22,652 bases of DNA, from the IMG/VR virus record IMGVR_UViG_3300032316_000768, positions 1-22,652 of that record, one strand, 5' to 3'. Shown here in pieces: positions 1-22,652 of this stretch. The notes under the pieces are model-generated. The model was given only the letters and a program-made list of their open reading frames with translations. It did no database searches and was not told the DNA's origin. This DNA is from a virus. The position numbers were made by a program, and so were the translations under genes. How positions within the stretch are numbered: the first letter of the stretch is position 1; every line of letters begins with the position of its first letter.

Positions 1-26
1 CGCTTGAGATTTGCGAATGAAGACAT
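1..26 (-). CDS. 32: gp32-like ssDNA-binding protein, N-terminal fragment (runs off the window)
   Basis: An ATG at 26..24 opens a frame that leaves the window after nine codons (MSSFANLKR). It is preceded by AAGGAAAATACT, a good Shine-Dalgarno site. The short N-terminus resembles the MSFA(N/S)LK start I associate with gp32 proteins of T4-like cyanophages. Order is the stronger argument: in T4, genes 33, 59 and 32 follow one another, and here gp33-like and gp59-like genes lie just upstream on the same strand. The protein would coat single-stranded DNA during replication and recombination. With only nine residues visible, the identity rests mostly on synteny. Confidence 0.55.
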
Positions 27-109
27 AGTATTTTCCTTGTATAAACGTTGTATTAAATGTATTTCGAATTATCCACATATTTCATAATGTATGAAGTATA
101 TATGCACCT

Positions 110-589
110 TCAAAGATACATCTTGAGGATTGCGATGGTAGACTTGGCATCTGTGTGAAGAATACCAATACCGCCGGCTTTGTTCCAATCATCGATAACA
201 GACTCGGTGTCATCGATAATGATGGAATTCGGAGTAGCATACTTGTATTTCAGGGATTTACCTGGAACAAAGTTAGCCTTATAGTGAATGTTGTGTTTGA
301 GTAACCACATTTGTTTTTGTGGTGCAATCATTCCGTGATTTTCTGGTCGTGCAGTTGACGAAAGAATTTCTTTGTGTACATCCAACTCATGCAGAAAATG
401 CAACAGTTCTTTTGCATCGGGCATGAGGTCAAGTGTACTAAATTCTCCATCATCAATGAACTTTTTAAAGTAACCACCGAACTCTTTATTGTTCCGTGTT
501 TCTTCAGGTGTTACACGGAACTTTTCCTTGTAACGCTTCGAGAAATCGGCAATGACGCCATCCATATCAATGTATATTGTATCAATCAT
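110..589 (-). CDS. HAD-superfamily 5'(3')-deoxyribonucleotidase-like protein
   Basis: 159 aa. The N-terminus IYIDMDGVIADF is HAD motif I (nucleophile Asp8, acid/base Asp10). SSTARPEN near residue 78 fits motif II, and IIDDTESVIDDW near residue 125 fits motif IV, the metal-binding aspartates. The compact size matches the NT5C-like nucleotidases, which dephosphorylate nucleoside monophosphates; in a phage this would serve nucleotide salvage. Substrate is inferred from family only. The start overlaps the stop of the gp59 gene by 4 nt (ATGA), so the two are probably translationally coupled. It sits between 59 and 32, two genes of the replication machinery. Confidence 0.8.
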   Translation of the reverse strand: MIDTIYIDMDGVIADFSKRYKEKFRVTPEETRNNKEFGGYFKKFIDDGEFSTLDLMPDAKELLHFLHELDVHKEILSSTARPENHGMIAPQKQMWLLKHNIHYKANFVPGKSLKYKYATPNSIIIDDTESVIDDWNKAGGIGILHTDAKSTIAILKMYL

Positions 590-1200
590 GTTGTGATCAG
601 ATTTAAGTTTTTCTTGAGTGTAGCAAGCATTTTAGGCTTATCAAAATTTAGAAATGGTTTATACTTCTCACAACTCTTTACGAATTCTGGAAAGATAATG
701 TCATCTTCAATTTTTTTCACCCACATCGGCAAAAAGTTTAACAACTCATTTAAGATAATTAAAGTCTCTTTAGTGGTGTTTCCTTGCATATAAAGATTAT
801 ACAACAAGGGGTACTGCCCGTCAACCACTTTCAGTAATTCTTCTGGATTGTTTACCGAATCAAATAGTCTGTGGAGGTCCTGTTCAAACACATAGGAAAG
901 GGACTGTTGAGTTTTTTGCCACACCTTGTACTCAGATTCGGCATCCTCAGACAGGAGATCACCCACCCATATCTTCGGATTCACTAGCATATTGGAGACA
1001 AAGAAACCAAAGAGTTCATCACGCTTGTATTTTCGGGATAGTTTATAGAATACAAATTTTCCTTTGTTAATTTCGAAAGATTTTAATGTGGCACTATTAA
1101 CTTTACCACCATATTTGATGAAATCAAAATTTGTGGTAAAATGCAATTTTAAACCTGTATACAATTGATAGGCTTCAAATCCGGAAATTTCTTGATGCAT
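586..1200 (-). CDS. 59: gp59-like replicative helicase loader
   Basis: 204 aa, close to the T4 gp59 length (217). I recognise the family from aligned blocks: YxVIKY-like FDFIKYGG near residue 25, the FxFYKLSRKYKRDEL block near residue 50 (T4: FFQKLSEKYKLKEL), and FVSNMLVNPKIWVGD near residue 67 (T4: FISNLVANQDAWIGD). gp59 binds forked DNA and gp32 and loads the gp41 helicase. The gene lies directly downstream of gp33 in transcription order, interrupted by a homing endonuclease gene on the other strand. No clear Shine-Dalgarno site precedes the ATG at 1200, perhaps because the endonuclease insertion changed the upstream sequence. Confidence 0.9.
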   Translation of the reverse strand: MHQEISGFEAYQLYTGLKLHFTTNFDFIKYGGKVNSATLKSFEINKGKFVFYKLSRKYKRDELFGFFVSNMLVNPKIWVGDLLSEDAESEYKVWQKTQQSLSYVFEQDLHRLFDSVNNPEELLKVVDGQYPLLYNLYMQGNTTKETLIILNELLNFLPMWVKKIEDDIIFPEFVKSCEKYKPFLNFDKPKMLATLKKNLNLITT

Positions 1201-1213
1201 GTTGTTTATAACG

Positions 1214-1221
1214 TATAAATA
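1214..1221 (+). promoter_or_regulatory. T4-late-promoter-like box ahead of the GIY-YIG gene
   Basis: TATAAATA on the plus strand is an exact match to the core of the T4 late promoter, recognised by the gp55-containing RNA polymerase. It lies about 60 nt before the endonuclease ATG and points toward it. Late transcription of a homing endonuclease has precedent in T4 (I-TevI). The genome is AT-rich, so a chance match is possible. Confidence 0.55.
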
Positions 1222-1281
1222 GGTGTGGATCGCCAGACTCTAACCTCCGCATCCACTCTAACATTGAAAGGGAATGTCAGC

Positions 1282-1911
1282 ATGATTATATATTCAATCT
1301 ATAAAATTGTCAATATCTTAAATGGTAAAATTTATATCGGGTTCACTTCTAAAATCAAACCAATACGAAGGTGGTATGAGCATGTGAATTCCGCAAATAA
1401 TGGTTCAAATATACTGTTACATAGAGCTATTAGGAAATATGGAATAGATAATTTTATCTTTACGGTAATTTATCAATCACTTGATAGAGATTATACATTA
1501 CGTGTGATGGAACCAAAATTTATATCCGAGTATAAAACTTTCTCCAAAACGGGTTACAATTTAACTTCAGGTGGTGAAGGCACCTTTGGGTTTACAAAAG
1601 CACCATGGAATAAAGACAAAGTAGGCATATATTCTTTAGAAACATTAAAAAAGTTGTCAGAGAAAGCTAAGAAAAGAATTTCACCTAGGATTGGTACTAA
1701 ACATAGTACGGAAACCAAGATTAAAATGAGAGATATTGCACTACAAAGGATGTACCCACATCCAAGTGAAAAATGTGTAATAACACCCGCCGGACAATTT
1801 AACTCAATGAAGGCCGCCGCTGCATATTATGGCAAATCATCCTCTTGGATGACAAAACAACTAAGATTATACCCACTTGAATTTAAAATGGCAACTTATT
1901 CACTTTCTTAA
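1282..1911 (+). CDS. GIY-YIG homing endonuclease
   Basis: 209 aa from the ATG at 1282, which has AAAGGGAA about 9 nt upstream; an earlier in-frame start at 1225 lacks this. The N-terminus YSIYKIVN...GKIYIGFT is the GIY-YIG core, followed by R (RRWYEHV) and the catalytic Glu region (MEPKFISEY). The middle (residues ~125-160) has a NUMOD3-like KLSEKAKKRIS...KHSTETKIKM segment. The C-terminus ITPAGQFNSMKAAAAYYG is a NUMOD1/IENR1-type DNA-binding helix. It is free-standing, on the strand opposite its neighbours, and separates 33 from 59. Its last 29 nt overlap the 3' end of gp33 in antisense. It likely cuts a phage allele lacking the insertion to spread itself. Confidence 0.92.
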   Translation: MIIYSIYKIVNILNGKIYIGFTSKIKPIRRWYEHVNSANNGSNILLHRAIRKYGIDNFIFTVIYQSLDRDYTLRVMEPKFISEYKTFSKTGYNLTSGGEGTFGFTKAPWNKDKVGIYSLETLKKLSEKAKKRISPRIGTKHSTETKIKMRDIALQRMYPHPSEKCVITPAGQFNSMKAAAAYYGKSSSWMTKQLRLYPLEFKMATYSLS

Positions 1912-2104
1912 TCATATTTGCGGCTTGTGCTTCATCAGAAATTTTAGATTTCAGCGGTGTAGTAAGGAGTGTTGCCGCAATCTCCACTTCAAATCCGGTC
2001 TCCTGGCAATGAAGTAGTACCGCATCCATATAGCCAATTCTCTTAATCTTTACGATTTCTTCGATGATGGCCGAGAAATTCCGTTGCTCCTCTTTCGTAG
2101 CCAT
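1883..2104 (-). CDS. 33: gp33-like late-transcription co-activator
   Basis: 73 aa from the ATG at 2104, which overlaps the stop of the upstream gene by one base (TAATG); the frame stays open to 2137 but the internal Met fits the junction. The block YMDAVLLHCQETGFEVE...LKSKISDEAQAAN matches the conserved core of gp33 proteins, which bridge the late sigma-like factor gp55, the sliding clamp and host RNA polymerase beta-flap. Position next to gp59 matches T4. Its 3' end is overlapped by the convergent endonuclease gene, so the gp33 C-terminus (VNKLPF) and the endonuclease C-terminus share DNA. Confidence 0.85.
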   Translation of the reverse strand: MATKEEQRNFSAIIEEIVKIKRIGYMDAVLLHCQETGFEVEIAATLLTTPLKSKISDEAQAANMIKKVNKLPF

Positions 2105-2310
2105 TATTTTTTCACATTCAAGGCATAAGAAATACAAGTGGCAGTAGGATTGGTTTCATATGCACACTTAACTGCGAGTGGATCGACACCCTTTGCAATA
2201 GCGGCTTCAATGTTTTTAGCCATATTGTTTCGGTCATTAATGTGATTCAATGATACTGAAATGATACTAGAGAGTGCGAGAATCATAACACACACAATCG
2301 ATGTAGTCAT
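2104..2310 (-). CDS. Small single-pass membrane protein, function unknown
   Basis: 68 aa starting at the ATG at 2310, 7 nt after the stop of the wall hydrolase gene. A longer frame to 2448 would overlap the hydrolase by 130 nt and is not needed. The N-terminus IVCVMILALSSIISVSL is one membrane segment; the rest (NIEAAIAKGVDPLAVKCAY...TATCISYAL) is soluble with two cysteines that could form a disulfide outside the cytoplasm. The ribosome site is weak, so translation is probably coupled to the hydrolase. I do not recognise a family with a known job. A role with the adjacent hydrolase at the envelope is inference from position only. Confidence 0.65.
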   Translation of the reverse strand: MTTSIVCVMILALSSIISVSLNHINDRNNMAKNIEAAIAKGVDPLAVKCAYETNPTATCISYALNVKK

Positions 2311-2317
2311 TACTGTA

Positions 2318-2875
2318 TTAGAAGAATTCTTTGTTTCTGTCAATTTTATCACCTTTTCGTTTGTAAAAAATGTGGCGACCGATTTGGTCAACCTTTTCCA
2401 GCTTCCAACCTGGGTTAACGTAGTCTGCGTGGTAATAGGTTGCTCCATCGGTTACGTCCTTTAGTTTATCGTTGTTGACAATCATGTTGACTGCCAGTTC
2501 ACGTATGTCATTATACAACATTGTGTCTTTGATTGTCAAGCGTCTATCGGTAAACTTCTTATCACAGTACCATGAAAATTGGCACGTCCCTCCAGTTTTT
2601 TGATAAACAACATCACAAATCGAATTGGCATAGTTTCCACTTCTCACACGATTAAGTGTTACGAATGCGACTGCCTGTTTTCCTTTTGTCGGCTCATGTG
2701 CGGCTTCAAAATAGATATTCTCAGCAAGGCACGTGACCTGCTTTTGTACATCTTTTGAAAGTAAATGATAATTGGTCTTGAAAGGTAGCATCGAATCAAT
2801 GTTAAAATTGACCATGCCACAACCAATGATAAAAGCCGAAAAGAGGATTGTCAGAAGTATTGGTCTACTTCGCAT
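2318..2875 (-). CDS. SleB-type cell wall hydrolase with lipoprotein-like signal
   Basis: 185 aa. Residues 48-180 match the Hydrolase_2 (cell wall hydrolase SleB) fold: LAENIYFEA with the likely catalytic Glu52/Glu57, AVAFVTLNRVRSGNY, CQFSWYCD, and ATYYHADYVNPGW. The first 19 residues are a signal sequence (RPILLTILFSAF) ending in IIGC, a plausible lipobox, so the enzyme may be exported and lipid-anchored. The family cleaves peptidoglycan. AAGGAAG lies 5 nt before the ATG. It follows the tmRNA locus directly. Whether it acts in lysis, superinfection exclusion or wall remodelling cannot be told from the sequence. Confidence 0.85.
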   Translation of the reverse strand: MRSRPILLTILFSAFIIGCGMVNFNIDSMLPFKTNYHLLSKDVQKQVTCLAENIYFEAAHEPTKGKQAVAFVTLNRVRSGNYANSICDVVYQKTGGTCQFSWYCDKKFTDRRLTIKDTMLYNDIRELAVNMIVNNDKLKDVTDGATYYHADYVNPGWKLEKVDQIGRHIFYKRKGDKIDRNKEFF

Positions 2876-2890
2876 ATCTTCCTTTGTAGT

Positions 2891-2931
2891 TGAAAAAGAT
2901 GGTTGGTTATTCTGTTACAAGGAAACCAACC
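2891..2931 (-). terminator. Probable rho-independent terminator of the tmRNA unit
   Basis: On the minus strand GGTTGGTT pairs perfectly with AACCAACC (8 bp, 15-nt loop), followed by ATCTTTTT. This would end the tmRNA transcript just before the hydrolase ribosome site. The loop is long for a terminator and is nearly identical to that of the hairpin upstream, so it may have another or additional role. Confidence 0.55.
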
Positions 2932-2969
2932 GAAAAGGTAATTTAATTCTGTTACGAGGATAAACTACC
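2901..2969 (-). repeat. Twin hairpins with different stems but the same loop
   Basis: Minus-strand hairpin A (2969..2937) has a 9-bp stem GGTAGTTTA/TAAATTACC. Hairpin B (2931..2901) has an 8-bp stem GGTTGGTT/AACCAACC. Their 15-nt loops, TCCTCGTAACAGAAT and TCCTTGTAACAGAAT, differ at one base. The stems differ in sequence but are both paired, while the loop is kept, which is the pattern of a selected RNA motif. They lie after the tag stop codon, where other tmRNAs carry pseudoknots. Confidence 0.75.
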
Positions 2970-2990
2970 AAAAACCCTAGCGACCCTTAA

Positions 2991-3023
2991 TTAGGCCGCA
3001 ATGCGGAACTTTTCATCGTTTGC
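2991..3023 (-). other. tmRNA proteolysis-tag reading frame
   Basis: Ten codons from resume codon GCA give ANDEKFRIAA, then TAA. The AND(E) start and the AA end are the hallmarks of ssrA tags (E. coli: ANDENYALAA). With the alanine carried by the tmRNA the full tag would be AANDEKFRIAA. The terminal IAA instead of the commoner LAA or VAA should still suit ClpX recognition, which reads the last residues; that is inference. Confidence 0.9.
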
Positions 3024-3132
3024 ATTTACTTTGTTTGCGTCTTCGACCGAGTTTCCCCAATCCTAAAGGCTTCTGCTTTGCCTAGTTGTCCACTTCTGTA
3101 CTCTTGACCCAATCGATCCTGTGTCAGGCCCA

Positions 3133-3291
3133 TCATAAAGATTTTATTTTGGAAACGATATCATAAACTTTAGAGTATACTTCGGTTATATCATCTAACT
3201 GATTTTCAGTTACTGATTTATTCTGTTCTAGTTGAACTAGATCCTTGGCCAAGTTTTCTTGTAACTCTTTTAGTTTATCTGTATCATCCAC
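3133..3291 (-). CDS. Small acidic coiled-coil-like protein encoded inside the tmRNA spacer
   Basis: 52 aa from a GTG at 3291..3289 with AAGGA 6 nt upstream. The ATG-like open frame reaches further up to 3363, but that part is the tmRNA acceptor piece read as protein (QCPPGPPQG) and is not credible coding. The product is charged and helix-forming: DDTDKLKELQENLAKDL, VQLEQNKSVTENQLDDI, YSKVYDIVSKIKSL. Leucine/valine spacing suits a short coiled coil. The frame begins 13 nt after the acceptor CCA and its TGA ends one base before the mature 5' end of the coding piece, so it fills the segment removed during two-piece tmRNA maturation. Function unknown. It might be incidental, but the start signals and composition argue for a gene. 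Confidence 0.6.
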   Translation of the reverse strand: MDDTDKLKELQENLAKDLVQLEQNKSVTENQLDDITEVYSKVYDIVSKIKSL

Positions 3292-3303
3292 ATAAAATCC
3301 TTG

Positions 3304-3367
3304 TGGTGGACCTGGCGGGCACTGCCCCCGCGTCTTGAATCCGTTTCTAGTTGCTTCATACAACCAT
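3304..3367 (-). ncRNA. ssrA: Permuted tmRNA, acceptor piece
   Basis: On the minus strand GACGCGGG leads into a 5-bp T stem (GCGGG/CCCGC) with a 7-nt loop, directly followed by the 3' acceptor strand CAGGTCC and ACCA, ending at 3304. The acceptor strand pairs with the 5' end of the coding piece 172 nt downstream, so the gene is circularly permuted as in the two-piece tmRNAs of alphaproteobacteria, some betaproteobacteria and cyanobacteria. GGTTGT near the 5' end can pair with ACAACT of the coding piece. The T loop is GGCAGTG rather than the usual TTCRANY. The 5' end is placed at the predicted transcription start. Confidence 0.88.
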
Positions 3368-3374
3368 AACCTCT

Positions 3375-3403
3375 ATTATAAAGGTTCTTTATTTAGTTGT
3401 CAA
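3375..3403 (-). promoter_or_regulatory. Perfect sigma70 consensus promoter of the tmRNA locus
   Basis: TTGACA (3403..3398), 17-nt spacer, TATAAT (3380..3375) on the minus strand: all 12 consensus bases. Predicted start is near 3367, immediately before the acceptor piece. The -35 box overlaps the stop codon of the nuclease gene. Expression would need only host RNA polymerase. Confidence 0.9.
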
Positions 3404-4059
3404 GAGTTTTTATGGTAAAAATCAATATGTTCCACTAATGTTCCGATGTGGTCATCAGTTTTCTCAATAAAAATGAGTGGACTTTCATTTTCCACAGCCA
3501 TAACAATCACAATCTGGTCAATGGAGACACCAACATGTTCCTCATACATTCCAGAATATGCAGTACATTGTGCAAAATAATCTTGAATGTCTTCCGATTT
3601 CTTAATCTTTTTCGATGTTTTAAAGTCAATAACCGATAGAACACCATCCCATTCAGCAATCAGGTCAACACGACCAGCCAGACCGATGCGTTCAGACCAG
3701 AGTGCTTGTTCTATGTAATGTATATTATTGATTTTTTGTATGTGTGGAATCAGTGTGCGAAACATCTCCACAGCATCAGGCATTTCACGAACCCAATCAA
3801 TCTTTTCATTCTTTAGATACCGTTCTGCAAGATCATGCACACGATTTCCACGACCGGTGGCAAGTTTTGAAATTCGGTTGGCTTCTACTTCACCAACACG
3901 ATTCCGCCATTCCATGATGGCTTGCTTTTTCATTGCACCAACAACGGTCGTGACCGATGGTAAACGTTTTCCGCTTGGTGAAGTGTAGTAGCGTTTGCCG
4001 TCAGAGTGTGTTTCCGATTTTAGGTCAGGAAGGACCATTGGTGAGCAATGTGTAAACAT
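3400..4059 (-). CDS. PD-(D/E)XK (RecB/Cas4-like) exonuclease
   Basis: 219 aa. Motifs in order: GRGNRVH with His75, Glu117 in YIEQALW, GRVDLIAEW with Asp132, and VIDFKTSKK with Asp145 and Lys147, which together form the RecB-family metal-ion nuclease site. C-terminal DYFAQCTAYSGMYEE resembles the QxxxY motif region of Cas4/AddB-type nucleases. Such phage enzymes are thought to act in recombination or host DNA breakdown. The gene starts 1 nt after the stop of the small zinc-knuckle-like gene. The first ~30 residues are not obviously conserved, so an internal start (Met8) is possible. Confidence 0.85.
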   Translation of the reverse strand: MFTHCSPMVLPDLKSETHSDGKRYYTSPSGKRLPSVTTVVGAMKKQAIMEWRNRVGEVEANRISKLATGRGNRVHDLAERYLKNEKIDWVREMPDAVEMFRTLIPHIQKINNIHYIEQALWSERIGLAGRVDLIAEWDGVLSVIDFKTSKKIKKSEDIQDYFAQCTAYSGMYEEHVGVSIDQIVIVMAVENESPLIFIEKTDDHIGTLVEHIDFYHKNS

Positions 4060-4060
4060 A

Positions 4061-4309
4061 TTATTCTAATTCAACCTCATGTTGTTTGAAACGTTTCTCT
4101 TGTATCGTTTCCTCTTTCCAAATTTTGCGTGGATTTCCACACATGATACAACCAGGTCGACCACAGTCTAATGCATGGTGTTTCGCCAGCTTGTGTGGCT
4201 CTTTCACTTCAATACCATGAGACTTTGCAATCTTCACCTGTTTTTTTATTGCCGTTTCATCAGCATGAATGCGTTTGCTGTGTTTGATTTTATCATATTC
4301 TGTACTCAT
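4061..4309 (-). CDS. Conserved small Cys-rich phage protein (possible zinc knuckle)
   Basis: 82 aa, very basic. The centre HHALDCGRPGCIMCGNPRK has three cysteines spaced C-x4-C-x2-C with nearby His residues, likely binding a metal. The flanks KKQVKIAKSHGI and IQEKRFKQHE are charged helices. This layout is common in tailed-phage genomes, where it is annotated as hypothetical; I know of no assigned function. It overlaps the PhoH stop by 4 nt (ATGA), so it is expressed with phoH. A nucleic-acid-binding role is inference from charge and the Cys cluster. Confidence 0.8.
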   Translation of the reverse strand: MSTEYDKIKHSKRIHADETAIKKQVKIAKSHGIEVKEPHKLAKHHALDCGRPGCIMCGNPRKIWKEETIQEKRFKQHEVELE

Positions 4310-5076
4310 TCTGCATCCTCATATTTAAGTTTGGCAATAATATAGTCCTTAACGAGTGAACTACGGACAATATCATCAACAGTAAATTCAATCTTTGTAA
4401 AGGCTTTCATGTGATATGCAACATCAAAGAATTTGAGAATACCAGATACATCATTCTTCTTCTTGTTTAAGTCTGTTTGGCGGTAATCACCACACCAGAT
4501 AATCTTTGAACGGTAACCAACACGTGTCATTACAGTATCAATTTCCTCGAATGTCATGTTCTGCATTTCATCCACAATAATAATTGCATCATCAAATGAC
4601 ATACCCCGAATGAATGAGGTTGAGATGAATTCTACAAAACCTTGTTCAGCCAACCTTTGATAACCATCTTTTCTACCAAAAAGTGTATCACAAATTTGAA
4701 CATATGGTTGTTGATAAATCTCCATTTTCTCCGTTACATCACCTGGCAAGTGACCGATTTCCCGACCTTGTACGGCAGAACGAACAATGATAACTTTCTT
4801 AAATGGATTATTTTTATCGAGAACTTCTTCTAGTGCCTTATACAATGCACAGAATGTTTTTCCGGTGCCTGCTACACCATGGAGTGCTAAGAAATAGTCT
4901 CCTCTTTTGTATGCATCAAAGAATAACCTTTGATTTTCTGTTAATGGCTCAAACGTTTTTAGATGATCTAATTTGATTTTTAGTGTATTGTTTATTGCCG
5001 GTTGATGTGTATGTGTATATTCATCCATACTAATAACATCATTTCTTTTTTGTACCGGAGATTTTCTACTGGCCAT
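4306..5076 (-). CDS. phoH: PhoH-like P-loop ATPase
   Basis: 256 aa. Walker A GVAGTGKT at residues 67-74, Walker B IIIVDEMQN with Asp169/Glu170, and between them the family signature VIIVRSAVQGREIGHLPGD. IIWCGDYRQTD is the following helicase-like motif. PhoH proteins are RNA/DNA-dependent ATPases, often found in T4-like marine and freshwater phages; their role in infection is unsettled. AAGGGG lies 6 nt before the ATG, after a 23-nt gap from the upstream gene. The N-terminal ~35 residues are polar and probably disordered. Confidence 0.92.
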   Translation of the reverse strand: MASRKSPVQKRNDVISMDEYTHTHQPAINNTLKIKLDHLKTFEPLTENQRLFFDAYKRGDYFLALHGVAGTGKTFCALYKALEEVLDKNNPFKKVIIVRSAVQGREIGHLPGDVTEKMEIYQQPYVQICDTLFGRKDGYQRLAEQGFVEFISTSFIRGMSFDDAIIIVDEMQNMTFEEIDTVMTRVGYRSKIIWCGDYRQTDLNKKKNDVSGILKFFDVAYHMKAFTKIEFTVDDIVRSSLVKDYIIAKLKYEDAE

Positions 5077-5099
5077 TAATACCCCTTGTTGTTAGTTGA

Positions 5100-5381
5100 T
5101 TACCATTCCCTGCCCATTTTCGTTTTGTGTGATTTTGCTAACGTGTTTCCTGGGACAGACTCTTTAATACGTTGAATAACCCCTTTCTCGAATGCAGAAT
5201 CGTAAGACTTGGTTCCTGGAACGCTCATACGAGCCGCATCGGAGAACCTAGGCAAATCTTCCGAAGCAAAGTAACGCTCCAGATGTGTGTTATCTTCTTT
5301 GAATTTATCGTATTCGGATAGTTTAAGAATATGTTCCTCAACTTCACCTGTGTTTGAGTTTTTGAATGTGTAGGTAGGCAT
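5100..5381 (-). CDS. Conserved phage protein with FmdB-like N-terminus
   Basis: 93 aa. The start MPTYTFKNSNTGEVEEHILKLSEYDKF resembles the opening of FmdB-type zinc-ribbon proteins, but the cysteines are absent, so zinc binding is not expected. The tail (GVIQRIKESVPGNTLAK) is basic. Similar proteins recur in T4-like phages without assigned function. The ATG overlaps the oxygenase stop by one base (TAATG). Confidence 0.75.
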   Translation of the reverse strand: MPTYTFKNSNTGEVEEHILKLSEYDKFKEDNTHLERYFASEDLPRFSDAARMSVPGTKSYDSAFEKGVIQRIKESVPGNTLAKSHKTKMGREW

Positions 5382-5962
5382 TATAAATTAAATACAATTG
5401 AAATACGTGGATCGGTGGATTGATTTGGCATCACTTCATGGTAAAGCCATGCAGGCCACATCATCAAGAGACCTGGATATGGTTTGTAATCAAAGTGTTT
5501 GTATGCGTACCAGTTGGTTGGATCTTTTACATGAAACATGTAATCAAAGAAATCTCTGAATGGTTGATTAGGTGAAAACCTAATGTCAGCGGAGCCTGGT
5601 GGTGTTTGCAGGTAGAAAATACCTGAGATAGTACATTGTGAGTGTACATGTTTTGGATGTGCCGAACCTTCTTTGAAATGATTCAAAAAGAAGTATGGAT
5701 TAAATTTGATTGGACCTGGATCGTAACCTTGTAGTTCCAGAAAGTTGCGACCCTTGCCCATAATGAATTGACAGAATTCGGCATAGTCCGGATGTGTAGG
5801 CAAATCTAAGTTCATGTTATGCGTGGTTTTACCGTTCGCATAAAAATCTTGATTCGATGGTTGTGTTTCGAAATAGTTCTTCACTTTAGGTAAAAGAACA
5901 TCAACCCATTCTGGATGGTCTTCTCGACCAATCGTAGATGGGAAAAAATTATCAAGTATCAT
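5381..5962 (-). CDS. 2OG-Fe(II) oxygenase-like protein
   Basis: 193 aa from the ATG at 5962; a longer frame to 6010 would overlap the MazG-like gene by 59 nt. Motifs: HPKHVHSQCTISGIFYLQTP (residues 102-121) carries the first iron ligands (His105/His107), then LYHEVMPN with the distal His175, and DPRIS with Arg187 for the 2-oxoglutarate carboxylate. This is the TIGR02466-type putative oxygenase seen in many T4-like cyanophages. The substrate is not known; protein, nucleic acid or small molecule hydroxylation are all possible. The start choice is moderate: GAGAA sits 11 nt before the alternative start at 6010. Confidence 0.85.
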   Translation of the reverse strand: MILDNFFPSTIGREDHPEWVDVLLPKVKNYFETQPSNQDFYANGKTTHNMNLDLPTHPDYAEFCQFIMGKGRNFLELQGYDPGPIKFNPYFFLNHFKEGSAHPKHVHSQCTISGIFYLQTPPGSADIRFSPNQPFRDFFDYMFHVKDPTNWYAYKHFDYKPYPGLLMMWPAWLYHEVMPNQSTDPRISIVFNL

Positions 5963-6224
5963 ATGGTAAAAATATTTCAAGTTTCTTAAGTTTGGCCTGA
6001 ATGGCGACATTTAAATCGTTCTCAGTGATATTTATATCGGTTTCTTCCATCAATACTTTGATAATGGCTAAAACATCACCGATTTCGGTAACAAGTGACT
6101 GCCTATTTGTGACGCCTTGCCATTCACCGTGCATACCAAAACGATTGATTTTAGATACAGCTTGAATCACTTCTGCACATTCTTCCTGTAGCACGGCCAT
6201 CACCGTTTGTGTATTACGCTTCAT
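5952..6224 (-). CDS. MazG-like nucleotide pyrophosphohydrolase
   Basis: 90 aa, the single-domain MazG-like size. The two metal-binding motifs are visible: EECAE (Glu15, Glu18) in the first helix and EIGDV (Glu47, Asp50) in the third. The family hydrolyses NTPs or dNTPs to NMP and pyrophosphate. Phage versions are proposed to adjust nucleotide pools or alarmone signalling. It overlaps the upstream stop (ATGA) and the downstream oxygenase start by 11 nt, so it is embedded in the operon. Confidence 0.85.
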   Translation of the reverse strand: MKRNTQTVMAVLQEECAEVIQAVSKINRFGMHGEWQGVTNRQSLVTEIGDVLAIIKVLMEETDINITENDLNVAIQAKLKKLEIFLPYDT

Positions 6225-6742
6225 TCAATAAATCCTTCTTCAGTTTGTGCTGGAGTTTGGGGTTCAGCATCAGAGTGTCGCCAAACATATTGTGGTTTTT
6301 CCGGTACAACATAAGGAAATGTTACAGGCACACGTGAATCACGGCAGGTGTAATGTGACTTATGAATGCCGCTTGGTTTACCTTCATCATCGTATGATTG
6401 TGCCCATTCCCAAAATACGATACCATCAATATCATAGCATTCACCATTATAGTCTTTAAACACATGTGATGCACGAATGTTTTGGTAACAATGACCTGTG
6501 TCGTGCCATTCCCAATCTTCACCAGTGAGTGGTGCAATTGGTTCAAACTTAGCCAACCTGGAAAACATATTGATTGTATATGGTGCGGTTGAACCAGAAT
6601 GTCCTTCATCGGCAAATACATCAAGCAACTTCAGTACATGCTTACAGATTGCTTCCTGCATTTCATCACAATATTCACCACCACCATCGACCCAACCAGC
6701 GGCACGAAATTCGACCATTGCGTGTTTGTGTAAATTACTCAA
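6221..6742 (-). CDS. Conserved phage protein, function unknown (TTG start)
   Basis: 173 aa. Begins with TTG at 6742..6740, supported by GGAG 7 nt upstream; the next Met (residue 9, in HKHAMVEFRAAGW) is the only close alternative. The block MVEFRAAGW...DEMQEAICKHVLKLL...GHSGSTAPYTINMF...PLTGEDWEW recurs in many tailed phages with no assigned function. Trp-, His- and Cys-rich patches (HYTCRDSRVPVTFP) suggest a ligand-binding or metal-binding fold. It overlaps the upstream stop as TTGA. Confidence 0.8.
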   Translation of the reverse strand: MSNLHKHAMVEFRAAGWVDGGGEYCDEMQEAICKHVLKLLDVFADEGHSGSTAPYTINMFSRLAKFEPIAPLTGEDWEWHDTGHCYQNIRASHVFKDYNGECYDIDGIVFWEWAQSYDDEGKPSGIHKSHYTCRDSRVPVTFPYVVPEKPQYVWRHSDAEPQTPAQTEEGFIE

Positions 6743-7098
6743 TTGTATTCTCCATTATGATTTTTAGCCGCTGGTTTACGGCGAAGTATTCTAGACAGTT
6801 TGTATTGCCAGTTGTAATATGTATGACGAACACCAATCATAATTCTTAGATACGGAAGAATGAGACCAACATATACACCTCCAGGTTCAATCTCAGCATC
6901 TACACCAAAACAAAAATGTTCTAATGTCCAGAAATGAAAAATCAACCAATGCAGACTATAGTTGTCAGCATTCCATTCGTCACCTTTTCGATACTCATAA
7001 CGTGGTACTAATGGACATGCATCATTGCACCATACTTTGTGGAGTGGGTAATGTTCCCACCAATTCAATTCTCTTGAACATTTTGTTTCTTCATTCAT
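6739..7098 (-). CDS. Conserved phage protein, function unknown
   Basis: 119 aa, rich in Trp and His (NWWEHYPLHKVWCNDACPLVP; SLHWLIFHFWTLEHF). A hydrophobic patch (GGVYVGLILPYLRIMIGV) is too short and mixed to call a membrane segment firmly. The C-terminus is basic (SRILRRKPAAKNHNG). It resembles hypothetical proteins of T4-like phages. Overlaps both neighbours by 4 nt, so it is coupled within the operon. Confidence 0.75.
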   Translation of the reverse strand: MNEETKCSRELNWWEHYPLHKVWCNDACPLVPRYEYRKGDEWNADNYSLHWLIFHFWTLEHFCFGVDAEIEPGGVYVGLILPYLRIMIGVRHTYYNWQYKLSRILRRKPAAKNHNGEYN

Positions 7099-7667
7099 AC
7101 ATTGTACCAGTTTGGTGTTGGACGTGAATTAACTTTACCTTTCCATGTGGCAAAGGCACGTTTAGACACGTTGTAGTAGTTGTGATAGGATTTGAGTGAA
7201 TCGTATTTGCGACCAGGTTGTGCATTTTCAGCCAAAACTTTTACTTCTGGTGGCATTGCAGGTGTCGGTTCAGTGAAGTCACCGATTTTAATTTTGGTTG
7301 GAGGAAAACGGAGAGCATCTTTAAGCCTTGCACATGCATGAATTTTACCGTAACGAAACGTGTATTCTTCTAGCAAGTGTAGCCACATGCGGTAGAGCCA
7401 GTGATAGTTGGACAGGTTCATACGGCACCAGATAGCGGAAGGATGATTGATGTGTGATGCCTTCATCAACTGTTGCTCACGTTCATCATCAAGGCGCCAG
7501 CGTTTGATTTTACGACCAGATGATGCATCGATGTATTCTTCACCGTCAATCACACGGTGTGCCGTTGACATGAGTTGGCAATATTCAATAATCATTTTTA
7601 TTGTATGCTTATTATTGTGCATTTGAGCACAAGTTTTTGGATCGTAATCTAAAAAAAATACATTCAA
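7095..7667 (-). CDS. Conserved phage protein, pyrimidine-dimer-glycosylase-like family (TTG start)
   Basis: 190 aa. The start is TTG at 7667 with GGAG 7 nt upstream; family members begin MN(V/I)F(F/Y)LD, which matches this position. The N-terminus DYDPKTCAQMHNNKHTIKMIIEYCQLMSTAHRV is a well-conserved phage block; relatives are often annotated as pyrimidine dimer DNA glycosylase-like, though the active-site lysine logic of T4 DenV cannot be shown here. HPSAIWCRMNLSNYHWLYRMWLHLLEEYTFRYGK is the second conserved block. It is the first gene of a long operon driven by the promoter at 7703-7731. The DNA repair role is family inference. Confidence 0.65.
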   Translation of the reverse strand: MNVFFLDYDPKTCAQMHNNKHTIKMIIEYCQLMSTAHRVIDGEEYIDASSGRKIKRWRLDDEREQQLMKASHINHPSAIWCRMNLSNYHWLYRMWLHLLEEYTFRYGKIHACARLKDALRFPPTKIKIGDFTEPTPAMPPEVKVLAENAQPGRKYDSLKSYHNYYNVSKRAFATWKGKVNSRPTPNWYNV

Positions 7668-7694
7668 TTTTTTATCTCCATAAAGATACTTTTG

Positions 7695-7702
7695 GATAAA
7701 TA
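7695..7702 (+). promoter_or_regulatory. Late-promoter-like box ahead of the HNH gene
   Basis: GATAAATA on the plus strand matches the T4 late core TATAAATA at 7 of 8 bases and lies 35 nt before the HNH ATG. Weak alone, but it parallels the exact match before the GIY-YIG gene. Confidence 0.3.
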
Positions 7703-7731
7703 ATTATAACACAACGAAAAGCCTTTGGCAA
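7703..7731 (-). promoter_or_regulatory. Host-type promoter for the 3.4-7.7 kb operon
   Basis: TTGCCA (7731..7726), 17-nt spacer, TATAAT (7708..7703). Predicted start about 30 nt before the TTG start of the first gene. The HNH start codon lies 7 nt from the -35 box on the other strand. Confidence 0.82.
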
Positions 7732-7737
7732 CCATTT

Positions 7738-8367
7738 ATGCAAAAAATTTACCAAAACAGATACGAAAAATTAGTCACACATTACAAAAATAATATGGAA
7801 TCTGGATATTGTGAGAAACATCATATTATTCCAAAATGTATGGGTGGTACCGATGAACTTGAAAATTTGGTTTTGTTGCCAGCAAAGGCACACTACATAG
7901 CACACCTTTTATTATGTAAAATTTATCCAGAAAACAAAAAAATATTACATGCCTTTGCGGCTATGTCACTAAGCAGTAAAAACCACAAAAGAAAAATGAA
8001 TTCTAATATGTATTTAAAAATGCGTATGGCTAGGTCCAATGCAATGAAAGGTGTACCTAGGCCTGAACATGTAAAAGAAAAATTAAGAGTACCTAAGAAA
8101 AACAAAGAGAATTATAAAAAACCAAAATCCGAAGAACATGCTCAGAAAATTTCATTGGCATTGATAGGTAAGAAAAAAACCAAAGAGCACATAGAAAAAA
8201 TGATTTTATCTCAACGCAAATTTCAAGAGCAAAGAACACAAGAAATGCATGATAGAATCCAGCATTTTAGAAATCTTTTCGTGCAAAGTGGTTTAAATAG
8301 GAAGGATTTCTTTAGAACCTATAATTTAAACCAAAATACCGGAAAACGTTATTTGAGAGGACTTTAA
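7738..8367 (+). CDS. HNH homing endonuclease
   Basis: 209 aa. The nuclease core is CEKHHIIPKCMGGTDELENLVLLPAKAHYIAH (residues ~25-57): HH, the central Asn and the last His form the beta-beta-alpha-metal site. It continues with NUMOD3-like repeats (MKGVPRPEHVKEKLR; PKSEEHAQKISLALIGKKKTKEHIEKM) typical of DNA contacts in homing enzymes, and a helical C-terminus (GLNRKDFFRTYNLNQNTGKRYLRG) that looks helix-turn-helix-like. It is free-standing, opposite to its neighbours, and ends 17 nt from the convergent 60-aa gene. No good ribosome site precedes the ATG at 7738. Confidence 0.92.
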   Translation: MQKIYQNRYEKLVTHYKNNMESGYCEKHHIIPKCMGGTDELENLVLLPAKAHYIAHLLLCKIYPENKKILHAFAAMSLSSKNHKRKMNSNMYLKMRMARSNAMKGVPRPEHVKEKLRVPKKNKENYKKPKSEEHAQKISLALIGKKKTKEHIEKMILSQRKFQEQRTQEMHDRIQHFRNLFVQSGLNRKDFFRTYNLNQNTGKRYLRGL

Positions 8368-8384
8368 TTCGTTTGTTCATGTTT

Positions 8385-8567
8385 TCACCAATGTCTGATT
8401 ACTCCAGCAATAATAAAAAAGTTTGTGATGATATACAATAATACAATAAGAGTGCGTATGATGGCAACCTTATCTGCAACCCTATCATTTGTGTGTGCTT
8501 TTTCACCTATGGCTTTAGCCCATAGGCTCCACCAATATTTCAGATATTGATTAAGTTTGTACTTCAT
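8385..8567 (-). CDS. Small conserved membrane protein
   Basis: 60 aa. The cytosolic start LNQYLKYWWSLWAKAIGEKAH and ADKVAIIRT precede one membrane segment (LIVLLYIITNFFIIAGVI) near the C-terminus. The WWSLW...DKVAIIRT arrangement recurs in T4-like phages as a hypothetical. It begins 12 nt after the stop of the 95-aa membrane protein and is the last gene before the HNH insertion. Function unknown. Confidence 0.75.
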   Translation of the reverse strand: MKYKLNQYLKYWWSLWAKAIGEKAHTNDRVADKVAIIRTLIVLLYIITNFFIIAGVIRHW

Positions 8568-8579
8568 CTACAATATAAC

Positions 8580-8867
8580 TCACATAATCATTCTTATCAA
8601 ACCAACTGAATCAATTGTTACAAGTAACATGTAGTTAGCAAGCATCCCAAAAGATTTCCTAGTAAAAGCAGCCCAAGCATACAGAGAACAACCAATAATC
8701 CAGATAGGGTATAACGCCAAAAGTGGTGGGTTAGGCACAGTAAGAGCCATGGTGATCGAACAGCCAATAGAAATAGCCCAAGCAAACAACTCAATAGCAA
8801 ACCGAATAGGATGAGTACGATAATCATCTTTGATCCATCCAAAGATACTTAAGAATAAATTATTCAT
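8580..8867 (-). CDS. Conserved multi-pass membrane protein
   Basis: 95 aa with about three membrane segments: FAIELFAWAISIGCSITMAL, PPLLALYPIWIIGCSLYAWA and MLANYMLLVTIDSVGLIRMI. FGWIKDDYRTHPIRF at the N-terminus and TVPNPPLLALYP are the conserved parts known from cyanophage-type hypotheticals. No clear Shine-Dalgarno site; the start is 5 nt from the upstream stop, so coupling is likely. Function unknown. Confidence 0.78.
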   Translation of the reverse strand: MNNLFLSIFGWIKDDYRTHPIRFAIELFAWAISIGCSITMALTVPNPPLLALYPIWIIGCSLYAWAAFTRKSFGMLANYMLLVTIDSVGLIRMIM

Positions 8868-8872
8868 TTATT

Positions 8873-9181
8873 TTATAATTTTGGAATATCAAACTCAACA
8901 CCCTTGCCTTCCTCTTGTGCTTTGATGTTTGACATATTAGGCTTTGCTTTGGGAAAACGTTTCGCAATATCATCAGCAGAAACTGTTTGCATTGCAAATT
9001 GCATGAATGCTTTATAGTCATCAGATACCGTCATGGTACGTGGACCGCCAGCTTCAATTGCGGAGAAATAAAGAACACAACCACCAGCAACAAGTGGAGC
9101 AATCTCAATGATATTGTCAAGATTGACAATGAGTTTGCAGTTTTTAGGTGCAATCGAATTAACTTCAACGAATGTAGACAT
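8873..9181 (-). CDS. Conserved phage protein, FlbD-like beta domain plus tail
   Basis: 102 aa with GAGGGG 6 nt before the ATG. Residues 1-55 (NSIAPKNCKLIVNLDNIIEIAPL...CVLYFSAIEAGGPRTMTV) read as a short beta-rich domain reminiscent of FlbD-like proteins (a strand, an I/VNLDNI turn, then a threshold strand). The tail AMQTVSADDIAKRF...FDIPKL is conserved among phage relatives. No function is known. First gene of the 8.4-9.2 kb unit. Confidence 0.7.
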   Translation of the reverse strand: MSTFVEVNSIAPKNCKLIVNLDNIIEIAPLVAGGCVLYFSAIEAGGPRTMTVSDDYKAFMQFAMQTVSADDIAKRFPKAKPNMSNIKAQEEGKGVEFDIPKL

Positions 9182-9190
9182 AATAACCCC

Positions 9191-9328
9191 TCAATAAAAA
9201 AAATAAAACCCAACTGACATTATAAAACAAAAAACGCCGAATGTCAAGGCATAAAGCCTCTTTTTTCGGCGTTCTTCGATTTCTTGATATATCTTTACCT
9301 GTTCCAGGAATAACTCAAAATTGTCCAT
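9191..9328 (-). CDS. 45-aa single-pass membrane microprotein
   Basis: Reads MDNFELFLEQVKIYQ, then a charged helix EIEERRKKR, then one membrane segment LYALTFGVFCFIMSVGFYFF ending at the TGA at 9191. This charge-then-membrane layout is typical of real small membrane proteins. Too short for most gene finders. Ribosome site weak. Its 3' half contains the promoter and terminator-like hairpin of the next unit, so the same DNA codes protein and carries regulation. Confidence 0.6.
   Translation of the reverse strand: MDNFELFLEQVKIYQEIEERRKKRLYALTFGVFCFIMSVGFYFFY
9219..9247 (-). promoter_or_regulatory. Perfect sigma70 consensus promoter for the 8.4-9.2 kb unit
   Basis: TTGACA (9247..9242), 17-nt spacer, TATAAT (9224..9219): full consensus. 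It lies inside the 45-aa coding frame. The -35 box is in the loop of the hairpin at 9225-9273. Confidence 0.88.
9225..9273 (-). terminator. Terminator-like hairpin overlapping the next promoter
   Basis: On the minus strand AACGCCGAA pairs with TTCGGCGTT (9 bp, perfect), with an inner AGGC/GCCT stem, and is followed by TTTTG and TTTT. It would end the upstream unit. Its loop holds TTGACA of the next promoter and its T-run leads into the -10 box. Confidence 0.6.
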
Positions 9329-9355
9329 AATAAAACCAGAATTGTTTCAGATGAT

Positions 9356-9520
9356 TTATTTAGGTGTCACGGCATCAATCTGATTCTTTAAAATTTCAAC
9401 TGTTGCGGATAATTCTTCGTTCACACGAATACCACTGACATTCAATTCTTGAATTCTTTTTTCCAATGCTTGCATTTCAGCAATCATCTTATCAAATTCT
9501 TGTTCAATTTTTTCTTGCAT
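9356..9520 (-). CDS. 54-aa coiled-coil microprotein
   Basis: From ATG at 9520 to TAA at 9356: MQEKIEQEFDKMIAEMQAL, then EKRIQELNVSGIRVNEELS, then ATVEILKNQIDAVTPK. Heptad-like spacing of hydrophobics suggests a helical oligomer. AGGA lies about 10 nt upstream and the start is 1 nt from the preceding stop, indicating coupling. Function unknown; it could be a scaffold or regulator. Confidence 0.6.
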   Translation of the reverse strand: MQEKIEQEFDKMIAEMQALEKRIQELNVSGIRVNEELSATVEILKNQIDAVTPK

Positions 9521-9521
9521 T

Positions 9522-9608
9522 TTAGTACATTCCTGTATTCTTTGGATTCTTACGAAATTCAGTTAGAAAATCGCAAATCATTTCCAATGTTTGTTTAATT
9601 AAAGACAT
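9522..9608 (-). CDS. 28-aa microprotein with strong ribosome site
   Basis: MSLIKQTLEMICDF then LTEFRKNPKNTGMY, TAA at 9522. GGAG sits 6 nt before the ATG and the stop is directly followed by the next start, so it looks translated. It may act as a short helical peptide or as a translational leader for the 54-aa gene. Confidence 0.5.
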   Translation of the reverse strand: MSLIKQTLEMICDFLTEFRKNPKNTGMY

Positions 9609-9624
9609 GTTTGTCTCCAATTAT

Positions 9625-9843
9625 TTAGACAGCTTTAGCCGCTTTTTGAACAGCATTTGTAGCTTCGTCTGTTATGTGTTTCGAAACTTCAGTGAATGAT
9701 TTGAAGATTTGTTTTGTGAATGCAGTTTGTGCATCAACAAATGCATTTAATGGCTTGCGAATCTTTTCATCAGTGATGAAAGCGGATACGAAATACTTTT
9801 TGGAACCTTGGACGGTATCGATGAATGTGTCTGTTGCGAACAT
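9625..9843 (-). CDS. Small helical protein, phasin-like
   Basis: 72 aa with AGGAG 7 nt before the ATG. Nearly all helical and amphipathic: IDTVQGSKKYFVSAFI, KPLNAFVDAQTAFTKQIFKSF, VSKHITDEATNAVQKAAKAV. The AFVDAQTAFTKQ block recalls phasin-type helices and related hypotheticals in T4-like phages. Phasins coat polyester granules, but similar helices occur widely, so function is open. First gene of the 9.2-9.8 kb unit. Confidence 0.65.
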   Translation of the reverse strand: MFATDTFIDTVQGSKKYFVSAFITDEKIRKPLNAFVDAQTAFTKQIFKSFTEVSKHITDEATNAVQKAAKAV

Positions 9844-9907
9844 TTTTTTCTCCTAAATTTAGCGAGGGTTAATAAAAATAGTAATCTACATTAGCGTTAC
9901 TACTTAG

Positions 9908-9936
9908 ATTATATAGGAGTTTTTGTTGCAGTGCAA
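9908..9936 (-). promoter_or_regulatory. Host-type promoter for the 9.2-9.8 kb unit
   Basis: TTGCAC (9936..9931), 17-nt spacer, TATAAT (9913..9908). The -35 lies within the palindrome GTTGCA-C-TGCAAC. The leader to the ATG at 9843 is about 58 nt and contains a small TAGTAA/TTACTA hairpin. Confidence 0.7.
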
Positions 9937-9960
9937 CATGTATTTCATAGAATGCCATGT

Positions 9961-10218
9961 CTAAAGTTTTTCAATGTAGTTGTACTGAAGGTGCCGTTTA
10001 GCCTCATGTACCGAATGGGTTTTGTGGCCATTGATATAGATGACCTTCGGTGAATACACCAAAATCTCACCTTCAATCATTTTCAGGCGATAAAAGGTTT
10101 TACCTTTTGAATCAACTTCTTTGGTTCGGATATCACGGAAATTTTCAGCGAGACCAGCCCACATGATAGTTTCACGAATCTCATCTGAGATTAACATACG
10201 AAAATAATTTGCGTTCAT
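9961..10218 (-). CDS. Small phage protein of unknown function, apparently leaderless
   Basis: 85 aa, mixed alpha/beta, basic C-terminus (HKTHSVHEAKRHLQYNYIEKL). KTFYRLKMIEGEILVYSPKVIYING reads as a beta-hairpin module. No family recognised. The ATG is only 5 nt downstream of a TATAAT box, so transcription should begin at or beside the A of the start codon and there is no ribosome-binding site. A later start at Met8 is possible but also lacks one. Confidence 0.65.
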   Translation of the reverse strand: MNANYFRMLISDEIRETIMWAGLAENFRDIRTKEVDSKGKTFYRLKMIEGEILVYSPKVIYINGHKTHSVHEAKRHLQYNYIEKL

Positions 10219-10223
10219 AATAT

Positions 10224-10252
10224 ATTATAACATAAACCAAGTAGAATGGCAA
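10224..10252 (-). promoter_or_regulatory. Host-type promoter placing +1 at the start codon
   Basis: TTGCCA (10252..10247), 17-nt spacer, TATAAT (10229..10224), then ATATT and ATG. Confidence 0.82.
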
Positions 10253-10286
10253 GTGTTATTTCACGTTTGTTGCAAAAAAACAACAG

Positions 10287-10318
10287 AAAAAGACGCACCA
10301 GGAACGTCCTGGAGCGCC
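10287..10318 (-). terminator. Rho-independent terminator of the SPFH/AAA operon
   Basis: CCAGGA/TCCTGG stem extended after one mismatch by GCGC/GCGT pairs, 3-nt loop, then CTTTTTC. It follows the stop of the 66-aa gene by a few bases and faces the right way. Confidence 0.82.
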
Positions 10319-10322
10319 TAGG

Positions 10323-10523
10323 TCACTTAATGCTAGCCAGAGTGTCGACCAGTCGATTCCATTCACCAGGGTTCAGGAAAAACTCAACCTTAGACTGGAT
10401 GGCATCAGGAAACTTAGCACCTTGATATTTAATCGAAAGTGTTACATGTTTTAGTTCACGAATATCTTCAACATCGAGAAAATATTGATATTGTTGATAC
10501 TGATCAGAAATTTCATATCTCAT
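10323..10523 (-). CDS. Small conserved phage protein, function unknown
   Basis: 66 aa, starting within the stop of the AAA ATPase (ATGA), with TGGGG 5 nt upstream. MRYEISDQYQQYQYFLDVEDIRELKHVTLSIKY is beta-rich; the end FFLNPGEWNRLVDTLAS is a helix. It may partner the ATPase given the coupling. Last gene before a clear terminator. Confidence 0.68.
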   Translation of the reverse strand: MRYEISDQYQQYQYFLDVEDIRELKHVTLSIKYQGAKFPDAIQSKVEFFLNPGEWNRLVDTLASIK

Positions 10524-11518
10524 ATAAACCCCATTTTTCTTTCTACAGGCTTTTTCATGTTTGTGTTTTGTTCAAAAAACACATCGGCAATGGACCATGA
10601 TATACGTTCACGATTCAATTTAGTTCCAACTTTTGTTGCCAGCTTTTCAGCTTGTGATTGTGTCAGTTCTTCAAAGTGTATAATGTCATAGCAACGACCT
10701 GGACGAATCAGTGCAGGATCGATATCACGAACAGATGGGAGGTTTGTTGAGAAAATGAGTTTCTTGTTTCGTGTAGTCACAAGACCATCACCAACGTTTA
10801 GAAACTTGTGCATCATTGTGTTACCTTCAGCACGTGCTTTCAAGAACATATCAGCATCTTCGAGAACGAGAACATTCTTTTCACCTTCAATGAAGTTGGC
10901 GAACACATAATCTTTTTCCAACACGTTTGAATCATAAGACACAATGGCGGATGCTTCAGAGTGTTGTAGTAGACCACGGATGAATGTAGTCTTACCAGTA
11001 CCTGGTGGTCCAATCAACAACAGAATAGATGCAGATGAATGCATGAAGTTGTCATAGAATTCAGCGAGTGTTTGATCTTCAAGAAACGGATACATCTCCT
11101 CAACTGGCATACGGTCATGGCGGAGTGGAATCTCAATAGAAGAACCATCAGCGGCATAGATCCATTCGATTTGGTTCGTTACAAACTCAAAATCATTTTC
11201 GAATTGTTTTTCATACTTCTCAACAAATTCATCATCACCCACAAGTTCAACAGACACGTGTGTAGAGTGAATGTTGAAAAACAAATAAGACAAAGAATCA
11301 TCATTAAAGAAATATCCGGTTCCATTTTCATATTGAAAACGGCGGAGATCCTGAATTGTGTCGATGTAATCCAACCATTCTTTTTTGGTCGCATACATGC
11401 TCAACCTAGTTTGAAAGGTTTCAAGTTGGCGTTCAGAACGCTCTTTTAAAATTTTGCTTATGAGCAGATCCGCAATATCATTTGCACCTAAGAAAATTTC
11501 ACCGTTATTATCATTCAT
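10520..11518 (-). CDS. AAA+ ATPase (BCS1/CDC48-like)
   Basis: 332 aa from the ATG at 11518, chosen because AAGG lies 7 nt upstream and the start overlaps the preceding stop (ATGA); the longer frame to 11749 adds an Arg-rich, unlikely N-terminus. Walker A GPPGTGKT (170-177), Walker B VLVLEDAD (216-223), sensor STN (257-259), and DPALIRPGR with Arg272/275 as arginine finger. The N-terminal 150 residues are a family-specific domain with no motif I know. Such AAA proteins remodel or unfold protein complexes as hexamers. Client unknown; the operon also encodes an SPFH lipoprotein, and SPFH proteins pair with AAA proteases elsewhere, but no protease motif is present here. Confidence 0.88.
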   Translation of the reverse strand: MNDNNGEIFLGANDIADLLISKILKERSERQLETFQTRLSMYATKKEWLDYIDTIQDLRRFQYENGTGYFFNDDSLSYLFFNIHSTHVSVELVGDDEFVEKYEKQFENDFEFVTNQIEWIYAADGSSIEIPLRHDRMPVEEMYPFLEDQTLAEFYDNFMHSSASILLLIGPPGTGKTTFIRGLLQHSEASAIVSYDSNVLEKDYVFANFIEGEKNVLVLEDADMFLKARAEGNTMMHKFLNVGDGLVTTRNKKLIFSTNLPSVRDIDPALIRPGRCYDIIHFEELTQSQAEKLATKVGTKLNRERISWSIADVFFEQNTNMKKPVERKMGFI

Positions 11519-11775
11519 TTGTATACCTTCATTTTTCCACCACAGTAATCTTTTTGGTGGTGTTTTGTGACCAATTCTTTTTGCTCTAAATTTAGACATA
11601 TTGTTGATGCCAGCCCATATAACATATTGTTTTCTAGTTTTCCTGGAACCACTCCGTGATTCACCTCTTCCAATTTCAGCAAGCCATCTATCAATTCTTT
11701 TGGATACGGCAGACCTGCTTTTGTTGATTTTAAATCTCCTCCGGCGCATCTACTTCTACCACCCATGTCGCCCAA
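11515..11775 (-). CDS. Small phage protein, start unresolved
   Basis: The frame is open from 11775 (TTG) with an ATG at 11766 and ends as ATGA over the AAA gene start. The convincing part is the C-terminal ~65 residues: AGLPYPKELIDGLLKLEE, VNHGVVPGKLENNMLYGLAS, then a charged tail with HHQKDYCGGKMK. The N-terminal residues come from DNA that also codes the end of the 42-aa gene and look unnatural. A strong GGAGGAG lies near 11736-11742 without an ATG, GTG or TTG at a good distance. The true start is therefore uncertain. Function unknown. Confidence 0.5.
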   Translation of the reverse strand: MGDMGGRSRCAGGDLKSTKAGLPYPKELIDGLLKLEEVNHGVVPGKLENNMLYGLASTICLNLEQKELVTKHHQKDYCGGKMKVYK

Positions 11776-11858
11776 TCTTGGCGCTTAATATTGTTTGTAT
11801 CAATGTGATTGTCTGTACAAAATTTCCATGCATCAAGATAGAAGTGAAAAAATTCCAT
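11730..11858 (-). CDS. 42-aa acidic microprotein
   Basis: MEFFHFYLDAWKFCTDNHID, then TNNIKRQDWATWVVEVDAPEEI, TAA at 11730. AAGGA lies 7 nt before the ATG and the start is 1 nt from the preceding stop, so it fits the operon. Two Trp-rich stretches suggest a small folded domain. Function unknown. Confidence 0.65.
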   Translation of the reverse strand: MEFFHFYLDAWKFCTDNHIDTNNIKRQDWATWVVEVDAPEEI

Positions 11859-11859
11859 T

Positions 11860-12051
11860 TTAAATTCCTTTTGCTCTGTATTCAAAGTTCCAATAAGGGC
11901 GACCATCCATAGTGTACTCTATGTTACCACGCCTGTCAACAACTTCTAGCCATCGGCAGTCATTGTTTGCCACAGTAACTGGAAACCATGCGAACCAATC
12001 GTGCCATTGCATTTTACCTGAATAGTCTTTTGGTCCGCATTTGAGTTTCAT
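11860..12051 (-). CDS. Small Trp-rich phage protein
   Basis: 63 aa. KMQWHDWFAWFPVTVANNDCRWLEVVDRRGNIEY...WNFEYRAKG is an all-beta, aromatic-rich pattern seen in small phage hypotheticals. The ATG overlaps the SPFH gene stop by one base (TAATG). Function unknown. Confidence 0.75.
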   Translation of the reverse strand: MKLKCGPKDYSGKMQWHDWFAWFPVTVANNDCRWLEVVDRRGNIEYTMDGRPYWNFEYRAKGI

Positions 12052-12863
12052 TATTTACCTACGTTCACGTTAGCGCCAGCACCAATCACCAATGTGTTAC
12101 CCTTAAAGGCGGCGATACCTTGTGCTTGAATCTTAGCGGCTTCAGCAAGGGTCATACGAGTTTGAGCATCCATGTATTGAATAGCACCAGCATTTGAATT
12201 CAAAGCGGCAATACGTTCAGCTTCTTTCTTTGCAGTTTCAACTTCAACAGTCTTTTGTTTGAATTCATTCTTTGAACGAACCAAATCGTTAGCCGATGCA
12301 ACAACAGAATCAGCAGGTACAACGTTACGAATCATAACTTGGCTGATAGTGATGGGACCATCCAACTTTTCTTCTGCCAAGTTGCGAACGATTTCGTCCT
12401 TGATAAAGTTCTCCATGTCGGATCGGGCATCTGCCATGTCCAATGCTTCATACTTTCGAGCGGCTTTGTAGATAGCATTACGAGCATTTTGCACAACATA
12501 ATTATACATCACATATGTATCACCCTTGAATTCAGCGTGGAAACTTTTATTCTTAGTGGAGTACAATTCAGCAACAGTTTGTGGATTGATGTTGTAAACA
12601 ACTACAGCATCAAAGTCTTTCATGGTAGAGTTGTCTTTAGCCACTGGAGTCATATTCTCCAAGACCACGTTCACATCCTTAACGGGGAATGTAAGTACAT
12701 GACCAATCAAAGTTTGGTTGAAAGAACCGGGAAGCAATTCACCAGGTTGAACCTGTTTGTCAAACCCGACACGAACACCAACCTCACCCGTTTCAATACG
12801 AGTACATGCGGCAGTCATAGCAACAGCGGCGGCGATAACAGAAATTTTCAGCAAGCGAGACAT
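12051..12863 (-). CDS. SPFH/prohibitin-domain lipoprotein
   Basis: 270 aa. Signal sequence LLKISVIAAAVAMTAAC with a lipobox TAAC at residues 17-20. Then an SPFH (Band 7/prohibitin) domain, ~25-195: GEVGVRVGFDKQVQPGELLPG, FPVKDVNVVLEN, DFDAVVVYNINPQTVAELY, and KDEIVRNLAEEKLDGPITISQVMIRNVV. After it a charged helix (FKQKTVEVETAKKEAERIAALN) and a Gly/Ala C-terminus, as in prohibitins. SPFH proteins form large membrane-bound rings that shield or regulate AAA proteases and envelope processes. A phage-made, probably outer- or inner-leaflet lipoprotein version could alter the host envelope or protect phage proteins. AAAGGA lies 7 nt before the ATG. First gene of its operon. Confidence 0.85.
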   Translation of the reverse strand: MSRLLKISVIAAAVAMTAACTRIETGEVGVRVGFDKQVQPGELLPGSFNQTLIGHVLTFPVKDVNVVLENMTPVAKDNSTMKDFDAVVVYNINPQTVAELYSTKNKSFHAEFKGDTYVMYNYVVQNARNAIYKAARKYEALDMADARSDMENFIKDEIVRNLAEEKLDGPITISQVMIRNVVPADSVVASANDLVRSKNEFKQKTVEVETAKKEAERIAALNSNAGAIQYMDAQTRMTLAEAAKIQAQGIAAFKGNTLVIGAGANVNVGK

Positions 12864-12872
12864 AATAATCCT

Positions 12873-13049
12873 TTAAAAGAGAACAACAATAGAAACAAGA
12901 AACACAGTGGTGATTATAGCACAAATCAAACTGTAGGCAAACAATTTCGTTAGAACCCACTTTTCTTTACCACTTAGTTGTGTGAACAATTTGAGTCCAA
13001 AAAAGAAAATCAAAAAGACCACAATGAATGCAAAAATAATACGAATCAT
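12873..13049 (-). CDS. 58-aa membrane microprotein with two membrane segments
   Basis: Starts as ATGA over the upstream stop and ends at TAA 12873. Segment 1: IIFAFIVVFLIFFFGLKLF; polar turn TQLSGKEKWVLTK; segment 2: LFAYSLICAIITTVFLVSIV. A hairpin topology with the charged turn on one side is likely. Holin-like proteins share this size and shape, but so do many phage membrane microproteins. Its 3' half contains the promoter for the SPFH operon. Confidence 0.68.
   Translation of the reverse strand: MIRIIFAFIVVFLIFFFGLKLFTQLSGKEKWVLTKLFAYSLICAIITTVFLVSIVVLF
12913..12940 (-). promoter_or_regulatory. Host-type promoter for the SPFH/AAA operon
   Basis: TTGCCT (12940..12935), 16-nt spacer, TATAAT (12918..12913), inside the 58-aa coding frame. 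Start predicted about 45 nt before the SPFH ATG. Confidence 0.7.
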
Positions 13050-13609
13050 TTAGGGAAACTCCATCCTTTGGCAGTGTATTTTTCAATACGTTTGGTTGAA
13101 AGTGCAAATGCATTTTTATGTGGATTCTTAATCAACTGTTTGTTTAGAATTGCATTATATTGCACCTTTGAAATGTAAAGTATATGGTTTGAAATTTTAT
13201 ACCACGGCATACAATGCACAAAATCAAATGTGCTTCGTGAATCAGCAGTAGCAAGTGTAATCACTTGAAGGCCATTTTTAAATGTGGTGGCATTTGCAGT
13301 CACCAATTTACCTTCGACCTGTACTTCAACATATTTTTCATCGGCGTCCTGAATAAAATCTTTATTCATGTCATTGACATATTGTTTGAAGAACATTATG
13401 TCATTTTTGTCCTGTAGATACAAATCATAGTCTTTAGGTGGTTCATCATGCATGAGTGAAGAAATTGCACCACCCGTGAGAATTGCTTTGTCACGTAGAA
13501 AGCCACTCAATTCACTTGGAAGTCCAGAAAACAATAAATTTAATTTTGCAAACAAAACCTTTTTGATATGATTCATGTGGTCAATTTGAATGTCTTTAAG
13601 TTCCGGCAT
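13046..13609 (-). CDS. Nucleotidyltransferase-like protein
   Basis: 187 aa with GAGGA 8 nt before the ATG. AILTGGAISSLMHDEPPKDYDLYL (residues ~42-65) is the pol-beta-superfamily signature: GG-x2-S followed by DxD (Asp60/Asp62). TFDFVHCMPW further on suits the third carboxylate strand. The superfamily transfers nucleotides to RNA ends, antibiotics or proteins; the substrate is unknown here. Relatives are found in T4-like phages. It overlaps the upstream gene by 14 nt. Confidence 0.7.
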   Translation of the reverse strand: MPELKDIQIDHMNHIKKVLFAKLNLLFSGLPSELSGFLRDKAILTGGAISSLMHDEPPKDYDLYLQDKNDIMFFKQYVNDMNKDFIQDADEKYVEVQVEGKLVTANATTFKNGLQVITLATADSRSTFDFVHCMPWYKISNHILYISKVQYNAILNKQLIKNPHKNAFALSTKRIEKYTAKGWSFPK

Positions 13610-13925
13610 AATGCATCCTCAATATTTTAACTTGGTCACTTGGTGCAAGGTAACAACGAGCCTTTACAAGAGTATCATAAGTTATGTTATCTCGCATTTG
13701 TGTGAATTCAACAAGACCATTTGAGATCATATATTCAGCCATTTGATGTGCCATTGATGTTTTCAAAAATTGTTTGAATTCATGTTCCGATCCATAAGAA
13801 ACTATCTTATGTTCAGGCACACAAATTGTACCTTGCACCAACTTACCGCCGATTGCAACATCTTTATATGTGAAGTTGAAATCGGAATACGGGTCAATAC
13901 CCCAGTTAGGAGTATTGATTGCCAT
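13596..13925 (-). CDS. Conserved phage protein, function unknown
   Basis: 109 aa. GGKLVQGTICVPEHKIVSYGSEHEFKQFLKTSMAHQMAEYMISN reads as a beta-sheet followed by two helices. Start overlaps the upstream stop by one base (TAATG). No recognised family. Confidence 0.7.
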   Translation of the reverse strand: MAINTPNWGIDPYSDFNFTYKDVAIGGKLVQGTICVPEHKIVSYGSEHEFKQFLKTSMAHQMAEYMISNGLVEFTQMRDNITYDTLVKARCYLAPSDQVKILRMHYAGT

Positions 13926-14242
13926 TATACAGTCTCAGCAACTTGTTCGGTTACTTGTACGGCAACTTGTGCGGTTTTAGTTTTACCGATATAACGACCT
14001 TCAGGAGAGAATTCGTCAAAGTTTACCAACTGATATGCAGTCACTTTTCGACCATCTTTGTAAACACGGACAATTCCACCATCTTTGCGGATGTTGTAGA
14101 TGTTTGTGGAGAGGCGATAGAGAACACCTTCTTGGTCACTGCCCTTGAAGCAAGCCTCAATCTCTGCGGGAGAGACAGGCTTGCCAGAGAGCATAACACA
14201 AGCAATTTTTTCGTGACGGTTGATTTTAGTGGTAGTACGCAT
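13925..14242 (-). CDS. Possible winged-helix DNA-binding protein
   Basis: 105 aa from the ATG at 14242, with AAAGGA 6 nt upstream; the frame extends to 14305 but the leader and promoter fall there. KIACVMLSGKPVSPAEIEACF, GVLYRLSTNIYNIRKDGGIVRVY and GRKVTAYQLVNF follow a helix-turn-helix then two-stranded wing pattern. The C-terminal tail (TKTAQVAVQVTEQVAETV) is repetitive. An inverted repeat overlaps its own promoter (14282-14315), which would suit self-regulation. The DNA-binding call is inference from pattern. Confidence 0.55.
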   Translation of the reverse strand: MRTTTKINRHEKIACVMLSGKPVSPAEIEACFKGSDQEGVLYRLSTNIYNIRKDGGIVRVYKDGRKVTAYQLVNFDEFSPEGRYIGKTKTAQVAVQVTEQVAETV

Positions 14243-14276
14243 AATATATCCTTTGAGAAAAAGTTTACCAGATTCA

Positions 14277-14305
14277 ATTGTAACAGAGTGGCAGTCTGGT
14301 GGCAA
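14277..14305 (-). promoter_or_regulatory. Host-type promoter for the 12.9-14.2 kb unit
   Basis: TTGCCA (14305..14300), 17-nt spacer, TACAAT (14282..14277). Leader of about 28 nt to the ATG at 14242. Confidence 0.75.
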
Positions 14306-14315
14306 CCACTCTGTT
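14282..14315. repeat. 10-bp inverted repeat around the -35 box (candidate operator)
   Basis: AACAGAGTGG and CCACTCTGTT are perfect complements with a 14-nt centre that contains the TTGCCA box (as TGGCAA on the plus strand). No T-run follows on the minus strand, so it looks more like an operator than a terminator. Confidence 0.65.
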
Positions 14316-14331
14316 GAAAAAATACCACAGT

Positions 14332-15492
14332 TTAGAATGGTACTTCATCATCAGGTGAGGTTGGCATTACGGGTGCAGTGTTTGCCTCCGCCACTTTAAC
14401 ATCAACTTTTGAATACAGATCAAGGAAAGAATCCTTGGTTTCTTGGTCAAAACGATTCACACAGAGTTGAATTGCCTTCGAACGGTCTTTGAAGATTGAA
14501 TAAGTCTTTGCAATGTGTACCAAACGGCGAGTGGAGACAATCTCATCAACACCACCTTCGGCGAATGTTTTACGAATAACGTCAGCCCATTTCACAAGGT
14601 TCTCGGCAAACTCATCATCATTCAACAATGGTTTGAGAATCTTGAGTTCAACCTTGGCTTCAGGATATTCCTGTTCAACGGTGATGTTGAAACGCTCAAG
14701 GAACGCATCATCAAGAATCTGTGACAGGTAACGACCCTCTTCAGAGCCACGGCCTTTGGTGTTAGCAGTTGCAACAACGTTGAAGCCACGTTTTGGATAG
14801 ATGTATTCACCAGACTTTTTGTTGAAGTATGGCTTGCCTTCGAGAATACCTTGGAGGCACATGAGTTTGTTAGAACCACGGTCAACTTCGTCAATCAACA
14901 GAATGGCACCACGTTTCATGGCAGTCATCACAGGACCATCACGGTACACTACGTTACCATCGACCAGTGTAGGACCACCAATCAGGTCAGATTCATCAGT
15001 CTCAACGGAGATATTCACACGAATACATTCACGTTTGAGTGTCGCACACACTTGTTCAACCATGAGTGTCTTGCCGTTACCAGACATACCAGTAATGAAC
15101 ACAGGGAAGAATTCCTGTGATAGCACAATCGAGGTCAGGTCTTTGTAGAAACCAAAGGGAACATAGCCTTGGTATTTTTCGGGAATAGAAGTGTCTGCAT
15201 GATCTTCCAGTTTCTTTTGACGGAGAACATGAACAGTGGCAGTTTGTGTCAATTCGACAACGGCAGGTTCTTCCGTAACCATTGCAGTTACGGCATGACG
15301 CACAGCGTTTGGTGCATCAGGAAGAAGGTATTGACCACGACCGGAACGAAACTCTTGGCGAGTGACAAACCAGAAGGGATAAGGAACAGACCGTTCATCA
15401 ACAACGTGTTGAATTTGGTCACGACTCAAAATTGCATTCTCACCGAAAATCTCAGTAGCGGCTTGGACGAATGCTTTTGCATTACGATTCAT
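14332..15492 (-). CDS. MoxR/CobS-like AAA+ ATPase
   Basis: 386 aa from the ATG at 15492, where GGAG lies 6 nt upstream; the ATG four codons earlier has no ribosome site. Walker A GMSGNGKT (135-142), GGPTLVDGNVVYRDGP, the MoxR-type segment, Walker B LLIDEVD (198-204), sensor ATAN (241-244), and DAFLERF with Arg267. N-terminal ~100 residues include a small domain with SRDQIQHVVDERSVPYPFW that resembles a winged helix. The acidic end SPDDEVPF may be a binding tail. MoxR-type ATPases act as chaperones for assembling or activating protein complexes. Transcribed alone from the promoter at 15519-15547. Confidence 0.88.
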   Translation of the reverse strand: MNRNAKAFVQAATEIFGENAILSRDQIQHVVDERSVPYPFWFVTRQEFRSGRGQYLLPDAPNAVRHAVTAMVTEEPAVVELTQTATVHVLRQKKLEDHADTSIPEKYQGYVPFGFYKDLTSIVLSQEFFPVFITGMSGNGKTLMVEQVCATLKRECIRVNISVETDESDLIGGPTLVDGNVVYRDGPVMTAMKRGAILLIDEVDRGSNKLMCLQGILEGKPYFNKKSGEYIYPKRGFNVVATANTKGRGSEEGRYLSQILDDAFLERFNITVEQEYPEAKVELKILKPLLNDDEFAENLVKWADVIRKTFAEGGVDEIVSTRRLVHIAKTYSIFKDRSKAIQLCVNRFDQETKDSFLDLYSKVDVKVAEANTAPVMPTSPDDEVPF

Positions 15493-15518
15493 AAAGTTCT
15501 CCATAACAAGGTGTTTCT

Positions 15519-15547
15519 ATTATATCACAGTTTCTGCCACATGGCAA
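15519..15547 (-). promoter_or_regulatory. Host-type promoter for the MoxR-like gene
   Basis: TTGCCA (15547..15542), 17-nt spacer, TATAAT (15524..15519). TGCCA-TG-TGGCA forms a small inverted repeat over the -35. Leader of about 20 nt. Confidence 0.82.
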
Positions 15548-15605
15548 CCATTTTTTGGTAGATATGTTGCATAGAAACAACAATCATGTACCAGTTTATA
15601 TCCAT
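15525..15605 (-). CDS. Possible 26-aa microprotein (frame uncertain)
   Basis: ATG at 15605 with GAGGTGAAT just upstream gives MDINWYMIVVSMQH then IYQKMVAMWQKL, TGA at 15525. An overlapping frame ending at 15520 (MERGEYGYKLVHDCCFY then ATYLPKNGCHVAETVI) also looks protein-like but lacks a clear ribosome site. I cannot decide between them, and neither may be real. Confidence 0.3.
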   Translation of the reverse strand: MDINWYMIVVSMQHIYQKMVAMWQKL

Positions 15606-15655
15606 ATTCACCTCTTTCCATTCTTGTTTGTTGCATAAGTAGGTATGTCCATCCT

Positions 15656-15907
15656 TCAGAGAAGGTTAACCTGTATATCCACCTTAGTGGCCACCATCTT
15701 TTCATCATAGTAGGTGTATGTGGTACCAAAACCACTAGCGTTTTCTCTTGCACAGGTTGCCAATGCATTCCAGACAGCAACCCTTTGTGTAGTGAAAACA
15801 AATTTATCTTCAAGGTCTTTCACCTTCATAATGAAACCAACACCATTCACGATAGCACGGAACTTCTGAGTGTTATTCAGACCCCAAATCAGTTGTTTTG
15901 TACGCAT
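15656..15907 (-). CDS. Small phage protein, function unknown
   Basis: 83 aa with AAAGG 7 nt before the ATG. KQLIWGLNNTQKFRAIVNGVGFIMKVKDLEDKFVFTTQRVAVWNALATCARE is a strand-rich start then a helix, followed by GTTYTYYDEKMVATKVDIQVNLL. No family recognised. First gene after the promoter at 15937-15964. Confidence 0.65.
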   Translation of the reverse strand: MRTKQLIWGLNNTQKFRAIVNGVGFIMKVKDLEDKFVFTTQRVAVWNALATCARENASGFGTTYTYYDEKMVATKVDIQVNLL

Positions 15908-15936
15908 TACATGCCTTTCACATTGAATAAGACTCT

Positions 15937-15964
15937 ATTATACCAGAAACCAAAAAAAAGGCAA
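15937..15964 (-). promoter_or_regulatory. Host-type promoter overlapping a terminator
   Basis: TTGCCT (15964..15959), 16-nt spacer, TATAAT (15942..15937). The -35 box is the 3' arm of the terminator hairpin at 15952-15982. Confidence 0.7.
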
Positions 15965-15982
15965 CCATAAAGATTGCCTTTT
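15952..15982 (-). terminator. Rho-independent terminator of the 16.0-19.5 kb operon
   Basis: AAAAGGCAA pairs perfectly with TTGCCTTTT (9 bp, 9-nt loop) and runs into four more Ts. Follows the stop of the DUF2384-like gene by about 20 nt. Confidence 0.8.
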
Positions 15983-16001
15983 GTTGTTTTTTTACAACAT
16001 T

Positions 16002-16202
16002 TCACCAATGCTCATCGGAACAGCCAAGGACGTATTGGTAAACACTCAGCCGTCCTTCCGCACCAGTTTGGTACACCTCATCAGGTGTTTTACCATCAAA
16101 TGCCTTGTTTGGTGAATCCCACCATCCATCGACCAATTCGGAACGACCTATCATGGATTGTAGATAATGATTGATATCCGATTTTATAATTGGCTCTTTC
16201 AT
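16002..16202 (-). CDS. DUF2384 (MbcA/ParS/Xre toxin-binding-domain) small protein
   Basis: 66 aa. LVDGWWDSPNKAFDGKTPDEVYQTGAEGRLSVYQYVLG follows the DUF2384 pattern (W-x2-(T/S)PN-x-A-(L/F)-x-GKTP-x-(E/D)). In Xre-RES type toxin-antitoxin pairs this domain of the antitoxin binds the toxin. Here it stands alone without the Xre DNA-binding half and without a toxin gene nearby. Solo versions recur in phages. A role in neutralising a host RES-type toxin is inference. Last gene of an 11-gene operon; starts with no gap after the upstream stop. Confidence 0.72.
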   Translation of the reverse strand: MKEPIIKSDINHYLQSMIGRSELVDGWWDSPNKAFDGKTPDEVYQTGAEGRLSVYQYVLGCSDEHW

Positions 16203-16397
16203 TTAACCACCATAATAATCAATAATAACATCCAGTGCTTCAAGTAATTGTGTATTGTACACAACATCCTCTGGATGCAACCATTCACCCTTCCTGTGGC
16301 GTTTCAATTCCTTTTTAAGGTATTTTCTGTGGTCTTTGAGTGCCAACAAAGTAATACGGTCAGCCGTTTCACAATCAATTTCAAGTTTTTCTGTCAT
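16203..16397 (-). CDS. Small conserved helical phage protein
   Basis: 64 aa from the ATG at 16397 (TAATG overlap; GGAG 6 nt upstream). ETADRITLLALKDHRKYLKKELKRH and WLHPEDVVYNTQLLEALDVIIDYYGG are two helical blocks that recur in T4-like phages. Function unknown. Confidence 0.78.
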   Translation of the reverse strand: MTEKLEIDCETADRITLLALKDHRKYLKKELKRHRKGEWLHPEDVVYNTQLLEALDVIIDYYGG

Positions 16398-16861
16398 TAT
16401 GTTCTCCAAATTTCATTAAAGCCTTCTTCCAATGTGGGTTCTTCCCACCTATCAATCATAGATTGTAGTACCTCCGATGGTATCACTTTTCCAGGTCGGC
16501 TGGCAAGCCTTTTCTGAAGTTCTTCCGGCTCTGGGATCCGAAAAACCACAGCAATCGCATAATATTCCGGGAGCATTCGGAATTTCTTCGCCCTTGTGGC
16601 AATAGTGGTAGAGGTTTGGTCCCAGATAATGTCCTTTCCCACATCACGTGCGGCATTCACGGCACCTGCCATCCTTGTAACGGCTACTGGCATATATTCT
16701 TCAAACACTTCGGTATAGGTTTTACCGACAGTTTCAGCCCATTCTTCCACATACTTGTCGGTGGAAATGTACGCACAATCTTTCATCCAAAACTCTTGGT
16801 TTCTCACCCAAGTGGACTTTCCAGAACCTGGTACACCGACCAGCATGTATAGTTTAGGCAT
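16397..16861 (-). CDS. Polynucleotide-kinase-like P-loop protein
   Basis: 154 aa. P-loop GVPGSGKST (9-17), YISTDKYVEEWAE as the substrate-side motif, IIWDQTSTTIATRAKK as the second acidic site, and the lid RLASRPGKVIPSEVLQSMIDRWEEP, which lines up with T4 Pnk kinase (KAVPIDVLRSMYKSM). T4 Pnk also has a 3'-phosphatase domain; here the protein stops after the kinase domain. It may phosphorylate 5'-OH RNA or DNA ends, for example in tRNA repair, but no ligase is visible in this window. Overlaps the upstream small gene by 8 nt. Confidence 0.8.
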   Translation of the reverse strand: MPKLYMLVGVPGSGKSTWVRNQEFWMKDCAYISTDKYVEEWAETVGKTYTEVFEEYMPVAVTRMAGAVNAARDVGKDIIWDQTSTTIATRAKKFRMLPEYYAIAVVFRIPEPEELQKRLASRPGKVIPSEVLQSMIDRWEEPTLEEGFNEIWRT

Positions 16862-16994
16862 CGTTTAATGTTTTCCTAATTTCAATCAATAAATCACGCA
16901 CAGCAAAATGATTAGCAAGTTCGGGATTAAATAGACCACCCGAGAATAGGTAATCGGTGATTCTATCTGATAATTCTTTAAATTGTTCGTTCAT
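16854..16994 (-). CDS. 46-aa phage microprotein
   Basis: ATG at 16994 gives MNEQFKELSDRITDYL, then FSGGLFNPELANHFAVRDL, then LIEIRKTLNDA. The frame extends to 17042, but that would overlap the upstream gene by 32 nt. MNE(Q/R)xxELx is a common start of small phage helical proteins, including the 67-aa gene at 19768. Weak ribosome site. Function unknown. Confidence 0.6.
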   Translation of the reverse strand: MNEQFKELSDRITDYLFSGGLFNPELANHFAVRDLLIEIRKTLNDA

Positions 16995-17010
16995 ATGTGG
17001 ATGGTCCAAG

Positions 17011-17457
17011 TCAGAAGTAGACCATTGCATATTTGGCATCAACCATTTTTTGATTTGCTATATCTTCAAAAAACTTTGTGTTTGGCCGTTCAATTACATA
17101 TGCTAAACGACCACCAAAGTATACTGCAAACTGCCTCAAAAGATTCGATTCAATAACACAAACATATGCAGATGTAATGGCTTGACCGCCAATGCCACCA
17201 AACCCCAATGCTGTGCTACCCCAGGACTGGACAAACATACTATACACAGTCAAGTCATAGAATGTATGCTTTCGAGTCTTTTCAACAAAACAATCAGCCG
17301 GTGCTACCGCCGTTTTCATTTCTTCACGGGTTAGTGTAGACCGCCACGCATCATGCTTGGCCCAATTACGGTCCTGATACTTGTATTCGGGAAATGCTTC
17401 ATATGCGGCATGTGCCATAGCACCAGCGAGTGTTTCAATAGGATTAGTTGCGTTCAT
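17011..17457 (-). CDS. Conserved phage protein, function unknown
   Basis: 148 aa. LAGAMAHAAYEAFPEYKYQDRNWAKHDAW is a helical start; the middle LTVYSMFVQSWGSTALGFGGIGGQAITSAYVCVIE is Gly-rich and strand-like, with RQFAVYFGGRLAYVIERPNTKFFEDI after it. Similar proteins occur in large phages. Overlaps the next upstream gene as ATGA. Confidence 0.72.
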   Translation of the reverse strand: MNATNPIETLAGAMAHAAYEAFPEYKYQDRNWAKHDAWRSTLTREEMKTAVAPADCFVEKTRKHTFYDLTVYSMFVQSWGSTALGFGGIGGQAITSAYVCVIESNLLRQFAVYFGGRLAYVIERPNTKFFEDIANQKMVDAKYAMVYF

Positions 17458-17795
17458 CTTGATACCTTCAATTCAGCGTCAGGATTATCGAAACATGCAT
17501 TACGATACCTATACACAAATTCTTCCAGTCCTTCATACGAACCCCAACCATTCTCCGGATTGAAGGTCCTAAAATGTTCCGGGTCAGATAGCAGAATATT
17601 CCATCCTTCATCCAGAAGTTCAGAAATATCTTTCGCCAACTTCAAGGAGTGCTCATCAGGTCGCCACATCACATCATAGAGAGTTAGGCCATTCGAGAGT
17701 TTAACCTCTCCGGCCATTTTACCTAGATTGTGTGTGATATTATTGTAATAAATCGACACCGGTTGCACCACCATCAACTCAACATCAAGGCTCAT
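17454..17795 (-). CDS. Conserved phage/bacterial protein (MSLDVEL family)
   Basis: 113 aa. The family pattern is clear: MSLDVEL, then YYNNITHNLGKMAGE, LYDVMWRPDEHSLKLAKDI, LLSDPEHFRTFNPENGWGSYEGLEEFV and the end PDAELKVSR. Widespread among tailed phages and some bacteria, always as a hypothetical. The invariant ITHNLGKMA and NGWGxYEGL blocks suggest a conserved binding site. Coupled to both neighbours by 4-nt overlaps. Confidence 0.8.
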   Translation of the reverse strand: MSLDVELMVVQPVSIYYNNITHNLGKMAGEVKLSNGLTLYDVMWRPDEHSLKLAKDISELLDEGWNILLSDPEHFRTFNPENGWGSYEGLEEFVYRYRNACFDNPDAELKVSR

Positions 17796-18229
17796 TTATA
17801 TTCTCTTTTCATATAAAAATCACGAATCGCTCTTGCATCATGGAGTGCATTATGTGGCACCATAGATTCATACTCAATACTAAAGTTGAGTTCAAACTTA
17901 ATATTCGTTGGCATTACAATTCTCTCACCGGGACCTGTAATCATCGTTTCACAGAAATATCGAATATCATCTGGCCAATCTGCAACGATTATGATTTCAT
18001 CATATTCGATATTCAGGAGATACCTTGAGAATGAGAGTTGAAATTGTTGCCGAGTAACCGGAAGCTGAAAAAGGTGAGGCACCACATTCTCACGCACCCA
18101 TGGGTCCAGCTGGTCATTCATCTCCAGTTCCACATAGAATTCGGGTTTAGAATCATTCTCTGGCACCAAAGCCATCGACATTAGTTTACCACCAAAGCCA
18201 TTAAATTCAGTATCAAGAAAAAATCTCAT
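17792..18229 (-). CDS. DEDDh 3'-5' exonuclease-like protein
   Basis: 145 aa. LDTEFNGFGG supplies Asp6 and Glu8, IIIVADWPDDIRYF supplies Asp84 or Asp87, and HNALHDARAI gives the His126-x4-Asp131 pair of the DEDDh class. The fold (RNase H-like) trims single-stranded DNA or RNA ends. It is shorter than DNA polymerase proofreading domains and close to small phage exonucleases. Substrate not determinable. ATGA overlaps on both sides. Confidence 0.82.
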   Translation of the reverse strand: MRFFLDTEFNGFGGKLMSMALVPENDSKPEFYVELEMNDQLDPWVRENVVPHLFQLPVTRQQFQLSFSRYLLNIEYDEIIIVADWPDDIRYFCETMITGPGERIVMPTNIKFELNFSIEYESMVPHNALHDARAIRDFYMKREYK

Positions 18230-18456
18230 TTATAATCCTTACCAAAAATCTTGTGAATACACATCTTGTTACCAACACCATCCTCACGGTCGGCAATCAT
18301 ATTCATATCAAATTCGGTTGGGTAATGGCGTAGGAGATTCCTAGCATCTTGCCGAATTAATCGTGGCACACGTGGTGTTTTCTTTGGATCCAATAGGTCC
18401 AATAGGAACTTTTGAGTCCTAATCACCGCATTAGTACGTTCTACAGGTACAGTCAT
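18226..18456 (-). CDS. BPSL0761-family small protein
   Basis: 76 aa. MTVPVERTNAVIRTQKFLLDLLDP...VPRLIRQDARNLLRHYPTEFDM fits the BPSL0761 pattern (MTxPxERTRAVxxTxxFLxxL...LLRHYP). Found in betaproteobacteria and phages; function unknown. Overlaps both neighbours by 4 nt. Confidence 0.72.
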   Translation of the reverse strand: MTVPVERTNAVIRTQKFLLDLLDPKKTPRVPRLIRQDARNLLRHYPTEFDMNMIADREDGVGNKMCIHKIFGKDYK

Positions 18457-18872
18457 AGTTTTTCCACAATAATTTTATTTCCATATTCTTCACCGAATGA
18501 GATATTCTCATGGTAAACCTTCACTAGCCCTTTCCGTGAGAGTCCTTCAATAGCAAGAAAACCACAGAATGAATTCATACGGAGTGTAATCCCATCGGAG
18601 TCTTGTGATTGTTCGAGGCCTTCACCAGTGGCTAGCATCTCCGAAATCAATAGAATTTCCGAAAGGCGTGGGTTTTCCTCATTATCGGCAATTTTTAGAA
18701 GTGCATCTACATCTGAATCCGTGAGTGCCTTTAGAAAATCACCTGGTCGAATATAACCAGACTCGGAGAGGTCCATTGCCAGTGTACGGGTAATGGGTAG
18801 AAAGTCCTTCGCCCTCATCACATTATCATATGAAATGACAATCGGACCATCTTCAAAATCAAAATCATCCAT
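18453..18872 (-). CDS. Conserved phage protein, function unknown
   Basis: 139 aa, acidic, with AAGGAG 6 nt before the ATG. LPITRTLAMDLSESGYIRPGDFLKALTDSDVDALLKIAD...LSEILLISEMLATGEGL is helical; GITLRMNSFCGFLAIEGLSRKGLVKVYHENISFGEEYGNKI is strand-rich. The two halves look like separate subdomains. No known activity. Confidence 0.72.
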   Translation of the reverse strand: MDDFDFEDGPIVISYDNVMRAKDFLPITRTLAMDLSESGYIRPGDFLKALTDSDVDALLKIADNEENPRLSEILLISEMLATGEGLEQSQDSDGITLRMNSFCGFLAIEGLSRKGLVKVYHENISFGEEYGNKIIVEKL

Positions 18873-18883
18873 AATATACTCCT

Positions 18884-19117
18884 TTAAATAACTCTACCAA
18901 GTGACAAGTGAATCAATTCATCAAGTTCAGCTTGATAATCTTTACCAATCCTACGCTTTTGATATAGATTCTCTATAATCGTGCGGACTTCATCAGAGAC
19001 TGGACCTGAGGTAACAGTTTCACCACGGCTTTCCAATTCTTCGACCAAGTCCGAGGTTCTAAAATCACAGAGGTCAACATCAACGTTAACATCAGCATTT
19101 ACGGTAACATATGGCAT
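18884..19117 (-). CDS. Small conserved phage protein, function unknown
   Basis: 77 aa. The start MPYVTVNADVNVDVDLCDF is a run of alternating beta residues, followed by TSDLVEELESRGETV and helical IIENLYQKRRIGKDYQAELDELIHLSLG. The VxVDVD...DLxEELExRG layout is common in phage hypotheticals. Overlaps the upstream stop by one base (TAATG). Confidence 0.75.
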   Translation of the reverse strand: MPYVTVNADVNVDVDLCDFRTSDLVEELESRGETVTSGPVSDEVRTIIENLYQKRRIGKDYQAELDELIHLSLGRVI

Positions 19118-19527
19118 TATGCATTCTCCTTTTCAGTACAAAATTCAGTAAAAGCGGACCATGGACCGGTGAATAGGTGCTCACGTGCCCAACCAAAAAC
19201 GGTGATACGGTCAGAGTAAATGTGGTATTCATATTCTTGACCACAATCATCGGATGAAATGGGGTAGAGATAGAAACCACCAGCATCAGTTTTGAAATGT
19301 GCAACCAATTGGGCAGCCAAGCAACCCATGCCATTAGCCAGTTTCCGTGTATCACCAACAGGAATACCATTGGTGATAGCTTCAAACTGGTTCAAGAATG
19401 CGGCAAGTTCGGAGCCATGACCAGTTGGGTAACCGTCAAACTGGCGGTACATGTTGATAATAGGAACAGGACCAGTGTCGGAGCCATAATGGTCGGTATA
19501 AACAAAAGTGAGTGAACGAGTTCCCAT
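19117..19527 (-). CDS. Conserved phage protein (MGTRSLT family)
   Basis: 136 aa with AAGGA 8 nt before the ATG. MGTRSLTFVY, INMYRQFDGYPTGHGSELAAFL, NGMGCLAAQLVAHFK, GGFYLYP and YEYHIY are the conserved blocks of a family spread across tailed phages and environmental bacteria. Function unknown. First gene of the 11-gene operon that ends at the terminator at 15952. Confidence 0.8.
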   Translation of the reverse strand: MGTRSLTFVYTDHYGSDTGPVPIINMYRQFDGYPTGHGSELAAFLNQFEAITNGIPVGDTRKLANGMGCLAAQLVAHFKTDAGGFYLYPISSDDCGQEYEYHIYSDRITVFGWAREHLFTGPWSAFTEFCTEKENA

Positions 19528-19559
19528 GGAGATTTCCTTTGAAGTTTGTTTGTATGTCT

Positions 19560-19588
19560 ATTGTACCAGAGTCCTTGGCTTTTGGCAA
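19560..19588 (-). promoter_or_regulatory. Host-type promoter for the 16.0-19.5 kb operon
   Basis: TTGCCA (19588..19583), 17-nt spacer, TACAAT (19565..19560). About 26 nt of leader before the ATG at 19527. Confidence 0.75.
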
Positions 19589-19603
19589 GTCAGCTAGAAG
19601 TTC

Positions 19604-19768
19604 TCATTTTTCGAACGATTCAATCCATGCAACCAGAACCTTCCTAGCTTCGGTGCGGGAAATACCGAATTCCGTTTCCAGATACGGTGCCGCACCCCAC
19701 ATATTGGTTTCACCAGAATCCCGTAGTTCAACAAGATAATCAAAATATTCTTTCATTTGTTCGTCCAT
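19604..19768 (-). CDS. 54-aa conserved phage protein
   Basis: MDEQMKEYFDYLVELRDSG, then ETNMWGAAPYLETEFGIS, then RTEARKVLVAWIESFEK, TGA at 19604. The YxxYLxxLRxSGxTNMxGAxPYL...R(T/E)EAR(K/D) pattern is a widespread phage microprotein family of unknown function; the second half resembles a helix-turn-helix. The ATG shares one base with the preceding stop. Confidence 0.78.
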   Translation of the reverse strand: MDEQMKEYFDYLVELRDSGETNMWGAAPYLETEFGISRTEARKVLVAWIESFEK

Positions 19769-19971
19769 CATTCAACTCCAAAATGTTTTTTTACGTCTGC
19801 AATACACCTACGGACTTCCATGTCCTCACGGTTCAAATCACCCATGAACCGTTTCTGTAGGACGGAGATAGTCTCGGCGAGAATTAACTCGGCGAATTTT
19901 TCATGATTGATATGGCTTACATTAGTATCAGGCCATATTTGTCTTGCTAATTCTAAAATTCGTTCGTTCAT
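19768..19971 (-). CDS. Small conserved phage protein (MNERI-type)
   Basis: 67 aa from the ATG at 19971, where GGAG lies 6 nt upstream; the open frame to 20049 would overlap the next gene. MNERILELARQIW...HEKFAELILAETISVLQKRF is the common helical phage microprotein pattern. C-terminal REDMEVRRCIADVKKHFG is a second helix. Function unknown. Confidence 0.75.
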   Translation of the reverse strand: MNERILELARQIWPDTNVSHINHEKFAELILAETISVLQKRFMGDLNREDMEVRRCIADVKKHFGVE

Positions 19972-19982
19972 AATAATCTCCA

Positions 19983-20204
19983 TCAATATGAATAAGCCGA
20001 GAATGTTTTTGCATCCTTCATGAGGCAATATGATGCACGGTTCATCCAACCATCATTCTTCCGATGGGCACGTGGACCACGGTAACGGATTTTGTATTTA
20101 CCAGGGTAATACGACCGAAACTCAGAAAGGAGATGAATTGGTATGTTAGTGAACACTGCGGCAGTATCTCTCCGTGACCAGAATTGAAAAACTTCATGCG
20201 CCAT
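19983..20204 (-). CDS. Small conserved basic phage protein
   Basis: 73 aa from the ATG at 20204 (GGAG 7 nt upstream). VFQFWSRRDTAAVFTNIPIHLLSEF and YKIRYRGPR are conserved among phage hypotheticals; the protein is strongly basic and aromatic, which would suit nucleic-acid contact. Overlaps the 47-aa gene by 11 nt. Confidence 0.75.
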   Translation of the reverse strand: MAHEVFQFWSRRDTAAVFTNIPIHLLSEFRSYYPGKYKIRYRGPRAHRKNDGWMNRASYCLMKDAKTFSAYSY

Positions 20205-20337
20205 AATAATTCTCCATTTCAAATTTAGTAAAGTTTATATATTCTTCAGCATCAGAGAGAGTATAAAATGCCTCAAGGAAAGTACCAGAATAGAATACTT
20301 CATAGAGAACACCGAATTTTTCAGAGATAACAAACAT
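20194..20337 (-). CDS. 47-aa acidic microprotein
   Basis: MFVISEKFGVLYEVFYSG, then TFLEAFYTLSDAEEYINF, then TKFEMENYYGA, TGA at 20194. AAGGA lies 6 nt before the ATG. It reads as a short beta-hairpin plus helix. No family recognised. Confidence 0.65.
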   Translation of the reverse strand: MFVISEKFGVLYEVFYSGTFLEAFYTLSDAEEYINFTKFEMENYYGA

Positions 20338-20352
20338 TTTAAATCCTTTACA

Positions 20353-20568
20353 TTACCGCTTATAATGAACCGGACGCTCATAACGACCATCAGAGTCTCG
20401 ATAAACAGAGACATAATGACCGTGCTTTGAACCATCATCAAAAGTATATGAGAAAGAAGAATCGTATGACAACGGAGGGAAGTTGAGTTCCCATGATTCC
20501 AATAATCCTTCTGATTCTAATGCAGAATTCAGAGTGGGAAAATAGTTTTGTTTTGAAACTTTATACAT
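20353..20568 (-). CDS. Small phage protein, function unknown
   Basis: 71 aa from the ATG at 20568 (GGAG 9 nt upstream), overlapping the upstream gene by 8 nt; an ATG at 20583 is the alternative. NFPPLSYDSSFSYTFDDGSKHGHYVSVYRDSDGRYERPVHY is aromatic and strand-rich. No family recognised. Confidence 0.65.
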   Translation of the reverse strand: MYKVSKQNYFPTLNSALESEGLLESWELNFPPLSYDSSFSYTFDDGSKHGHYVSVYRDSDGRYERPVHYKR

Positions 20569-20803
20569 TGAATAAATCTCCATACATTTCTTCATCAAAC
20601 GAATCAAAATCATTCCGAATCCACTCGATGGTGTATCCGTTCAGTGCATAGTTATCAGCCATAGCCTGGAGACGGCGGAGGGCTTGTTCAGCATTCAGAC
20701 CCATGCTTGCCATTAGGCTCAGGTTGCTCCAGTGAGCAAAGTTATTGGAGTCCTTATGTGCGGAGACTTGAATGAATTGTTTGGGTGTGTTTGTTTGTGT
20801 CAT
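20561..20803 (-). CDS. Small phage protein, apparently leaderless
   Basis: 80 aa. ANFAHWSNLSLMASMGLNAEQALRRLQAMADNYALNGYTIEW-like core: NNFAHWSNLSLMAS then EQALRRLQAMADNYA, a helical unit, then an acidic tail (NDFDSFDEEMYGDLF). Similar short proteins are seen in T4-like phages. The ATG is 7 nt from the TATAAT box and has no ribosome site, so the mRNA should carry at most about 2 nt of leader. Confidence 0.68.
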   Translation of the reverse strand: MTQTNTPKQFIQVSAHKDSNNFAHWSNLSLMASMGLNAEQALRRLQAMADNYALNGYTIEWIRNDFDSFDEEMYGDLFNV

Positions 20804-20810
20804 GTGTTGT

Positions 20811-20838
20811 ATTATACATGGATTGGAGTGGATGGCAA
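20811..20838 (-). promoter_or_regulatory. Host-type promoter placing +1 next to the start codon
   Basis: TTGCCA (20838..20833), 16-nt spacer, TATAAT (20816..20811), then ACAACAC and ATG. Confidence 0.78.
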
Positions 20839-20887
20839 TATAGAGAAAAAGTTCTCCATCCGTCCGGTCAAGTATTATGGGAGTGGT

Positions 20888-20990
20888 ACACTATAGGTAG
20901 TGTGTGGGTGCGTGATGAGACACTAGGGGTAGTGTGTATTGGGACGCTATAGGTAGTGTTGGAACGTGTGGAGGACGCTATAGGTAGTGC
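20888..20990. repeat. Four tandem hairpin-forming repeats
   Basis: Units at 20888-20903 (ACACTATAGGTAGTGT), 20920-20935 (centre GGGG), 20944-20959 (ACGCTATAGGTAGTGT) and 20975-20990 (ACGCTATAGGTAGTGC). Each is ACRCTA-N4-TAGTGY, a 5-6 bp inverted repeat; the centre is TAGG in three. Starts are spaced 32, 24 and 31 bp apart. Could be binding sites for a dimeric protein or RNA hairpins. Confidence 0.8.
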
Positions 20991-20992
20991 CG

Positions 20993-21022
20993 TGTGTCGC
21001 TGGATGTGTCGCAGTGTGTCGC
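20993..21022. repeat. Three direct repeats TGTGTCGC
   Basis: TGTGTCGC at 20993-21000, 21005-21012 and 21015-21022, directly following the hairpin repeats. Confidence 0.7.
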
Positions 21023-21114
21023 CGGTGTGAAGTTCTTATTTAGTCTTAGTTGCTGGCTGCCAACGCCTGAAAATTTCACAGAGTGTCTCAGAGGTGACAG
21101 CACGTTTCCGCACG

Positions 21115-21210
21115 TTCCAATGGGTTCCAGTGGGTTCCAGCACGGTTTGGAATGTTTTGCTCTGTGTGGGTCTCAGAATGTCTCAGAGTGGTGCTGGATG
21201 CCCATTGGAA
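21115..21210. other. Long foldback structure in the gene-free stretch
   Basis: TTCCAATGGG (21115-21124) pairs with CCCATTGGAA (21201-21210); TCCAGCAC (21136-21143) pairs with GTGCTGGA (21191-21198); CTCTG (21160-21164) pairs with CAGAG (21184-21188). The arms nest, separated by an 11-nt bulge that is a tandem copy of TGGGTTCCAG. This suggests a structured RNA. Confidence 0.65.
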
Positions 21211-21267
21211 AATCATCAGGCAGCCTCTACGTCCACCCCCAGTCTTGCTGTTCGAACCAATGTGTCT

Positions 21268-21296
21268 ATTGTACTCTAAAAAAGACCACCTGGCAA
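21268..21296 (-). promoter_or_regulatory. Host-type promoter facing the gene-free stretch
   Basis: TTGCCA (21296..21291), 17-nt spacer, TACAAT (21273..21268). No gene begins within 450 nt downstream. The -35 overlaps the terminator hairpin. Confidence 0.72.
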
Positions 21297-21308
21297 CCAC
21301 CAGGTGTC
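21278..21308 (-). terminator. Rho-independent terminator after the 73-aa gene
   Basis: GACACCTGG pairs with CCAGGTGGTC (9 bp with one bulged G, 6-nt loop TGGTTG), followed by TTTTTT. It lies 15 nt after the stop codon of the upstream gene. Confidence 0.82.
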
Positions 21309-21322
21309 TCATCTACGCAACA

Positions 21323-21544
21323 TCACTCTTCTTCGGAGAATCCTTCAATCAGCACTATCTGGTCCTCATAGTAGGACCTTTCCTCCTCCATGCACAGGTT
21401 ACCCTCGACCTCGAACACCAGGTCCGTGGCCATCTTTTCGTCACAACCAGTGGAGGTCATCACGAATTGAATAATGTCCTCGAATGCATCGCCATTGGAG
21501 ATGCACGATTCAATATCGATAATCAGGTCTTTAAATTTGCTCAT
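21323..21544 (-). CDS. Small acidic phage protein
   Basis: 73 aa: MSKFKDLIIDIESCIS, FEDIIQFVMTSTGCDEKMATDLVFEVEG, then EEERSYYEDQIVLIEGFSEEE. Helical and strongly acidic; possible DNA mimic or partner of the neighbouring ATPase, but that is speculation. Overlaps the upstream small gene by 14 nt. Confidence 0.68.
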   Translation of the reverse strand: MSKFKDLIIDIESCISNGDAFEDIIQFVMTSTGCDEKMATDLVFEVEGNLCMEEERSYYEDQIVLIEGFSEEE

Positions 21545-21662
21545 TAGTCGCTTTCATTTTGTGTGTGGTGCGGGAGGTGAATGTAATATCAGGAATTTTA
21601 TGCTCACGCCGAGCCAACCAATTCACCATATACTTCCAACCAAATGCTTGTGTGTTTGTCAT
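21531..21662 (-). CDS. 43-aa basic microprotein
   Basis: From the ATG at 21662 (AAGGA 6 nt upstream): MTNTQAFGWKYMVNWLA, then RREHKIPDITFTSRTTHK, then MKATNEQI. Basic middle. Overlaps the downstream acidic 73-aa gene; the opposite charges of the two products are notable. No family recognised. Confidence 0.6.
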   Translation of the reverse strand: MTNTQAFGWKYMVNWLARREHKIPDITFTSRTTHKMKATNEQI

Positions 21663-21685
21663 AATCATTCCTTTATAGTAAAAAA

Positions 21686-22567
21686 TCAACCGCAGATGGT
21701 GTATTCTGCAAGGTCTTTCCACTTGGCACCAGCAGACTTGCGGATTTTAGTGGTCTGGATGAGTGTACGGAGTGACAATTCTTTCACCTCATCTTGGAGG
21801 TTGTCAATCAGGTCCAGTGCATCGGACTTTTCTGTCTTCGAATACTCAGGCATAAACTCAGGAAGGGACACCAGGTGGCGCATACGCTCCACTTTTTGCT
21901 CGGTTGTCATTGTCAGGTCAACAGCCATGGAACGGGTGATGATAGCCTGATCCATCGAATCAGAGGACAGGTTAGAGATAAACACCACCCGGCCTTTGAA
22001 TTCAAAGGATTGTGGGAGTTCGTCATCCTTCATGTCTGCACGCCATGAAATGACACGGCGAGAATAGGAGTCCAATGCACCTTTGAGCAGGTTCAGAGAC
22101 ACCGGATCTTTCAGCACGGAATCACAATCATCAAATACAACCACGCCGTCCTTGTTTTCATACAGTGTACGGTAGAGGCCTTTTGGAGTGGAGTAGCCCT
22201 TGATGACACGGTAGGACTTCGTGGTGTTGATTTTCCCACCGACCTGGAATTCATCCAGGAGGGTAACGTCCTTCATGCCGGCATCATTCAGTGCCTTGGT
22301 GACGGTGTGGGACTTGCCGAGACCACCGGGACCAGATACAACCACCGAGGACTGGTCACCTTTCACCAACATGGCGACCATGTCAGAGACAAAGCCGAAC
22401 CGCTGGTTGATGGTGAAGCGGGACTCCTTCACATTGACAGGAGTACCACCGGTGGCACCTGTAGCCTTGCGGATCACATAATCCATGTGTTCCTTTTTGG
22501 CACGCTTGACCACCTTGCCATTGATGTTGGCAACGTATTTACCACCGACAAACTTCACTTCAATCAT
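21686..22567 (-). CDS. AAA+ ATPase, phage type
   Basis: 293 aa with AAAGGA upstream of the ATG at 22567. Residues 1-60 form a small N-terminal domain (FVGGKYVANINGKVVKRA). Walker A GPGGLGKS (79-86), Walker B VVVFDDCD (142-149), sensor FISN (196-199) and Arg212 (ITRSM) as likely arginine finger. RGVISWRAD-type strand follows Walker B. Similar single-domain ATPases are found in T4-like phages without a fixed role. It is the third AAA+ protein in the window. Expressed from a promoter whose -35 lies beyond the right edge. Confidence 0.85.
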   Translation of the reverse strand: MIEVKFVGGKYVANINGKVVKRAKKEHMDYVIRKATGATGGTPVNVKESRFTINQRFGFVSDMVAMLVKGDQSSVVVSGPGGLGKSHTVTKALNDAGMKDVTLLDEFQVGGKINTTKSYRVIKGYSTPKGLYRTLYENKDGVVVFDDCDSVLKDPVSLNLLKGALDSYSRRVISWRADMKDDELPQSFEFKGRVVFISNLSSDSMDQAIITRSMAVDLTMTTEQKVERMRHLVSLPEFMPEYSKTEKSDALDLIDNLQDEVKELSLRTLIQTTKIRKSAGAKWKDLAEYTICG

Positions 22568-22597
22568 AATTTTCCTTTCAATTGCAATACCATGTTG

Positions 22598-22624
22598 AAA
22601 AACACCACCGGGAGAGGTGCTTTT
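22598..22624 (-). terminator. Leader hairpin with T-run (attenuator-like)
   Basis: CACC pairs with GGTG, extended by A-T pairs, with a GTGTTTTT tract on the minus strand. It lies between the -10 box and the ATPase start codon, so it would act on that gene's own leader. The stem core is short (4 bp G-C-rich), so the call is weak. Confidence 0.35.
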
Positions 22625-22637
22625 GAATATGGTATCG

Positions 22638-22643
22638 ATTATA
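22638..22643 (-). promoter_or_regulatory. -10 box of the ATPase promoter (-35 outside the window)
   Basis: TATAAT on the minus strand at the right edge, followed by CGATACC. By analogy with the other units the -35 should lie at about 22661-22666, outside the window. Start near 22631 gives a leader of about 64 nt. Confidence 0.55.
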
Positions 22644-22652
22644 CCAGAACCA

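Follow-up and report, generated by a model that had tools for sequence, protein, structure and literature searches.

Can the segment that separates the two halves of a permuted tmRNA gene, and that is lost when the precursor matures, itself be a gene? The 5' ends of pre-tmRNAs are cut by RNase P, and two-piece tmRNAs are derived from a single permuted precursor (PMC3985003, PMC9004378). The tmRNA database holds 11,946 permuted forms (PMC11915505), and what has been mentioned inside the intervening sequences is a tRNA gene (tRNA-Ala) and a repeat, not protein genes (PMC11915505, PMC9004378). The question is raised by a 22.7-kb fragment of a virus record (22,652 nucleotides, hereafter the window), which carries T4-like genes for PhoH, a PDDEXK-type exonuclease, a CobS-like ATPase and a cell-wall hydrolase, and in which a preliminary description, made from the sequence alone, had pointed to a 52-codon frame with AAGGA and GTG filling the spacer of a tmRNA gene. 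We put at roughly 0.72 the probability that this frame is a real gene, that the spacer is a general cargo slot and that the transcript serves as an mRNA and then as a tmRNA, its expression and timing being inferred.

The tmRNA locus lies on the minus strand of the window, where ARAGORN predicts a permuted tmRNA with the tag ANDEKFRIAA (reading frame at 2991-3023, open and closed by a stop codon). Rfam model RF04321 matches 3365-2991 with 92.5 bits against a cut-off of 47, the acceptor piece preceding the coding piece. The putative promoter of the transcript, a sigma-70 type sequence at 3375-3403 (TTGACA-17 nt-TATAAT), agrees with the consensus at 12 of 12 positions, and this match is all that supports it. 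The acceptor piece (3304-3365 in the RF04321 alignment) comprises the T-arm, the 3' strand of the acceptor stem, CAGGTCC (3314-3308), and an encoded CCA ending at 3304. The coding piece (2937-3131, from matches to RF04321 and RF01849) opens with GGGCCTG (3131-3125), which pairs with the 3' strand at 7 of 7 positions and includes G3-U70. Between the end of the CCA and G1 at 3131 lies the spacer of 172 nt (3132-3303) that is lost on maturation. Processing into two pieces, aminoacylation and tagging are predictions from this gene anatomy only. Two similar stretches, TTTATCCTCGTAACAGAATTAAATTACC and GGTTTCCTTGTAACAGAATAACCAACC, located at the end of the coding piece and beyond it (2899-2966, minus strand), resemble a repeated tmRNA 3' end and are possibly what is left of a second tmRNA. 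GIY-YIG and HNH endonuclease-like ORFs are present at 1225-1911 and 7738-8367 of the plus strand, opposite to the genes around them. A reading of the locus as a group I intron was rejected, the Rfam search having returned no match to a group I intron core anywhere in the window.

Within the spacer, the Shine-Dalgarno (SD) sequence AAGGA (3302-3298) is followed by GTG at 3291-3289, which is spacer nucleotide 13, and by 52 codons that end in TGA at 3135-3133, with a single T between this stop and G1 (nested gene at 3133-3291; product VDDTDKLKELQENLAKDLVQLEQNKSVTENQLDDITEVYSKVYDIVSKIKSL). The frame thus stands, to the base, where the preliminary description had placed it, both in its start and in the 1-nt distance of its TGA from the coding piece. 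The proposal that the precursor is at once an mRNA and a tmRNA also agrees with this anatomy, since the gene lies wholly within the segment removed by maturation, translation from the precursor being inferred. A frame of this length starting near the CCA has a p of about 0.002 under dinucleotide shuffling of the window spacer taken in isolation. The frame is open in the 5' direction as far as a TTG at 3363, and its relatives within spacers share only the GTG/ATG start after the SD. AlphaFold predicts the 52-aa protein to be a two-helix hairpin (pLDDT 79.8), with which a fold search of the PDB returned nothing informative (best E 2.7). Comparison with Pfam and PHROG gave no convincing match beyond coiled-coil-type noise, and neither collection detected an endonuclease motif in the ORF.

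Relatives of the 52-aa gene were found only in uncultured viral contigs: tblastn recovered no homologs in named phages, none were found in 84,980 bacterial and archaeal genomes, and blastn of three spacer-ORF tmRNAs against named phages gave no match. Nearly all the sequences compared are metagenomic contigs, among which the same virus may recur. The relatives occur in four settings: 1) in the spacer of a permuted tmRNA (the window, L001-L004, L009-L012, L014-L017, L019-L021, L023, L024, L026, L027, L033 and L040); 2) directly upstream of a tmRNA with a separate spacer of its own (L005, L006, L025, L028, L048, L054, L103 and L115); 3) between decayed tmRNA halves, beside an intact tmRNA (L007 and L008); and 4) as a stand-alone gene (L047, L049-L053 and L055-L057). 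Some of the stand-alone copies follow T4-type late-promoter-like sequences, and most have, at a distance of up to about 3 kb, a tmRNA with a short slot or with a slot that something else occupies, no tmRNA having been seen in L056. In L013/L035 the ORF is fused mid-sequence to a nuclease gene, which is probably a chimeric contig or a recombination junction.

Both checks put forward in the preliminary description came out in favor of the frame: spacers of 168-172 nt in related phages contain it as well, and its dN/dS is far below 1 (about 0.08). Length differences among the relatives amount to whole codons only, except in a frameshifted copy at a contig end (L028). Codon models yield omega values of 0.07-0.09, namely 0.086 for the copies in spacers (lnL -814.2 versus -887.6 at omega = 1), 0.073 for the copies outside, where fixing omega at 1 costs 108 log-likelihood units, and 0.092 for all copies, the neutral model being rejected by 73-164 lnL units across the sets. 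In the gene tree the copies inside and outside the slot interleave, and the grouping of the outside copy of L005 with that of the window has full support; the well-supported branches alone require that the gene entered or left the slot no fewer than 2 times. The preliminary description had held that homologous loci with other spacers would refute the frame. Such tmRNAs do exist, but there the ORF is intact beside the tmRNA (L005/L006, L007/L008, L025 and L103) or another gene occupies the slot, which points to a mobile, real gene and is not evidence against coding. On these comparisons, which we consider decisive, the nested 52-codon frame is a real gene, though its expression has not been demonstrated.

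The occupants of the slot are not confined to this family. A search with the 5' part of the coding piece as pattern gave, among the matches listed, 81 distinct spacers not selected for ORFs; the frequencies are valid for this sample only, among those matches, and the search motif demands G3-U70, so that its occurrence at the surveyed loci is not independent evidence. Of the 14 spacers of at least 130 nt, 13 were filled by an ORF that began a short distance behind the CCA; when the interiors were shuffled, the mean was 0.3 and the maximum 2. Among spacers below 75 nt open frames were not in excess, and no spacer had an SD. With the further loci added by a second scan, which selected for an SD after the CCA, there are at least 67 distinct coding spacers in total, up to 482 nt in length and falling into about 29-30 sequence clusters, a count that is approximate in that it includes a few very short ORFs and one cluster linked via read-through into tmRNA sequence. 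Rfam rechecks of 14 further slot loci placed a match to RF04321 above the cut-off at the slot in 13, L073 scoring below it.

Pfam matches of slot ORFs include DUF2061 (3.5e-20, full length), CxxCxxCC (1.3e-6) and Oxidored-like (2e-10 and 3.3e-12), and the longest slot is filled by an HNH-like ORF (L261 only, just below the Pfam cut-off). Synonymous changes prevail in the slot ORF pairs L087/L133 (dN 0.144, dS 1.40) and L138/L170 (4 synonymous to 1 nonsynonymous), the pairs L049/L057 (7:6), L078/L144 and L114/L155 being less telling, and some slot ORFs of 20-30 codons are not individually significant. The slot ORF of L130, MTTIQTLKLAGYLLGAYIAYKLGLEVWCIVYGLLY, resembles by eye a stretch directly upstream of the member of the 52-aa family in L049. 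The Oxidored-like ORF of L138, L170, L206 and L265 fills a 115-nt slot that offers it no start codon; its frame in L138 and L170 can be read from an ATG within the acceptor piece and continues into the coding piece. Two small membrane-type ORFs stand in tandem within one slot in L054 (3671-3885) and in L272. Taken together, the survey identifies the spacer of the phage permuted tmRNA as a cargo slot for small phage genes, in which, as far as sequence comparison can tell, unrelated ORFs have replaced one another. When genomes were scanned for an SD immediately following a tmRNA-like CCA, one hit was returned, in Arthrobacter, which was discarded as an ordinary one-piece tmRNA with a terminator; as this pattern fits only part of the phage spacers, cellular coding spacers are not excluded.

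One such gene is present in a cultured phage. The isolate Methylophilales phage Melnitz (MZ577097), a T4-like phage, has the order PhoH, PDDEXK nuclease and permuted tmRNA seen in the window, and its 142-nt spacer (L278, 6078-6219) contains an unannotated frame that is open from an ATG behind GGAG through the end of the spacer (MFKWLSKTRLVVITRDYFRERNRKADAKIPKYLSGTRSVYD...). This frame is kept in six related contigs (L282-L287; MFKWLLNIKLVVITRDYFKERNRKADAKIPKYLSGTTSVYD...). It differs from that of the window in being another ORF, in having its SD outside the helix described below and in ending inside the coding piece. The contig L281 has nearly the same coding piece as Melnitz and a 76-nt non-coding spacer, which on comparison looks like an exchange of cargo. 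The paper on Melnitz describes the phage tmRNA and a riboswitch, and we found no mention of the spacer in it (PMC9004378). A permuted tmRNA is also present in Pelagibacter phage HTVC008M, where the spacer is short and non-coding.

The ends of the spacer are under a constraint of their own. Whether or not a spacer is coding, the i-th base following the CCA pairs with the base at -(4+i) relative to the mature 5' G; of the first 10 positions a mean of 9.26 is paired, as calculated from 86 distinct arm pairs. The mean drops to 6.36 (sd 0.14) if each arm is given a partner from another locus at random, and does not exceed 6.15 if the register is shifted; for coding spacers alone the values are 9.22 and, shuffled, 7.71 (sd 0.13). 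This covariation indicates that the spacer ends form a helix that continues the acceptor stem and is followed in most spacers by TGAT. In the window the 5' arm CAAGGATTTT (3294-3303) and the 3' arm AAAATCTTTA (3136-3145) form 9 of 10 pairs in the common register, with support from the predicted fold, and the unpaired TGAT before G1 (3132-3135), which is common to most coding and non-coding spacers, contains the stop TGA. The 5' arm reads like AAAGCATACT in non-coding spacers; in coding spacers it has TAAGGA, the SD, and the ORF closes with the 3' arm, UCUUUA, and the UGA behind it, the last codons in the window being ..K-S-L. Since UCUUUA-UGA is helix arm and codons at once, slot proteins tend to end in Ser-Leu, as do 26 of the 39 whose stop is separated from G1 by a single nucleotide. 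The SD lies within the first 10 nt of the spacer, and hence inside the arm, in 64 of 67 coding spacers. Closure of the SD is not universal, for in L027 and Melnitz it stands outside the helix, and with the Oxidored-like ORFs that lack a start in the spacer these cases indicate that the start rules vary among slot ORFs. The window spacer folds with -57.2 kcal/mol (z -4.77), its SD and GTG start being paired in a long helix. Leader and start are predicted to become less accessible as the RNA is completed: over 58 coding precursors the value is 0.52 as long as the 3' arm is missing and 0.16 for the full-length RNA, with a decrease in 57 of the 58, although such energies take no account of ribosomes, tertiary structure or proteins.

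These features can be combined into a two-stage precursor, in which the closing helix is both ribosome-binding site and end of the ORF and the burst of protein is self-ending, a model whose chances we consider even. A single transcript from the promoter before the acceptor piece would contain, in order, the acceptor piece with its CCA, the SD and ORF, and the coding piece, and the ends of the slot would pair into a helix stacked on the acceptor stem, with the SD in its 5' arm and the last codons in its 3' arm. In the nascent RNA the SD would be free, and ribosomes could load and translate the slot ORF until the 3' arm is transcribed; ribosomes on the RNA may also hold the helix open. Once the 3' arm is made and no ribosome is present, helix and acceptor stem would close and shut the SD, whereupon tRNA-processing enzymes would excise the message, by RNase P at G1 and by 3' trimming to the CCA. 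Each transcript would then begin as a short-lived mRNA and end as a tmRNA. Because a ribosome that has reached the stop codon also covers part of the acceptor stem's 5' strand, no single molecule should be able to undergo translation and tmRNA folding at the same time. Translation from the precursor, its order in time and its competition with processing are inferences made without expression data.

The strongest competitor, which we hold to be unlikely but cannot set aside, is that nothing beyond genome economy is involved: a real gene would have come by chance to lie in the spacer, the helix would serve tmRNA processing alone, its purine-rich arm having been co-opted as an SD, and there would be no switch and no link between the products. 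Non-coding spacers share the helix and its register, which makes the helix independent of cargo; the unrelated occupants make a common function with the tmRNA unnecessary; and the exceptional SDs of L027 and Melnitz suit this account too. It is opposed by the regular location of the SD in an arm that must be closed in the mature fold.

Another possibility, in our view improbable, is that the 52-aa protein acts in or on trans-translation, through SmpB, the ribosome or the tmRNA, and for this reason stays with the tmRNA. Nearly all copies found outside the slot do share the strand of a permuted tmRNA and precede it by no more than about 3 kb, often by 10-100 nt. However, these T4-like phages conserve their gene order in any case, L049-L052 and L057 have another ORF in the slot with the family member nearby, and the protein has no fold or family match.

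The position of the stop codon admits a further conjecture, to which we give little credence, namely that the excised message, once trimmed at its 3' end, loses its stop, stalls ribosomes and becomes a substrate of its own tmRNA, the product being tagged and its amount reporting tmRNA activity. A stop 1 nt from the RNase P site, found in 39 of 67 coding spacers, would indeed leave almost no 3' tail; yet in 10 of the 67 the stop is 12 nt earlier and in 18 the frame runs into the coding piece, and there are no measurements.

In L007 (around 1592-1750) and L008 (around 1321-1479) decayed tmRNA halves flank the 52-aa ORF, and an intact tmRNA with another spacer adjoins, an arrangement that we interpret from its sequence as the fossil of a slot replacement. 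The same halves could suggest that in general the tmRNA has degenerated and left the locus to the ORF. This is very hard to uphold against RF04321 scores of 62-142 bits across loci, and for the window it was rejected in view of the fully paired acceptor stem with G3-U70 and the open tag frame. That the 52-codon frame is a chance opening in a non-coding spacer, for which only its shortness could be pleaded, is ruled out by an omega of about 0.08, supported by more than 70 lnL units, and by the occurrence of the same protein outside tmRNAs.

We return to the spacer as a slot for genes, and to how it compares with known systems. The permuted tmRNA genes of alpha- and betaproteobacteria, cyanobacteria and phages share with the window the gene order, the tRNA-like domain with its encoded CCA, the tag frame and the excised segment (PMC11915505, PMC9004378). 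What sets the window apart is an intervening segment that is itself a gene, complete with SD, start and stop. Homing endonuclease genes within the group I introns of some tmRNA genes are likewise protein genes in a part of the precursor that is removed (PMC11915505); here, in contrast, there is no group I intron, the cuts would be those of tRNA processing rather than splicing, the cargo is mostly not an endonuclease, and the same nucleotides serve as RNA signals and as coding signals.

In mRNA helices that sequester an SD, the start of translation is hidden through pairing with a later segment, as is predicted here, where the helix however belongs to a tRNA-like processing structure. In the open-access literature searched we found no account of a protein gene within the spacer of a permuted tmRNA, the subscription literature not being covered, and the arrangement is thus provisionally without a published precedent that we could find.

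The intervening segments of two-piece tmRNAs have so far been treated as discarded RNA, and a class of small phage genes, including one in the cultured phage Melnitz, has thereby been missed. The arrangement would set translation against tRNA-type processing on one and the same molecule, and it offers a case of an RNA helix dictating the ends of proteins, in the Ser-Leu termini of the slot products. If the two-stage reading is true, the transcript would be open to ribosomes only while it is being made, and would then fold into a tmRNA.

Follow-up and report, generated by a model that had tools for sequence, protein, structure and literature searches.

A conserved noncoding element of uncultivated T4-like phages as a candidate transcription-linked replication origin

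What is the role of some 430 bp of phage DNA that hold no credible gene yet have a promoter of their own? The question is raised by positions 20839-21267 of a 22.7-kb phage fragment, an entire IMG/VR record (IMGVR_UViG_3300032316_000768; hereafter the window), which carries CobS-like, PhoH-like and other phage genes and comes from an uncultivated, T4-like (Kyanoviridae-related) phage from water. A sequence-only reading had proposed that this stretch, described as gene-free, promoter-bearing and rich in repeats, may act as a regulatory RNA, an RNA decoy or a replication origin primed by its own transcript. The absence of a credible gene was borne out, since, in the alignment described below, indels of 1-2 nt between close relatives shift the ORFs that cross it. 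The promoter was likewise recovered as a leftward-reading sigma70-type sequence, TTGCCA-17-TACAAT (21296-21268, minus strand), with TATAAT in most relatives; its -35 is overlapped by a terminator-like hairpin and T run (21287-21306, minus strand) that ends the upstream operon and is retained in relatives. The flanks are a 73-aa ORF upstream (21323-21544, minus strand) and, downstream, an early promoter retained in relatives (TTGCCA-16-TATAAT; 20811-20838, minus strand) followed by an 80-aa ORF (20561-20803, minus strand), both ORFs being without a family match.

Relatives were gathered by scans with three neighbouring proteins (25, 18 and 10 loci), and the alignment set comprised the window, L002, L003, L004, L006 and L007. 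In this alignment, a conserved segment A (from 21267 to ~20994, minus strand), predicted to be the transcribed noncoding part, is set apart from a variable segment B (20840-20993). The element is thus conserved in related phages, a point that the sequence-only reading had left to be checked; blastn of the region and of its motif 1 (see below) against GenBank phages returned nothing relevant. The first downstream ORFs fall into 20 clusters among 33 loci, and therefore it is the element, not a single gene, that is conserved. As read from the sequence, its parts follow one another in the order promoter-locked motif 1, ~200 nt, module 2, predicted DnaA boxes (in most relatives) and the next early promoter.

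Motif 1, the near-invariant initial ~36 nt of the predicted transcript, lies at 21219-21256 (minus strand) and begins in the window with TTCGAACAGCAAGACTGGGGGTGGACG. In a set of 44 rows (43 distinct copies and L102), the -10 box lies 7-8 nt upstream of the motif in 36 and 10-11 nt upstream in six window-clade rows, the distances of L081 (12) and L102 (6) being mis-measured. Because this distance is fixed, motif 1 probably marks the transcript start, i.e., it would be the G-rich beginning of a transcript locked to its promoter. A -35 hexamer is present at 41 of the 44 promoters, including that of the window. Scanning viral contigs yielded 46 stretches with the general form of the motif and four with the window form. 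A model built from sequence only found motif 1 in 13 of 16 whole contigs, as a single copy in nine of the 13; among the other carriers, two window-clade contigs have two full copies and two have a weak second one. With this search as the positive control, the motif was not found in six cultured Kyanoviridae-type phages. To our knowledge, motif 1 has no known counterpart. Mimicry of a host RNA was considered and dropped, there being just two matches in genome contigs, i.e., L101 (probably chance) and L102 (CAIVQI010000123.1), a phage-like contig with two motif-1 copies that is binned in a Bacteroidetes MAG. The window clade also has an extra canonical motif 1 ~2-3 kb upstream (L002:5229-5265 and L004:4841-4877), which is accompanied by neither module 2 nor DnaA boxes.

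Module 2, located downstream on the strand of motif 1, consists of CTAAG and, behind it, two or three GCG(A) repeats at intervals of 9-14 bp. Its parts in the window are an ACTAAG core (21045-21050, minus strand) and three GCGACA repeats (21022-21017, 21012-21007 and 21000-20995, minus strand) at spacings of 10 and 12. There are 29 distinct forms of module 2 among 50 motif rows, which include duplicates and rows with too little sequence, and the distance from motif 1 is mostly 170-210 nt where no gene is inserted between the two. A loose module-2 pattern has exactly one match in each of five motif-1 contigs of 166-180 kb, on the same strand and 185-965 nt downstream of motif 1, and no match in the sixth large contig, G003, which lacks the motif. 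In L080 and L012/L014, TTGCACTTTA-like repeats ~10 bp apart separate the GCG repeats from the boxes that follow.

Past module 2, most loci contain TTATNCACA repeats every 11-12 bp in the direction of the transcript, and segment B of relatives holds TTATCCACA repeats. The 50 motif rows comprise 27 distinct DnaA-box arrays with 100 sites, counts that do not represent independent events because the sequences are related. Tandem TTATNCACA pairs occur 18 times in 13 of 32 whole records, all 18 at the element (G021 has one on the opposite strand); a DnaA-box cluster at a single genome place is thus seen in relatives. A reversed control pattern is found 0 times in the 32 records, and six isolate genomes contain no tandem pair. 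The DnaA consensus leaves position 5 free, and it is at this position that 25 of the 43 one-mismatch sites differ, positions 2, 7 and 9 never varying; the sites were picked by similarity to TTATCCACA, a selection that favours no single position. Tandem DnaA boxes are missing at the motif-1 loci G006, G011, L080 and L083 and in the window, which has no DnaA-box cluster. In L083 (~5205-5250) and behind module 2 of L086, AGGTAA repeats 11-12 bp apart stand in place of DnaA boxes, and the T4 oriE repeats (L184:5403-5570) also hold AGGTAAT, at 24-nt spacing; both observations may be due to chance. The arrays of L090 and L088 match short stretches of other phages, and therefore DnaA-box arrays in phages may not be new per se.

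The most surprising part of the analysis is what the window has instead. Compared with L003, it is 95.7% identical from its end to 20996 and 94.9% identical from 20839 to 20352, whereas segment B is unrelated, which looks like a cassette exchange: a ~155-bp DnaA cassette of a 95%-identical relative appears to have been replaced in the window by two palindrome pairs. These four 16-bp palindromes, at 20888, 20920, 20944 and 20975, are the strongest repeats of the stretch, and segment B holds a 12-mer four times (at most two mismatches) versus at most three copies in 60 shuffles. NrdR is a dATP/ATP-sensing repressor of ribonucleotide reductase. Its recognition site is described as two tandem palindromic boxes ~31-32 bp apart (PMC2892513), and the window has two such pairs of boxes, namely pair 1 (20888-20903 and 20920-20935, 32 bp) and pair 2 (20944-20959 and 20975-20990, 31 bp). 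Against the NrdR consensus, the four boxes score 14, 12, 13 and 12 of 16, with pair sums of 26 and 25; the best pair of the E. coli nrdA promoter reaches 24, and none of 400 random segments exceeds 22. The nrdA control pair fails a stricter 11+11 cut. Pairs of at least 12+12 are absent from 1,043,341 bp of the six large contigs. The palindromes thus match NrdR boxes and are putative sites for the host protein. As in the NrdR operators of ribonucleotide reductase operons (PMC2892513), they are tandem 16-bp palindromes, but they lie in an origin-like phage locus and not upstream of a reductase gene, the downstream ORF being the 80-aa frame without a family match (see above).

The exact NrdR-pair pattern recurs in 25 stretches from other viral contigs, and ACACTATAGGTAGTGT is a variant form of the box. 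L185-L209 represent a phage group, several of whose contigs measure 37-40 kb. These phages have a terminase gene, and their long intergenic region contains an NrdR-box-like pair, in many cases together with DnaA boxes; a terminase gene adjoins the pair in all three loci tested. At least two TTATNCACA lie within 900 bp in 14 of 23 distinct NrdR-pair loci, the remaining sequence of the 23 loci containing three boxes in total. From its sequence, this intergenic region is another candidate for an origin or a control region. By eye, the spacers between the boxes of this ~38-kb group, which is unrelated to the window phage, are unlike those of the window, which suggests that sites for one host protein may have been adopted separately. 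Since several carriers measure 37-40 kb, CTATAGGTAGTG was considered as a T7-class promoter, but this was rejected: each of 12 records has a single strong tandem pair, and a search of 18 records, run without a positive control, detected no single-subunit RNA polymerase.

How can these parts be read together? Somewhat probably, the element is a T4-oriE-like replication origin that is linked to transcription and carries arrays of sites for host proteins. Of the three roles first proposed, the origin is the best supported, the element being conserved and mostly single-copy, with an early promoter, GCGA repeats and the DnaA boxes of relatives, but the cumulative GC skew does not turn at the site and melting is not unusual: no DNA unwinding element was detected, and in five of five contigs, 33-80% of random regions equal or exceed the site in instability. 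Copies of motif 1 without the other parts and loci without DnaA boxes also count against an origin. Sequence supports the promoter, the transcript-start motif, module 2 and the arrays as predicted parts, together with their linkage, mostly single-copy occurrence and array exchange.

Known origins resemble the element in part. DnaA-dependent origins include bacterial oriC and those of ColE1-type plasmids, with which most relatives share one-strand tandem DnaA boxes at helical spacing; here, in contrast, there is neither a dnaA gene nor an easily melted element, and the window is without tandem boxes. T4 origins are described as having no common local sequence motif, with the role of the oriE repeats undefined (PMC3016281). 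The element shares with oriE evenly spaced direct repeats close to an early promoter of a T4-like phage (PMC3016281), but oriE lies inside gene 5 with visible repeats 24 nt apart, so that neither location nor repeat sequence is shared, and the 8.5 kb surrounding it contain no TTATNCACA, no module-2 pattern and one weak motif-1-like string. The oriF and oriG origins, which act via R-loops, resemble the element in the promoter-driven transcript into a control region and in the match to a UvsW-type helicase in these phage genomes; they differ in their MotA middle promoters (PMC3016281), where a full -35/-10 early promoter is present here.

From these parts we infer origin function, RNA priming and the binding of DnaA and NrdR. 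Host sigma70 RNA polymerase would begin early transcription at the promoter, and the predicted transcript would run from its fixed G-rich ~36-nt start through the CTAAG/GCGA-repeat module into an array of predicted host-protein sites, for DnaA in most relatives and for NrdR in the window. There, it might prime replication or open the DNA, as T4 origin R-loops do. Among nine records, gp59 is present in eight and a UvsW-type helicase match in nine, a broad family with matches in all 14 control genomes, too; a DnaA gene is present in none, and therefore host DnaA would be used. Tandem-bound DnaA could aid DNA opening or helicase recruitment, together with phage gp59/gp41-type proteins, and UvsW could later remove the R-loop. 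The NrdR boxes of the window would link the origin or its transcript to the host dATP/ATP sensor instead of DnaA. That the array is an exchangeable initiator-binding cassette, DnaA boxes having given way to NrdR boxes such that replication or the priming transcript is gated by this sensor, is a tentative and rather unlikely extension.

Readings based on RNA fare worse. The inverted repeats and short duplications reported by the sequence-only reading are present, i.e., TTCCAATGGG (21115-21124) with CCCATTGGAA (21201-21210), TGGGTTCCAG at 21121 and 21131, and TGTCTCAGA at 21084 and 21179; in the alignment, the 21115/21201 inverted repeat is missing in L004 and L006. The full 429 nt fold better than shuffled sequence on both strands (z of -5.0 and -5.5), but the conserved part, 21257-21059, folds ordinarily (z of -0.41 and -0.39), and therefore the strong signal does not come from the conserved transcript. 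Fold energies were ordinary in 15 of 15 loci examined, the RNAalifold consensus has five pairs, none compensatory, and an Rfam search up to E = 5 gave no match for the stretch. With no covarying pair, unremarkable folds and no Rfam match, the proposal of a structured regulatory RNA was dropped, and that of an RNA decoy found no support. A small regulatory RNA from motif 1 would account for the promoter and the start-locked motif, and a terminator-like hairpin in L068 and L078 could stop it after ~75 nt; it is nonetheless highly improbable, given the same structural results and the linked downstream sites, which are predicted to be DNA-binding sites.

The main rival to an origin is a host-regulator-controlled promoter region, in which binding of DnaA or NrdR ahead of the next early promoter would tune phage early transcription, as at nrdAB promoters, without any replication start. 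In line with this, the arrays do lie upstream of that promoter. Moreover, the Salmonella nrdAB promoter combines DnaA with NrdR boxes (PMC2892513), and 14 of the 23 loci from the 38-kb phages do likewise. This reading is nevertheless fairly doubtful: the gene behind the promoter varies (see the 20 clusters above), the element is mostly single-copy, and the window boxes lie ~50-150 bp from the -35, beyond the usual repressor distance. Alternatively, phage genomes could act as DNA decoys that titrate either host DnaA, so that host initiation is blocked, or NrdR, so that the host reductase is de-repressed and dNTPs rise, with the transcript being incidental. Several strong sites per genome, the absence of a DnaA gene in nine of nine records and the trading, in the window, of sites for one nucleotide-sensing host regulator for those of another would fit, but titration, which is distinctly improbable, would leave unexplained both motif 1 and module 2 and why their order and strand are fixed.

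If the element is the origin that it resembles, its defined parts make a candidate origin recognisable across a large group of T4-like phages, and origin choice becomes directly testable. It would also suggest recruitment of host DnaA by lytic T4-like phages and, in one lineage, the swapping of DnaA sites for those of the host nucleotide-pool regulator NrdR. A literature search (titles and abstract openings, mainly open-access) returned no description of such a T4-like origin, DnaA recruitment or DnaA/NrdR swap.

Concerning the phages themselves, G008 has a T4-type DNA polymerase, helicase, head protein and rIIA, and its UvsW-type protein is closest to that of methylophage Melnitz (57%). The window further contains a homing endonuclease gene (1225-1911, plus strand) and a permuted (two-piece) tmRNA (2937-3407, minus strand) with the tag ANDEKFRIAA. 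A permuted tmRNA is also present in G001, with the tag ANDSEYRLAA, and another has been reported for the related methylophage Melnitz (PMC9004378).
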